Virus record (IMG/VR): IMGVR_UViG_3300032287_003534
Coordinates: 1-48,990 of that record
DNA length: 48,990 bases
Reading direction: 5' to 3' (one strand)
DNA from: a virus
The notes under the pieces are model-generated. The model was not told the origin of the DNA and made no database searches. It was given only the letters and a program-made list of their open reading frames with translations. Shown piece by piece: positions 1 to 48,990 of this stretch (within the stretch, counting starts at the first letter, position 1; each line of letters starts with the position of its first letter). The position numbers were made by a program, and so were the translations under genes.

Positions 1-49
1 CCCTTTCCCTGTCCACGTTCAGACCCCCTGAAACTAACCAGGAATATCC

Positions 50-511
50 TTGACCTTCCCGCGCCATGCTCAGTTGCAAGAGGTCGCCGACGAAGCGCGC
101 GCCGCGGGCGACTATGCCCCGGCCGTCGCCGCGCTTCGGGCCGCCGAGGCACTGGAGGGCGAAGCCAAGCTCTTCGCCGACGCGGCAGCCTGGGCCGGCC
201 GCCCGCGCTCTGAGCAGATCCGCCACGCCGCCGGCCTCGCGCTCGCCAAAGGTAGCTTCACGGCCTACCAGCGCCTCTTGGTTGACCTCGAGCGCGCCGA
301 AGCTGCAGAGGCCAGCGCGGCGACCGCCGCCGACCGCGAGCTTGACGACGCGACCCCGGACGCTGTCCTGATCGCCGCCGCCGTTGACCCGCTCGCCGCC
401 CTCCCCCGGCACCTCGCCGTCGAGGCCCTGCGGCAGCTCGCCGCCCGTCTCCACCTGCCCGCAACCTACGCCGACGGCACCCCGATCCAGCCCCTCGACG
501 GCGCCGCATGA
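50..511 (+). CDS. Putative terminase small subunit (TerS)
   Basis: A 153-residue protein starting with TTG, with AGGA six bases upstream. It is Ala- and Glu-rich and predicted helical. Its position directly before TerL, with the stop codon overlapping the TerL start (ATGA), is the main reason for the call: TerS proteins bind the packaging site and load TerL. I do not see a diagnostic motif, and TerS sequences diverge quickly, so this is inference from position, size and helical composition. The TTG start overlaps the stop of a small ORF that closes across the window ends. The start could instead be later, but no better ribosome-binding site is visible. Confidence 0.55.
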   Translation: MTFPRHAQLQEVADEARAAGDYAPAVAALRAAEALEGEAKLFADAAAWAGRPRSEQIRHAAGLALAKGSFTAYQRLLVDLERAEAAEASAATAADRELDDATPDAVLIAAAVDPLAALPRHLAVEALRQLAARLHLPATYADGTPIQPLDGAA

Positions 512-2097
512 CCGCAGGCCCCGACCACGCCGCAGACACCCCGCCTGCCGCGCCCAGCGCCGCCACAGCCGCGCCCGCGCCGGTGGTCGCCCGCACACAC
601 GCCGCGGCCCTGCGCGCAGCCCTGGAGGTGTCCACGGCCGCTGTAGAGCGCATGGCCGCCAAGGTCCGCCGGCGCCCGGGGCAGTACATCCGATGGCTGC
701 CGCGGCAGCACCGCTTCTTGCTTGACCCGTCGCGCCGCAAGCTCATCCGGGCCGGCAACCAGCACAGCGGCAAAACCACCGTCGCGCTCTACGAGGTGAT
801 CTGCAGGTGCCTCGGGCGACACCCCTTCCTGTCCGTGCGCCAGCCCCCGATCCGGTGTTGGGTCGTCTGCGCCCGCGTAGACCAGTCGATCCCGATCCAA
901 CAGAAGTTCGTCGACCTGCTACCCGAGGGCGTCCTCGACAACCTCGACCGCTTCGATCCGGGTGCCGGCTTCCGAAACGAAGCCCGTGAGGCCGTCTTCA
1001 AGAACGGCAGCCGCGTCAAGTTCATGACCACGGGCCAAGACCCCATCGCCTTCGCCGGCGCAACGCTGGACCTCGTCCTCTTCGACGAGCCCCCGCCCAT
1101 GCGGGTTTTCCACGAGGCCAACAAGCGCCTCATGCGCCGCGCGGGCGTGATGCTGATGTCGCTCACCCCGATCAACGCCGGCCCGATGGATTGGCTGCAA
1201 GCGCTCACCGAGAAGAGCCCGCCCGTCATTAAAGACATATGGGAACCCCTGCGCCCCGAGTCCTTCGTCCCCGTCGGCGGACACGAGCCGCTCCGCCTCG
1301 ACGACGGCACCCCGCTCGACGCCGACTTCGTCAAGAAGCTCGAAGACGAGGGCGACCCCTACGAAAACCCCGTGGTCATCCACGGCGAGTGGAACCCCCG
1401 CGTCACCGGCCAAGTCTTCGAGCGGTTCTCCCCCGCCGAGCACGTCTTCGGCCAGTTCTCCCCCCAGCCCGGCGAGGACTGGCGCGTATGCGTCGGCGTC
1501 GATCACGGCGAGCTTGTGGGCAAAGAGTGCGCAATCCTCGCGCTCACCCGGCAGGCCCGCCCCGACGAGGGGGACGGCGATGTCGTCGTCGTCCTCGCCG
1601 AGTACGTCGGCGGCACCGACTTGACCATCGAAGCGGACGCCGAGGGCATCATCGCGATGCTCGGCCGCTGGGGCCTCGATTGGGGCAACGTCGACAGCGC
1701 GTGGGGTGACAAGACCACCACCGACAGCACGTACCGCAGCAAGGGAAACACCGACCTCATCGCTGCGATCCGCAAGGTGCTCGAACGCAAGAAGCGCGGC
1801 GCGGGCCGGCTGGTCACCAAACGCAACGAGTTCCAGCAAGTCAAGACCGGCGAGGGCCGCGCCCAAGGCTCCGTAAATCTCGGGTACAAGTACCTCAACC
1901 AGCGGATGCTGCGCCGCGGCCAGTTCTCTGTCCACGAAAGTTGCCGCACGCTGATCAAGGCGCTCCAAGAGTTCGACGGCCACCCAAAGCACCCAGGCAA
2001 AGACATCCTCGACGCGCTACGCTACAGCGTCAACGACCGCGTCTTCGAGGGCCGCCGCTTGGCCTACGTTCCACGTCTCGACGCTTCCCCGAGGTAG
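508..2097 (+). CDS. Terminase large subunit (TerL)
   Basis: The 529-residue packaging motor ATPase and nuclease, which translocates DNA into the prohead and cuts the concatemer. Seen in the sequence: Walker A GNQHSGKTT at residues 83-91, Walker B LDLVLFDEP at 187-195 with the catalytic Glu after Asp, and a coupling segment LMSLTP near 216-221. The RNase H-like nuclease follows, with acidic residues in VGVDHG (D332), WGDKTT (D401) and LDALRY (D502). The length is normal for the family. ATG overlaps the TerS stop, implying translational coupling. All key residues are present, so the protein should be active. This is the clearest marker that the window is a tailed phage. Confidence 0.95.
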   Translation: MTAGPDHAADTPPAAPSAATAAPAPVVARTHAAALRAALEVSTAAVERMAAKVRRRPGQYIRWLPRQHRFLLDPSRRKLIRAGNQHSGKTTVALYEVICRCLGRHPFLSVRQPPIRCWVVCARVDQSIPIQQKFVDLLPEGVLDNLDRFDPGAGFRNEAREAVFKNGSRVKFMTTGQDPIAFAGATLDLVLFDEPPPMRVFHEANKRLMRRAGVMLMSLTPINAGPMDWLQALTEKSPPVIKDIWEPLRPESFVPVGGHEPLRLDDGTPLDADFVKKLEDEGDPYENPVVIHGEWNPRVTGQVFERFSPAEHVFGQFSPQPGEDWRVCVGVDHGELVGKECAILALTRQARPDEGDGDVVVVLAEYVGGTDLTIEADAEGIIAMLGRWGLDWGNVDSAWGDKTTTDSTYRSKGNTDLIAAIRKVLERKKRGAGRLVTKRNEFQQVKTGEGRAQGSVNLGYKYLNQRMLRRGQFSVHESCRTLIKALQEFDGHPKHPGKDILDALRYSVNDRVFEGRRLAYVPRLDASPR

Positions 2098-2100
2098 CCC

Positions 2101-2394
2101 ATGCCCCGCTCCGTCCTCGCCCTCGCCCTGACCCTCTCCGCCTGCGCCCCCGCCGACGACACCGCAGGCGCCACGTCCAGCGCCCCTGCCGCAGTCCTCG
2201 TCGAGGTGCTCACCCACGACGAGGTCTTCTCCACCGATGCCGGCGGGGCCATCGTCCGCGGCGACCTGATCAGCGTGCACGCCTGCGCCGACGGGATCTG
2301 CCAGCCCGTGCCGTGGTCGACCACCGGCACCGTCGCCCGCCCCGAGATCGCCGGCGATACCTACCGCTTCGCCTGGGCTATCGCGCCGGAATAG
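2101..2394 (+). CDS. Small secreted lipoprotein between terL and portal
   Basis: A 97-residue protein with a short hydrophobic N-terminus and lipobox L-S-A-C, predicting lipidation at Cys15 and export. The mature part is about 83 residues with a low-complexity Ala/Thr/Asp stretch and two further cysteines in HACADGIC that could form a disulfide. It starts three bases after the TerL stop with the ribosome-binding sequence GAGGTAGCCCATG, a leader used again before the gene at 19016. Function is unknown. Phage lipoproteins in other systems block receptor access or DNA entry by superinfecting phages; that role here is inference. A lipoprotein inside the head-packaging block is unusual. Confidence 0.75.
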   Translation: MPRSVLALALTLSACAPADDTAGATSSAPAAVLVEVLTHDEVFSTDAGGAIVRGDLISVHACADGICQPVPWSTTGTVARPEIAGDTYRFAWAIAPE

Positions 2395-2420
2395 CACCCC
2401 TCCCGCGCCTGTGCTACGCT
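2392..2420 (+). promoter_or_regulatory. Promoter for portal gene
   Basis: TAGCAC (2392-2397), 17 bp, TACGCT (2415-2420), the latter preceded by TG as in an extended -10. It belongs to a promoter family repeated across the genome. The predicted start near 2427 leaves only about ten bases before the TTG start, so the Shine-Dalgarno GAGGT would be near the 5' end of the mRNA. The stretch from TGTGCTACGCTACCC to the start codon is nearly duplicated before the gene at 17560. Confidence 0.55.
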
Positions 2421-2436
2421 ACCCACGAGGTCACCC

Positions 2437-4281
2437 TTGGACGCAATCACCAACGCCGCCGTCAACGCAAACGCCGTCCAGGCGTCGATCCCGCTGCCCT
2501 CGGGCACCGCGGAGATCCACCGCGTCCAGTCGACCCGCGCGCGCCGGTCGATGTTGGAGGGGACGTGGTCGCGCCTGTTGGCCGAGCGCACCACCCAAGT
2601 CCTCGGCGCCACGCGGTCGGCCATGCAGGCCGATCCGTCCCTCAGCCTCAACCCCTTCAAGTCCGTCTGCCGCGCCCTCTCTGTCCTGTATGACGGCGCT
2701 CCAACGATCCAGCACCCGGTCGCCAGCGCCGAAGACCTGCGCAACCTCACGCGCAAGATCACCGCCGCGGGCCTGTGGCCGATGATGCAGCGCGTGCAGC
2801 AGTACGTCTTAGGCTTGCGGGAGTCGCTGGTCCACGCCGCCGTCGACCCCTCCACCGGCGCGCTCCGCTTCCGGGCGGTGTACCCCGACATGGTCTACGC
2901 CCGCGCCAGCGAAGACCGCCCCGACGAGCCCGTGCGCATCGAAGAACTGCGCAGCCGCTCGGCCGCCTACCTGCGATCCAAGGGCATTGTCGTCACCCCG
3001 AACGTGGCCAACGCTGAAGACGTCTGGACCGTCGACGTCTACGACATCAGCGGCCCCGCGCCCTTTCACGCCGTCCACCTGCTCGGCGCAAAGTCCGCCG
3101 GCCAAGGCTGGGCGTTGGGCGCCGACATCACCGCGCAGGTCTACGGCAAGGCCCTCGCCGCCGGTGACTACCCGTGGCGCGCGACCCCGACCCGTGCGGC
3201 CCTCGCCGCCGATCCCAAGGCCGAGGGCGCGCCAGTCATCCCCTACGTGCTCTACCACGCCGCCCCCAACGGGGATCGTCTGTGGGACCCCTACGAGTGG
3301 ATCGAGATCGTCGACGGCACCCTGACCGCCGGCGTGCTCAACAGCTTCCTGCTGCACACCTTCGCCGATGCATCGTGGCCCCAAAAATACATCATCGGCG
3401 GGGCGCCCGCGGGCTCTGCCGTCACAATGGACACCGGCGAAGAGGGCAGCCGCCGCGCCTACGTTCCCTCCGACCCCACGTCGATCCTCGTGATCGAGCC
3501 CCTGCCTGCCTTCGTCGGGCAGCCCACCGCAGGCCAGTTCCAGCCCGGCGGCGATATCACCGCGCAGGAAGCCGTTCTTGGCAACATGATCAGCGCGCTC
3601 ATGGAGTCCGCCGGTATCTCGCCGTCCGACGTCCAGCGCCTGTCCGGCAACGCCCGGTCCGGCGCCGCTATCGCGCTCACCAACGAGGGCAAGCGCGAGC
3701 TGCAGCGCCGCTATCAGGCCGTCTTCGAGGCGGCCGATCAGCGGCTTGTCCGCCTCTGTGCCATCCTGCTCAACCGCTGGGCCGACGGCACCGAGCTGGC
3801 CGCCGAAGCCGCGGGCGACCCCATCGCCACGCTGTACCGCTTCCCCGAGGGTGGCTACAGCCTGACCTACCCGCGAATCCCGCGCAGCCCCGACGAGCTG
3901 AAGGCACACCGTGAGCACGTCTTCGCGCTGCTCGACCGCGGCATGCTGACCGACGCCGAAGCCTTCGCCGCGCTCCACGACGTCCCCCTCGAAGTCGCCG
4001 AACGCCGCGTCGCCGAGCGCACCCCGCCCACTCCTGCACCCATCCCATCACCCGCCCCGGCCGCGCAGCCGACCCGTGCCACCCCGCCCGCCACCGAGCG
4101 CCCCGGCGCCCCAGCCCGCGACATGCTCCGCGAGGCCGTCGAGGACGCGCTTGACGAGATCGACGATGGGGGCGACCCGGCCGAGGCCCTCGCCAGCCTG
4201 CGCGCCATGATCGACGACGACGACGAAGACGTCCTCGACGACGCCACCTTCGATCCCGACGCCGAGCCGCCTGATGCCTAA
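2437..4281 (+). CDS. Portal protein
   Basis: A 614-residue protein with a TTG start preceded by GAGGTCACCC. Position after TerL, size and the long mixed helix/strand body fit the dodecameric portal that forms the DNA channel at the unique capsid vertex and nucleates head assembly. The C-terminal about 90 residues are Pro/Ala-rich and then strongly acidic (runs of Asp near residues 585-612), typical of flexible portal tails. I recognise no short catalytic motif, none being expected. The last eight bases overlap the next gene. The alternative, a fused portal/MuF protein, is unlikely because no MuF-like C-terminus is seen. Confidence 0.8.
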   Translation: MDAITNAAVNANAVQASIPLPSGTAEIHRVQSTRARRSMLEGTWSRLLAERTTQVLGATRSAMQADPSLSLNPFKSVCRALSVLYDGAPTIQHPVASAEDLRNLTRKITAAGLWPMMQRVQQYVLGLRESLVHAAVDPSTGALRFRAVYPDMVYARASEDRPDEPVRIEELRSRSAAYLRSKGIVVTPNVANAEDVWTVDVYDISGPAPFHAVHLLGAKSAGQGWALGADITAQVYGKALAAGDYPWRATPTRAALAADPKAEGAPVIPYVLYHAAPNGDRLWDPYEWIEIVDGTLTAGVLNSFLLHTFADASWPQKYIIGGAPAGSAVTMDTGEEGSRRAYVPSDPTSILVIEPLPAFVGQPTAGQFQPGGDITAQEAVLGNMISALMESAGISPSDVQRLSGNARSGAAIALTNEGKRELQRRYQAVFEAADQRLVRLCAILLNRWADGTELAAEAAGDPIATLYRFPEGGYSLTYPRIPRSPDELKAHREHVFALLDRGMLTDAEAFAALHDVPLEVAERRVAERTPPTPAPIPSPAPAAQPTRATPPATERPGAPARDMLREAVEDALDEIDDGGDPAEALASLRAMIDDDDEDVLDDATFDPDAEPPDA

Positions 4282-4609
4282 GAGCGCCACCCCGCCGCCC
4301 GCCGTTGCAGCCGCTGCCCGCCGCGGGCTTGAGTTGCGCGCAAAGCAGCCCCCGTCCAACCGCGGCGGCACCCCCGTCGGCATCCGTCGCGCCGCCCAGC
4401 TTGCCAACCAAGAGCCCGTCAGCCTGTCCACACTCAAGCGAATGGTCAGCTTCTTCGCCCGGCATGAGGTCGACAAACAGGGCGAAGGCTGGGGCGTCGA
4501 CAGCAAGGGCTATCAGGCGTGGCTTCTGTGGGGCGGCAACCCCGGCCGCGCCTGGGCTAAGCGCATGATCGCCCGCCTCACTCCCGCCCCGTCCACCACC
4601 CGCGACTAA
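4274..4609 (+). CDS. Conserved phage head-region protein (small, DNA-binding-like)
   Basis: A 111-residue basic protein. The core RGLELRAK ... GGTPVGIRRAAQL ... LSTLKRMVSFFARH ... KGYQAWLLWGG ... AWAKR is a pattern I recognise from many tailed phages, where it occurs alone or fused to prohead proteases or capsid-region proteins. The function of this domain is not established to my knowledge. It overlaps the portal stop and precedes the scaffold gene, so a role in head assembly or DNA contact is inferred. No catalytic Ser/His pair of a prohead protease is visible, and no other gene here looks like one. Confidence 0.7.
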   Translation: MPKSATPPPAVAAAARRGLELRAKQPPSNRGGTPVGIRRAAQLANQEPVSLSTLKRMVSFFARHEVDKQGEGWGVDSKGYQAWLLWGGNPGRAWAKRMIARLTPAPSTTRD

Positions 4610-4615
4610 CCCCCC

Positions 4616-4633
4616 CATCGGAGAGCCCCGATG
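4616..4633 (+). promoter_or_regulatory. Start-codon hairpin, copy 1
   Basis: CATCGGAGAGCCCCGATG folds as a 6-bp stem (CATCGG with CCGATG) and a 6-base AGAGCC loop. The Shine-Dalgarno GGAG spans stem and loop, and the AUG of the scaffold gene is the last three bases of the 3' arm, paired with CAU. Identical copies lie at 6396-6413 and 9484-9501. It is a candidate translational operator. Confidence 0.65.
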
Positions 4634-5275
4634 TCCGACGCCGATATGGTCCCACGGTCCCGCCTGAACGAAGAGATCGCCAAGCGCAAAGAGCTTGAGG
4701 CCGACCACAACGCCCTCAAGGCAACTCTCGCCACGGTCGAAGCTAAGGCCGCCGAGGCCGATACCCTGCGCGCTCAGCTCGCCACCGCGACCGCCGAGCA
4801 CGACACCTTCCGCGTCGGCGTCGAGGCCGGCATCACCGACCCCGAGGGGCTCGGGCTCGCCCGCTACTTCTACGACAAGGTCCAGCCCGCGGAGGGTGAA
4901 CAGCGCCCCAGCTTCGCGGACTACATGAGCAAGCTCAAGTCCGATCCCGCGTCCCGCCCCAAGGGACTGACCAGCTACTTCGCCGACGCCACCCCGGCCG
5001 CGCCAGCGCCCGCACAGGCCGCCCCGGCGCAGCCCCCGGCTGGCACCCCGGCCAAGCCCGCCGCGCCCGCTCAGCCCGCGCAGCCCGCCGCCCCGCGCAG
5101 CACGGCAGCCCTCCCGCCCCCGTCGACCGGCGCCGCCCCCGCGCCCGCCCCATCGCCCAGCGCCGCCGGCTGGACCCGCGAAAACATCGCCGACCCGGCG
5201 ACCTACGCAGCCAACCGCGACGCGCTGCTCAAGCAAGCCTCCGCCGGCCTCGCTTCTCGCCTGGGCTCGCGCTAA
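4631..5275 (+). CDS. Capsid scaffolding protein
   Basis: A 214-residue protein. Residues about 10-60 form a heptad-rich coiled coil (EEIAKRKELEADHNALKATL and on), the middle is soluble, residues about 120-180 are a Pro/Ala-rich linker, and the C-terminus is a short helical, basic tail. This architecture and its place just before the major capsid gene match siphophage scaffolds, which template the prohead and leave before packaging. The start is the ATG inside the 4616-4633 hairpin, so synthesis may be throttled. There is no protease motif, so removal would be by exit or by a host or unseen protease. Confidence 0.75.
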   Translation: MSDADMVPRSRLNEEIAKRKELEADHNALKATLATVEAKAAEADTLRAQLATATAEHDTFRVGVEAGITDPEGLGLARYFYDKVQPAEGEQRPSFADYMSKLKSDPASRPKGLTSYFADATPAAPAPAQAAPAQPPAGTPAKPAAPAQPAQPAAPRSTAALPPPSTGAAPAPAPSPSAAGWTRENIADPATYAANRDALLKQASAGLASRLGSR

Positions 5276-5277
5276 AC

Positions 5278-5306
5278 TTGCACCCACCGCGCGACCGTGC
5301 TACCCT
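5278..5306 (+). promoter_or_regulatory. Major capsid promoter
   Basis: TTGCAC (5278-5283), 17 bp, TACCCT (5301-5306). This is one of the best plus-strand matches to the genome-wide promoter family. It starts right after the scaffold stop and gives a leader of about 80 nt to the capsid gene, so capsid can be made in excess of scaffold and portal. Confidence 0.7.
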
Positions 5307-5340
5307 TGACACGAAGGCCCACGGTCGCGCCGTGTAACAA

Positions 5341-5381
5341 ATGCGTAAGGCCGGAAGAGACACCACTTCCCCCTTTCGCAT
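5341..5381 (+). promoter_or_regulatory. Capsid mRNA leader hairpin
   Basis: ATGCG/CGCAT, AAGG/CCTT and GGAAG/CTTCC pair in nested order around an AGACACCA loop. The stem ends one base before the Shine-Dalgarno GAGGTG (5382-5387). It could shield the 5' end of the mRNA or hold the ribosome site open. The structure is by eye, not calculated. Confidence 0.45.
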
Positions 5382-5392
5382 GAGGTGCCCCC

Positions 5393-6310
5393 GTGGCCAA
5401 CGAGATCCTCGCCGCAAGCTCTGACTTCTTGGTTGCCTCTGTCCTTGAGATGGAGATCCTGACCAAGCTCTCCAGCCTGATCAACCTCCGCGGCAGCCCC
5501 GCCCTCGTCGACTTCTCGCCGATGGCCAGCCGCGGCAGCCTCGTCCTGGCGATCCCCCTCGCCGGCTGGGACAGCCTCGTGATGACCGCCCCCGGTGAGG
5601 CGACCGGCGTCAGCAACACCGCGCTCGACAGCGACCAGATCACGCTGACGATCGCCCGGCAGGCCATCCAGCTCCAGATCAGCGACGAGCTTCTGGTCAG
5701 CAGCATGGGCGGCGCGATGAACGTCGAGCGGCTCGCGCAGGCCGCGGCCAGCGCCTACATCAACCGCCACAACGACCTGACGGTCGGCCTCTTCGGCGGT
5801 GTCACCGCGTCGGTCGGCACCAGCGGCGCCGACCTGACCCTCGACGACGTGGTCGACGCGACCCAGACCCTGATGCGGGCCAACAACACCGACAGCCTCT
5901 ACGCGATGCTGCACGGCCAGCAGATGAGCGACCTCCAGAACAGCCTCCGCGGCGAGGGCGGCGCGCTCAGCTTCTCCGCCCCGACCGCTGAGATGATCGC
6001 CGCCAAGGGCAAGGGCTTCGCGGGCTCCTACCTCGGCGTCGACTTCTGGATCAACAACCGCGTCGCCACCGCCAACGCGGGCGCCGACCGGGCCGGCTGC
6101 ATGTGGTCGCGCGGCGCCTTCGGGTACGCCGAGGCCACCCACCCCCTGTCCAGCCTCCGCGGCAGTGTCAACCCGCAGGTCGTCTCGCCCGTGCTCATCG
6201 AGTTCGAGCGCGCCGGCACCAGCGGCCTCAACACCGTGATCGCCTCCGCCTTCCTGGGTGTGGCGATGGTCGAAGACGCCCGCGCGGTCAAGATCGTCAC
6301 CGACGCCTGA
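5393..6310 (+). CDS. Major capsid protein, HK97-fold
   Basis: A 305-residue protein with a GTG start and GAGGTG eight bases upstream. Placement after scaffold, size and composition (long Ala/Leu helix TLMRANNTDSLYAMLHG, then a beta-rich C-terminal half) fit an HK97-fold capsid subunit without a cleaved delta domain. Residues about 100-130 (QAIQLQISDELL ... LAQAAASAYINRHND) look like the spine-helix region. It has its own promoter (5278) and leader hairpin and is followed by two strong hairpins, consistent with high expression. The family is assigned from context and pattern; an alternative structural role is improbable. Confidence 0.85.
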   Translation: MANEILAASSDFLVASVLEMEILTKLSSLINLRGSPALVDFSPMASRGSLVLAIPLAGWDSLVMTAPGEATGVSNTALDSDQITLTIARQAIQLQISDELLVSSMGGAMNVERLAQAAASAYINRHNDLTVGLFGGVTASVGTSGADLTLDDVVDATQTLMRANNTDSLYAMLHGQQMSDLQNSLRGEGGALSFSAPTAEMIAAKGKGFAGSYLGVDFWINNRVATANAGADRAGCMWSRGAFGYAEATHPLSSLRGSVNPQVVSPVLIEFERAGTSGLNTVIASAFLGVAMVEDARAVKIVTDA

Positions 6311-6321
6311 TCGGCGCGCCA

Positions 6322-6378
6322 CCCGACGGGCGGCTCACCCCGCCCGTCGGGCCTGCCGCGGGTCAGGCTCTACCCGCG
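6322..6378 (+). terminator. Tandem hairpins after the capsid gene
   Basis: The first hairpin is a perfect 12-bp stem (CCCGACGGGCGG with CCGCCCGTCGGG, 6322-6351, loop CTCACC). The second is CGCGGGT/ACCCGCG (6357-6378), followed by CCGTTTG. The U-run is poor, so partial termination or 3'-end stabilisation of the capsid message is as likely as full termination. Confidence 0.55.
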
Positions 6379-6395
6379 CCCGTTTGTCCACCCCC

Positions 6396-6413
6396 CATCG
6401 GAGAGCCCCGATG
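6396..6413 (+). promoter_or_regulatory. Start-codon hairpin, copy 2
   Basis: Exact copy of the 18-base hairpin at 4616. Its 3' arm contains the ATG of the next gene. It sits after the capsid gene and its hairpins, where read-through ribosomes or transcripts would need damping. Confidence 0.65.
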
Positions 6414-7079
6414 CCGTTGCCCACCACCGCCCGCCGCGCAGCCGAAGCCCCGATCTTGGGCGAGTCTGTCGGCTCCCTGACCACCACCGAGCGCATCCGG
6501 CTGGACCCCTCGCCGGCGTTTGTGTTCTCGGCCTCGCCTGAGAGCTACGAGCTGAGCGAGATCGACGGGGAGCCCGTATACCTGCCCACGATTCAGCATC
6601 ACCCGGCGAGCCCCGGCAGCAACGGCGTTGACAAGGCGGGCGGCTTGGGCCACCTGCAGGCCAACCTCAGCACCCGCGGACAGGTCCTGATCCAGCCGCA
6701 CCAATGCCCCGGCCACCTCAGCGCCGACGGTCGCCCCGGCTACCTGCGCCGCTTCGAGGGCACGCAGGGCTTGGTCCACCTCGACGCTTGGGTGACCGTC
6801 GTCAAGGCGCCCGGGAATAAGCACGTTGCGCAGTCGACCCCCGCCGGTCAGCAGCTCTACCGCAAATGGCGCCTGTGGCTGATGGAGACCGGGATCGTCC
6901 CCTTCCCCACCGAGGACTGGATCCAGCGGTACGAGGACCGCCTCGGCGAGCGCGCCCTGCGCCGGGCCACCCAAGCCGCCGCCCCCGAGATCAAGGCCGA
7001 GCGCGCCGCCGAGGCCGACGCCACGCTCAAGAAGGCCCGCAAGGCGCGCCAGAACGTCGAGGAGGTCGCCAATGGGTGA
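6411..7079 (+). CDS. Head-region protein of unknown function
   Basis: A 222-residue protein. The ATG at 6411 is chosen because it lies in the conserved ribosome-site hairpin; the reading frame is open further upstream but without a start signal. The N-terminal two thirds are mixed; residues about 165-222 are a charged, helical Arg/Lys/Glu segment likely to form a coiled coil. Its place between capsid and connector genes suggests a minor head or head-completion role. I do not recognise the family. Its end overlaps the next gene by eight bases. Confidence 0.7.
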   Translation: MPLPTTARRAAEAPILGESVGSLTTTERIRLDPSPAFVFSASPESYELSEIDGEPVYLPTIQHHPASPGSNGVDKAGGLGHLQANLSTRGQVLIQPHQCPGHLSADGRPGYLRRFEGTQGLVHLDAWVTVVKAPGNKHVAQSTPAGQQLYRKWRLWLMETGIVPFPTEDWIQRYEDRLGERALRRATQAAAPEIKAERAAEADATLKKARKARQNVEEVANG

Positions 7080-7254
7080 GGACCAGAACGCCCGCCGGGC
7101 GATGGAAGAGACCACCCGCCGTCTCGTCAACGAGGGTATGCGCCCCGACCGCGCCGCCGAGAAGGCCCGCGAGAGCGCGATCCGCATCGACATCCGCGAG
7201 AGCGGCGGCACCCCTCCGCGCCGGCCGGACGCCGGCAACACCCCGCGGCGATAG
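7072..7254 (+). CDS. Small basic head-region protein
   Basis: A 60-residue, strongly charged protein (MGEDQNARRAMEETTRRLV...) with a helical N-terminal half and a Gly/Pro/Arg-rich C-terminal tail ending in PRR. It overlaps the preceding gene by eight bases with an AGGAGG ribosome site inside that gene. No family is recognised. The coupling to structural genes suggests an assembly or internal head role. Confidence 0.55.
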   Translation: MGEDQNARRAMEETTRRLVNEGMRPDRAAEKARESAIRIDIRESGGTPPRRPDAGNTPRR

Positions 7255-7289
7255 CGCCGCGCCCGGTCCGACCGGGCGGGAGATACCCC

Positions 7290-7727
7290 ATGACCGCAGG
7301 CCCCCTCCGCTTCCGCGACGCCGCCGGCGTTGCAATCCGCAAGCTGTCCGTCTGGACCGGTGCGACCGAGGCGCTCATCGCCACGTCCCCCACCGTCACC
7401 AGCGGCACCGGCGCCCCCAGCGCCACCGAGCCCAACGGGTCGATCTACCTCCGGACCAACGGCACCGCGCTGAGCACGCTCTACGCCCGCGTCAGCGGTG
7501 CGTGGACCACCCCCTCCCCGGTGTCGTCGCTGAGCGCCGAGATCACCGCCAACGGCAGCGCGCAGAGCACCGCCCACGGCCTGGGGTCGACACCCTCCCT
7601 GGTCTACGCGATCCCGTCGAACCTCACCGGCGGCCCCTTCGTGGTCACCTACGGCACCCACACGTCGACCGATGCCGTCGTGACCGTCACGACCGGCGAG
7701 AAGTACCGGATCGTCGCCTTCAAGTGA
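7290..7727 (+). CDS. Virion decoration or head-fibre-like protein
   Basis: A 145-residue beta-rich protein. Residues about 30-70 contain SGTGAPSATEPNGSIYLRTNG followed by LYARVSGAWT, a pattern common in phage surface proteins, and the rest is Thr/Ser/Val-rich (STAHGLGSTPSLVYAI). This suggests an exposed capsid or tail decoration. An 8-bp hairpin (CGCCCGGT/ACCGGGCG, 7260-7278) sits just before its GGGAG ribosome site. A role in adhesion is inference. Confidence 0.55.
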   Translation: MTAGPLRFRDAAGVAIRKLSVWTGATEALIATSPTVTSGTGAPSATEPNGSIYLRTNGTALSTLYARVSGAWTTPSPVSSLSAEITANGSAQSTAHGLGSTPSLVYAIPSNLTGGPFVVTYGTHTSTDAVVTVTTGEKYRIVAFK

Positions 7728-7749
7728 CCTGACCGGCCCGGAGGCCAGC

Positions 7750-8490
7750 ATGAGCGCGACCGCCTACCAAGCCCGGATGTCCGGCCCGACCCTCATCGAG
7801 AAGGGCCGGGATACCGTGATCACGCTGCCTGTCTACAAAGACGGCGCGCTGGTCGTGCCGTCGGCGGTCGTCGTCTCTGTCTGGACCGCCGCCGGCGCCT
7901 CTGTGGTTGCGGCCGCGTCGGGTACAGTGGTGGGCTCAATCGCCACCTACACGGTCCCGGCCGCGACCACCTCTGGCCTGTCCTACGGCGCCGACTGGCG
8001 GATCGAGTGGTCCTTGACGCTGTCCAGCGTGGTCGAGGTCTTCCAGACCGACGCCGCCTTGGTGCGCAACGCCATCCGCTGCCCGGTCACCGACGTCGAC
8101 CTGTACGCCCGCGAGCCCAGCCTCAACCCCTCGGGTACGTCGCCGATCCACACGCTGTCCAACTTCCAAGCGTTCCTTGACGACGCTTGGAAGACGCTGC
8201 TGAACCGCCTTCTCACCGACGGGCAATACCCGTGGAAGATGCCCAGCGCCGCCGTGGTCCGCGAGGCCGCGTTGGCCTTGACGCTCCACCGCGTCTTTAT
8301 GGCGTTCACCACGGGCCTGAACGAAAGCTACGGCAAGAGCGCCGACGTGTATCGTCGCGAGTACGAGGCCGCCTACAACGGCATCCGATACACGCAGGTC
8401 CTCGACCCTGACAGCCCGAGCCCCAACGGCCAGAAGGTCGCTGCCCGGCCAGTCTACTTCCTCGGCGAACCCAAGCGGCGGGGCTTCTGA
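7750..8490 (+). CDS. Head-tail connector / neck protein
   Basis: A 246-residue protein. The N-terminal about 100 residues are beta-rich (DTVITLPVYKDGALVVPSAVVVSVW) and the C-terminal half is helical with FLDDAWKTLLNRLLTDGQYPWKMPSAAVVREAALALTLHRVF, resembling adaptor proteins that dock on the portal. The helical half resembles head-completion folds and the beta half could be an Ig-like domain. Its stop overlaps the next start (TGATG). Assignment is mainly by gene order. Confidence 0.55.
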   Translation: MSATAYQARMSGPTLIEKGRDTVITLPVYKDGALVVPSAVVVSVWTAAGASVVAAASGTVVGSIATYTVPAATTSGLSYGADWRIEWSLTLSSVVEVFQTDAALVRNAIRCPVTDVDLYAREPSLNPSGTSPIHTLSNFQAFLDDAWKTLLNRLLTDGQYPWKMPSAAVVREAALALTLHRVFMAFTTGLNESYGKSADVYRREYEAAYNGIRYTQVLDPDSPSPNGQKVAARPVYFLGEPKRRGF

Positions 8491-8951
8491 TGCCGCTGAC
8501 CACCGCCGACCTCATCGACCGCCTGGGCGACCACCTCGCCGCCACGCTGCCCACTACCCCCGACAGCGCCCGCTGGGCCCGCTCCCGGTTCCTGCCCCCG
8601 TCGCTCGGGCAGGACACGGAGGCCAAGATCCAGCGGTGCTGGTCTGTGTGGTCCCCCAGCGCATCCCCCGTTGTCCAGACGCAGCGGCAGACCACCACCG
8701 AGGGCGTCCACGTCACCTCTCTGATCGAGGCCGGCTTCAGCTACGCGCTCCGCCAAGACGGCACCGCGGCCGACTTCACCAGCGCACTGACTGCCGAAGA
8801 CGTCTTCCGCATCGCGCTTTTCAGCGTCGCCCGGACCACGCTGCCCCGCTTCACGATGCAGTCCGTGAGCCGCACTCTGCAGCCCGACGGGCGCACCCTC
8901 GTGATACTCTACACCCTGCAAGCCTCCCACACCGTCCCCCTGACCACATAG
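8490..8951 (+). CDS. Head-tail joining / tail terminator protein
   Basis: A 153-residue protein coupled by a one-base overlap to the connector gene and placed just before the tail tube gene, where siphophages encode the tail terminator. N-terminal helix (TTADLIDRLGDHLAATL), then beta strands ending in VILYTLQASHTVPL. The exact role (stopper or terminator) cannot be settled from sequence. Confidence 0.5.
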   Translation: MPLTTADLIDRLGDHLAATLPTTPDSARWARSRFLPPSLGQDTEAKIQRCWSVWSPSASPVVQTQRQTTTEGVHVTSLIEAGFSYALRQDGTAADFTSALTAEDVFRIALFSVARTTLPRFTMQSVSRTLQPDGRTLVILYTLQASHTVPLTT

Positions 8952-8960
8952 GAGCCGCCG

Positions 8961-9461
8961 ATGGCCACCTCCATCATCCCCAAGCACTTCACGGACGGCT
9001 CCGTCACCTTCAAGGACGGCACCGGCACCCCTGTTACCCTCAGCGTTCCGTTCACGATGGGCGACTGTGCGATCTCGGGCCTCGCCCAAGACGCGCTCGG
9101 CCGGGCCACCAACGCCTACGAGACCCGGGGCGTCCTCGTCGGCCTGCGCCGCGGCGCCCGCGAGTACCCCACCTTCAGCATGTCGCTGATGCTCCCCGAG
9201 CTGAGCGACGCGACCAACACCACGCCGCTCGACTTCATCCGCAAGAAGGGGTCGTACGCCGCGAACGTGTCGACCACCGCGACGACCGGCGACGTGTACA
9301 CCATTGACATCGTGGTCACCATCGAGGGCACCGACCTCGGCGACGCCGCTGACCACACCTTCACCCTCGAAGACGTCGACTGTCGCGCGGACTTCAGCGA
9401 GGGCGAGCCCAACACCCTGACGATCAACGGCACGATCTACGGCACCGTCACCCCCGCCTGA
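8961..9461 (+). CDS. Major tail tube protein
   Basis: A 166-residue protein with AGGAG eight bases before ATG. It is beta-rich throughout (DGSVTFKDGTG, REYPTFSMSLMLPE, GDVYTIDIVVTIEGTDLGDAADHTFTLEDVD), as expected for the two-sheet tail tube fold that polymerises into hexameric rings. Position directly before the chaperone and tape measure genes supports this strongly. The length is close to other siphophage tube proteins. Confidence 0.75.
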   Translation: MATSIIPKHFTDGSVTFKDGTGTPVTLSVPFTMGDCAISGLAQDALGRATNAYETRGVLVGLRRGAREYPTFSMSLMLPELSDATNTTPLDFIRKKGSYAANVSTTATTGDVYTIDIVVTIEGTDLGDAADHTFTLEDVDCRADFSEGEPNTLTINGTIYGTVTPA

Positions 9462-9483
9462 TCCCCGTCCGCAGCCCCACCAC

Positions 9484-9501
9484 CATCGGAGAGCCCCGAT
9501 G
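9484..9501 (+). promoter_or_regulatory. Start-codon hairpin, copy 3
   Basis: Exact third copy of CATCGGAGAGCCCCGATG, ending in the ATG of the tail chaperone gene. Again it follows a gene for an abundant protein (the tail tube) and precedes one needed in small amounts. Confidence 0.65.
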
Positions 9502-9837
9502 TCCACCCCGCAGATGATCACCTTGGGCAGCGCCACCTACGCCGTCCACCCCCCGAAGAGCCCCGCGCGCGCCGCCGCGGTCCTGCAACTGCAGGGCAGG
9601 GACACCCCGCACGTCAGCCTCGCCGCCGCCCTCGGGCTCTGTGTGGACTGCCACGGGGTGGCATGGAAGGGCAGCGCCCAAGCCTTCGGCGAGGCCGTCT
9701 TTGACGCGCTGCAGGTGAAGCGGGTCACCTTCGCGGCAATCTGCGATGCGGGGGCGTCCTGCATGGAAGCCGTCGCGGGTGCGGTGCTCTTCGAGGATGA
9801 GGTCGCTTCGACCGAGGCTTTTACCGCAGCCCCGTAG
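9499..9837 (+). CDS. Tail assembly chaperone, short form (G-like)
   Basis: A 112-residue, largely helical protein between the tail tube and tape measure genes, the invariant place of tail assembly chaperones, which wrap the tape measure before tube polymerisation. It has Cys residues at CVDCHG. Near its end the frame holds GCT TTT ACC, and the -1 frame then runs on for 64 codons, so a longer form is predicted by frameshifting. The start ATG is within the 9484-9501 hairpin. Identification rests on position plus the frameshift signature. Confidence 0.65.
   Translation: MSTPQMITLGSATYAVHPPKSPARAAAVLQLQGRDTPHVSLAAALGLCVDCHGVAWKGSAQAFGEAVFDALQVKRVTFAAICDAGASCMEAVAGAVLFEDEVASTEAFTAAP
9819..9822 (+). 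other. Predicted -1 ribosomal frameshift site
   Basis: The zero frame reads GAG GCT TTT ACC and stops at 9835-9837. The -1 frame has a TGA at 9798-9800 and is then open to 10016, so a shift must occur in about 34 bases. TTTT at 9819-9822 lets tRNA-Phe re-pair perfectly after slipping back one base. The product would be 108 plus 64 residues, 172 in total. Confidence 0.6.
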
Positions 9838-10016
9838 GCCGGCTGGACTTCCAGGTCATGGAGGTCTGCCGCCTATGGGGCCAGCCCCCGTCGTGGTGGG
9901 AGACCCTGTCCCGCGAGGACCGGGTCAGCCTGACCGCGTGGTATCGGGTCCATTGCGACCCTACCAAGGGCCAACCCAAAGCACCCCCACCGCCCCCCTC
10001 AGCCCGTCGCCGGTGA
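9822..10016 (+). CDS. Tail chaperone frameshift extension (T-like)
   Basis: The -1 frame downstream of the slippery site encodes a plausible protein (RLDFQVMEVCRLWGQPPSWWETLSR...) ending in a Pro-rich basic tail. It joins the short chaperone as the longer G-T-like form, which in other siphophages binds the tape measure. Alternatively it is translated alone from ATG 9858, giving 52 residues, but no good ribosome site precedes that ATG. It stops four bases before the next gene. Confidence 0.6.
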   Translation, partial: YRSPVGRLDFQVMEVCRLWGQPPSWWETLSREDRVSLTAWYRVHCDPTKGQPKAPPPPPSARRR

Positions 10017-10019
10017 CGC

Positions 10020-10580
10020 ATGGCCCGCCCGATCCAAGCCCGCTCGGGCAAGGTCACCATCGAGATCGACGCCGCGCTGCAGGCGCAGGTCGACGCGATG
10101 GTCCGCAGCATGGCTCCCGCCGTAAGCGACGCGCTGGACGCATATCTCGACAAGGCCGAGGCATACGTCCAGCAAGAGTACCCCCGGCCGGGTGATGCAC
10201 GCTTCCCCACCGCAACCGGCAACAGCCGCGATGCGTTCGCCTACCTGCGCACCATCGAAGAGCACGGCGGCGGCGCCATTCTCAGCGCGTCCATCGAGAA
10301 CGACGCCAGCAACTACGGCAAGATCAGCCGACTGAAGGCCACCGCCAACGGCTACCGTCAGCGCCTGCAGGCGGGTGAAGAGCTGACCCCCGACGAGCTT
10401 CGCGAGCTGCGCGTGATTGAGGCCCTCGAACGTCAAGGCGGCCGCAAGGCCCTGATCCCCTACGTGGTCTTCGTCCACCGCGGGCAGTACTGGCAAACCC
10501 TACGCCGGATGCGGAAAGACGCCGAACGGGCTATCGTAGCGTCAGCAGCGGCCGAGCTTCGCCGCCTCGCCGGAGGGTAG
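10020..10580 (+). CDS. Minor tail / tail completion protein
   Basis: A 186-residue protein. The pattern resembles HK97 gp10-type neck or tail-completion proteins: N-terminal beta strand (KVTIEIDAALQAQVDAMV), helix, conserved PTATGNSRDAFAY and a C-terminal GQYWQTLRRMRKDAERAI helix. Lying between chaperone and tape measure genes is slightly unusual for that family, which normally precedes the tail tube. Function is therefore inferred with caution. Confidence 0.5.
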   Translation: MARPIQARSGKVTIEIDAALQAQVDAMVRSMAPAVSDALDAYLDKAEAYVQQEYPRPGDARFPTATGNSRDAFAYLRTIEEHGGGAILSASIENDASNYGKISRLKATANGYRQRLQAGEELTPDELRELRVIEALERQGGRKALIPYVVFVHRGQYWQTLRRMRKDAERAIVASAAAELRRLAGG

Positions 10581-10583
10581 CCC

Positions 10584-12542
10584 GTGGCCGATACCGCAAC
10601 ACTGACCCTCCGCGCCGACATCAGCGAGCTACAGCGCAAGCTCCGCAGCATCCCCGACGAGGCCGGCGGAAGCGCGAAGCAGATGGCGGTCACGCTCGAG
10701 CGCGAGTTCAAGCGGGCGACCGCCGCCGCCGAAGCCGCTGCAAGGGCCAGTGCCGCGGCCCATACGCGGGCATCGTCTCAGGCGGCAGCGGCAGCCAAAG
10801 CGAGCAGCGCGGCGAGCATCCAAGCCACCGAAGCGGCAGCCAAGCAGCAGCGCGAGGGGCTCAAGGGCCTCGGCGAGCTGGTCGGTCTGCCGATGGACCG
10901 CATCGAGAAGCTGGGGCAAGCTGTAGGGCTCGTGAGTGGTCCGCTGGCCGCGATGGCCGGTGGAGCCGCCGCTGCCGCCGCTGCAGTCGGACTCGCCGCA
11001 GCGGCCACGGTTAGCCTCGTGCGTTCGGCGATTGACTTGGAGAAGGAGATCGGCCCGCTGCGAGAGCAAGGGCTCCTGCCCCCGCTCCCCCCTGGATACG
11101 CAGAGCAGTTGGAGGAGGCCGACAACGCCATGCGCGGCGCCACAACGGCCGCGCAAGCATTGGTGGTTCAGGTGGGCGGTGCGCTGGCGCCAGCGGTAGA
11201 GTGGGCCGCGGTGGCCGCCGGCGAGATGGTCAACAGCGTCATGGACAGCGGCGACACGCTTCGGGGCTTCGGTCAGATCATCAAATCGGGCGTGATCGTA
11301 TGGCTTCAAACCCTCGCGGATTGGGCGCTTCGAATCCCTGCACTTTACGCCAACATGGCCGGGATCGTTGGCGACGCGCTTAGTTCCATCGGTTTCGGAG
11401 ACATTGGTAGCAAGTTGAGCAAGGTTTCCGATGACTTCTTGGACTTCAAGAACAGCATCGGCTCTTCGCTTGTCAACGGCGCAATCGATGACTGGAACAC
11501 CGGCGTCCTACTCATGGGCAGAACGGCCGACGTAACGGGCGGATCGATCAAGAAGCTGGGGGAGGCCCAACGCTCCCTTGGTGACAAGACTTCTGGCGCC
11601 AGCAAAGCATCGAAAGAGGCCGCGCAAGCATCCAAAGACGCCGAGCGCGCCGCCCGCGACCTCGCCAAAGCCTATGAAGACGTGGCCGCGATCACGGCAG
11701 AGGCGTCGGACTCGGGCGGGTCAGCAGAGTGGGATCTGTGGATGGCTGCATCGGAGCGGCTTGCGGTCCTCGATGAGATCGCCAAGCGCTACGAAAACCA
11801 GCCCGACCTGCTCGCGAAGACCGCCGCCGCCGAAGCTGCGGTGAACACGCAGCTCATCGATCAGATCCGCGAGCAGCGCGCAGTCGAGGCCGAAGAGCTT
11901 GAGAAGGCGAAGCAGATCCTGCATGAGCGCGACCTCGCCCGCGCGAAAGAGCTGGCCGATCATGACGCCGCCCTGCAGCGTTCTCGTATGATGAGCGCCC
12001 AGGCTGTCGCAACGTTCACCGGCGGCATCAGTGACCTGATGATGCAGCGCGCTGACGCGAACGCCGAACACGACCGGCGGCTCGCGCACAAGCAGTTCAA
12101 GTTAGGCAAGGCCACCGCTATCGCGCAGGCTACGATCAACGGTGCGCTCGCGGTTACCCGCGCCTTTGCGGAGCTTGGCCCTATCGCCGGCGCTCTCGCT
12201 GCAGGCGGCATCATGGCCGCCACCGCCGCGCAGATCGGCGTCATCGCCAGCCAAAAGCCCGCGTTTGACCGCGGCGGCATGATCCAGGGCGGCATGATGG
12301 CCGACCAAGTCCCCATCAACGCCCTGCCCGGCGAGGCCGTCCTCTCCCGCGGTGCCGTCCGCGCCGTCGGCGGCCAAGCCGGCGTCGACCGCCTCAACCG
12401 CGGCGAAAGCGGCGCCCCGCAGGTCGTTGTGGTCGAGACCTACAAGCACTTCGGCCGCTTCGTCAGCGACGAGCTTGGGCGCGCCGGGGTGCTCCAACGT
12501 GCTATGCTTGCCGGGCGCCCGGTCGGCGCTTTGGGGTACTGA
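10584..12542 (+). CDS. Tape measure protein
   Basis: A 652-residue protein with a GTG start. N-terminal coiled coil with Ala-rich repeats (residues about 10-95), a hydrophobic Ala/Val segment (about 115-150) that could insert in the host membrane, further coiled coils (about 320-480), and the typical C-terminus AFDRGGMI, DQVPINALPGEAVLSRGAV. Tape measures set tail length at about 0.15 nm per residue, giving a tail near 98 nm. No lysozyme or peptidase domain is visible, so wall crossing must depend on other proteins. Confidence 0.85.
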   Translation: MADTATLTLRADISELQRKLRSIPDEAGGSAKQMAVTLEREFKRATAAAEAAARASAAAHTRASSQAAAAAKASSAASIQATEAAAKQQREGLKGLGELVGLPMDRIEKLGQAVGLVSGPLAAMAGGAAAAAAAVGLAAAATVSLVRSAIDLEKEIGPLREQGLLPPLPPGYAEQLEEADNAMRGATTAAQALVVQVGGALAPAVEWAAVAAGEMVNSVMDSGDTLRGFGQIIKSGVIVWLQTLADWALRIPALYANMAGIVGDALSSIGFGDIGSKLSKVSDDFLDFKNSIGSSLVNGAIDDWNTGVLLMGRTADVTGGSIKKLGEAQRSLGDKTSGASKASKEAAQASKDAERAARDLAKAYEDVAAITAEASDSGGSAEWDLWMAASERLAVLDEIAKRYENQPDLLAKTAAAEAAVNTQLIDQIREQRAVEAEELEKAKQILHERDLARAKELADHDAALQRSRMMSAQAVATFTGGISDLMMQRADANAEHDRRLAHKQFKLGKATAIAQATINGALAVTRAFAELGPIAGALAAGGIMAATAAQIGVIASQKPAFDRGGMIQGGMMADQVPINALPGEAVLSRGAVRAVGGQAGVDRLNRGESGAPQVVVVETYKHFGRFVSDELGRAGVLQRAMLAGRPVGALGY

Positions 12543-12544
12543 CG

Positions 12545-15500
12545 ATGGCCACCGATACCGCCCGCCCGCAGCACCCCGCCCTCGTCGTGATGGACCCGCG
12601 CCTGGACGCCGCCACGGGCCCGTGGTCGTCGCAGAGCAGCTACACCGAGGCCAGCCCCCGCGCCGGCCTGCCGGAGCCCTCTGGCGCCTACCAGGGCAGC
12701 CTGCGCGCCAGCGGTCCGCAGACCGCCGAGTTCGTGACCCGCATCCAGTCCGCCGGCCTGCCCGGCTCGACCGGCACCGCGGCGACCTTCGCCACGTCCC
12801 CCGACGGCTCCACCGAGTGGATCGGCTGGGAGGGCCCCGGTGCGATGTCGCACTGGGAGGCCGTCAACTTCACGACGACCACGACAGACTACCTGATCAC
12901 GCCGCACATCGTGACGACCCCCGAGGGCGCGCTGCTCGCCGTCGCCCGCAAGGGCGCAGGCATCGGCGCCGGGTCGTTGGTGGTCTACCGCAAGGCGGCG
13001 ACCGCCACGTCTTGGGGCAGCGCGATCACCGTCAGCACCCGCGGCCTCGAACCCTTCTGCCCCTGCCTGTGCGTCGTCGGCTCCAAGATCCTGATCTTCG
13101 CCCTCGTCGAAGCCCCGGTCGGAACCGATGCCTACGTCTGGACCTTCTACAGCGACGACGACGGCGCGACGTGGACCGAGGCCGCCGCGCCCGCCAACGT
13201 GGACCGCACCACCGTTCAGGCCGTCACCGCCGCCGACGCAATGCGCCTGCGCGCCGCCTACGCAAACGGCCAGATCATCCTGCTGATCCACACCCTGAGC
13301 GGCACCACAAACACGACCTATCAGTGGGCAAGCGACGACCTTGGCGCTTCGTTTGTGCAGATCGCCACCCTGACTGGCGAGGGCTACGGCGATGTCGTCG
13401 CAGTCGGCGGGCAGTTCCTGGCGATCACCGGCCACTTTGTGTCTTCGTCGTACACCACGCGCATCCGGCGCTTTGGCTCCGCGTTCCAAGGTGCGTCCTC
13501 CGCGATCCTTGTCAGCGCAGTCGACGCCGCCAACGCGCTCGGATCGGTGTACCTCAGCAACACCGGTGGCCACGTCAGCCTGCACAACGGCTTCGCCCTC
13601 GTGGTCGACGAGGTCGGCTGTGTCTACGCGCTCGGCGTCCACTACACCTCCGACTCCGACACCCCCACCCAGCGGGGCGTGGTCGCTGTCAGCGAAGACC
13701 GCGGCCTGACGTGGATCCCCTGGGGTCAGGACACCTACAGCGCCGCCGACCCGAGCGGCTACGGGTACAGCGCGCGGTGGTTCAGCCCCGCCAACCCCGA
13801 CAGCGGCACCCCGACCCCCGCGACCTGCCGCCTGCGCAGCCTCGCCGCCACCGCCCACCGCGGCCGGATCGTCGTCGCGCACAACTGGACCGCGCCCTCT
13901 TCGTCCTACGGCAACAGCCTGGGCATCGCCTACCTCGGCGGCCTGACCAGCCAATGCCTGCCCCCGATCAACCGCGGCGCCCGCTACCAGGACCAAGCAT
14001 CCTGGGACTACGCATGGCATCCCTTCGCGGAGCCCAGCGAGATCAGCGGCATCACCTGGACCGAGACCGGCACGGCGTCCTCGACCCTGTCCGCCCCGGG
14101 CCAACTCAACCTTGGCACGCCGCTTGCGTCCACCGCTTTCGCGACGATCAACGACCCGCGCGCCGCCGACGCAACGCAGCGCGACAGCACCGGCGAGACG
14201 ATCATCGTCGAGTTCGCGGCCGACGCGCTGACCAACCCGGACACCACAACGCAGCGGGTCAGCCTCAGGGCCCGCGTGGACGATGGCGCCTACGGGTATC
14301 AGGTCAGCGTGCGCCTCAACACCGTCGCGGTCGTCGTTTACGACGACGTCCTCGGCACGCAGCTCTTCGCCAGCGGCACCCTCGCCACCGGCCCCAAGCA
14401 CGTCCGCATCGGCCTCGACGGCGCGACCGGCACCGTCAGCGTCTGGTATCGCCTGTGGGCCCCCGACGTGGTGCGCGAATGGACCCACCTCGGGTCCGAC
14501 ACGCTCAGCGACGACGGCGGCACGGTCGGCAATCACCGCGTGCAATGGGGCCAGTTCGAGGGCGCATCCGGCAGCGTCACCTCGCGCTGGTACTTCGTCG
14601 GCACGTCTTTCGGCAGCCGGAGCGGCTTCAGCAACGTCGGCACCCAAGCGCACTGGGACAGCTTCGACGCCGCATACCTCCCCGACATCCTTAAAGGCCG
14701 GCAGCTCCCCACCGTCCCCCGCGCCGCCTTCGCCGCATCCGAGGCCAGCCTGACCGGCCTGCGCGGCCCCTTCTACACGGGCCAGACGTGGACGATCACG
14801 CCTGACGCTACCTTCGCCGCCAAGCGCATCCTGCCGCAGATCGCCCGCTCGCCTCGCCTCGGCTGGCGCTCGCAGGCCGACAATGTGCAGCAGACCCTCG
14901 CCTTCCGCCTGCAGGCCACCGGCGCAGACAGCGCCCCGACCGCCCCGGTCATGGCGTGCATCCTCCGCGGGATCAACTGGCGCACCGGTGCAATCCAAGC
15001 CCGCGTCGGCGGGACGTGGACGACGCAAGCGACGATTGACGCGGCGATCTCGTCGACGGCCATTGGGTTCACCCGCAACGGCGATGTGCTCACCCCATCG
15101 ACCTACGATGCCGCGCGCCCGTACTTTGCGACCGGCGAGCTTGCCGGATGGACCGCAGAGTTCGGCAACATCGCCGGCGGCATCCTGATCGCGAGGCGCA
15201 AAATCCGGCACAGCACCGAGGGCAAGCTCTCAACCGGCACCTACGGCGGCCCAGTCTGCCGGATGATCCTGTCCGGCGTCGCAGGCACCGAGCAGACCAG
15301 CGGCACGATGCGCCTATGGTCGCCCGAGATCGCCGTGGTCTTCCCCTTCGCCGCAAACGCCGACGGCTGGCGCATCCTCATCGACGCGCAGCAGACCGTC
15401 GAGGACTACTACACCCTCGGGCAGATGGTCATCGGCCCGCTCCACGTCCTCGCCGCCCCGTACTCCTGGGGCCGCACACAGACCACCGAGCGCGGATCGG

Positions 15501-15898
15501 TCATCGAGGTCCAGCCCGACCGCAGCACCTACCTCGCGCGCCCCGCGCCCACCCGCCGCGGGGGCCAGATGACGTGGGCCGACGGCGTCGACGAGATGCA
15601 GATGTGGGCCGCGTCGCCCGAGCCCGACTTCGCGGACTACGACGACAACGACGCCAGCAACGCCAACGCCGCCACGCTGCACAGCCTGACCGGCCTGCTC
15701 AACGAAGCGGACGGGCGCATGGTCGCGCTGCTCCCCAAGGTCACCCTGCCGATCACGACGACGCAGACAATCCACCGCCGCGCCGGCCTGATCGTCGGCA
15801 CGGCGTCGACCACCGACAGCCTCGACACGATCCAGGGTGAAGAGCTGACCGATGAGGTCCATCGCAGCGGCAACCTGACGATCACCGAGGAGGTCTGA
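12545..15898 (+). CDS. Large tail-tip protein with sialidase-type Asp-boxes
   Basis: A 1117-residue protein. Three Asp-box motifs (S-x-D-x-G-x-T/S-W/F) lie in the N-terminal third: SDDDGATW at 203-210, SDDLGASF at 263-270 and SEDRGLTW at 383-390, with a degenerate SPDGSTEW at 85-92. These mark BNR/sialidase-like beta-propeller blades. Residues about 480-640 resemble a lectin-like beta sandwich (ITWTETGTAS, VSLRARVDDG, VSVWYRLW), and the last 450 residues are beta-rich with TRRGGQMTWA. Directly after the tape measure it likely forms the distal tail with receptor-binding or glycan-cleaving activity; catalytic Arg/Tyr residues were not assigned. Confidence 0.6.
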   Translation: MATDTARPQHPALVVMDPRLDAATGPWSSQSSYTEASPRAGLPEPSGAYQGSLRASGPQTAEFVTRIQSAGLPGSTGTAATFATSPDGSTEWIGWEGPGAMSHWEAVNFTTTTTDYLITPHIVTTPEGALLAVARKGAGIGAGSLVVYRKAATATSWGSAITVSTRGLEPFCPCLCVVGSKILIFALVEAPVGTDAYVWTFYSDDDGATWTEAAAPANVDRTTVQAVTAADAMRLRAAYANGQIILLIHTLSGTTNTTYQWASDDLGASFVQIATLTGEGYGDVVAVGGQFLAITGHFVSSSYTTRIRRFGSAFQGASSAILVSAVDAANALGSVYLSNTGGHVSLHNGFALVVDEVGCVYALGVHYTSDSDTPTQRGVVAVSEDRGLTWIPWGQDTYSAADPSGYGYSARWFSPANPDSGTPTPATCRLRSLAATAHRGRIVVAHNWTAPSSSYGNSLGIAYLGGLTSQCLPPINRGARYQDQASWDYAWHPFAEPSEISGITWTETGTASSTLSAPGQLNLGTPLASTAFATINDPRAADATQRDSTGETIIVEFAADALTNPDTTTQRVSLRARVDDGAYGYQVSVRLNTVAVVVYDDVLGTQLFASGTLATGPKHVRIGLDGATGTVSVWYRLWAPDVVREWTHLGSDTLSDDGGTVGNHRVQWGQFEGASGSVTSRWYFVGTSFGSRSGFSNVGTQAHWDSFDAAYLPDILKGRQLPTVPRAAFAASEASLTGLRGPFYTGQTWTITPDATFAAKRILPQIARSPRLGWRSQADNVQQTLAFRLQATGADSAPTAPVMACILRGINWRTGAIQARVGGTWTTQATIDAAISSTAIGFTRNGDVLTPSTYDAARPYFATGELAGWTAEFGNIAGGILIARRKIRHSTEGKLSTGTYGGPVCRMILSGVAGTEQTSGTMRLWSPEIAVVFPFAANADGWRILIDAQQTVEDYYTLGQMVIGPLHVLAAPYSWGRTQTTERGSVIEVQPDRSTYLARPAPTRRGGQMTWADGVDEMQMWAASPEPDFADYDDNDASNANAATLHSLTGLLNEADGRMVALLPKVTLPITTTQTIHRRAGLIVGTASTTDSLDTIQGEELTDEVHRSGNLTITEEV

Positions 15899-15901
15899 CC
15901 G

Positions 15902-17515
15902 ATGCCCCGCGCCGACGCCGACCTCGTATGGCTCCTGACGATCACCCTGCCCGGGGTGACCTACCGCCTGTCTACCCGCCCGCTGGCGATCACCGAGGCC
16001 AACGGGGCGGTCACCGAGTACAGCGGCAGCCTGTCAGACATCGACTTCGCCGAGGAGATCGACCTTCTCAGCGTTGCCCCCGCATCGCAGACCGTCGCCG
16101 TCGAGGGCTACATCGACCCCGCGCCCGTCGACCTCGCCACCCACGGCGTCGACCTGCGCGAAGCCGTGGCCCGCCTGTCCTACGCCCTCGTCGAGCCTCA
16201 CCGCGGCTACGGCCTGCAGACCGTCGCCCACACCGACCGCACCGACGTCGCCGAGGGCCGCCTCGCCCAGCCCGCATGGGCCGATCCTGTTCGCCCCCCG
16301 GGCTGGTTCTCGGCCAGCGTCGAGGCCACCCCGTGGACCTCCCGGGTCCCCCTGCTCAGCCCCGGCGCGGTCATCACCGAGGCCGACTTCCCCGACGCCC
16401 GCGACGACGCCTACGGCTTCCCCTTCCCGTTGGTCGTCGGGCAGCCCGGAAGCACGGCCATTGGTCTCTTCTCGACGCCCGCCTACGTCATCGACACCAC
16501 CGCGGGCGGACTCGCGCAACTCCTCCTGATCGCCGGCTACGACGTCGCTTCGGTCGGTGACAACGTCACGATCAGCGACGGCACCAACACCGAGGCCAAC
16601 GCCGTCGAGCTTGGCATCACCCCTTCGGGCCAGCCCTACTACTACGTCGACATCGACGGCAGCCCAACGCTAAACAACGGCACCGACGCCGTTTACAGCG
16701 TGGCATGGTCCACCGCATCCGGCGTCGGCGGGGCATCCAAGCCCGGCCAGCCCGCGTCCATCGGCGAGGCGATCCGCTACCTGATCGGCCGCGCCGGCCT
16801 GCCCTTCGACGTCGGCGGGTCTGCCGCCGCGCTGGACTACCTGCGCTCCATCCGGTGCGACTTCTACCTGAACGACCCCGAAGTCTCCGCGTGGGATTAC
16901 CTCGCCACCCAAGTCCTGCCGCGACTGCCGGTGACCCTGCGCTACACGTCCGCGGGCCTGCGCATCGACGCGCTCGACCCCGACGTGCCCCCCGCCCTGT
17001 GCACCGCCGCGAGCCCCGACGACGGATGGGTGCGCCTGTCCGCAGCGGTCTACGACGACGCACCCGCACCCAAGCGGCTCGTCGTCAAGGGTGGGCAGAA
17101 CGCGCTCACCGGCGGCTATGCCCGGATCGTGATCATCAGCGGCGACGCCGAGGACATCCCGGCAGACCAGCCCTCTCTGCGCGCCGGCGTGGACGTGCGC
17201 ACCCGCAGCCCGCAGGGTGTCCAGCCCACCGAGGAAGAGGCCATCGAGATCCCGTGGTGCCAAGACCTGTCGAGCCTCTACACGCTGGCGCTGTGGCGCG
17301 CGGGCTTCCGGTCCTCCCGCCCGGTGACAGTGACCTACAGCGCCCCCGTTCCGGCCGGCCACCTCGAGCCCGGTGCCCCCGTGGCGGTCACCGACCCCGC
17401 GCTCGGCTGGTCTGACCGCGTGATGTGGGTCCGCTCCAAGCGCTGGCAAGCCGGCCGCTGGATCTTCAGCCTCTGGGGTGTCGAGCGCGGCGCCTACGAC
17501 ACTTTCGCCGGGTAG
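15902..17515 (+). CDS. Tail-tip / baseplate hub protein
   Basis: A 537-residue protein. Repeated beta segments (WLLTITLPGVTYRLSTRPLAI at the start, PVTVTYSAPVPAGHLEPGAPVAVTDPALGW near the end) and the position after the tape measure and distal tail genes fit a hub or tail-associated protein. The C-terminal WVRSKRWQAGRWIFSLWGVERG pattern resembles the end of phage hub proteins. No peptidase motif is seen. Its stop is followed within 20 bases by a promoter. Confidence 0.5.
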   Translation: MPRADADLVWLLTITLPGVTYRLSTRPLAITEANGAVTEYSGSLSDIDFAEEIDLLSVAPASQTVAVEGYIDPAPVDLATHGVDLREAVARLSYALVEPHRGYGLQTVAHTDRTDVAEGRLAQPAWADPVRPPGWFSASVEATPWTSRVPLLSPGAVITEADFPDARDDAYGFPFPLVVGQPGSTAIGLFSTPAYVIDTTAGGLAQLLLIAGYDVASVGDNVTISDGTNTEANAVELGITPSGQPYYYVDIDGSPTLNNGTDAVYSVAWSTASGVGGASKPGQPASIGEAIRYLIGRAGLPFDVGGSAAALDYLRSIRCDFYLNDPEVSAWDYLATQVLPRLPVTLRYTSAGLRIDALDPDVPPALCTAASPDDGWVRLSAAVYDDAPAPKRLVVKGGQNALTGGYARIVIISGDAEDIPADQPSLRAGVDVRTRSPQGVQPTEEEAIEIPWCQDLSSLYTLALWRAGFRSSRPVTVTYSAPVPAGHLEPGAPVAVTDPALGWSDRVMWVRSKRWQAGRWIFSLWGVERGAYDTFAG

Positions 17516-17541
17516 ACCACCCGATCCCCCTGTGTTACGCT
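17513..17541 (+). promoter_or_regulatory. Promoter for tail-fibre region
   Basis: TAGACC (17513-17518), 17 bp, TACGCT (17536-17541) preceded by TGTG. The -35 is weak. The -10 through ribosome site (TGTGTTACGCTACCC, then GAGGTGACCCTTGG) almost copies the region before the portal gene, pointing to duplication of a control module. Confidence 0.5.
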
Positions 17542-17559
17542 ACCCCTGCGAGGTGACCC

Positions 17560-17889
17560 TTGGCCGCAACCGTCAGCAAGTCCGGATCGCCCGGCGTCAT
17601 CACCGACCGGATCGCACTGGGCGCTACCACCGGCAACGCGACCGCGATCACGTTCCCGCGCTGGGCCCGCGAGATCAGCGTGCGGATCTTCGCTTCCGAC
17701 AACGAGACGCAGAGCGCGGGCTTCGTCTCTTCGACCGGCACCGACGGCGCGGCCATCGACAGCAACGGCGTCCGCGTCGAGCTTGGGGTGCCCTACATGG
17801 TCAACCCGAGCCCCGGCACCCCGGCGACCGTGCTCTACGTCAGCGCCGACAGCGCGAACGACGTGGCTCACGTCTCTGTGAGCGCCTGA
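17560..17889 (+). CDS. Small virion-associated beta protein
   Basis: A 109-residue protein starting with TTG behind GAGGTG. The pattern AITFPRWAREISVRIF, SSTGTDGAAI and VELGVPYMV resembles small jelly-roll-like virion proteins found beside tail fibre genes. It probably decorates the tail or spike. It overlaps the next start by one base. Confidence 0.55.
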   Translation: MAATVSKSGSPGVITDRIALGATTGNATAITFPRWAREISVRIFASDNETQSAGFVSSTGTDGAAIDSNGVRVELGVPYMVNPSPGTPATVLYVSADSANDVAHVSVSA

Positions 17890-19007
17890 TGCCCCGCTTG
17901 CGCACCCGCATCGTCCCGCGCGGAGGGTCGGCCCTGCCGGCCCTCACCGCCCCCACCCCACCCACACAGGGCCCGCCCGAGCCCGTCGGCACCGCGTCCG
18001 TCAGCCTGACGTGGACGCACCCGACCGCCCCAGCCAGTGGCATCACCTATGCCCTGACCGCCACCGACACCGCGACCGGCGACCCTGTCACCCCGTCGTC
18101 GGGCAGCGGCCTCGGGCCGTGGGTCCTGCCTGTCACCGATGGGCAGGGGATCATCTGCACACTTACCGTCACCCGGACCTCCGACGGGCAGGAGGTCCCC
18201 AGCCTGCCGTACTACGCATCGGTGGAAGCCAGTAGCAGCATCCCCGGCGCGTGGACGAAGATCGGCGACGTCAACTTCGTCGGCGCGACCGCGCAGACCT
18301 TCACGACGACCGGCGACAAGACGGTCACCCTCGCCAACGCATCGACCGTCACCGTCAACGCGACGATGAGCGTCGGCACGATCACCACCGGCACGGCAGG
18401 CGTCGACGCCACCCGCGGCCTGATCGCCGACGTCCCCGGTGCGGTAGCCTCGACCGCCTACCGCCTGCGCGCCGCGATCCCCGTCAGCCCGAGCGTCGGC
18501 AGCACCGATGACGTGCTCGTCTTGGTGCGCTGGCGCGTCAATATGGCCACGGGCACCGGCCAGCGCGCCCTGACCGGCGTCACGATCGTCGGCGGCAGCG
18601 AGGCCAACGCCGAGTTCTCGGGTGCGGTGTGGCAGAACACCGCCGGCAACCTCGTGAAGCTCCAAAGCCGCAAGGGCATTTCGGTGGCCGACGTTGCCGC
18701 GTCGGTGCCCACCGGCTGGCGCGACGGCACAACGCTGGTCCAAACCGACGTGCGCGTCGTGGGCAAGGCCCGGACGTTGTTCGCGACCGGCGGCACGCGC
18801 AACCCGGACAGCGGATCGGCAACCTACACCGCTGACATCGGCGGCGACAGCAGCGGGCCGAACGCCGGGCTTGAGGCCCCACTTTTCAGCGGGGCGACCA
18901 TCTACGTCCAGCTCTACAGTTGGAACGGCGCAGCGTCCGGCGGCGCGTGCTCGACTGCCATCGAGCGCATCCAAGTCTTCGAGCGCACCACCTCCCGCGT
19001 CCCCTGA
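17889..19007 (+). CDS. Tail fibre-like protein with Fn3-like domain
   Basis: A 372-residue protein. The ATG at 17889 overlaps the preceding stop and is preferred over upstream in-frame codons, which lie in the previous gene. Residues about 20-110 look like a fibronectin-III domain (PPEPVGTASVSLTWTHPT, YALTATDTATG, CTLTVTRTSDG). The rest is Thr/Ser/Val-rich beta structure ending SACS-like GGACSTAIERIQVFE. Likely a receptor-binding or side-fibre protein; no enzymatic motif. Confidence 0.55.
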   Translation: MPRLRTRIVPRGGSALPALTAPTPPTQGPPEPVGTASVSLTWTHPTAPASGITYALTATDTATGDPVTPSSGSGLGPWVLPVTDGQGIICTLTVTRTSDGQEVPSLPYYASVEASSSIPGAWTKIGDVNFVGATAQTFTTTGDKTVTLANASTVTVNATMSVGTITTGTAGVDATRGLIADVPGAVASTAYRLRAAIPVSPSVGSTDDVLVLVRWRVNMATGTGQRALTGVTIVGGSEANAEFSGAVWQNTAGNLVKLQSRKGISVADVAASVPTGWRDGTTLVQTDVRVVGKARTLFATGGTRNPDSGSATYTADIGGDSSGPNAGLEAPLFSGATIYVQLYSWNGAASGGACSTAIERIQVFERTTSRVP

Positions 19008-19015
19008 GGTAGCCC

Positions 19016-19213
19016 ATGCAGATCAGCAACCTGCGCGCAGTCACGATCAGCGACGAGGCCGGCGAGCGACAGCGGCCCGCCTTCGAGGGCCTGATCGACG
19101 AGCACTGCCCGGCGCTCTACAGCACCGACCCCGCCGTCAAGGACGCCGCCAAGGCCGCCATCGCCGACGTGATCGCCGACGCCATCGTCGCCAGCGGCAT
19201 CGGCGCCCCGTGA
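19016..19213 (+). CDS. Small protein downstream of tail fibre
   Basis: A 65-residue protein with ribosome site GAGGTAGCCCATG. The N-terminus is beta-like and the C-terminus is an Ala/Asp/Ile helix (AAKAAIADVIADAIVAS). It overlaps the next gene by four bases (GTGA). Unrecognised; perhaps a fibre-assembly accessory. Confidence 0.55.
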   Translation: MQISNLRAVTISDEAGERQRPAFEGLIDEHCPALYSTDPAVKDAAKAAIADVIADAIVASGIGAP

Positions 19214-19527
19214 CCACTCCCGACCCCATCGCCGCCCTCGCGCTGCGCGACTGCGGCCCCAGCACCCCCGGCGCACCCGTGCGGGACCACCTGCCGGTGC
19301 ACCTGTCCGCCGACGCGCGCGCGGTCTGCCTCGCCCGTCTGGCGCACGGTGAGGCCCTCTACGGCGCGCCGCTCGCCATCGGGTGGGAGCCCGCGCCGGT
19401 GGAGGCCATCCAAGAGGCCGCCGACCTCGTGGCCTACCTCGTGGCCGCGCAGGCGGGCGAAGGCAGGGTGCGGGATGCCGTCGAGCTTCTCAACAGCCTG
19501 ATGCGGGAGGGGGCCCGCCGCCGATGA
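19210..19527 (+). CDS. Unknown protein, 105 aa
   Basis: GTG start inside the preceding stop. Helical second half (VEAIQEAADLVAYLVAAQAGEGRVRDAVELLNSLM). It contains PVHLSADARAVCLARLAHGEALYG. It lies in a run of five coupled small genes between tail fibre and endolysin. No family recognised. Confidence 0.55.
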   Translation: MTTPDPIAALALRDCGPSTPGAPVRDHLPVHLSADARAVCLARLAHGEALYGAPLAIGWEPAPVEAIQEAADLVAYLVAAQAGEGRVRDAVELLNSLMREGARRR

Positions 19528-19643
19528 CCCTCACGATCCGCGACCCCGACGGCGCCCCGGTCCGCGTCCTGCGCCTGCGGTCCCGCGACCTCATCGACTA
19601 CGCCACCCGATACCAGCGCCGGCGCGGCGCGGTGGAGTGCTGA
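19524..19643 (+). CDS. Very small basic protein, 39 aa
   Basis: Reads MTLTIRDPDGAPVRVLRLRSRD and on to a Cys C-terminus, with ATG overlapping the previous stop and AGG-rich ribosome site (GGGAGGGGG). Coupling on both sides and sensible composition support translation. Function unknown. Confidence 0.45.
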   Translation: MTLTIRDPDGAPVRVLRLRSRDLIDYATRYQRRRGAVEC

Positions 19644-19644
19644 C

Positions 19645-19818
19645 ATGCCCAAGCCCGTTCCCGACGACGTGAAGCCCCTACTCACCAAGCTGATGCGCAT
19701 CGGCGTCAAGGCAACCCGCTTCTGGGCCGGCGGCTTCACCGCCACCGAGATCGCCGTCCTTGCCGCCGACCTGATCGAGCTGGGCGCCGATCTCGCCGAA
19801 GCTGCGCGGGAGGACTGA
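19645..19818 (+). CDS. Small helical protein, 57 aa
   Basis: A 57-residue protein (MPKPVPDDVKPLLTKLMRIG...). The segment FWAGGFTATEIAVLAADLIELGADLA is amphipathic to hydrophobic and might associate with the membrane. It starts one base after the previous stop and its own stop overlaps the endolysin start, so a lysis-related role is possible but unproven. Confidence 0.5.
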   Translation: MPKPVPDDVKPLLTKLMRIGVKATRFWAGGFTATEIAVLAADLIELGADLAEAARED

Positions 19819-20237
19819 TGCCCAAGCCGTACTCCTGGGGCCCAACCTCCACCGCCCATCTTGAGACCTGCCACCCGCTACACATCACCCTGTGGCGGCG
19901 GGTCATCAAGCGGACCGATCTGCCCCACGACCTGTCGATCATCTGCGGCCATCGCGGCAAAGCGGCGCAGGATGCCGCGTTCGCGTCGGGCAACTCGCGC
20001 GTGCGCTGGCCGCGCGGGAAGCACAACACGCTGCCCAGCCAAGCGGTCGACGTGGTGCCGTTCATCGACGGCAAGCAGGAGCACCGCAACGCCGAGATCT
20101 TCAAGAAGCACGTCCCGATGGTCAAAGACGAGTGGGCGAAGATGGTCGCCGAGGGGTTGGTGCCTGAGGGTGTCACCTTGGAGTCCGGCGCCGATTGGGG
20201 CTGGGACTTCCCACACTGGGAGATCCGGGGTGTCTGA
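19818..20237 (+). CDS. Endolysin, M15-type peptidoglycan endopeptidase
   Basis: A 139-residue zinc peptidase predicted to cut L-alanyl-D-glutamate or similar bonds in the cell wall peptide. Seen: CGHRGKAAQDAAFASGNSR at 43-61, then KHNTLPSQAVDVVP with metal ligands H69 and D78, and DWGWDFPHWE at 126-135 with catalytic acid and third ligand H133. This is the M15C (CwlK/phage endolysin) layout. No signal peptide, so release depends on a holin. ATG overlaps the upstream stop by one base. Confidence 0.85.
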   Translation: MPKPYSWGPTSTAHLETCHPLHITLWRRVIKRTDLPHDLSIICGHRGKAAQDAAFASGNSRVRWPRGKHNTLPSQAVDVVPFIDGKQEHRNAEIFKKHVPMVKDEWAKMVAEGLVPEGVTLESGADWGWDFPHWEIRGV

Positions 20238-20261
20238 CGTCATCCCGGCGCCGCGCCCGCG

Positions 20262-20270
20262 TGCTACGCT
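20262..20270 (+). promoter_or_regulatory. Weak extended -10 promoter candidate
   Basis: TGCTACGCT carries the same -10 (TACGCT, 20265-20270) as the portal and fibre promoters, but no -35 match lies 17 bp upstream. It would put the transcription start almost on the ATG of the next gene, so it may be decayed or require an activator. Confidence 0.25.
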
Positions 20271-20277
20271 GCCCCCG

Positions 20278-20640
20278 ATGCCCAGCCTCCCCGCCTACCT
20301 CCGCGGCCCCGCCCTCGTCGCCCTCTGCGCCGCCGGGGCCTGCCTCGCCTGCGCAGCCGCCGCATGGGCGCAGGCGCCTGACCTCGCGCCTGCGCTTCCC
20401 GCCGGGCCTGCCGCCGGGGCAGACCCCTTCGCTGGCATCGCTGCGGCATGGGGCCCGTCGGGCGCGTCGCTGCTTGCGGTCGCCGCCATCTGGAAGGAGT
20501 GGCGCAAGGATGTCGCCGCGCAGGCCAAGAAGATCGAAGAGCAGCAGGCCCTTTTGGCGGCGCTGGACAAGCAAGTCGCGCTGACACAGCAGTCTGTGCA
20601 TATCGCCTCCGAGGCCCTGCGCCGGGCCGTCGACACCTGA
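20278..20640 (+). CDS. Membrane lysis protein (holin or inner-membrane spanin candidate)
   Basis: A 120-residue protein. Residues about 10-32 are a hydrophobic Ala/Leu/Cys segment ending AWA-QAP, which reads as a signal peptide or first membrane helix. Residues about 52-72 (AAAWGPSGASLLAVAAIW) form a second helix, and the C-terminal 45 residues are a coiled coil (QAKKIEEQQALLAALDKQV). Immediately after the endolysin, a holin or i-spanin is the natural reading. The choice between them depends on whether the first segment is cleaved. Confidence 0.55.
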   Translation: MPSLPAYLRGPALVALCAAGACLACAAAAWAQAPDLAPALPAGPAAGADPFAGIAAAWGPSGASLLAVAAIWKEWRKDVAAQAKKIEEQQALLAALDKQVALTQQSVHIASEALRRAVDT

Positions 20641-20664
20641 CCCTATCCACCCATCGGAGCCACC

Positions 20665-21102
20665 ATGCCGAACCCCGACTTCTTCGGATACCAGCCCCCC
20701 AACGCTGACACCAGTCCGCGCCACGCCCGGATCGACGCAGCCGCCGACACCGCGCAGAAGGCGATCACCGCCGCGCTCGACGGCTTCATCGACGCCAACG
20801 CGCTGATGACTGGCGCTGCCGGCAAGCCGGGCCCGGCGCAGTACGGCATGATCAACAACGCCTGCCGCGACCTCGTCGCCGAGATGCAGGCCGTGTGTGC
20901 GCCGAGCGCCGACCTGAGCGCGGCGATCCGCTGCGTGCGACTGGCCCGGATGCACGCCAACAACGCGCTCCGCGTGGACGCAAACTGCTTCGAGCCCGCC
21001 GAGGACGCCAAGCACGCGCAGCTCCAGATCAAGCAGGCGCGCTTCCAAGCCAAAGCCGCCATCGCCCTCGCCCTCCCCGCCGAGCTCCCGCCGCTCACCT
21101 GA
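20665..21102 (+). CDS. Helical-hairpin protein resembling Acb2/Tad1-type sponges
   Basis: A 145-residue, mostly helical protein. Near residues 88-115 it reads APSADLSAAIRCVRLARMHANNAL, which fits position by position the motif PS-x-[DE]-x-S-x-A-(6)-A-x-M-x-A-N that I associate with the Acb2/Tad1 hairpin domain of phage proteins. Members of that group bind cyclic oligonucleotides made by bacterial CBASS or Thoeris defence. The N-terminus (MPNPDFFGYQPPNADT) also resembles the start of such proteins. The assignment is from memory of the pattern, not a search. It lies among lysis genes with GGAGCC before ATG. Confidence 0.45.
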   Translation: MPNPDFFGYQPPNADTSPRHARIDAAADTAQKAITAALDGFIDANALMTGAAGKPGPAQYGMINNACRDLVAEMQAVCAPSADLSAAIRCVRLARMHANNALRVDANCFEPAEDAKHAQLQIKQARFQAKAAIALALPAELPPLT

Positions 21103-21138
21103 CCCCTCGCCGCCCCGGGCGCCGGGGCCGGAGCCGCC

Positions 21139-21360
21139 GTGCACCTCGCCGCCCTGCCCGCCGCCGCACCTGCGGCAGCCCCCCGCACCGCCCCGGGCCT
21201 CACGCCCGTCGCCGAGCCCGCGCCCCGGATGAGCCCCGCGCGCCGCGACCTGCTCGCGCTGGCGCTCGTGGCCCTCACCGGCGCCGTCGAGCCCGAGCCT
21301 CGCCCCGAGCCGGAGGGGCAGACCCTGCGCCCGACGCAGGGTCCGAGGGGGCAGGCGTGA
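21139..21360 (+). CDS. Small single-pass membrane protein
   Basis: A 73-residue protein with GTG start and GGAG upstream. Residues about 36-50 (RRDLLALALVALTGAV) form one short membrane helix flanked by basic residues; the ends are Pro/Glu-rich. In the lysis block it could be a spanin or antiholin, but there is no lipobox. It overlaps the next gene by four bases. A 7-bp GC hairpin (21112-21128) precedes it. Confidence 0.45.
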   Translation: MHLAALPAAAPAAAPRTAPGLTPVAEPAPRMSPARRDLLALALVALTGAVEPEPRPEPEGQTLRPTQGPRGQA

Positions 21361-21860
21361 CCGGCGCCGACATCCTCGCCGTGCTCGCCCTCGGCTGGGC
21401 CGGCGGTGTGGCGACCGCGTGCGTCGTGGTCGTCGCGACGCTGCCGCCGCGCGGTGTTTTCCGCGGCTCGACCACCCCGACCTACCCGCGCCCCGCGGCG
21501 CCACAACCCCGCGGCCCGGCCGCACAGGAGCCTGACATGGGCCGCTACGAGTCCAACTCCGGCAACGAAAAGAAGACCGTCAACGGGCAAGCCAAGACGC
21601 TGCTCGCGGTCGGCTGCGAGAACGCCCCCAACGGCGGCATGTTCCACGTCGCGATGGACTACGCCGAGGGCTTGACCGTCGCCGAGTTCGCCGACCTGCG
21701 CACTGCCGCGCTGGACTCGCAGGTCGCGCTGGCGACGTGGTGGGCCAGCCTCGTGTCGGCGTGCTCGACGTGGGCCGACCGCGTGGCGACCAAGGGGGCC
21801 GCCGCGGGCTACACGCAGGCGCAGTGGCGCCAGATGGCCCGGGACGCTGCAGCCGCGTGA
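21357..21860 (+). CDS. Membrane-anchored protein with internal start
   Basis: 167 residues from a GTG that overlaps the previous stop. Residues about 3-28 (TGADILAVLALGWAGGVATACVVVVATLP) form one membrane helix, followed by a Pro-rich spacer. A second in-frame ATG at 21537, preceded by AGGAG seven bases upstream, would give a soluble 107-residue protein (MGRYESNSGNEKK...). Both starts have credible ribosome sites, so two forms may be made. Family unrecognised. This is the last plus-strand gene of the late region; the next gene converges with a two-base gap. Confidence 0.5.
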   Translation: MTGADILAVLALGWAGGVATACVVVVATLPPRGVFRGSTTPTYPRPAAPQPRGPAAQEPDMGRYESNSGNEKKTVNGQAKTLLAVGCENAPNGGMFHVAMDYAEGLTVAEFADLRTAALDSQVALATWWASLVSACSTWADRVATKGAAAGYTQAQWRQMARDAAAA

Positions 21861-21862
21861 CC

Positions 21863-22120
21863 CTACCCCTCGGGTAGCCGCCGGTCGCCGTGGGCGCGCT
21901 CGTACAGCCGCGCCGCCGCCCACGTCACCCGCAGCACCGCCCACCACACGGGCCCGCTCTTGATCGCCGCCAGCGTCAGGAGCAGGCCCGATGCCTCATG
22001 CGCGGCCACCGCGGCGCGGTCGCTGAGCGCGCGGTCGTCGCTGCCGATGGGCACGCGGAGGGCGCGCACGCCGTCCCGCAGCGCGAGGAGCAGGGCCTGC
22101 CGTGTGCGGTGCGGTGCCAC
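21863..22120 (-). CDS. Small protein, 85 aa, convergent end of early block
   Basis: GTG start at 22120 chosen for GGGGGGAG just upstream; the frame is open further but without a site. Residues about 40-65 (EASGLLLTLAAIKSGPVWWAVLRVTWAAARLY) are hydrophobic and may be membrane-associated. Unknown function. As the last gene of a long minus-strand series it converges with the late genes. Confidence 0.5.
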   Translation of the reverse strand: MAPHRTRQALLLALRDGVRALRVPIGSDDRALSDRAAVAAHEASGLLLTLAAIKSGPVWWAVLRVTWAAARLYERAHGDRRLPEG

Positions 22121-22179
22121 GCTCCCCCCGGGCGCACGTCCCCCGGGTGTGGTGGGGGCTCGGGCCTGGGCGGAGTCTA

Positions 22180-22200
22180 CCGCGCGGCAGGGTCGCGCGG
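22180..22200 (-). terminator. GC hairpin after gene 22204-22608
   Basis: CCGCGCG/CGCGCGG, seven pairs and a seven-base loop, four bases beyond the stop codon. No U-run follows, so termination would be weak. Confidence 0.3.
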
Positions 22201-22203
22201 ATT

Positions 22204-22608
22204 TCAGCGGGTGACAGGCTCCCACTGCTCCGCGTCAAACACGGGCCGGCGGTAGTCCTTGATGCAGCCGTTGCCGTCGACGTTGAGGATGATGTAGTCC
22301 CCATACCCACGGTCGCCGTGGCACAGGTAGGCATCAGGGACGTAGTAGCCGCTCCACTTGGCAATGTCGTTGCCTTCATCGTCCTGCAGCCAATACTCGC
22401 CCCGGTCGGCGACCTTGTAGTGGACAGCCGCCACCAAGCCGGGCGGCCAGTCCACAACGACACCGCGCTCAAGGTCGATACGCGGGCACCACTTGTCCCC
22501 TACCCGCATCGGGACGCGACCGCCCTTCTCCGTGTCGGGCGTGCCGTTGATGTCGGTGTCCTCCCAGTAGCGCACACGGGCCTCGACCCGCAGAAACACA
22601 GCGTCCAT
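22204..22608 (-). CDS. Conserved phage protein of unknown function
   Basis: A 134-residue protein. The pattern ARVRYWEDTDINGTPDTE, DKWCPRIDLERGVVVDWP, AVHYKVADRGEYWLQDDEGN and GYVP-like GYYVPDAYLCHGDRGYGDYIILNVDGNG is one I recognise as a widespread family in phages and prophages of Proteobacteria, without assigned function. Beta-rich with conserved Cys and Trp. The ribosome site is GAGGGGGTAAGGG before ATG. Confidence 0.65.
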   Translation of the reverse strand: MDAVFLRVEARVRYWEDTDINGTPDTEKGGRVPMRVGDKWCPRIDLERGVVVDWPPGLVAAVHYKVADRGEYWLQDDEGNDIAKWSGYYVPDAYLCHGDRGYGDYIILNVDGNGCIKDYRRPVFDAEQWEPVTR

Positions 22609-22686
22609 CCCTTACCCCCTCGGCGCCCCATCGGCGCCTCTACCCTCGCCCCACCACCCGCCGCGACATGCGGCAGGGGCGGGGGC

Positions 22687-22959
22687 TCACCCGCCGACGT
22701 GCTCGGTCGTCTCGGTGCACGGGTGCCGCGGCACCGACGCCACCCACTCGGCGCCGTCGTAGCAGCCCGGGAAGTACACGCGGCCGGCGGTCCACAACGT
22801 GAACGGCTGCCCTGCGGTCCCGCCATAGCCAGCGTCGAACACCACATCGAGCGCAGCATCGTCCAGCGTGCACCCCTCCACGTCCACCCACGACTCGCCG
22901 TGGTCCTGCATGACCGCGCTGATTTCCTTTCGCCACGTCGTCTTGTCACTGTCGCTCAT
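22687..22959 (-). CDS. Small acidic early protein
   Basis: A 90-residue protein (MSDSDKTTWRKEISAVMQDHGESWVDVEGC...). ATG at 22959 overlaps the stop of the upstream gene (ATGA). Contains Tyr/Gly-rich FDAGYGGTAGQPFTLW. Not recognised. It is one of nine tightly overlapping genes from 22687 to 24687. Confidence 0.5.
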   Translation of the reverse strand: MSDSDKTTWRKEISAVMQDHGESWVDVEGCTLDDAALDVVFDAGYGGTAGQPFTLWTAGRVYFPGCYDGAEWVASVPRHPCTETTEHVGG

Positions 22960-23153
22960 CACGCCTCCCTGCCGGCCCTGCCGGCGCTCCTGTGTGTCCT
23001 CGCCGCCCGCCCGTGCCCAACGTCGGGCACCGGGGCGGGCTCGGGCTCGCTGTACGCCGCGCCCATGCACGCGACCGTGCACCACGGGGCGGGCCCGGGG
23101 CTGCGGTAGCGGCGGCCGCAGATGGGGCAGGTGGCGGTGATGGGCGCCTTCAT
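22959..23153 (-). CDS. Small zinc-finger protein
   Basis: A 64-residue protein. CPICGRRYRSPGPAPWCTVACMG gives C-x2-C and C-x3-C, a plausible single zinc site near the N-terminus; the rest is disordered and basic. The ATG overlaps the upstream stop. Such small zinc proteins often act as phage modulators of host enzymes, but nothing specific can be said. Confidence 0.5.
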   Translation of the reverse strand: MKAPITATCPICGRRYRSPGPAPWCTVACMGAAYSEPEPAPVPDVGHGRAARTHRSAGRAGREA

Positions 23154-23401
23154 GCCCACCTCCGCGCAGCCGCGGCCCAGCCGTCGGCCCAAGCGATGGC
23201 GTCGGCCTCCATCTTCAGCGCCCATGCCGCGCGCCCTGACCGAGTCGCCGGGTCGGCGCAGTACCCGCAGACCTCCGCCTCCGCATCTGCCCAAACCCAC
23301 CCCCTCGACACCAGCACGTGCGCCCGCAGCCGCGCGGCCGCCGACGTGCGCCGCCCGCCGGGGCGGACCCGCAGGCGGCGGTGGTGCCAGGGGCGCGTCA
23401 T
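23150..23401 (-). CDS. Unknown basic protein, 83 aa
   Basis: Arg-rich N-terminus (MTRPWHHRRLRVRPGG) and an Ala/Trp-rich helical C-terminus (KMEADAIAWADGWAAAARRW), with one CGYC pair. Four-base overlaps on both sides support expression. No family recognised. Confidence 0.45.
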   Translation of the reverse strand: MTRPWHHRRLRVRPGGRRTSAAARLRAHVLVSRGWVWADAEAEVCGYCADPATRSGRAAWALKMEADAIAWADGWAAAARRWA

Positions 23402-23787
23402 GGCTGGCCCCCTCGGCGCGCGGCCGCAGCCTCAAGGGCGGCGATGAGGGCATCGGCTTCGGTGGGGCCGTGCCCGACGACCCTGCAGTCGATGCAGGCG
23501 CTCCACCACGACGACGTGGACGGCCCCGCCGGCGTGTTGCCCATCCACACGACGTGCATGTATGGGGCCTGCCACGCCTCGCGCACGGCGGCGAGCAGGC
23601 ACCCGACGGTCGCGGGGTCGGCGAAGTCGGGCTCTTCGTCGATGTTCTCGTCGGCGAAGGTGACACCCGACTGGCTCGCCCACAAGCCGGCGCCGAGAAC
23701 GCGGGCGCCATGCGTCGACAGCATCCCCGGCCGCCACACAGGCAGCCCCAGCGCAGCGCAGGCGGCGCGGTAGCGGGCGGCGGTCAT
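23398..23787 (-). CDS. Unknown protein, 129 aa
   Basis: The middle and C-terminal part (VGCLLAAVREAWQAPYMHVVWMGN ... VVGHGPTEADALIAALEAAAAR) resembles a small alpha/beta domain seen in phage accessory proteins. The start ATG overlaps the upstream stop. Function not assignable. Confidence 0.5.
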   Translation of the reverse strand: MTAARYRAACAALGLPVWRPGMLSTHGARVLGAGLWASQSGVTFADENIDEEPDFADPATVGCLLAAVREAWQAPYMHVVWMGNTPAGPSTSSWWSACIDCRVVGHGPTEADALIAALEAAAARRGGQP

Positions 23788-24359
23788 GCGCCCTCCACGG
23801 GGCGCCGGCCCTCGATGACCCCAGCGGCAGCGCGCAGGGCGGCGGCACCCCGGCGCACGATGGCACCGCCGTTGATGCGCCCGCGGCCCATGTTCTCGCT
23901 CGCCTCCGCCTCATCGGCGACGAGGTCTTCCGCAGCGGCGAAGCCACGCAGGGCTGCCACGATGGCCGCCCGCTCAGCCGCCGCCCCCTCCGCCCGCGCG
24001 GTGGCCAGCGCGGCCTCGGCGACGTGCGCCCCGTTGTACAGCTCGTGCGCGAGAACGGCGCCGGCCGCGTCGGTGCGGATGAGGGTGCCCATGCACATCA
24101 CGCAGGCGCCATCGGCATCGGGCCCGGCGAAGTGCTCCGGGCCGCAGTGCGGGCAGGCGAGAACCAGCGCGGCCTCGGCGGCCTCGGCGCGGGCGCGGAA
24201 GTCACGCAGCCGCGCCGCGATCATCGGCAGGTCCTCCATCGAGTACAGCTCGGCGGCGGTCTCTTCGGCGCCCGGCGCGGCAGCGATGGCGGCACACTGG
24301 CCAGCAAAGGTGCGGTACTCGCGCAGCATCCCCTGGGCGAAGTCATCAACGGTCGTCAT
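23784..24359 (-). CDS. Coiled-coil protein with a zinc pair
   Basis: A 191-residue protein. ATG at 24359 sits in GGATGACG with the upstream stop. Long Ala/Glu helices (RLRDFRARAEAAEAALVLA and ATARAEGAAAERAAIVAALR) flank a metal-type CPHCGPEH...CVMCMG segment, so two Cys pairs may bind zinc between coiled coils. This layout is common in phage early proteins of unknown role. Confidence 0.5.
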   Translation of the reverse strand: MTTVDDFAQGMLREYRTFAGQCAAIAAAPGAEETAAELYSMEDLPMIAARLRDFRARAEAAEAALVLACPHCGPEHFAGPDADGACVMCMGTLIRTDAAGAVLAHELYNGAHVAEAALATARAEGAAAERAAIVAALRGFAAAEDLVADEAEASENMGRGRINGGAIVRRGAAALRAAAGVIEGRRPVEGA

Positions 24360-24505
24360 CCGCTCACCTCCCACCGCGCCACCGCGCGGCTGCAGCCATT
24401 CGCCAGGGCCAGCGCCCCGGCCGTCGTCACCACCACCGCGCATGCCACCACGGCCCAGCGCAGCGCCCAGAGCAGGCCAGCCTCGTCGTCGGAGAGGGCG
24501 GTCAC
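24356..24505 (-). CDS. Small membrane protein, 49 aa
   Basis: GTG start overlapping the upstream stop and GGAG six bases before it. Residues about 11-36 (LLWALRWAVVACAVVVTTAGALALA) are one membrane helix; the C-terminus is short and charged. Early small membrane proteins may exclude other phages or alter the envelope; inference only. Confidence 0.5.
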   Translation of the reverse strand: MTALSDDEAGLLWALRWAVVACAVVVTTAGALALANGCSRAVARWEVSG

Positions 24506-24687
24506 TCCTCACCCCCAGCGTCCTCGTCGGCGCTCTCGTCGCCGTCGCTGTCGTCGGCGCTGTCGTCCTCGTCGAGCGGTGTGCCGTACTCGTCGCACAG
24601 CGGGCGCCGGGCCGCGGCCCTGCTCTGGCGGGCCTCCCACCACGCGGGCGGGCCGTCGTAGCCCTCGGCGCTGAACACTCGTCCCAT
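24502..24687 (-). CDS. Small protein with acidic tail
   Basis: 61 residues. The N-terminal 30 are mixed (MGRVFSAEGYDGPPAWWEARQ); the C-terminal 25 are almost all Asp/Glu/Ser (DEDDSADDSDGDESADED). DNA-mimic and nucleic-acid-competitor proteins have such tails, but so do many others. Preceded by CTGGAGGACAGC. Confidence 0.45.
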   Translation of the reverse strand: MGRVFSAEGYDGPPAWWEARQSRAAARRPLCDEYGTPLDEDDSADDSDGDESADEDAGGEE

Positions 24688-24747
24688 GCTGTCCTCCAGG
24701 TGGCACCTCTCACGGCGGGCGCCGGGCCGGTGGTGGTGGGGCAGGGC

Positions 24748-24933
24748 TCAGACGATCTTGACGTCCAGCCGCTCGCAAGCGTCGTACACGGGCAGCACGT
24801 CGCAGCCGCACTCGTCGGCGATGTCCATCGCCTCGGTAATCGTGATCATGCGCTCGCCGCCGACGCGCTCCCACTCGGCGACGGCGGAGAGGATGGCGGC
24901 GGTGACGGCAGTCTTGGTGGTAGCAGCGTACAT
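24748..24933 (-). CDS. Small early protein of cassette 1
   Basis: A 61-residue protein, ATG at 24933 behind ACAGGAGCCGACC. N-terminal helix (MYAATTKTAVTAAILSAVAEWERV), then acidic beta/alpha (CGCDVLPVYDACERLDVKIV). Its first codons and leader match the start of the gene at 32960 at nucleotide level, indicating a duplicated module. It is transcribed from the tripartite promoter at 24987-25046. Function unknown. Confidence 0.6.
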   Translation of the reverse strand: MYAATTKTAVTAAILSAVAEWERVGGERMITITEAMDIADECGCDVLPVYDACERLDVKIV

Positions 24934-24986
24934 GGTCGGCTCCTGTCGGTGGGGCGCCGGCGGACTCAGCGCCGCCGGACACACAG

Positions 24987-25046
24987 AGCCTATGCGACCA
25001 CGTATGGACGTGCAATAGCCGCCGCACACTTTCAGCTAAGAAAGTT
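24987..25046 (-). promoter_or_regulatory. Tripartite early promoter, copy 1
   Basis: Read on the minus strand: ACTTTCTT (25045-25038), 18 bp, GCTATTGCAC with -35 TTGCAC (25015-25010), 17 bp, -10 TAGGCT (24992-24987). Predicted start near 24980. The leader contains a CCGGCGG/CCGCCGG hairpin with a CGCTGAGT loop before the ribosome site. The upstream box overlaps the last codons of the preceding gene. Confidence 0.75.
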
Positions 25047-25593
25047 TCTGCGCCCCGAGATCACGCTTCCGCACGTCGATCACGGCGAGCCCCGTCCTGG
25101 CGATCACCGCCTCGACCGCCGGCGTGGGCCACCCGTGCGGCTGGGGGCAGGACTTGCGCAGGTGCTCGGCGATGACCTCGGCCTGGGCGCCCTGCCGCAT
25201 CCAGAACCTCGCGACCTTGACGGGATCGGCGACAGTGCCGTAGGCGTTGGCCTTCTGCGCGCCGTCGCGGGAGTCGATCAGCGCGTCGGCGGCCTCCCGC
25301 CCGATCCGCCGGGCGACCCGGAGCTGACGGGTGCGGGCGATCACCTGCCGCTCGGACCGGTGCGGCAGCGCTGCGCACAGCTCGGCGATGGGCCGGCCCT
25401 CGAGCGCGTACTCGATGAGCACGGCATCATCGGAGGGGCCCCACAGCGACGGGCGCGGGCCGCCGGCCTTGGAGGCTGCCGCAGCGCGCGTGTGCGGCGG
25501 CGCGGCGTGGTCGGCTGGGGGCTCGCCGGGGGTGCGAGCGTGGGGCGGGATTTTGGTCGGCTTCCCGCGGTAGACCCATGAACTCCTTGGCAT
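25036..25593 (-). CDS. Myb/SANT-like HTH protein, putative regulator
   Basis: A 185-residue protein. Residues about 50-95 read LWGPSDDAVLIEYALEGRPIAELCAALPHRSERQVIARTRQL, a helix-turn-helix of SANT/Myb or GcrA type with the conserved LP-x-RS before the recognition helix. N-terminus is Pro-rich and basic, C-terminus a second helical domain with HLRKSCPQPHGWPTPAVEAVI. A role in transcription or DNA-end recognition is inferred. ATG 25593 behind GGAGGGGTG; overlaps the upstream stop by one base. Confidence 0.6.
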   Translation of the reverse strand: MPRSSWVYRGKPTKIPPHARTPGEPPADHAAPPHTRAAAASKAGGPRPSLWGPSDDAVLIEYALEGRPIAELCAALPHRSERQVIARTRQLRVARRIGREAADALIDSRDGAQKANAYGTVADPVKVARFWMRQGAQAEVIAEHLRKSCPQPHGWPTPAVEAVIARTGLAVIDVRKRDLGAQKLS

Positions 25594-25826
25594 CACCCCT
25601 CCTTCGGCGCCACCGCGCCATATGCCGTCACCACGTCTGCCAAGACCGGAGCACCGCGCCCGCCCTGCCTGTACCGTTCCCGCAGCGCATCAGCCCGCGC
25701 CAGGGCCACCAGCACCGCCCCGGACGCCACCCCGCCGGCCATCGCCGCGACGGTCTGCGCGCGGCGGCGGGCGGCGACGCTGGCCTCGGTGACGACGTCG
25801 TCGCTGCCGTAGCCGGGGGCGGTCAC
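25593..25826 (-). CDS. Small membrane protein, 77 aa
   Basis: GTG start overlapping the upstream stop. Residues about 27-45 (VAAMAGGVASGAVLVALARA) form one membrane helix between basic flanks; the C-terminus is soluble. Unknown function. Confidence 0.5.
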   Translation of the reverse strand: MTAPGYGSDDVVTEASVAARRRAQTVAAMAGGVASGAVLVALARADALRERYRQGGRGAPVLADVVTAYGAVAPKEG

Positions 25827-26182
25827 GATGCACCGCCGGCGGGCAACTCATCAGCTTTGCTTACAGGTTCAACCGGGGCGAGCTTCCGCACGATCTCCTC
25901 GGCGAGATCGAGCCCCCGCAGGCGCCCCGCGCCGTAGTGGTCATCATCCACGAGCCGACTCTCCAGGGCGCTGTATCGCTTGTCAAGGGCTGCGCAGGCA
26001 TCGTCAACCGCCCGGCGGTAGCCGGTGGCCTCGCCCTCGGAGCGGGCCGCGGTGATCATGCCGGCCAGCGCCTCGGCGAGGTCCGCCAGCCCGACCGGCG
26101 TGAATCGCACCGCGCTGACCTCGCCCACGGTGTCGATGCTGATCGCGTCCATAATGGCGCGCAGCGCGTCGTCAGCGTCCAT
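25823..26182 (-). CDS. Unknown helical protein, 119 aa
   Basis: MDADDALRAIMDAISID and on, helical throughout with a Tyr/His-rich DDDHYGAGRLRGLDLAEEIV. ATG shares a base with the ThyX stop (TGATG), so it is translated with thyX. Unrecognised. Confidence 0.55.
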   Translation of the reverse strand: MDADDALRAIMDAISIDTVGEVSAVRFTPVGLADLAEALAGMITAARSEGEATGYRRAVDDACAALDKRYSALESRLVDDDHYGAGRLRGLDLAEEIVRKLAPVEPVSKADELPAGGAS

Positions 26183-27060
26183 CACACACCCCCCTTCGCG
26201 GCCCACGCCGCCGTGATCATCGCCATCGTCTCCCGCCGCTCCCGCTCGGGCAGCGCCCCCAGCGCCCCGGCCAGCGCGTCCGGGTCGAGGCACCCGGCCA
26301 GGGCCCGCCACGCGCTCGCGGACAGGCGCGGGGCGTCGCGGACGTGCTCGACCCAGGCGGCCCACGTCAACGGGAAGGCGTCGGCGACCACCGCCGCGAC
26401 CTGCTCAGCAAGCAGGCGGGTCTCGCGCTGGGCGTCGGGGGCCGTGCGCAGGCGGAGGAAGTGCAAGAGGTTGTGCAGGTCGACCTTCCAGACGAACGAG
26501 GTCATCGTGGCCAGCGGCAGGACGGAGCGGGCCTGCTCGCGGCTCACGCCGATAGCTCGCAGCGACCGGTAGTAGGTCCGCTGGTTCGTGAGCGCGAAGC
26601 GCATCGCCTCCGCTGCGGCCTCGGGCGCCTTGACCACCGCGCCCCGGCCCTGCTTGCTTGCGCCGGGGTCCGGGTCGGCGCAGAGGTCACCCAAGCCCGC
26701 CGCGGGCATGATCTCGGCGTCCGCGGCCGGCTCAGTGTAGCGCAGGCTGCGCTCGTTGACGCTGGCCGTCCGGTGCCGGAGCCACTGCCGGGCCACGAAG
26801 ATCGGGGCCTCGACCTGGAACACCAGCTCGGCCATCTCAAGCGGCGAAGTGTGGCCGTGCCGCACGAGGTAGCCGATCAGCTTCGCGTCGGCATCGGCGC
26901 CGCGGTCGGCGTCCTCGCGGCCGTAGCTGACGCGGGCGGCCCGCGAGATCGAAGCGTCGGTGCCGCAGTAGTCCCGCAGGGTGATCGCGCCGATGTGGGG
27001 TACGGCGCGGCGGACGCCGAGGTGAGCCTCAGCGCCGGGGTTGATGGGGCGGAGGGTCAT
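26182..27060 (-). CDS. thyX: FAD-dependent thymidylate synthase (ThyX)
   Basis: A 292-residue flavoenzyme making dTMP from dUMP with NADPH, FAD and methylene-tetrahydrofolate. The signature RHR-x7-S-x2-R is clear as RHRTASVNERSLRY at residues 95-108. Flanking SPLEMAELVFQVEAPIFVARQWL and the C-terminal nucleotide-binding region (RTYYRSLRAIGVSREQARSVLPLATMTSFVWKVDLHNLLHFL) are also typical. Slightly longer than common ThyX proteins because of an Ala-rich C-terminus. With the dUTPase at 36253 it raises dTTP for phage synthesis. ATG overlaps the upstream stop by one base. Confidence 0.92.
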   Translation of the reverse strand: MTLRPINPGAEAHLGVRRAVPHIGAITLRDYCGTDASISRAARVSYGREDADRGADADAKLIGYLVRHGHTSPLEMAELVFQVEAPIFVARQWLRHRTASVNERSLRYTEPAADAEIMPAAGLGDLCADPDPGASKQGRGAVVKAPEAAAEAMRFALTNQRTYYRSLRAIGVSREQARSVLPLATMTSFVWKVDLHNLLHFLRLRTAPDAQRETRLLAEQVAAVVADAFPLTWAAWVEHVRDAPRLSASAWRALAGCLDPDALAGALGALPERERRETMAMITAAWAAKGGV

Positions 27061-27707
27061 CACAGCACCTTCTTCGCGCACACGGACAGCACCCGCGGGC
27101 TGACCACGATGGGCCGCGGCAGGCCCTCGCATTCGATCAGCAGCCCGGCGGACACATCGTGCCCGTCGTGATGACGGTCGCAGCGGGTGATCACGGTGCC
27201 GGCCGCCTTGCCGCCCCACGTCGGCCAGAGGTGCAAGGCCGCCGCATGGCGCGCCACGTCGTCGGGGTCGTTGACGACGAAGCGGTCACCGGGCGCCCAT
27301 CCGGCGTAGCGGTGGTGAGCGACGGCGTCCGGGGCGAGCAGCGCCTTGGCCCGCAGCGCGTCGAGGTGCGCGGCCTCTTCGCGCTCGACGCGGGCGGACT
27401 CGCCACCGGGCGGCTCGGCGAAGTCGCCGGGCTCGGGGAAGGACTCGGCGGGGCACGGCAGGCTTGCAGCCTCGCGCAGCGCGTCGTTGAGCTGGTCGCG
27501 CAGCGCCTCGGCCAGTCGGTAGCCCTCGGGCGTGCCAGGGAACACCAGCGCGCCGGCCGGCCCGCTGTCATCCCAGGCGATGACCGGCACGCGGTCACCC
27601 AAGATGGCGCGGGCGACGGTGGCAAGGATTGGCACCAGCGGCGCCATCTCGAACACAAGCGACCACGTCGGGGCCAGGTCAATCGACCGAATCAAGACAC
27701 GCTCCAT
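27060..27707 (-). CDS. Unknown protein upstream of thyX, 215 aa
   Basis: Reads MERVLIRSIDLAPTWSLVFEMAPLVPILATVARAIL, which matches in style many phage proteins starting SIDLAPTW. It continues with GYRLAEALRDQLNDALREA and a C-terminal CDRHHDGHDVSAGLL, a possible metal cluster. Function unknown. Ribosome site is GGAGGATGG. The stop is shared with the thyX start. Confidence 0.55.
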   Translation of the reverse strand: MERVLIRSIDLAPTWSLVFEMAPLVPILATVARAILGDRVPVIAWDDSGPAGALVFPGTPEGYRLAEALRDQLNDALREAASLPCPAESFPEPGDFAEPPGGESARVEREEAAHLDALRAKALLAPDAVAHHRYAGWAPGDRFVVNDPDDVARHAAALHLWPTWGGKAAGTVITRCDRHHDGHDVSAGLLIECEGLPRPIVVSPRVLSVCAKKVL

Positions 27708-27817
27708 CCCATCCTCCTATCGGTCGCACTCAGTCACCCGCCGACGTGGCAGGCGTGCACCCCGCGCCGCGGTGGCGGCGGCGACCGTGCGGGGCAGGCC
27801 CCGGAGGGCCGGGTAGG

Positions 27818-28048
27818 TCAGGCGCGGGCAGCCTTGCACCACAGATGCCACTCGCCCAGCGTCAGGTCGAAGCGCTCCATCACAGCATGGATGTTGGCCT
27901 CAATCCGGGCCGACAGGTCCGGCAGGCCGCGGCTGAGTCGGCTGTTGCTGTCCTGGCAGTTCTGGATGGCGATCATGATCTTGAACCCCTCGGAGTGCCG
28001 CTCCGGGGTCATGTGCTCGCGAACAGTCATATCGGCGGTGGCGGTCAT
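27818..28048 (-). CDS. Small early protein of cassette 2
   Basis: A 76-residue protein behind AACGGAGCCGACC or internal GGCGGT, ATG 28048. Residues about 15-70 are helical (FKIMIAIQNCQDSNSRLSRGLPDLSARIEANIHAVMERF). First gene after the tripartite promoter at 28103-28161. Unrecognised. Confidence 0.55.
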   Translation of the reverse strand: MTATADMTVREHMTPERHSEGFKIMIAIQNCQDSNSRLSRGLPDLSARIEANIHAVMERFDLTLGEWHLWCKAARA

Positions 28049-28102
28049 GGTCGGCTCCGTTGTCGGCTGGCGGCTTGCTTGCCGCGCCCTTCCGACACAC
28101 AG

Positions 28103-28161
28103 ACTCTATCGGCTCCCGCTGTAGCGTGCAATAGCTCCTGCGCACATTCACCGCAGAAAGT
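28103..28161 (-). promoter_or_regulatory. Tripartite early promoter, copy 2
   Basis: ACTTTCTG (28161-28154), 18 bp, GCTATTGCAC (-35 at 28131-28126), 17 bp, TAGAGT (28108-28103). Predicted start near 28096. One mismatch in the upstream box. The leader has a GCGGC/GCCGC hairpin instead of the CGCTGAG-loop type. Confidence 0.7.
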
Positions 28162-28176
28162 TACAAACGCCGACCG

Positions 28177-29013
28177 TTACGCCGTTCTCGCCGCCTGCCA
28201 CAGCGCCACCCCGAGCGCCTCGCCGAGATCGACCGGCAGATCGGCACCCGATGACCCGAGCGGCAAGCCGAAGCGCTCAAGCAGCCCCATCGGCCACCCG
28301 CCGGCGAGCTGCGCCCCGAGGGCGCTGGGGCACGGCTTGACGTCACCGGCGGCGCTCCGCTTGCGGCGTTGGCTCGGGTGAGGAGCGGCCACGGCGCGCC
28401 ACTCTGCGGGCGCGGGCCGACCGAGCGGCGCGCTGATCACGTCGGTGATCGGCCCGGCAACCAGCCCGGCGAGCCACGCCACGCCGAGGCCGGCGGCGGC
28501 GAAGCGCCCCGAGAACTGCCGCTCGCAGGCGGCGTGGATCGGTAGGGCGGGCGCGTCGGGGCCTGTCTCGTCTGCCGCGCTCACGGCGAGGATCGCGAGC
28601 GTGACGCCGATGCTGTGCAGGCGGATCGGCGCGCCGGCGGGCCGCGGCCACCACGTCGGCTCGTACACGGTCCCGGCCTTGCGCTGGCGCTCTTGCCAGT
28701 AGACCGCGGCGACCAGCGTCGGCGGGCCTGCCGTGCCGCAGCGCAGGATCACCGCGGCGCCGGTCGCGCCGGGGTCGATGCCGATGACGATGCGCGGGGT
28801 CTGCCCGAACGTCAGCGGGAGCAGGGCTTGCGGCTCGGCCTTCGCGCGGGGCTTGGGCGCACGCTTGGGGCGCGTCGGCTTGGCGGTCGGGGGCGCGTCG
28901 GCGGGCGCGTCGGGGCCCGGGGCGGCGGCCTTGGGGGCGCGGCGGCGGGCAGGGGCGCGGCGGGGGAGGGCGGCGTCGGGTAGGTCGGTGGGGGTGCGGC
29001 GGCGGCGGGTCAC
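28177..29013 (-). CDS. RuvC-like Holliday junction resolvase
   Basis: A 278-residue protein. Residues 1-65 are a basic, Pro/Ala-rich extension. The catalytic domain begins IVIGIDPGATGAAVI at 75-89, with the first acidic ligand D80 of the RNase H-like fold, and ends LPVDLGEALGVALW where the last acidic residues are expected. It would cut branched DNA made during replication and recombination before packaging. GTG start overlaps the upstream stop (GTGA). Belongs with the exonuclease, annealing protein and SSB of this phage. Confidence 0.75.
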   Translation of the reverse strand: MTRRRRTPTDLPDAALPRRAPARRRAPKAAAPGPDAPADAPPTAKPTRPKRAPKPRAKAEPQALLPLTFGQTPRIVIGIDPGATGAAVILRCGTAGPPTLVAAVYWQERQRKAGTVYEPTWWPRPAGAPIRLHSIGVTLAILAVSAADETGPDAPALPIHAACERQFSGRFAAAGLGVAWLAGLVAGPITDVISAPLGRPAPAEWRAVAAPHPSQRRKRSAAGDVKPCPSALGAQLAGGWPMGLLERFGLPLGSSGADLPVDLGEALGVALWQAARTA

Positions 29014-29462
29014 GGCTCACACACGCCGACCGCGCCCCCGTGTGCGACCATGTGCGCGTCGATCACCGCCCGGACGATCCTGCTCAGCGGCGCGCCGGAC
29101 CGCTCGACGAGGGCGAGGATGTCGGCGCGGTAGTCCTGCCATTCCGGGCCGCCGAGCTGCACAATGTCAATCGGCCGGACCGCTTCGGCCTTGACCCGCA
29201 CCGGCGCGTCGGTCGGTGCCGCGGCCGGGGGCAGGGCGGGCAGGGCGAGGCGGCCGGCGGTGTCGAGGGCCGAGCGGGTCCAGATCGACAGGAGCGCGGC
29301 GGTGCGGCCCGGGAGGGCGCGGTCGGCGGCCAGCGCGTCGAGGTAGGCCACGCGGGCGCGGCCGATCTGGACGGACGTGGCCTGATCGCGACGACGACGG
29401 GCGGTCGGGGTCTCGGGCTCGGCCTCGACGTCGGGCATGGGCAGGTCGATAGGGTCGGTCAT
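29010..29462 (-). CDS. Unknown protein upstream of the resolvase
   Basis: A 150-residue protein. Charged N-terminus, then helical QIGRARVAYLDALAADRALPGRTAALLSIWTRSALDTAGRLAL and a C-terminal VRAVIDAHMVAHGGAVGVCEP. Starts at ATG 29462, sharing one base with the upstream stop. Possible nucleic-acid role from context only. Confidence 0.5.
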   Translation of the reverse strand: MTDPIDLPMPDVEAEPETPTARRRRDQATSVQIGRARVAYLDALAADRALPGRTAALLSIWTRSALDTAGRLALPALPPAAAPTDAPVRVKAEAVRPIDIVQLGGPEWQDYRADILALVERSGAPLSRIVRAVIDAHMVAHGGAVGVCEP

Positions 29463-29827
29463 CACAGCCCCCAGTAGTGCCGCAGCAGCGGCGCGGCGGC
29501 GGGCGCCTGTAGCGCGCAGAGGCCGCCCGGATCGAGGGCGGCGAGGACAGCATCCCGCGCAGCGACGTCATGGAAGTGCCGCGCCCACGCGGGGATCGGC
29601 AGGCCGGCCTTCTTGCGCAGGGCCCGGATCGAGGCGGGCGACGCCCCGATCACGGCGGCGAGCAAGCGGTCAGGCACGCGCCCGGCCAGCGCGGCCAGCG
29701 GGTGCGCGGCGACGCCTCGGGCGGGGCGGGCGGCCTTGGCCTCGGCGCGGCGGGCGCGCTCGGCAGGGTCAAGGGGCGGCCGGCCCATGCGGCGGGGCGC
29801 GGCGGCCGGGTCGGCGGTGGTTGACAT
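29462..29827 (-). CDS. Putative DNA-binding protein with AT-hook-like motif
   Basis: A 121-residue protein. RRMGRPPLDPAERARR near residues 11-26 resembles an AT-hook, and RVPDRLLAAVIGASPASIRALRKKAGL at about 47-73 reads as helix-turn-helix. First gene after its own promoter (29855-29883). ATG 29827 is preferred over upstream codons because GGAGCCCCG precedes it. A transcription regulator of the early block is a reasonable guess. Confidence 0.55.
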   Translation of the reverse strand: MSTTADPAAAPRRMGRPPLDPAERARRAEAKAARPARGVAAHPLAALAGRVPDRLLAAVIGASPASIRALRKKAGLPIPAWARHFHDVAARDAVLAALDPGGLCALQAPAAAPLLRHYWGL

Positions 29828-29854
29828 CGGGGCTCCGGGGACAGGTGCGCCCCG

Positions 29855-29883
29855 AGCGTATCGCACGGGGCGGAGGGGTGCAA
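29855..29883 (-). promoter_or_regulatory. Early promoter without upstream box
   Basis: CTATTGCAC with -35 TTGCAC (29883-29878), 17 bp, -10 TACGCT (29860-29855). Start near 29848, leader about 20 nt. No ACTTTCTT lies upstream, so this copy should not respond to whatever reads that box. Confidence 0.7.
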
Positions 29884-29901
29884 TAGGTGTAGGGGTGGAG
29901 A

Positions 29902-30318
29902 TCAGAACGGGAAGCTAAAGGCTCGCCGGTGCAGCTCGGTCATCATCGCATCGTCGTCGCGGTAGATGGCCCACACCCAGGCGCCCGCCGTCGCATCGGT
30001 GGGCTCGCGGTACTCCTCGCGGATCACGACCTTTTCGACGTCCCAGCCATGCGAGACGACGTGCTCGGCAGTCGTGATCAACTGGGAGACGTCGGGGCGG
30101 GGCGTGCCGCAGACCGGGCGCGAGGTCAGGGCAGCGATATGGCGCAGGGCGGAGAGGATCTGGGCGCGGCCGGTGGCAACCGCCGCGTGCGCTGCGGCGA
30201 GGCCCTCCAGGGTTGGGCCGGTGGTGGCGGCCGTGCCCTCGCCGGTGAGGAGGGCGCGCTCGGCGGCGGTGGTGAGGGCTGCGGTCTGGGCGGCGGCGAT
30301 GCGGTCTGCGAGCGTCAT
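29902..30318 (-). CDS. Unknown protein, 138 aa
   Basis: ATG 30318 overlaps the upstream stop (ATGA); an alternative ATG four codons earlier lacks the coupling. Helical N-terminal 75 residues (DRIAAAQTAALTTAAERALL), then beta-rich WDVEKVVIREEYREPTDATAGAWVWAIYRDDD. No family recognised. Confidence 0.5.
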   Translation of the reverse strand: MTLADRIAAAQTAALTTAAERALLTGEGTAATTGPTLEGLAAAHAAVATGRAQILSALRHIAALTSRPVCGTPRPDVSQLITTAEHVVSHGWDVEKVVIREEYREPTDATAGAWVWAIYRDDDAMMTELHRRAFSFPF

Positions 30319-30539
30319 CGGCCGCACCATCGTGCGACGGCTTCGGAGACGCGCTCAGCGAGGTGGTTGGCCGCCGACGGCCATTCGCTGAAGTTGCGGT
30401 AGTAGCCGTCCACGTCGACGCGCACGGAGCCCTCTTCGGTCCCGATGCCTGCGTCGATGCCGGCGGCTTTGGCGACGCGCAGGGATGCGAGGATGGATGT
30501 GCCGATGTTGTCGTCGGCGTCGTGGTCAAGTGCGGGCAT
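30315..30539 (-). CDS. Unknown small protein, 74 aa
   Basis: ATG 30539 behind ACAGGAGCACCGACC. Acidic N-terminus (MPALDHDADDNIGTSIL), then YYRNFSEWPSAANHLAERVSEAVARW. Similar small phage proteins exist, but I cannot name a family. Confidence 0.55.
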   Translation of the reverse strand: MPALDHDADDNIGTSILASLRVAKAAGIDAGIGTEEGSVRVDVDGYYRNFSEWPSAANHLAERVSEAVARWCGR

Positions 30540-30616
30540 GGTCGGTGCTCCTGTCGGGGCGGGCGCGCCGGAGCCGGGCGGCGCGCGGGGGTCGGCGTCC
30601 TCGGCGCCGGGGCGGG

Positions 30617-30742
30617 CTAGTACCAGCCGCCGTTGCACTCGCAGGTCAGCGCGTTGTCCATGAGGCCGCCGTTGCAAGCGGCGTTCTTGGGCGGGGTGTA
30701 GAGGCCGAGGCTGATCGCCAGGGCCAGGAGGGCGCAGGTCAT
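30617..30742 (-). CDS. 41-residue secreted Cys-rich peptide
   Basis: ATG at 30742 has GGAG seven bases upstream. Residues 1-16 (MTCALLALAISLGLYT) form a hydrophobic signal-like segment. The rest repeats CNGG twice, as CNGGLMDNALTCECNGGWY, giving three further cysteines in an EGF-like spacing and an aromatic end. The product could be exported to the periplasm or anchored in the membrane. Too short for routine gene calling. Function unknown. Confidence 0.55.
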   Translation of the reverse strand: MTCALLALAISLGLYTPPKNAACNGGLMDNALTCECNGGWY

Positions 30743-30809
30743 GGGGGCTCCAGAGCGCGCCGAGGTCCCGGTCGGCGCGGGGTGGGTGGCCGCCGGGGCG
30801 GCGGGGAGG

Positions 30810-31067
30810 TCAGATCACCGTGTAGAAGTCCATTGCGGCCCCATCTTCGTCGGCCGGGTAGCGATCGGACGGGGCGAGCTTGGAGGACAGGTGCGCCGCA
30901 ACGAACGCCTGCAGGCGGTCAAGGTCCGCAGCGTCACCCTCGGCAGCGAGGAACAGCCCGCGAGAGATGTTTGACTCAACCTCGATGGTCAGGTTGGCGC
31001 CGATCTCGCGGTTGATGACGGCGACGATCTGCGAAGCGATCAGGGCGAGGGCTGCGGTGCGGTTCAT
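30810..31067 (-). CDS. Small early protein of cassette 3
   Basis: An 85-residue protein, ATG 31067 behind CGGAGCCGACC. N-terminal helix MNRTAALALIASQIVAVINREI, then ANLTIEVESNISRGLFLAAEGDAADLDRLQAFVAAHL. First gene after the tripartite promoter at 31123-31181. Unknown function. Confidence 0.6.
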   Translation of the reverse strand: MNRTAALALIASQIVAVINREIGANLTIEVESNISRGLFLAAEGDAADLDRLQAFVAAHLSSKLAPSDRYPADEDGAAMDFYTVI

Positions 31068-31122
31068 GGTCGGCTCCGTTCGGTTCGTGGGCGCCGGAGG
31101 TCTCAGCGCCCCCGACACACAC

Positions 31123-31181
31123 AGCCTATAGGACCGGGCTACAGCGTGCAATAGCCGGCGCACACATTCTGCAAAGAAAGT
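31123..31181 (-). promoter_or_regulatory. Tripartite early promoter, copy 3
   Basis: ACTTTCTT (31181-31174), 18 bp, GCTATTGCAC (-35 at 31151-31146), 17 bp, TAGGCT (31128-31123). Start near 31116. The leader carries GGGCGC/GCGCCC around a TGAGACC loop, followed by CGGAGCCGACCATG. Confidence 0.75.
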
Positions 31182-31205
31182 CCAGAAGGCGCGCGCCGAC
31201 GTGCA

Positions 31206-32417
31206 TCACATCGCCCGCAGGCGTTCCAGCGCCAGCTCGACGAGGCGGGCCTGGGCGCCCGGGGCGAGGGCGGCGGCCGGGGTGAGCGGGCGGCCCCGGG
31301 CCTCGGCGCCAGCGCGGGCGCCGACGACAGCGCCGGACACAGCGGCGTGGAGGTCGTCGCTTCCGGCGGACAGTCCGGCCCCGAGCGCAGCGGAGCGCAG
31401 TGCTTCCCACACAGCGTAGCCCACGTCATCCCACGTCGGCTCCGCGGCCGGCGCAGGCTCGGCGGGCGCCTCAGTCTGCACAGGCGCCTCAGGCCGCGCC
31501 GGGGCGTCGTCGGCGGGCCTCGGGTCGGCCTCGGGCGGCGGCGCGTCCTGGGGCGCCTGGGGCGCGGCAAGCGGGGGCTGCGGGGCGTCGGGCGCGGCCT
31601 CGGCGGGCGCGGGCAGGGCGCGGACGGGTGACACGGGCGACGCGAGCGGCGCAGGGAGGGCAGGGGCGGAGGGCGCGGCGGCTTGGGCGGCCTGCCACTC
31701 GCGGAGCCCAGGGATCGGGATGGGGGCCTGGGGGAAGCCGCCGCGGTCGCCGATGATCGAGAGGGCTTTCGCGCGCGCCATCGCGACAGGGTCGGTCTTC
31801 CACGCGCCCTTCTCGCCCTTGCCCTGGGCGCGCTGGCGCCGGTCGTCGATCTCGCCGGCCGAGACCCAGTGCATCTTGCAGGCGCCGGAAGCGTGCGAGG
31901 TGACGCTGACGACGACGCCGCGCAGGTCTTCCCACTTTCTCGGGACGTTGTCGGGGTCGCGGCGCAGGGTGGCGACGAGGCCGTCTTGGCCCATCTCGAG
32001 GATGCACGTCGGGCCGACCGGGACCGTCTCGACGTCGGCGCCGGCGGCGAAAGCCATGCGCACCCGCCCCACCGGCGTCGGGCGACCGGTCAGCGCGCGG
32101 CTCTGGGCGTACAGGTAGCCGGTGCCGGTGCCCAGGGCGCCCGGGAGCAGGCCAAGCCGGGCGAGGTACGCCACCGCTGCGAAGACCGCGCCTGCGCTGG
32201 CCTTGCGCAGCGGGTCGCCGGGGGCGTCGCCACTGCCGCTCGCCGGCGCGGCAAGCTGCGCCTCGACCGCGCTGCGCATCGCCGTGGCGAAGGCGGCGAC
32301 CGGCGGGGGCGGGGTGGTGCCGCGGGGGTAGCCCAAGGCGGCGCATGTGATCGCGAAGACAGCGGTAGGCAGGCGGTCTTCGGGGATGGGGTAGGACAGA
32401 TCGGGGCGGTCGGTCAT
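31206..32417 (-). CDS. RecT-like single-strand annealing protein
   Basis: A 403-residue protein. The core has the RecT layout: ASAGAVFAAVAYLARLGLLPG near 70-95, a beta region (PTCILEMGQDGLVATLRRDP) around 140, and KMHWVSAGEIDDRRQRAQGKGEKGAWKTDPVAMARAKAL near 180-220, matching the typical 'W-x-TD-x2-MA-x-K' segment. Residues about 250-340 are a long Pro/Ala linker followed by a C-terminal helical domain, possibly for partner binding. It anneals complementary single strands and would work with the exonuclease at 33706 and the phage SSB. Confidence 0.75.
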   Translation of the reverse strand: MTDRPDLSYPIPEDRLPTAVFAITCAALGYPRGTTPPPPVAAFATAMRSAVEAQLAAPASGSGDAPGDPLRKASAGAVFAAVAYLARLGLLPGALGTGTGYLYAQSRALTGRPTPVGRVRMAFAAGADVETVPVGPTCILEMGQDGLVATLRRDPDNVPRKWEDLRGVVVSVTSHASGACKMHWVSAGEIDDRRQRAQGKGEKGAWKTDPVAMARAKALSIIGDRGGFPQAPIPIPGLREWQAAQAAAPSAPALPAPLASPVSPVRALPAPAEAAPDAPQPPLAAPQAPQDAPPPEADPRPADDAPARPEAPVQTEAPAEPAPAAEPTWDDVGYAVWEALRSAALGAGLSAGSDDLHAAVSGAVVGARAGAEARGRPLTPAAALAPGAQARLVELALERLRAM

Positions 32418-32516
32418 GGCGGGTCCTGTCGGCGTGGTGGGTGGAGGCCGGCTTGCGCCGGGCGCGCCGCGGTGGCCCCGCGCGGCGATGGGTGGTGGGC
32501 CCGGGGCGGCCCGGGG

Positions 32517-32960
32517 CTACCAAACGAAGGTGATCTCGGTGTAGCGGCCGCAGTCGTTGACGCGAGCCTTGGGCTGCGTGGACAACTCGGCGATCAGGTC
32601 AGCGTCGGCGGCGCGGTAGCCGATGAAGCCGTCGCGGGCGGCAAACTGCGCGGTCTTGCCGGCGACGGTCACGGTGCGCCAGCCCTGCTCGCCGGTAGCG
32701 GTGATCATGCGGGCGGCCTCGCGCAGGGCGGAAACGCTGCTGTAGGTCCGCACGTTCGCCATGTTGACGATGTCGGACTGCCGGGCAGCGTTGCGCTCGT
32801 CGAGCGAGCGGCGGGCGTCCGTGCGGGCATCCGCAACGCGGCCGGTGCCGTTGCAGAGGTAGCACATGCCGCCGGCGCGGTGGCGGAAGCAGACCAGACT
32901 GCCGGAACCGAAGCACTTGGGGCAGGAGAAGGTCACGGCAGTCTTAGCGGCGGCGTTCAT
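32517..32960 (-). CDS. Zinc-binding DnaJ-type Cys-rich protein (cassette 4)
   Basis: A 147-residue protein. Two C-x2-C-x-G-x-G motifs, CPKCFGSG at about 13-20 and CYLCNGTG at about 33-40, recall one zinc module of DnaJ. The remainder is helical with a C-terminal beta strand. The leader and first codons (MNAAAKTAVT) match gene 24748-24933 (MYAATTKTAVT). First gene after the promoter at 33020-33078. It sits between exonuclease and annealing genes, so a role in recombination is possible. Confidence 0.6.
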   Translation of the reverse strand: MNAAAKTAVTFSCPKCFGSGSLVCFRHRAGGMCYLCNGTGRVADARTDARRSLDERNAARQSDIVNMANVRTYSSVSALREAARMITATGEQGWRTVTVAGKTAQFAARDGFIGYRAADADLIAELSTQPKARVNDCGRYTEITFVW

Positions 32961-33019
32961 GGTCGGCTCCGTTCGTCTTGGCGTTTCGCGCCGGGGCTCT
33001 CAGCGCCCCCGGCGCACAA

Positions 33020-33078
33020 GTCATATCCGCCCCTCCCCAGACGTGCAATAGCCGGCGCGCAGAAACTTGAAAGAAAGT
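33020..33078 (-). promoter_or_regulatory. Tripartite early promoter, copy 4
   Basis: ACTTTCTT (33078-33071), 18 bp, GCTATTGCAC (-35 at 33048-33043), 17 bp, TATGAC (33025-33020). Start near 33013. The leader forms a 9-bp GCGCCGGGG/CCCCGGCGC hairpin with a GCGCTGAGAG loop. The -10 differs from the other copies, which may set strength. Confidence 0.7.
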
Positions 33079-33117
33079 CCCTGCGCGCCGACTATCGCGA
33101 CCACGTCGGCGCTTTCG

Positions 33118-33696
33118 CTACCTTGGTACGGCTGACCAGCCGCGCGCGATGGCTGCGGACAGCGCCCAGGGCGGCACCCATCGCCGCTTGCGCTCGGCGA
33201 CCACCCCCTCGCGGAGCTGCCGTGGGCGGCTCTCGCAGGACCACTGCGTCGGGCCGTCGCGGTCGCCGGGGCGGATGACCTCGATCCAGCCTGCTGCGCG
33301 CAGGGACGTCCCTGGCTCGGACTGCAGCGTGTAGGTCACGATGGGGGTCCCGTGCTGGGAGTCGGCCCGCGCCCAGCGCGCCGCCGCGCCCAAGAGCGCA
33401 GACGCGCACCCGGGGGGGGCTCCGTCAGGCACGATGCCGCGGGTGTACTCGACCCACCCTGCGGCATCCAAGACCCGCGCCACCGGGCGCCCCACGATGC
33501 CCCAGGCGCACGGCTCACCCGGGTCGGCGCCGAAGAGCGCGGGTTGCAGTGAGGGGCGGTCCAGGCGCGACACCTCAAGACCCACGCGCCCGCCGACGAC
33601 GACCGGCAGGTGCCGATGATGCTCGGCGCAGCGACGGATGCACTCGCCGAGATCGACGGTGCGGACGATGAGGCGGACGGCGCCGGGCGGTTTCAT
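33118..33696 (-). CDS. XF1762-like protein (GNAT-like fold)
   Basis: A 192-residue protein. The run AWGIVGRPVARVLDAAGWVEYTRG, CASALLGAAARWARA and IVTYTLQSEPGTSLRAAGW is one I recognise from the XF1762 family of phage proteins, related in fold to GNAT acetyltransferases. No substrate is known. It follows the exonuclease gene in the same transcription unit with a nine-base gap. Confidence 0.65.
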   Translation of the reverse strand: MKPPGAVRLIVRTVDLGECIRRCAEHHRHLPVVVGGRVGLEVSRLDRPSLQPALFGADPGEPCAWGIVGRPVARVLDAAGWVEYTRGIVPDGAPPGCASALLGAAARWARADSQHGTPIVTYTLQSEPGTSLRAAGWIEVIRPGDRDGPTQWSCESRPRQLREGVVAERKRRWVPPWALSAAIARGWSAVPR

Positions 33697-33705
33697 GGGG
33701 TGATC

Positions 33706-34947
33706 CTACAGGCCCGCGAGGATGTCCGCGAGCAGGTCAGCATCGGCAGCCTGCAGCGCCGGCGCATCGGCTGGCCCGGCGCTGTCGTCGCGGTCGGCCC
33801 AGCGGGCGGCGAGGGCGCCGACCGTCACGCCGGGGACGTGGAGCGGCGCGGGCGGGGTGATCACGTCGCCCGGGGGCAGGTCGCCGGGGCCCGCAGTGTC
33901 GAGCCAGCCCGGGGTGACGCGCAGCGAGCGGGTGCCGCCCGGCTTGCCGGTGATGCTGATCTTCCCGGGCTTGCCCGTGCGGTCGGCGGCGCGCTTGGCT
34001 GCGGGGTCGGCGCTCGGGTCGGGGATGACGACGGTATCGACGTTGTGGGCGCCGAGCGCGGCGAGAAGGTCGGCGCGCAGGCGCTCGCGACGGTCCTCAG
34101 CGAGAGCAGCGACGCTGCGGGCGTCCTCGTACTCGTATGCCAAGCGCGCCAGCCCGGGGGCGACGTGCTGCCCCTCGCGGCTCCACAGGCGCACGGCGAT
34201 GGCCGCGTCGTCGGGAACGCCGACAGGCACGGGCTCGCCGTCGATGATGTGCCGCTGGCGCCACTCGCCCACGGCCTCGATGAGCGCGGCGAAAGCAGCG
34301 TCGGCGCCGTCGTCCCAGACGAGGCGGACGCGCCGATGCCAGTGCGGCGAGGGCCAGCACCACAGGTCGATCCAGGCGGCCTCGGACTCGCCGCAGGCCC
34401 GGACCACGCCCAGCTCGACGAGGCATTGCAGGGCGTAGGCGCGGGGCACGGCGGGGCCCTGTGGATCGGCGAGGGTCGCGGCGAGGCCGTAGCCCTGCGG
34501 CGCGTCGGGGGCGTAGTCAAGCAGCGCGCCGGGGGACCGGGGGATCTTGGCTTGGACGAGGCCGAGCACGTCGGTACTCTCATCGTCGATGCTGCCGCTG
34601 ATCGCCAGCGCGTCGGGCGACACTGCGAGCCACGGGATCGTCGGGTGCGTCCAGCGCGTGATGTCGGTGTAGAGCGCGCCAGCGTCGAGCGGGTGGTGCA
34701 TTTCGTACTCGGCGAGGGCCGCGGCCTCAAGCCTGTTCCCGACGGCGCGCGGGTCGTCGGGGGTTGACGGCTCGGGGTCGCGGGGGATGGCTCCGCGCTT
34801 TTGGGCGGCGAAGCGGGCGGGCGACACGAAGCCCAGGCCGAAGATGGCCGGGATGTCGCTGGCGCCGATCATCGGGTAGCCGTCGGGGGCGGGGGTGGAG
34901 CGGGCGGCGAGCCATTCGGCGCGGTCGGGGTAGGTGGCGACGGGCAT
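33706..34947 (-). CDS. YqaJ-type phage exonuclease
   Basis: A 413-residue protein. The N-terminal half has the YqaJ/lambda-exonuclease pattern: IGASDIPAIFGLGFVSPARF at 27-46, GNRLEAAALAEYEM near 70, IPWLAVSPDAL near 105 and the catalytic-type LVQAKIPRS near 130. These residues hold the metal and align the 5' strand for degradation, leaving 3' tails for the RecT-like protein. The C-terminal 150 residues (PGKISITGKPGGTRSLRVT) are an extra domain not usual in lambda Exo. ATG behind GTCAGCGGTC is weak. Confidence 0.7.
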   Translation of the reverse strand: MPVATYPDRAEWLAARSTPAPDGYPMIGASDIPAIFGLGFVSPARFAAQKRGAIPRDPEPSTPDDPRAVGNRLEAAALAEYEMHHPLDAGALYTDITRWTHPTIPWLAVSPDALAISGSIDDESTDVLGLVQAKIPRSPGALLDYAPDAPQGYGLAATLADPQGPAVPRAYALQCLVELGVVRACGESEAAWIDLWCWPSPHWHRRVRLVWDDGADAAFAALIEAVGEWRQRHIIDGEPVPVGVPDDAAIAVRLWSREGQHVAPGLARLAYEYEDARSVAALAEDRRERLRADLLAALGAHNVDTVVIPDPSADPAAKRAADRTGKPGKISITGKPGGTRSLRVTPGWLDTAGPGDLPPGDVITPPAPLHVPGVTVGALAARWADRDDSAGPADAPALQAADADLLADILAGL

Positions 34948-34948
34948 G

Positions 34949-35455
34949 TCAGCGGTCCTCGGTGGTGGTTGGGGTGGCGAAGGCGGGCGAGTCGAGCGGC
35001 GCGCCGACGATCTCGCGGTACAGGCGCAGCGTGGCCCAGCCCGCGTGGGTCAGGGGCGTCGACGGCGAGAAGACCGACGACGACGGCTTGTACCTCCGAT
35101 CGATCAGGCCGCGGCAGCCGAGCGCGGACATGCGCTCGGGGGGGACGTGGTGGGTGGTCGCGCCGGGCGGGTAGGACAGGTGATGCAGATCGTCGATCAT
35201 CGTCGGGTCAGTGTTGAGGATCTCGATCAGCGCGCCGTGGGAGGCGAGGTGGTCGCGGGCGGCGTCGAGCCTGCCGCGGGTGGCGATCAGGTTGTGGTGG
35301 GCGCTGGTCTGGCGCTTCTCGGCCCGGATGCGGTCCTGCGTAGCGGCGCGGTCCTCAGCGACCGCTTCCACCTCGGCGGCGCGCAGGCGGTCGACATCGG
35401 CGCTGGCGGGGGTGGAGCGGGCGAGGGCGGCGGCTCGGATCTCGGCGGGAGTCAT
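34949..35455 (-). CDS. Unknown protein upstream of the exonuclease
   Basis: A 168-residue protein with a coiled-coil N-terminal half (AEIRAAALARSTPASADVDRLRAAEVEAVAEDRAATQDRIRAEKR) and a C-terminal half with SYPPGATTHHVPPERMSALGCRGLIDRRY. Ribosome site ACAGACAGGAGCCTGAC, of which ten bases are complementary to predicted small RNA 2 (39262-39271). Family not recognised. Confidence 0.5.
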   Translation of the reverse strand: MTPAEIRAAALARSTPASADVDRLRAAEVEAVAEDRAATQDRIRAEKRQTSAHHNLIATRGRLDAARDHLASHGALIEILNTDPTMIDDLHHLSYPPGATTHHVPPERMSALGCRGLIDRRYKPSSSVFSPSTPLTHAGWATLRLYREIVGAPLDSPAFATPTTTEDR

Positions 35456-35653
35456 GTCAGGCTCCTGTCTGTGGTCTTGGTGCAGAGAGGCCCCGGGTTG
35501 CCGTTCGTATGCGGCTCCACTGGCGCTGAGACGCCAATCGGCGCACCCGGGGGCTGCGGGCGCCGTGCGGTTCGTCGGGGTCCGCTGCCCGCCGGCCGGG
35601 TCAGGTTGCCTGCGCGCTCTCCCGGCCGGGTCTGAGCGGCGCGCTTGAGATGG

Positions 35654-36055
35654 TCAGTCGACGGCGACGTCGGGCTCGGTCGGAGCGTCTGGATACCGAA
35701 AGTACAGCAGGAAGAGGCGGCGCTTCGTCAGCGAAAAGAAGTCGTGCGGCCCCGCCTCCTTGTCTGCCGGGTCCCGTGCTGGGGTGTAGAACCGGTTCCA
35801 GGCGCGAGACCGCTCGGGGCCATCCCCTGTGATCGCGGCAGCCACCCGGATGTCGGAGCGCAGCGCGTCCCACTCCGGACCGTGCATGTCCTTGACGCCC
35901 AGCTCAAGGATGAGCGTGTCGGCGTCGGCATGCGCCAGTCGGCGCCACTTTGCGTCGCGGGCGCGTTTGGCGTGGCCCGCTGGTGAGAGGGTGATCTCGC
36001 CTCGGTCTACCTTGGCGTAGAAGTCAGCCTCGAACTCTTTGATCGTCCATCCCAT
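35654..36055 (-). CDS. Unknown early protein, 133 aa
   Basis: First gene after the rightmost early promoter. Charged and helical (MGWTIKEFEADFYAKVDRGEITLSPAGHAKRARDAKWRR), then aromatic-rich SRAWNRFYTPARDP and FFSLTKRRLFLLYFRYP. Ribosome site CCAGGAGCACCG. Function unknown. Confidence 0.55.
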   Translation of the reverse strand: MGWTIKEFEADFYAKVDRGEITLSPAGHAKRARDAKWRRLAHADADTLILELGVKDMHGPEWDALRSDIRVAAAITGDGPERSRAWNRFYTPARDPADKEAGPHDFFSLTKRRLFLLYFRYPDAPTEPDVAVD

Positions 36056-36100
36056 CGGTGCTCCTGGGGGGCCGGCGCGTCGGGCGCTCGGGACACCCCC

Positions 36101-36159
36101 AGCCTATGCGGTCGGCTGGCGACGTGCAATAGCGGCTGCGCAGATTGAGCGAAGAAAGT
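36101..36159 (-). promoter_or_regulatory. Tripartite early promoter, copy 5
   Basis: ACTTTCTT (36159-36152), 18 bp, GCTATTGCAC (-35 at 36129-36124), 17 bp, TAGGCT (36106-36101). Start near 36094. It diverges from the promoter at 36185, the two sharing about 200 bp. Confidence 0.75.
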
Positions 36160-36184
36160 TTGTGGCGGTCTGCGGTGGCGGCTA

Positions 36185-36213
36185 TTGCGCGTCGGTGGCG
36201 GGTGCGATAGCGT
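36185..36213 (+). promoter_or_regulatory. Promoter for dUTPase-clamp operon
   Basis: TATTGCGC with -35 TTGCGC (36185-36190), 17 bp, TAGCGT (36208-36213). Start near 36220. It drives four plus-strand genes to 39092. Confidence 0.7.
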
Positions 36214-36252
36214 GGGTGGGCGCTGCTGGACTGCGGGCGCAGGAGGTGAGTG

Positions 36253-36798
36253 ATGAGTGACGTGGTTGAGGTTCAGGTGTTTGTCGAGCCGGGCGCGCAG
36301 GCGCCGGTTCAGGGCACGCCCGGTGCGGCGGGGTGGGATCTGGCGGCGCGGATCGAGTCGCCGCTGCGGATCAACCCGGGCGACCGGGTGACGGTGCGCA
36401 CCGGGCTTTGGCTGGCGATCCCGGACGGCTTCGAGGGGCAGGTCCGGCCGCGCAGCGGACTGGCGCGCGCATACGGGGTGACGGTCGCCAACGCGCCCGG
36501 GACCGTCGACAGCGACTATCGGGGCGAGGTGCTCGTGCTGCTCGCCAATCACGGTCCTCGGGCGGTGGTGATCCTGCCGGGCGAGCGGATCGCGCAGCTC
36601 GTGATCGCGCCGGTGCCACAGGTGCGGCTCTCGGTGGTCGACAGCGTCGAGGCCCTCGGGGCGACGGCGCGGGGCGAGGGTGGTTTTGGTTCGACCGGTC
36701 GGGGCGAGGTGCCGCTGTCGGCGCCGGCGGCCGATTCGGTGGATGGGCAGCTTGGCTTGTTTGCCGCGGTCAGCGACTGCGGCCCGATGGAGGTGTGA
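36253..36798 (+). CDS. dut: dUTPase with C-terminal clamp-binding motif
   Basis: A 181-residue trimeric dUTPase (dUTP to dUMP and pyrophosphate). All five motifs are present: GWDLAAR at 27-33, RPRSGLA at 65-71, GTVDSDYRGEV at 83-93 with the catalytic Asp, GERIAQLVI at 110-118, and GEGGFGSTG at 141-149. ATG 36253 is chosen for AGGAGGTG at 36241; a GTG one codon earlier is too close. After motif 5 lies a 30-residue tail with QLGLF at 166-170, the bacterial beta-clamp binding pentapeptide. The clamp gene follows directly, so the enzyme is probably tethered to it. Confidence 0.93.
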   Translation: MSDVVEVQVFVEPGAQAPVQGTPGAAGWDLAARIESPLRINPGDRVTVRTGLWLAIPDGFEGQVRPRSGLARAYGVTVANAPGTVDSDYRGEVLVLLANHGPRAVVILPGERIAQLVIAPVPQVRLSVVDSVEALGATARGEGGFGSTGRGEVPLSAPAADSVDGQLGLFAAVSDCGPMEV

Positions 36799-36800
36799 TC

Positions 36801-38006
36801 ATGGGTTTTCAGATTGAGGCTTCGGCGTTGAAGGCGGCTCTCGCCGTGGTGCGGCCGGCGGTGGAGGCCAAGGGTGCGAACCCTTTGGCGGCCTACGTGC
36901 AGGTCGTCGTCGGGCCGGAGTCGGTGGCGGTGACGGCCAACCGGGGCGACATCTCGATGCGGTCGGCGTTCAAGGCCGACCCGGGCGATACCTGCGAGGT
37001 CGTCGCCCCGCATGACCGGCTGTCGCAGATCGTCGGCCTGTACGACGGCCAGACGCTGACGATGGCCTACAAGCCCGGGACGCGGGCGTTGACGATCCGG
37101 GCGGCGAAGGCTTCGCACGTCTTGACCTGCGCGGACCCGAAGGACTGGGCGCCGCTCGACTGGGCGGCGAAGGGGCGCGGCACCGACCTGCCCTCGCCGA
37201 TCATCCTCGCCGCGGCGGGGTGGTCGCACCTGTGGGGCGTGGCAGGGTACGCGAGCGGCGACGTGAACCGCTACGGGTTGGCCGGCGTGCACCTGGAGCG
37301 CGTCGGCGACGGCGAGACGCTGCGGGCCGCGGCGACGGACGGCTCGCGGCTGTGCTGGCGCGGGGCGCGGGCCGAGGCGACGATCCCGATCAGCGGGGCG
37401 GACCTGCCGCGCAAGGCGCTGATCTCCCGCGAGATGGCCGGGGTGCTCGGCAAGGCGGCAGGCAGCGCAGGCGCCGAAGACCTCTTCGCGCTGACCGTCG
37501 GTGAGCGCGTGGCGGTGTGGAGCCAAGTCGACGCCGATGGTGATGAGGTCGGGTCGCTGCGGGTGCGCTTCTCGCTCGTCGAGGGCGAGTTTCCCGACTA
37601 TCGGCAGGTCATCCCGGGCGGCATCAAGCGGACGTGCACGGTCAAGGTCGCCGTCTTGGCGACGGCACTGCGGTCGGTGGCGGTCAGCGCGACTGACAAG
37701 CAGTCGTCGGTCCGGTGCTCCTTCGAGGAGGGGCGGCTTCTGCTCTCTGCCCAGGACGCCGGCGGCAAGGGCGGCGAGGCCCGCGCGGAGGTCGAGTGTG
37801 ACTTCGACGGCTCGCCGCTGTCCACGGGCTTTAACGCGACGTATCTCGATGCCGTCTTGCGCGGGGCGTCCGGCGACAGCGTGACGGTGCATCTCGGCGA
37901 GGCCCTCGACCCGTCGATCTGGCTCGGCGAGCTGTGGCGCCCGCAGGCCGGGCGGCTGGCGGACGTGGCCGATCTGGTCGTCGTGATGCCGATGCGGCTG
38001 GACTGA
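36801..38006 (+). CDS. dnaN: DNA polymerase sliding clamp (DnaN-like)
   Basis: A 401-residue beta clamp. It has the three-domain repeat: an N-terminal MGFQIEASALKAALAVVRPAVEAKG-type strand-helix, a middle domain with YASGDVNRYGLAGVHLER and TDGSRLCW, and a third with VEGEFPDYRQVIPGG, FNATYLDAVL and VVVMPMRLD at the end (the usual M-P-[MI]-R-[LV]). These are clear DnaN landmarks. It would ring the DNA and tether polymerase. No polymerase gene was found in the window. GGAGGTG precedes the ATG. Its stop overlaps the next start. Confidence 0.88.
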   Translation: MGFQIEASALKAALAVVRPAVEAKGANPLAAYVQVVVGPESVAVTANRGDISMRSAFKADPGDTCEVVAPHDRLSQIVGLYDGQTLTMAYKPGTRALTIRAAKASHVLTCADPKDWAPLDWAAKGRGTDLPSPIILAAAGWSHLWGVAGYASGDVNRYGLAGVHLERVGDGETLRAAATDGSRLCWRGARAEATIPISGADLPRKALISREMAGVLGKAAGSAGAEDLFALTVGERVAVWSQVDADGDEVGSLRVRFSLVEGEFPDYRQVIPGGIKRTCTVKVAVLATALRSVAVSATDKQSSVRCSFEEGRLLLSAQDAGGKGGEARAEVECDFDGSPLSTGFNATYLDAVLRGASGDSVTVHLGEALDPSIWLGELWRPQAGRLADVADLVVVMPMRLD

Positions 38007-38617
38007 TGAGCGCGCCGCAGGACGTCATGTCGATCCGTCTGGCCACGATGGAGGCGCGCGAGAGCGCACTGCGGGCGGCCCTGATCGATGCACAGACGCG
38101 CTTGCGGCGCGCCGGTGGTGGTCAGGGTTGGGATGCCGCGGCGTTCGCCGCCCTGTCCGCTGACGTCGCCGGCCTGCGCGCGGAGGCACAGGCGCAGCGG
38201 CAGCGGGCGGACGAGGCCGAAGAGCGCGCCGAGGACGCCGATAGGGCGCGGCGCGAGGCCGAAGCGGACGCTGCCGCGCTGCGCAGGCAGCTTGCCGCGG
38301 CGCTGCAGGGGGCGGGTGAGCGCACCGCCCCCGGGCTGCCGCAGGCGCCGAGGCCCGCGCGGCTGGCACCCGTCCGCGGCGTGGCCTCGCCGGCAGCCAC
38401 GCCGGAGGAGGCTGTGCTATGGGTCGTCTCGTCGGGGTCGCGCGTGCGGGCCCAGGCGGGCGGCAAGATCACGAAGGAACGTCTGCAAGCCGATGATGCC
38501 GCGGCGTTCCTTGAGGCGGTCTTCGCCGTGCGGGCGGCTGCGGAAGGGACCGCAGCGCGTGCGCAGGCACACAGCCGGGCGCTCGCCGAGATGGCGGCGC
38601 TGGCCCGGAAGGCTTGA
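38006..38617 (+). CDS. Coiled-coil protein downstream of the clamp
   Basis: A 203-residue protein. Residues about 10-110 are a long coiled coil (ARESALRAALIDAQTRLRRAGG, RQRADEAEERAEDADRARREAEADAAALRRQ), followed by a Pro/Ala linker and a small folded C-terminus (EEAVLWVVSSGSRVRAQAGGKITKERLQADDAAAFLEAVF). Overlap with the clamp stop by one base suggests a replication link. No family recognised. Confidence 0.55.
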   Translation: MSAPQDVMSIRLATMEARESALRAALIDAQTRLRRAGGGQGWDAAAFAALSADVAGLRAEAQAQRQRADEAEERAEDADRARREAEADAAALRRQLAAALQGAGERTAPGLPQAPRPARLAPVRGVASPAATPEEAVLWVVSSGSRVRAQAGGKITKERLQADDAAAFLEAVFAVRAAAEGTAARAQAHSRALAEMAALARKA

Positions 38618-38624
38618 GGTGGTG

Positions 38625-39092
38625 ATGCAAGAGTGGAAGCGTGAAGCGATGGACTGTGCGATGATCGTGCCCAAGGCACAGACACCGCTTGACCTTGACG
38701 GCAAGGGTGAGCGGCAAGACGGCACCGTCGATCAGGTCGTCTCGGTGCCTGTCGACGGGTGGGGGCTGTATGTCGACGGCATACGGACGGGGGTGCACGT
38801 CACGGACTACGACCCCTGCGCGCAGGCGGAGGTCTGTAGCCGCTCGGGCAAGCCGGACCCCAAAGGGCGGGTGCTGTCCGCATGGGGCGCACCCGGCTGG
38901 GGCGTGGTCAGCCTGTGGGGGCGGCGCCTTGACGCGGGCGCCGGAGAAGGGCGCGCGGAGATCGTCGAGGCGGGCCAGCGCCGGGCCCTGACGTGGTGGC
39001 CGCTGCTCTCGGAGCGGCTGCCGTGGCGCGAGGGGCGCGAGGCCACGCTGAGGGCAGCGCAGGCGGTTGGCGCCGAGGTCTGGTCGTGGTAG
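38625..39092 (+). CDS. Unknown protein, 155 aa
   Basis: ATG 38625 behind GAGGTGGTG. Beta-rich with GWGLYVDGIRTGVHVTDYDPC, GWGVVSLWGRRLDAG and a Trp-rich C-terminus (WWPLLSERLPWREG). The stop TAG is part of the -10 of the small RNA promoter at 39067, so transcription of the RNA array begins exactly where the operon ends. Function unknown. Confidence 0.55.
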   Translation: MQEWKREAMDCAMIVPKAQTPLDLDGKGERQDGTVDQVVSVPVDGWGLYVDGIRTGVHVTDYDPCAQAEVCSRSGKPDPKGRVLSAWGAPGWGVVSLWGRRLDAGAGEGRAEIVEAGQRRALTWWPLLSERLPWREGREATLRAAQAVGAEVWSW

Positions 39093-39095
39093 GCT
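39067..39095 (+). promoter_or_regulatory. Promoter of small RNA 1
   Basis: TTGGCG (39067-39072), 17 bp, TAGGCT (39090-39095). The -10 includes the stop codon of the upstream gene. Confidence 0.55.
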
Positions 39096-39101
39096 GGTAG
39101 C

Positions 39102-39154
39102 CTGCCGCTACACCCCGCACCTAGCCCCGCTGGACATCCGGCGGGGCTGTCTTT
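39102..39154 (+). ncRNA. Predicted small RNA 1
   Basis: About 53 nt from the inferred start to the terminator. A short unpaired 5' part (CTGCCGCTACACC...) is followed by a perfect intrinsic terminator. No ORF of sensible composition lies on either strand. Ends are inferred, not measured. Target unknown. Confidence 0.5.
39123..39154 (+). terminator. Intrinsic terminator of small RNA 1
   Basis: AGCCCCGCTGG pairs with CCGGCGGGGCT (11 bp, one T-G pair, ACAT loop), followed by GTCTTTT. Confidence 0.8.
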
Positions 39155-39178
39155 TGCGCCGCGCCATCGTCTGACCGC

Positions 39179-39207
39179 TTGACCGGCGGTGCGGCGTGGG
39201 GTAGGCT
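39179..39207 (+). promoter_or_regulatory. Promoter of small RNA 2
   Basis: TTGACC (39179-39184), 17 bp, TAGGCT (39202-39207). The strongest of the three by match to consensus, with GC before TTGAC as in the control region at 45242-45390. Confidence 0.65.
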
Positions 39208-39213
39208 GCCTGT

Positions 39214-39313
39214 GCGGCGCCCCACGTCGCGATGGTCGCTCTGGTCTGGTGATCCCTCCTCCTCCTGTCTGCAGTCCGCCCCCGCCGGTTTCGCGCCGGC
39301 GGGGGTCCGTCTT
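39214..39313 (+). ncRNA. Predicted small RNA 2, anti-Shine-Dalgarno type
   Basis: About 100 nt. It has a small GCGA-TGG-TCGC hairpin, a pyrimidine-rich stretch with CCTCCTCCTCCTGTCTGC, then a terminator. Bases 39262-39276 are complementary at 14 of 15 positions to the ribosome site of the mRNA for gene 41231-41473 and at 13 of 15 to that of gene 34949-35455. A trans-acting silencer of early translation is the favoured guess. Confidence 0.55.
39279..39313 (+). terminator. Intrinsic terminator of small RNA 2
   Basis: CCCCCGCCGG (39279-39288) pairs with CCGGCGGGGG (39296-39305), loop TTTCGCG, then TCCGTCTTT. The T-run overlaps the next promoter's -35. Confidence 0.75.
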
Positions 39314-39341
39314 TGCGGGTGTGGGATGCATGGGGTAGGCT
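39313..39341 (+). promoter_or_regulatory. Promoter of small RNA 3
   Basis: TTGCGG (39313-39318), 17 bp, TAGGCT (39336-39341). Confidence 0.6.
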
Positions 39342-39347
39342 GCGGGG

Positions 39348-39412
39348 CACCACGCCGGGGAGAGCATCCCCGGCCCGACGGCTGCCCGGGGCGACTCGGG
39401 CGGCCGTCTTCT
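39348..39412 (+). ncRNA. Predicted small RNA 3
   Basis: About 65 nt, almost fully structured: hairpin GCCGGGG/CCCCGGC with an AGAGCAT loop (39354-39374), then the terminator hairpin. The loop and closing pairs GG-AGAGC recall the AGAGCC loop of the start-codon hairpins of three late genes, so it might compete for the same binding protein. Confidence 0.5.
39377..39412 (+). terminator. Intrinsic terminator of small RNA 3
   Basis: GACGGCTGCCCG (39377-39388) pairs with CGGGCGGCCGTC (39397-39408) with one T-G pair, then TTCT. The U-run is short. Confidence 0.6.
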
Positions 39413-39442
39413 GTGGTGGGGGCGTGGTAGGCGGACGAAACA

Positions 39443-39464
39443 AAGGCGCCCGCGGGGGCGCCTT
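39443..39464 (-). terminator. Terminator of the methyltransferase operon
   Basis: On the minus strand AAGGCGCC/GGCGCCTT with one more C-G pair, then TTTGTTT, 22 bases past the stop. It can also act weakly on plus-strand read-through. Confidence 0.75.
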
Positions 39465-39485
39465 GTTGCAGGATGGGGGCTTGGT

Positions 39486-40787
39486 TTAGAACAAGCGGCC
39501 TTGGGTTGGGGGCACCCAAGCCGGGGGCCGGTTCAAGGTGACCCACTCCTCCTGCTGCTTGCTGAAAGTGCGCTTCTGCCCGACCCTCTCCCCGTCGATG
39601 CGCACCGCGTGCCACCCCTCGGCGACCAGCTCGGGGATCGCCTCCGCCTCGCTGATCGCGACCGTGGCCCCAGCGGCGGCCCAGCGGCGGGCGATGGTGA
39701 CCTGCTCGGCCCGCGGTAGCAGATTGGCGTACTGCGTGGTGTTTTCGTAAGGCCCATCCATGTAGGCCACGGTGCCGGGCGGGAGCGCGGGCGGGTCGAT
39801 GTCGCGGGCGTCGGGGTGGATGAGGGCGGGGACGTCGCCGGGCGCCGCATCAAACCGGGCGCCGATCTTGTCCGGCGTCTGCGGCACCCAGACGCCGCTC
39901 GCCCCGCGCCGATCTGTGAAGGCGCGCCCCAGGGCTACGACATCATTGAACGCTGCGAACGGCTCCCGGCCCGGTTGAGTCCACTTCTGGCCGATAGCCC
40001 ACCTCGCCACCTCCCTCGGGTCCACCTCGCGGGCGTCGGGCACCACCACCGCGGGCACGTCGCCGGGCGCTGCCTCCATGCCCTCGGCGGTGCGCTCCGG
40101 GGGCGAGCAGAACGCCGCGCCGCCGAAGGTGGCCCCGCCGTCGCCCGTGTTGATCCAGCGGCCTTCGGTGTCCGACCATGCGGTGTTGATCAGCCGGTTC
40201 GACGCCGTGATCTGCGCCCAGCGCGCCACCTCGCGCGGGTCGATGTGCCGGGCGTCGGGGGTGATGGTGGCCTCGGGCATGACCGGCGCGGCGGCCCACC
40301 TCGAGGCCAGCATGTCGGCGGTGTCGCCGTGCCCCTCGCCGCTACCGCTGCCCGTGCGGGCCTCCGCGAAGCCGGACTCGGGCGAGCCCCGTCGGTAAGC
40401 CCACTGGCCGGTGATGACGGCCCGCGCCACCTCCCCCGCGTCCACCTCCCCCTCCGGCAACTTCGGCGGCCCCTCCGCGCGCAGGCGCTCCCACAACGCG
40501 CGCGGGTCTTCGGCGGCCCACCCGCGGATGATGGCGGCGGCGGCGCGGGCGAGCGGGGCTGAGCGGTAGGCATGGAGGAGGAGCCGCACGCCGGGGTCGG
40601 GCTCGCACCACAGGTAGGCGGCGGCGCGCTGACCGGGGCGGAGGCCGAGGATGCGCAGGATGGCGTCGGCGTAGCCACTTTTCGAGCCCATCCGGCTGAC
40701 AGGGGGCTTGGCGCCGTCGCGGTGAAGCCGCAGACTGAGGGCGGCGGTGCCGGCGCAGAGTTCGACGAAGAGCGGGATCGGCGTCAC
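39486..40787 (-). CDS. DNA adenine methyltransferase-like protein with repeated insert
   Basis: A 433-residue protein. Motif I FVELCAGTA at 7-15 and MGSKSGYADAIL at 33-44 (SAM site) and a motif IV-like DGPY at 344-347 in VAYMDGPYENTTQYAN resemble D12-class N6-adenine methyltransferases. Unusual: canonical DPPY is DGPY. Also unusual is a long insert with four related units, EVDAGEVARA (114), HIDPREVARW (181), EVDPREVARW (254) and DIDPPALPPG (329), where the target-recognition region is expected. It ends in QGRLF, a possible clamp-binding motif. GTG start overlaps the upstream stop. Confidence 0.65.
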   Translation of the reverse strand: MTPIPLFVELCAGTAALSLRLHRDGAKPPVSRMGSKSGYADAILRILGLRPGQRAAAYLWCEPDPGVRLLLHAYRSAPLARAAAAIIRGWAAEDPRALWERLRAEGPPKLPEGEVDAGEVARAVITGQWAYRRGSPESGFAEARTGSGSGEGHGDTADMLASRWAAAPVMPEATITPDARHIDPREVARWAQITASNRLINTAWSDTEGRWINTGDGGATFGGAAFCSPPERTAEGMEAAPGDVPAVVVPDAREVDPREVARWAIGQKWTQPGREPFAAFNDVVALGRAFTDRRGASGVWVPQTPDKIGARFDAAPGDVPALIHPDARDIDPPALPPGTVAYMDGPYENTTQYANLLPRAEQVTIARRWAAAGATVAISEAEAIPELVAEGWHAVRIDGERVGQKRTFSKQQEEWVTLNRPPAWVPPTQGRLF

Positions 40788-40969
40788 GCCCTCACCTCCA
40801 CCGCCCGCCCCACGGCCCCGCAGGACGGCGCAGGGCGGCCTGTGCGGGTGTAGCCGGTCGGCAGGGCAGGGGCGGCGCGCGGCGTGGCCTGGGGGCGCGT
40901 GGCGGGGCCCAGGGCGTGCTCGGCGAGGGTGAGGAGGGCGTCGGCGAGGGCGAGGCGGAGGTCAAGCAT
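40784..40969 (-). CDS. Small protein, 61 aa
   Basis: N-terminal Leu-rich helix (MLDLRLALADALLTLAEHAL), then Pro/Ala/Thr-rich and Cys. ATG behind GAGGAG. Overlaps both neighbours, so it is translated with the methyltransferase. Unknown role. Confidence 0.5.
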   Translation of the reverse strand: MLDLRLALADALLTLAEHALGPATRPQATPRAAPALPTGYTRTGRPAPSCGAVGRAVEVRA

Positions 40970-41234
40970 CGCCGGACTCCTCTGGCGAGGGGTACAGGCG
41001 CAGCCATCGGCCCGCGGCGTGGTCGACGGCCTGACGCTCGCCGTAGGCGGAGCCGCCGCAGGTCAGGCGGCAGCAGGTCAGCGTGGCCTCGAAGATCGCG
41101 ACCCGGGTGCCGCAGTCCTCGGGGCGGAGTCGGTCAGTCCGCAGGGTGGGCGCCCCGCCGCACCGGGGGCAGCGGAGGCCGGCGGTGGGCGGGGCGTCGG
41201 GGGTATCGAGGCGGTCGTGGTGGTCGCGGGTCAT
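40962..41234 (-). CDS. Zinc ribbon protein, 90 aa
   Basis: ATG 41234 overlaps the upstream stop. CPRCGG near residue 20 and CC-x4-CGG near 52 could bind one zinc as a ribbon. C-terminus AVDHAAGRWLRLYPSPEESGDA. Possibly nucleic-acid or protein binding; function unknown. Confidence 0.55.
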   Translation of the reverse strand: MTRDHHDRLDTPDAPPTAGLRCPRCGGAPTLRTDRLRPEDCGTRVAIFEATLTCCRLTCGGSAYGERQAVDHAAGRWLRLYPSPEESGDA

Positions 41235-41473
41235 GCGGGGTCCTTTGCGGCGAGGCGGTCCTGCCAGCGGCGGATGGCTGCGGCGACAGCGTCGCCAGCC
41301 TCTGGGCCGGTGCCCGACAGACTGCGGTTGCAGGCCGGGCAGCCGATGACTGCTTTCCAGCGGGCGGTGTCGTTGATGATGCCGATGTCGCGCTCGGTGC
41401 GGCGGTTGAGCCTCAGCGGGCCGAAGCAGCGGTCGCAGACGATGGCGTTTCCGGTGGGGAGGTTGTCGGTCAT
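41231..41473 (-). CDS. Small zinc-finger protein, 80 aa
   Basis: CDRCFG at about 13-18 and CPACNRS at about 45-51 form two Cys pairs; the region between contains RTERDIGIINDTARWKAVIG. The layout resembles phage proteins with Lar/restriction-alleviation-type zinc folds, but that is tentative. Its ribosome site GCAGACAGGAG is the best match to predicted small RNA 2. Confidence 0.55.
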   Translation of the reverse strand: MTDNLPTGNAIVCDRCFGPLRLNRRTERDIGIINDTARWKAVIGCPACNRSLSGTGPEAGDAVAAAIRRWQDRLAAKDPA

Positions 41474-41496
41474 GCGGGCTCCTGTCTGCGGTCAGG

Positions 41497-41970
41497 TCAG
41501 AAGGGCAATCCATCGTCGCCGTAGTCATCGGCCGGCGCGCTGGGCTTGGCGGTGGCGCGCTGCGGGGGCGCTGAGGTCCGGCCGCCGTCGTCGCGGGCCG
41601 GGGCGCGGCTCGGGGCGGTGGTCTGGCCCTGCGCGTCGTCGCGGGCGCCGCCCAAGAGGCGGATCTCGCCGGCGATGATCTCGGTCGACCAGCGCTTCTG
41701 GCCGTCCTTGTCGGTGTACTCGCGGGTTTGGATGCGACCCTCGACGTAGAGCTGCTTGCCCTTCTTGCCGAAGCGGTCCATCAGCTCGGCGAGCTTGCCG
41801 AAGCAGACGACGGAGTGCCATTCGGTGTGGTCGGTCCACTCGCCGGACGAGCTCTTCTGGCGGTCGGTGGTGGCGAGGCGCAGGCTGGCGACTTGGGTGC
41901 CGCCGGCGGTGTTGCGGATCTCGGCGTCGCGGCCGAGGTTGCCGATGAGGGTGACTTTGTTGACGGTCAT
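41497..41970 (-). CDS. ssb: Single-stranded DNA-binding protein
   Basis: A 157-residue SSB. The OB-fold starts MTVNKVTLIGNLGRDAEIRNT and contains WHSVVCFGKLAELMDRFGKKGKQLYVEGRIQTREYTDKDGQKRWSTEIIA, all typical. The linker is Pro/Ala/Asp-rich and the C-terminus is DDGLPF, the acidic tip that recruits replication and repair partners. It is complete. The ATG overlaps the stop of the neighbouring gene. It should serve replication and RecT-type recombination. Confidence 0.93.
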   Translation of the reverse strand: MTVNKVTLIGNLGRDAEIRNTAGGTQVASLRLATTDRQKSSSGEWTDHTEWHSVVCFGKLAELMDRFGKKGKQLYVEGRIQTREYTDKDGQKRWSTEIIAGEIRLLGGARDDAQGQTTAPSRAPARDDGGRTSAPPQRATAKPSAPADDYGDDGLPF

Positions 41971-42311
41971 GAGGGCTCCGTGGGGTTGCGGTCGGCGGTC
42001 AGGCCGTGGTGGGCGCGGTAGGCGGCGGCTTCGAGGTCGCCGAGGTCGGCGATGACGCGGGCGATCTCGGCGTTGAGCGACGCGGGCCAGCGCTTGCCGC
42101 GCCAGCCGAAGCGGGCCGGTTCGCGGAAGGCGTCGAGCCAGTCGCAGCCGTAGGAGGTGAGGGGGCGGGTCAGGTAGGCGTAGCCGGCCGGGTGGATCTC
42201 GCGGAGGTGGTCGAGGTAGGGCCGCAGGGCGGCGCGGACCTGATCACCGGTGGCGCGCTCGATGGCGGCGGCTTCGGTGTGGTCGGTGTTGTCGGCGGGG
42301 TCCGGTGGCAT
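41967..42311 (-). CDS. Unknown protein upstream of ssb, 114 aa
   Basis: Begins MPPDPADNTDHTEAAAIERATGDQVRAALRPYLDHLREIHPAGYAYLTRP and contains YGCDWLDAFREPARFGWRGKRWP. First gene from the promoter at 42344; ribosome site GGAGCCCCG. Family not recognised. Confidence 0.55.
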   Translation of the reverse strand: MPPDPADNTDHTEAAAIERATGDQVRAALRPYLDHLREIHPAGYAYLTRPLTSYGCDWLDAFREPARFGWRGKRWPASLNAEIARVIADLGDLEAAAYRAHHGLTADRNPTEPS

Positions 42312-42343
42312 CGGGGCTCCTTGCGCCGGTGGGGCGCGTGGGG

Positions 42344-42372
42344 AGGGTATCGCGGGCGGGCGAGGGGTGCAA
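42344..42372 (-). promoter_or_regulatory. Promoter for ssb-methyltransferase operon
   Basis: CTATTGCAC with -35 TTGCAC (42372-42367), 17 bp, TACCCT (42349-42344). Start near 42337. No ACTTTCTT box upstream; a strong terminator lies just before it. Confidence 0.7.
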
Positions 42373-42387
42373 TAGGTGGGGGGCACA

Positions 42388-42420
42388 AAGGCGCGCCAGC
42401 GGGTGAGGCTGGCGCGCCTT
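42388..42420 (-). terminator. Strong terminator between helicase and ssb operons
   Basis: A perfect 13-bp stem, AAGGCGCGCCAGC with GCTGGCGCGCCTT, seven-base loop, followed on the minus strand by TTTGTG. It separates the two minus-strand transcription units. Confidence 0.8.
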
Positions 42421-42435
42421 GGGGTGGAGGGGTGG

Positions 42436-42786
42436 TCAGAACGGCGCGGCGAAGGGGTTGGCGCCGGCGCGCTCGGTGAAGAGGGCGCGCACGGCGATCG
42501 CATCGTCGAAGAGGGGCCAGCCTGCTTCGGTGAGGTTGCGGTACTCCTCCGCTGCAGCGAAGAGGCCCGGGTGCCGGTCGAGGGTGCGGCGCACGATGGC
42601 GGGCAGGTCAGGGTCGCAGTCGGCGTCGAGCAAGAACGGCTCGGCGAGCGCCCAGGCGTCGAGCACGTCTTGGATCGGCGACAGGGCGCCGGTGGTTGGG
42701 TCGGCGCAGGTCGTCACTGCGCCCTCAAGATGGCAGAGGATGTCGTAGAGATCGGCATTGCTGACAGGCTCGGTGTGCTTGGTCAT
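42436..42786 (-). CDS. Unknown acidic protein after the helicase
   Basis: A 116-residue protein, ATG 42786 overlapping the helicase stop (ATGA). Acidic and helical (MTKHTEPVSNADLYDILCHLEGAVTTCADP) with a short C-terminal GANPFAAPF. Perhaps a helicase or replication accessory by position. Confidence 0.5.
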   Translation of the reverse strand: MTKHTEPVSNADLYDILCHLEGAVTTCADPTTGALSPIQDVLDAWALAEPFLLDADCDPDLPAIVRRTLDRHPGLFAAAEEYRNLTEAGWPLFDDAIAVRALFTERAGANPFAAPF

Positions 42787-44396
42787 GCGGGCTCCTGTTG
42801 GCTGCGGGCGCGCAGCTCGGCGGCGGTGAGGGGATCGATGGCGGGCGGGAAGGCGGGACGTGGATCGGGCCACTCCCAGCGCGGGGCGCCGGCCCAGGTG
42901 CCTTTGGCTTGGAAGTGCTCACGGGCGGCGGCGCGGGCCTCGGCGCTCTCGTCGTTGGCCCAGAGCAGCAGGTCAATCAGCAGGGTCGCTTGGTGGCGCG
43001 ACAGGGCTCGGCGAGCGACGGCGGCGCGCACCCGGTCGCGCGTCTCCTTGCACGGGTAGAACCGCAGGGGGCCGCGCTTGCCGTCAACGAGCTTCTCCAA
43101 GCGGCCCCATTGTGGGCCTGTCGCGGTCGGCGGGGCGGCAGCGCCCAAGCCGGTCAGGGCGGTCGCGAGGTAGGGGCGCCGCATCGTGTCGGTGTTGAGT
43201 GCGGGCAGGGCCGGGTCGATGGCCTCGCGCAGCCAATCATCCACCGGCATCGTTTTGACAGCGTTCTTGCCTGCCTTCTCGGCGCGGTCGGTCAGTGCGC
43301 CGCGTTCGGTGGACTCGGTGGCGGTCGGCGGCTCGACCACGTCGCCCAGCGCATCAGCGTGGTCGAGGCCCCACTTGCTCATCAGTGCCAGCGGGTCGAA
43401 GATCACGCCCTCGCGCTTGCCGGTCTTGGGATCGGAGCGCAGCACGCGGCCGACCTCTTGCACGAAACGGACCTTGGCACCGACGTTTCGGCGAAGGGCG
43501 AGGCCGCGCAGCCACGGGAAGTCGGCGCCCTCGCTGAGCATCGAGACGTGGACGAGGACGGCGAGCCGACCGGCGCGCAGGTCGTCGATACGACGGGCCT
43601 GCTCGGTCGCGCTGATCTGACTGTGGATCGAGGCGGCAGGCCAGCCTTCGCCGGTCAGGCGCAGCGCGAAGGCTTCGGCGTCTTCGATGGACGTGGCGTT
43701 GGTCAGCGTCGGGCCCGGCAAGCCATGTGCGCGGAACATCGCGATCAGGGCGTCATCCACGTCGGGCAGGTCGTCGTCGGGCCATTCAATGACGCGCCAC
43801 GGGACGATGACACCTTCGGCAACGCCGCGGCGCCAGTCGTAGCGGTACACGACCTCATCCCAAAGGGTCAGGCTTTCCCCGCGCTGGGAGCGGTAGGGGG
43901 TGGCTGTGACCGCGACCCGGAAGCGCGCAGCGATGCGCTCGATGCCCGCCTTGACCCCTTCACCTTCGGAGCCGTGGGCCTCGTCGACGAGCAGAAGATC
44001 GCAGGTCAGGGCCTTCTCTGCGAAGGCTTCGATCAGGCTGTCGAGGCTCGCATAGCAGGCGACGGTCGCCCGGCCGATCTTCTTGCGCGCGCCGTACCAC
44101 TGACCGGTGCCGGGGACGAAGAGGCCGATGGTCTCGGCAAGCTGCCGCACGAGGTTCTGGCGCGGGGTGAGGATGACGACGCGCAGCCCTTTGAGGCAGG
44201 CGGCGCGGCTCACCTCGGCGAGCAGGACGGACTTGCCAGCGCCCATGAAGGCGTGGATGACGGGGCGTTGACGCTTGGCGAGGGCGCGCCGGATGGCTTC
44301 GAGGGCCTCGGTCTGCCATGCGCGCAGAGGGAAGGGCGGGGCGTCAGGGATCGGGACCGCGGCGCCCGGGTTGCGAGGGCGGGCGGCGGCGTTCAC
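42783..44396 (-). CDS. SF2 DEAH-type helicase
   Basis: A 537-residue helicase. Q-like FPLRAWQTEALEAI at 22-36, Walker A MGAGKS at 51-56, motif Ia LTPRQNLVRQL, DEAH at 138-141 in LLLVDEAHG, motif III TATP at 164-167 and motif VI QEVGRVLR at 313-320. The C-terminal 200 residues carry RFYPCKETRDRVRAAV and helical segments, perhaps for DNA or partner binding. GTG start overlaps the HNH stop. Phage SF2 helicases of this type act in replication start or recombination. Confidence 0.88.
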   Translation of the reverse strand: MNAAARPRNPGAAVPIPDAPPFPLRAWQTEALEAIRRALAKRQRPVIHAFMGAGKSVLLAEVSRAACLKGLRVVILTPRQNLVRQLAETIGLFVPGTGQWYGARKKIGRATVACYASLDSLIEAFAEKALTCDLLLVDEAHGSEGEGVKAGIERIAARFRVAVTATPYRSQRGESLTLWDEVVYRYDWRRGVAEGVIVPWRVIEWPDDDLPDVDDALIAMFRAHGLPGPTLTNATSIEDAEAFALRLTGEGWPAASIHSQISATEQARRIDDLRAGRLAVLVHVSMLSEGADFPWLRGLALRRNVGAKVRFVQEVGRVLRSDPKTGKREGVIFDPLALMSKWGLDHADALGDVVEPPTATESTERGALTDRAEKAGKNAVKTMPVDDWLREAIDPALPALNTDTMRRPYLATALTGLGAAAPPTATGPQWGRLEKLVDGKRGPLRFYPCKETRDRVRAAVARRALSRHQATLLIDLLLWANDESAEARAAAREHFQAKGTWAGAPRWEWPDPRPAFPPAIDPLTAAELRARSQQEPA

Positions 44397-45112
44397 TCGG
44401 CACCGCCCGGATCGGCCGAGCCTGCGCCGCGCCGACGCTTGGTGGCCGCCTTGTGGCAGGGCTTGCACAGGGCTTGATAGGTGCCGGTGCGGATGAGGCC
44501 GGCAAAGAAGTCGAGCGGCTTGTGCGGGTGTGCGGCGAAGTGGTCGCGCAGGCGGTTGTTCTCACCGTAGCGCCAGCGGAAGCCCCACCAATCGGCCTCG
44601 GCCTCGGCGCCTCCGAGCTTGATCAGCAGCTCGTCAACCATCTCGGCGTGCTGCGGGGCGATGTGGTCGACCTCGTAGCCGGCAGACAGATCGGCGCCGC
44701 AGTCGGCCTCTTGGCAGACCTTCGGTGAGCCCAGGCCGGCGAAGACCTCGGCGCGCATGACGCTCCAGACGTCCCGCAGGGTCGCACCGATGAACGCACG
44801 GGGCGTCCGGTCAGTGAAGCGCGGCGACCGGTAGCAGCCGCCGATCCAAGCCATGCGGGCGAGCGGCTCGACGAAGCCCCGACCATCGGGCGGCAGGTCG
44901 TTGGGCTGCCACGCGAAGTGGTCGCAGGTCATGCCGCTCAGGATGGCGAGCGGGTGGCTGTTTTGGAAGGCCAACAGGTCAGGGTCGTCGCACCGGACAC
45001 TGGCGCGGTAGTGCGAGCCCCGAACGCTGAATGGCAGGGCGTCGTCAAGGATGACCTTGGCGCGCGCAAGAGTGATCGTCCCAGCCTTGCGGCTGGATGC
45101 CTTTGTTTTCAT
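44393..45112 (-). CDS. HNH endonuclease
   Basis: A 239-residue protein. The HNH core includes CQEADCG at 133-139, EVDHIAP at 147-153 with catalytic H150, an Asn-rich RYGENNRLRDHF near 181, and CKPCHKAATKR at 216-226. The two Cys pairs would hold a structural zinc. It might nick DNA in replication or packaging, or be a homing enzyme; its place first in the helicase operon favours a phage replication role. No ribosome site is strong: TGGTAGCAATG-like GGGGTAGCA precedes the ATG. Confidence 0.8.
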   Translation of the reverse strand: MKTKASSRKAGTITLARAKVILDDALPFSVRGSHYRASVRCDDPDLLAFQNSHPLAILSGMTCDHFAWQPNDLPPDGRGFVEPLARMAWIGGCYRSPRFTDRTPRAFIGATLRDVWSVMRAEVFAGLGSPKVCQEADCGADLSAGYEVDHIAPQHAEMVDELLIKLGGAEAEADWWGFRWRYGENNRLRDHFAAHPHKPLDFFAGLIRTGTYQALCKPCHKAATKRRRGAGSADPGGAE

Positions 45113-45241
45113 TGCTACCCCTTACCTGCGCCGCCGCCTGCCCGGCCCGCCCCCTTTCACACGAGCTGGCCGGCTCGCGGGCGGCTCAGGGCCGCGGGGG
45201 CGGGGTGCCCAGAGGGGCACGGGCGGGGTAGCGCCGCCTGC

Positions 45242-45270
45242 AGGGTAGCGCGCCGCCGGCTGGGCGTCAA
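45242..45270 (-). promoter_or_regulatory. Promoter for HNH-helicase operon
   Basis: GCTTGACG with -35 TTGACG (45270-45265), 17 bp, TACCCT (45247-45242). Start near 45236, leaving a leader of about 125 nt with GC-rich inverted repeats (for example GGGGCACGGGCGGG-type tracts). Confidence 0.65.
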
Positions 45271-45385
45271 GCGGGCGCCGCGGGGGGTGGCCGGGTGGTT
45301 GAGCGGCGCCGCTTGACCTTCGGTGCGCACGGGGGTAGCCTGTCAAGCGCGCCGCTCGGGATTGGCCTCCCGGTCAAGCGGCGCG
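45266..45385 (+). repeat. Four GTCAAGCG-type repeats in the divergent control region
   Basis: GTCAAGCGGGCGC (45266), GTCAAGCGCGCCG (45342) and GTCAAGCGGCGCG (45373) are direct copies; CGGCGCCGCTTGAC (45304-45317) is an inverted copy. Each contains TTGAC on one strand, so the repeats coincide with -35 elements. They look like operators for a regulator of the divergent primase and helicase operons. Confidence 0.55.
45313..45341 (+). promoter_or_regulatory. Promoter for primase-helicase operon
   Basis: GCTTGACC with -35 TTGACC (45313-45318), 17 bp, TAGCCT (45336-45341). Start near 45348, leader about 54 nt, ending in AAGGGGTAGCAATG. Confidence 0.7.
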
Positions 45386-45401
45386 CTGGGAAGGGGTAGC
45401 A

Positions 45402-46448
45402 ATGCAGCAAGATCCTTGGGATGCGGCGGGCCCGCATCCGGCGGACGACCCGCGCCCTGGGACGGGCGTCTGGGACGTGTGCGCCGGGTGGGTCCACAGT
45501 CGGTGGATGGTGCCACGTCGCTTGTACGGGTGGCAGTTGGTGGAGCGGTTGACGAAGCCGTTGATCGTCGAAGAGAAGACCGCAGCGCCGGTGTGGATAC
45601 CGGGGCGCCTGCGGCCGGACGAGGAGGGCAGGCTGCGCCGGTGCAAGGCGAACGTCGAGGCGCTCTCGATGCTGATCCTCGACTGCGATGACGGGACGCC
45701 GGTGGAGCGACTGCGGGCGATGGGTGATGGAGCGGCCGATGCGGTCGGCGGGGCGTACTCGCTGCTTCGCATCGGCCACACGTCGTTCTCGCACACACCG
45801 GCGAAGCCGAAGGCGCGCATCGTCTTCCCCCTGTCCGCACCGGTCGCGGCCGAGCGCTGGGATGCCGTGTGGCTGGCCGCGCAGCGGTGGGCGGCTTCGT
45901 GCGGCGTGGTGATTGACAAGGCCGCCAAAGACCCGTCGCGGTTGTGGTTCTCAGCGGCTGCGCCGCCGGACCGGGCGCACCTCTTCGAGTCGTGGGTCGC
46001 GGGCGGGACCTTGGCGGCGGCCGGGTGCGACGCACCGCAGGACGGGGCGCCGGCGCTGCTTGACCCGGCGTGGCTGGTCCGGTCGTTCCCTGCGCCGCCG
46101 GTGGAGCGCGCCAACAGGCCGATCACCTTGGCGCGGTTCGGCGCCGATGACGTGCCAGTGCACGAGCGCCGGGCGAAGCGCATGCACGGGCTCTTGGCGC
46201 ATCGGGTCGCGCACCTGCAGCAGATCCCGCCGGGCGGGGGGCAGGCGATGTCGTGCTTCGGCAACGGGCGGCTCGTCGGGCAGGCGACCGCAGCGGGCTT
46301 GGTGCCGGACCCGGATGCGTGGCTCTTGGCCTTGGTGGACGCGGGCATGGCTGCAGGCTTGCCCGAGAAGCGCACCGCCGACAACGTGCGCCGGGGCTAC
46401 GCTCTGGGGCTCACAGAACAGCTTGATCAAGGGGTGTCCGATGAGTGA
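45402..46448 (+). CDS. Primase, archaeo-eukaryotic type (putative)
   Basis: A 348-residue protein. LILDCDDGTP at about 90-99 supplies a D-x-D pair, followed by HTSFSHTPAKPKARIVFPLSAPVAAERWDAVW at about 126-157, a layout I associate with AEP-type primases of plasmids and phages. C-terminal helices include NGRLVGQATAAGLVPDPD and TADNVRRGYALG, which look like a primase C-terminal helical domain. With the VirE-type helicase overlapping by eight bases it forms a replication initiation pair beside the iteron origin. Catalytic His was not assigned with certainty. Confidence 0.65.
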   Translation: MQQDPWDAAGPHPADDPRPGTGVWDVCAGWVHSRWMVPRRLYGWQLVERLTKPLIVEEKTAAPVWIPGRLRPDEEGRLRRCKANVEALSMLILDCDDGTPVERLRAMGDGAADAVGGAYSLLRIGHTSFSHTPAKPKARIVFPLSAPVAAERWDAVWLAAQRWAASCGVVIDKAAKDPSRLWFSAAAPPDRAHLFESWVAGGTLAAAGCDAPQDGAPALLDPAWLVRSFPAPPVERANRPITLARFGADDVPVHERRAKRMHGLLAHRVAHLQQIPPGGGQAMSCFGNGRLVGQATAAGLVPDPDAWLLALVDAGMAAGLPEKRTADNVRRGYALGLTEQLDQGVSDE

Positions 46449-47769
46449 GAGCAAGAGGGGCGCGGGCGGCAAGCCGGAGGGCGGTCGGAGCGGGGCGGGC
46501 GAGGGGCGGGTCAAGGTGCCCCCGCCGCCGCGGCAGCCTGCAGCCGATGCGCGGGCCTCGCTGATCCACACGATCCGGTCGCGCATGGTCCATCCGGCGG
46601 GAGCCGTCGAGATGGATGAGCACGGGCGGCAGGTCTTCGTCAAGTCGCCGATCCGGTGCCTGGAGAACATCGAGGTCGCGCTTGGGACTGATCCTGTCTT
46701 CGCCAAGAAGATCGACTATGACGGCTTTGCGGGCAGGTTGAGCTACGACGGCGCCGAGGTGACCGATGCCGTTGTGACTGAGATCACCATCGGGCTCGGA
46801 CGCACCTTCGATCTACGGGTGCCGTCTGCGCAGGTTGCTGAGGTGATGGGCTACCTCGCCGAGCGCAAGTGGGCGCGCAACCCGCTGCAGGACTACTTCG
46901 CCGGGCTCGTCTGGGACGGCGTACCCCGGATCGACCTGCTCTTGACGCGAGCCCTCGGCGTCGCTGACAGCGGGCTGCACAGGGCGATCAGCCGGGCGTG
47001 GGCGATCAGCGCGGCGGCGCGTGCGCTCAAGCCGGGCTGCAAGGTCGATACGGTGCTGATCCTCGCCGGCAAGCAGGGCGCGGGCAAGTCGACGTGGTGC
47101 CGCACCCTGTTCAGTGATCGGTTCTTCTGCGATACCCGGTTCAAGCTTGGCGACAAGGACGCGCTGCAGGGCCTTCGCGGCGTCTGGTGCTACGAGCTGG
47201 CCGAGCTGGCGAGCACGCGAGCGAAGGACGCCGAAGAGGTCAAGGCGTTCCTGTCGGCACAGGAGGACCGGTTCCGGCCGCCCTACGGCAAGTCGATGAT
47301 CACGCTCAAGCGGTCCACGATCTTCGTGGGAACAACGAACCAGCCGACGTTCTTGGCCGATCCAACCGGGGCGCGCCGGTTCTGGCCGGTGACGGTCGGC
47401 AAGATCGACCTCGCATGGACGGCGGCGCACCGAGATCAGCTCTGGGCGGAGGCTGCAGAGGCTTTCCGCAAAGGTGAGCCTTGGTGGCTGGATGACGCGC
47501 GAGAACAGCAGATCGAGGACGCGCGGGGCATCTACGAGCACGATGACCCGTGGCACGGCTCGGTTCTCGCGGCATGTTCCGACGAAGGTCGACGGATCGA
47601 GGGGGTGACAGCTCGCGAGGTGCTTATGCAGACCTTGGGGAAGGACTTGGCCGACTGCTCGCGGGGCGACGAGATGCGCGTCGCCGGAATCCTCGGGGCG
47701 ATTGGGTGGGTCAAGAAGCGGTCGCAGGTGCTCGGGCGCCGCGAGATGCGGTGGTTCCCTATGACATAA
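46441..47769 (+). CDS. VirE/VapE-type replication helicase
   Basis: A 442-residue protein. ATG 46441 overlaps the primase stop. Residues 1-50 are disordered and basic. The P-loop is GKQGAGKS at 210-217 after VDTVLILA, then DALQGLRGVWCYELAELAS with the Walker B-like acidic pair, EVKAFLSAQEDRFRPPYGK, and FVGTTNQPTFLADPTGARRFWPV with the conserved Asn sensor and Arg. This is the VirE (PF05272-type) AAA+/SF3-like domain common in phage and mobile-element replication proteins. It probably opens the origin just downstream. Confidence 0.85.
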   Translation: MSESKRGAGGKPEGGRSGAGEGRVKVPPPPRQPAADARASLIHTIRSRMVHPAGAVEMDEHGRQVFVKSPIRCLENIEVALGTDPVFAKKIDYDGFAGRLSYDGAEVTDAVVTEITIGLGRTFDLRVPSAQVAEVMGYLAERKWARNPLQDYFAGLVWDGVPRIDLLLTRALGVADSGLHRAISRAWAISAAARALKPGCKVDTVLILAGKQGAGKSTWCRTLFSDRFFCDTRFKLGDKDALQGLRGVWCYELAELASTRAKDAEEVKAFLSAQEDRFRPPYGKSMITLKRSTIFVGTTNQPTFLADPTGARRFWPVTVGKIDLAWTAAHRDQLWAEAAEAFRKGEPWWLDDAREQQIEDARGIYEHDDPWHGSVLAACSDEGRRIEGVTAREVLMQTLGKDLADCSRGDEMRVAGILGAIGWVKKRSQVLGRREMRWFPMT

Positions 47770-47830
47770 ACCGCCCCGCTCTATGCAGTCCTGCAGGGGC
47801 GATGAGCGGAGCCGCTTGTGATCTTGAGTA

Positions 47831-47871
47831 CACCCCGGCAGACGCTACAACGTCGCCGGGGTGCTGCTTTT
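47831..47871 (+). terminator. Terminator of the primase-helicase operon
   Basis: CACCCCGGC and GACG pair with CGTC and GCCGGGGTG (13 bp with an A bulge, loop CTACAA), followed by CTGCTTTTA. A strong intrinsic terminator between the helicase gene and the origin. Confidence 0.85.
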
Positions 47872-47890
47872 AGCGGTTGTCCGCTTCGAT

Positions 47891-48291
47891 GGGTGTGGCA
47901 GACCTCTGTTCAGGTGGCCGTCGAGGTGTGGCAGGATGGGCGCCGTTGTGGTCGGTGTTCTCGTCGTCGTGCCACACCTCATGCCATAGATCATCGGTTG
48001 AGGTGTGGCAGCGAAAGTCGGCCTCTTTCCCCTTCTATCTACTCTCTGCCATACCTGTTCAGTATAAAAGTAGAGTAGAAGTAGTGGGAGGGCTGCATAA
48101 TCAGTGCATACGGAGCGCATAGGAGTCTGGAGTTTTGCCGAAAAGGTGTGGCAGGTGTGGCAGCGGACCTAAAGCCAGCCTCAATCCTACAGCTTCGCTG
48201 CCACACCTCGACCCCAGAGCTATGGCACCGCGTGGCAAGGTGTGGCACCGCCAACGATGTCAGCACCTTAGCGGCGCCATGAGGTGTGGCA
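47891..48291 (+). repeat. Iteron cluster, probable replication origin
   Basis: Ten copies of AGGTGTGGCA: plus at 47891 (one mismatch), 47924, 48001, 48144, 48153, 48238, 48282; minus at 47970, 48047 (one mismatch) and 48199. The copies at 48144 and 48153 abut. Between copies 5 and 6 lies the most AT-rich stretch of the genome (about 48020-48090, with TATAAAAGTAGAGTAG), a natural unwinding site. The whole 47770-48420 region has no credible gene. It lies next to the primase and helicase genes. All of this fits a plasmid-like iteron origin. Confidence 0.75.
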
Positions 48292-48327
48292 GGGCGCAGT
48301 GGTCCCGGGCCGACCTCCAGCGGCACC

Positions 48328-48396
48328 GCATAGAACCGCCGCGCGTATGCAGACGACTGCATAGAACCGGGCCGCCGCATGCACGGCATCGCATAG
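48328..48396 (+). repeat. GCATAG repeats beside the origin
   Basis: GCATAGAACCG occurs at 48328-48338 and 48359-48369, with further TGCATA/GCATAG copies at 48094, 48105, 48117 and 48391. They form a second short-repeat set on the right flank of the iterons. Protein-binding sites or part of the origin; no further evidence. Confidence 0.45.
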
Positions 48397-48425
48397 TCGG
48401 CCCCGCGGAGTAGCCCGCCCGCCTA

Positions 48426-48454
48426 TTGCACCCCCGCGCCCCCTGCGCTACACT
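48426..48454 (+). promoter_or_regulatory. Promoter for gene 48553
   Basis: CTATTGCAC with -35 TTGCAC (48426-48431), 17 bp, TACACT (48449-48454). Start near 48461. It could also feed the late genes if the genome is circular. Confidence 0.7.
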
Positions 48455-48552
48455 GACACCAGCGGCCGCCGGGCCAAGCTCGGCGCGAGCACCCCGACCG
48501 GTGGGGCATCACCGGGCGGGAGGCGCGGCGGTCGCTCTCCACCCGGTGCCTC

Positions 48553-48885
48553 GTGCCGCTACCCGCAGTCCTGCCGGCCCAGCCCTCCCCCGACGACGGG
48601 CGGCCCGATTGGCTGCGCTCGGCGCCGCAGGTCGCTGTTGACGTGTGGGCCTTCGTCCGCGGGCTGGGGCACGGCGAGTACGTCACCCAAGCCGCGCTGA
48701 TCGAGGCCGTGCCTGCGGTGGTCGACGAGCGCGGAGCAATGCGGGTCGAGGCTGTCAGCACGCTGCGGGCTCTGGACGTGCGGCGCGAGTATGGGCCGAT
48801 CATCGACGGGCGCGCCGAGGTCCGCTGGCGCCGCGCGCCGTGGCAGGCACCGGCGCCCTGCAGCAAGTGCGGGCGCGGTCGGTGA
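48553..48885 (+). CDS. Small protein before the late genes, possible regulator
   Basis: A 110-residue protein from a GTG start; no strong ribosome site is seen, so the start is uncertain. Residues about 25-95 (QVAVDVWAFVRGLGHGEYVTQAALIEAVPAVVDERGAMRVEAVSTLRALDVRREYGPIIDGRAEVRW) could be a winged-helix: helix, TQAALIEAV turn, then strands. The C-terminus has CSKCGRGR. Because it would precede TerS on a circular map, a late-gene activator is conceivable. Confidence 0.5.
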   Translation: MPLPAVLPAQPSPDDGRPDWLRSAPQVAVDVWAFVRGLGHGEYVTQAALIEAVPAVVDERGAMRVEAVSTLRALDVRREYGPIIDGRAEVRWRRAPWQAPAPCSKCGRGR

Positions 48886-48917
48886 CTATGCCGATCAGCG
48901 CGGCACTTTCGACGAGG

Positions 48918-48935
48918 CGTATCATTTATGATACG
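48918..48935. promoter_or_regulatory. 18-bp palindrome, operator candidate
   Basis: CGTATCAT-TT-ATGATACG is a perfect 8-bp inverted repeat around TT in a region otherwise 70% GC. It contains TATCAT and TATGAT, both close to a -10, and lies just before an ATG at 48936. It looks like the site of a dimeric repressor. Confidence 0.55.
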
Positions 48936-48990
48936 ATGGGGGCATGTGCCAAGGGGCGCATCCCCCCGGGTGCCCTTTCCCTAGATCGGA
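48936..48990 (+). CDS. Partial small ORF running off the end
   Basis: ATG 48936 opens 18 codons (MGACAKGRIPPGALSLDR) to the window end. If the ends are joined it continues for 17 more codons to TGA at 51-53, overlapping the TerS TTG start, the same stop/start overlap seen throughout the genome. An alternative ATG at 48944 in another frame would close after 25 codons. Weak call. Confidence 0.3.
   Translation, partial: MGACAKGRIPPGALSLDR

Follow-up and report, generated by a model that had tools for sequence, protein, structure and literature searches.

A phage array of promoter-hairpin units includes an RNA shared with bacterial loci of nuclease-type defence candidates

In type III toxin-antitoxin systems (ToxIN), a structured RNA gene lies beside an RNase-type gene, and phages carry pseudo-ToxI RNAs. 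RNA anti-CRISPRs (Racr) are encoded by phages and mimic the RNA of a host defence, while CcsR1-4 of Rhodobacter are adjacent hairpin sRNAs, homologous copies from one bacterial transcript. One RNA anti-CRISPR, rAcrVIA1, is a phage RNA that mimics the RNA of a defence system (PMC12948488). Phage sRNAs known so far occur singly, each antisense to a phage gene; OOP of lambda and sar of P22 are transcripts of about 70-77 nt made from their own promoter, and a review of such RNAs uses neither 'tandem' nor 'array' (PMC12197685).

In this study we focus on a gene-free gap in the window, the whole stretch of 48,990 nucleotides analysed (IMG/VR virus record IMGVR_UViG_3300032287_003534), which has no close relative among isolated phages by DNA and protein comparison. 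The gap, of 393 nt, separates ORF 38088-39092 on the plus strand from the convergent ORF 39486-40787 on the minus strand, and three promoters lie inside it. The features, by position in the window, are as follows.

38088..39092, plus strand: ORF of 334 aa, of no known family, with the clamp gene on one side and the array on the other
39067-39095, plus strand: promoter P1, TTGGCG-17-TAGGCT, the weakest of the three; its TAG doubles as the stop codon of ORF 38088-39092
39102..39154, plus strand: predicted RNA of unit 1, about 53 nt, MFE z-score -3.7
39122-39149, plus strand: hairpin T1, 12 pairs, then TCTTTT
39179-39207, plus strand: promoter P2, TTGACC-17-TAGGCT, closely like the promoter ahead of ORF 45402
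39214..39313, plus strand: predicted RNA of unit 2, about 100 nt, MFE z-score -2.8
39278-39306, plus strand: hairpin T2, then CCGTCTTT
39313-39341, plus strand: promoter P3, TTGCGG-17-TAGGCT, its -35 overlapping the T tract of terminator 2
39348..39413, plus strand: predicted RNA of unit 3 (type a), about 66 nt, MFE z-score -6.1
39377-39408, plus strand: hairpin T3, the terminator hairpin of unit 3, then TTCT
39464-39443, minus strand: terminator of the convergent operon, after the array
39486..40787, minus strand: convergent ORF, conserved in G001 and others
45313-45341, plus strand: promoter of the P2 class, CGCTTGACCnnCGGTGCG..GGGGTAGCCT, upstream of the primase-like ORF 45402; a similar one is found in G002

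An earlier note on this DNA had placed three plus-strand promoters with an identical TAGGCT and 17-bp spacing at 39067, 39179 and 39313. These coordinates are exact and the arrangement is far above chance, as the window contains nine matches to TTG-N20-TAGNNT where shuffles give 0.46, and 300 shuffled versions of the region never reach the three copies of the array. ORF 38088-39092 uses the TAG of P1 as its stop codon, which weakens P1; the resemblance of P2 to the promoter of the primase-like ORF supports P2 as a real promoter of the window phage. The same note gave each promoter a hairpin terminator of its own: the hairpins, all GC-rich, are in place, but T2 and T3 have short U-tracts and only T1 passes the terminator scan. 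As in known phage sRNAs, a promoter and an intrinsic terminator bracket a short predicted non-coding transcript. The long stretch free of plus-strand genes that was said to follow the array also stands, the next likely gene on this strand starting at 45402; ORF 39486-40787 of the convergent operon, which the note named a methyltransferase operon, has neither a Pfam nor a PHROG match. Used as a query against viral contigs, ORF 38088-39092 found no match. No Rfam family reaches its gathering threshold in the gap region, permissive thresholds adding only the sub-threshold BjrC68 and sX12, and no CRISPR family reaches its cut-off there. Units 1 and 2 have no homologue in related genomes or plasmids, and together with P1 they are still weakly supported; the predicted RNA of unit 2 contains an unpaired stretch, CCUCCUCCUCCU.

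The locus differs from each of the phage and bacterial precedents. Several units stand side by side here, unlike OOP and sar. CRISPR effectors are the targets of RNA anti-CRISPRs, whereas the units of the window are unrelated to these and several different ones are arrayed. The unpaired stretch of unit 2 is similar to a CCUCCUCCC-type motif of the CcsR RNAs, but the units of the window are unrelated to each other, have separate promoters and are borne by a phage.

The RNA of unit 3 is conserved and shows compensatory changes; it consists of two hairpins, one at 39354-39374 and the terminator hairpin (39377-39408), joined by a CC linker. Eight other phage copies were aligned with unit 3. Four of these came from phages that are otherwise unlike (L007, L013, L082 and L094) and were retrieved with a pattern in which the loop region of the hairpin and the second hairpin's 5' arm were preset, which leaves only the 3' arm and the variation within stems as independent evidence in them. 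Across the nine sequences 97% of paired cells are kept as pairs and seven pairs show double changes, more than in any of 500 shuffles, which supplies for unit 3 the hairpin covariation that had been called for. In helix 1, 19 type a sequences give 21 double-change cells, a count reached in 0 of 500 shuffles. A covariance model of the phage copies (R1) detects bacterial copies. Moreover, the best match in 383 kb to an independent model built from bacterial copies only (R3) is positions 39345-39417 of the window, with 49.7 bits and an E-value of 3.7e-12, and by this model unit 3 has the features of the type a family: a hairpin, a short linker and a CGACG terminator hairpin. A sigma70-type promoter lies directly upstream of type a in the window and in bacteria, and not at the copies in the 3' UTR of the ribonucleotide-reductase-like (RNR-like) gene described below. 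BjrC68 and sX12 of Rfam share the two-hairpin shape and were rejected as identities, their scores being far below the cut-offs: BjrC68, which aligns full length to one bacterial copy, gives 22.7 bits against a cut-off of 39 for type a, and sX12 gives 20.1 bits against 106 for unit 3. A second group of pattern matches (GGGUGAGCGGCCCGUCCCCGACGG) was set aside as apparently a different sequence. Type a also occurs just upstream of terminase-like genes in two otherwise unlike phages (L094 3097-3165 and L082 720-784), and in L130 (1680-1744; G015:C25), a contig of lower GC in its MAG, it directly follows a gene's stop codon.

Strong synteny with the window is found in G001, G002, G006, G009 and G010, then in L033, L037, L038 and L039, and in RFPL01000023, a phage contig within a Sphingomonadaceae MAG; several of the compared contigs are fragments. 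Where contigs extend far enough, the order is clamp, RNR-like gene, array and convergent operon, the RNR-like gene taking the place of ORF 38088-39092. Each related contig has one to three hairpin-terminator units at the matching site. Behind the reductase, G001, G009, G010 and RFPL01000023 have a type a unit, and G002, G006, L033, L037, L038 and L039 a second RNA, type c; later units vary from phage to phage while the site itself is kept. In the window, G001, G006, G009, L033 and L039, each later unit opens with TTG-N19/20-TA. These six phages have 13 promoter-like junctions, P1 included, all of them on the plus strand; shuffles give 1.4 on average and 5 at most. The 13 are not independent, because the contigs are related to each other. 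Like P3, most internal promoters of the relatives start in the T tract of the preceding terminator. No TTG-N19/20-TA element is found at the later units of G002 and G010. Internal units thus keep promoter-like elements in the six phages; first units in the relatives have no clear promoter. Type a in G001, G009, G010 and RFPL01000023 follows the RNR-like stop codon directly in this way, so it could be a 3'-UTR RNA there. As the relatives preserve the position and the layout rule while exchanging units, the locus behaves as a cassette array. The array of promoter, sRNA and terminator units first described from the window alone thus gains from a layout that recurs at the same site while its content turns over, and loses at P1, which lies in a gene end, and at units 1 and 2, with no homologue.

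In bacteria, type a is a stand-alone gene with promoter, RNA and its own terminator. The promoters read TTGACA-17-CATAAT in a Sulfuricystis plasmid, TTGATA-17-TATAAT in G104, TTGACA-16-TTAAAT in G118 and TTGACA-17-TTTAAT in a Thermus oshimai plasmid, with similar others. In G140, G112 and Thermus the RNA lies in loci of the Hma defence system, on the opposite strand, flanked by hmaA and the NYN gene HEC-09. HEC-09 is an NYN-domain protein (Pfam PF01936) and a candidate defence nuclease in PADLOC; the HEC and PDC names denote guilt-by-embedding predictions, most of them untested (PMC12988326). A search of 398 genomes of the phylum found five close HEC-09 orthologues, and type a adjoins all five and the Thermus gene, thus all six loci checked, against 0 of 15 remote NYN homologues, the score threshold dividing orthologues from remote homologues having been set after the list was seen. 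The association over the six loci has a Fisher p of 6e-5, or 0.007 when restricted to loci outside training; G104 and G118, both with type a beside HEC-09, are not part of the covariance model. Type a is absent from all 20 PDC-M04A loci. A link of type a to Hma itself was rejected, as Hma loci in which hmaA adjoins hmaB, without HEC-09, have no type a RNA. G118 has HEC-09 and type a with no Hma within the stretch read, and the Sulfuricystis plasmid retains type a between remnants of hmaA and hmaB, without HEC-09. The pairing with HEC-09, with or without Hma, and the absence from Hma loci that lack HEC-09 indicate that type a belongs with HEC-09 and not with Hma. A bacterial array of type a RNA was also seen in L136 (G017:C143), with three copies, two in direct tandem, beside HEC-09 and repeated C-terminal fragments of hmaA.

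Type c lies at the three closest members of PDC-M04A (G164, G281 and G370), 3' of the operon of this DUF3800 gene and in the opposite orientation, and at none of the 17 others (Fisher p 9e-4, or 0.006 restricted to loci outside training). It is also found alone in two chromosomes, where its neighbours are kdp-like and ccm-like genes and DUF3800 is missing, and in one prophage-like locus. In otherwise unlike phages or prophages, type c (CUCAUCCGCCAnGCGCGGAAGGAGnnACGAGGCCG) occurs in L032, L040, L041, L052 and L141, in the last upstream of a terminase-like gene. No HEC-09, Hma or PDC-M04A protein is encoded in the phage contigs. The HEC-09 and PDC-M04A loci carry these bacterial RNAs; PADLOC models the systems as proteins, and the literature consulted on the PADLOC candidates does not mention an RNA gene linked to either.

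The likeness to ToxIN would lie in a small RNA gene beside a nuclease-like gene, together with phage copies of the RNA that would neutralise the nuclease. However, ToxI consists of tandem repeats upstream of and codirectional with a ToxN-type toxin, whereas bacterial type a and type c are mostly single two-hairpin units, divergent from NYN or convergent with the DUF3800 operon.

Our preferred explanation, held with slightly less than even confidence, is that the gap holds RNA genes in a small array, each transcribed on its own, and that phage RNA mimics keep host nucleases off. Each unit would have its sigma70-type promoter, followed by a short structured leader and then an intrinsic terminator. 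The NYN (HEC-09) and DUF3800 (PDC-M04A) proteins are probably nuclease-like, and in the bacterial pair the neighbouring RNA would restrain or gate the nuclease; an infecting phage that makes copies of the RNA from its own promoters would leave the nuclease off, and each unit of the array may answer a different host system. We propose this disarming of RNA-regulated nucleases as the function of the mimics; linkage to NYN or DUF3800 genes does not in itself show that an RNA inhibits anything. More tentatively, and as a joint reading well short of even, the array would be a modular anti-defence device of promoter-driven mimics of RNAs that gate host nucleases, type a serving against the HEC-09 NYN protein and type c against the PDC-M04A DUF3800 protein, with cassettes gained and lost at a single site between the convergent operons as the defences of the host shift.

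The main rival takes the units as reinforced terminators that seal the boundary with the convergent operon, their RNAs having no role in trans; the clamp/RNR mRNA would have its 3' end protected by the hairpin ahead of each terminator, with promoters that are incidental or only re-seed transcription. It draws on the strong hairpin that ends every unit, on type a or c directly 3' of the RNR stop codon in G001, G002, G006, G009, G010 and RFPL01000023, and on type a right behind a gene in L013 and L130; promoterless type a and type c in the 3' UTR in several phages also fit a protected terminator. Yet the first hairpin, and a loop and linker conserved between a Thermus plasmid and a phage, are superfluous for a terminator, the bacterial copies at HEC-09 loci have good promoters and no codirectional upstream gene, and internal units keep promoter-like elements. 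We consider this account rather unlikely.

Ordinary sRNAs, acting in trans or as antisense on phage or host mRNAs, with the defence link a product of exchange between mobile elements, seem less probable still. OOP and sar show that phages make such RNAs (PMC12197685), the unpaired CCUCCUCCUCCU of unit 2 could pair with Shine-Dalgarno sequences, and some bacterial type c copies lie outside defence loci, but type a tracks HEC-09 specifically and not mobile elements or Hma in general. Chance hairpins and promoter matches, or an unannotated small protein gene, have very little to recommend them: strong hairpins are common at the G+C content of the gap, about 73%, and several ORFs cross the region, but the shuffle tests, the covariation of unit 3 and a homology to distant bacteria at E 4e-12 speak against chance, and the gap carries no coding signature of a small protein.

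Two structured RNA families outside Rfam, type a and type c, are common to phages and bacteria, and a phage locus swaps small RNA genes as cassettes. If the modular anti-defence reading is true, HEC-09 and part of PDC-M04A would be RNA-regulated nuclease systems whose RNA component has gone unrecognised, and phages of the window's group may possess an exchangeable set of small RNAs directed against host defences. As both families are tied to nuclease-type defence candidates, the control of HEC-09 and PDC-M04A and its countering by phage RNA are directly testable.

Other promoters and leaders were seen in the window. A minus-strand family, TTGCAC-17-TAGRnT with a shared cta before the -35, lies at 24987-25015, 28103-28131, 31123-31151 and 36101-36129, and its transcripts begin with a GTGTGTC-like sequence; in relatives TTGACC or TTGCAA/TTGCAT stands at this place in the frame, as though each phage had its own -35. 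A second class, ctaTTGCAC-17-TACnCT, is found at 29855-29883 and 42344-42372 on the minus strand and at 48426-48454 on the plus strand. Finally, at 5278-5340 on the plus strand, and also at 5291 in G001, a promoter and a conserved leader hairpin (GGCCCACGGTCGCnCCGTGTA) precede a conserved gene of 305 aa at 5393.
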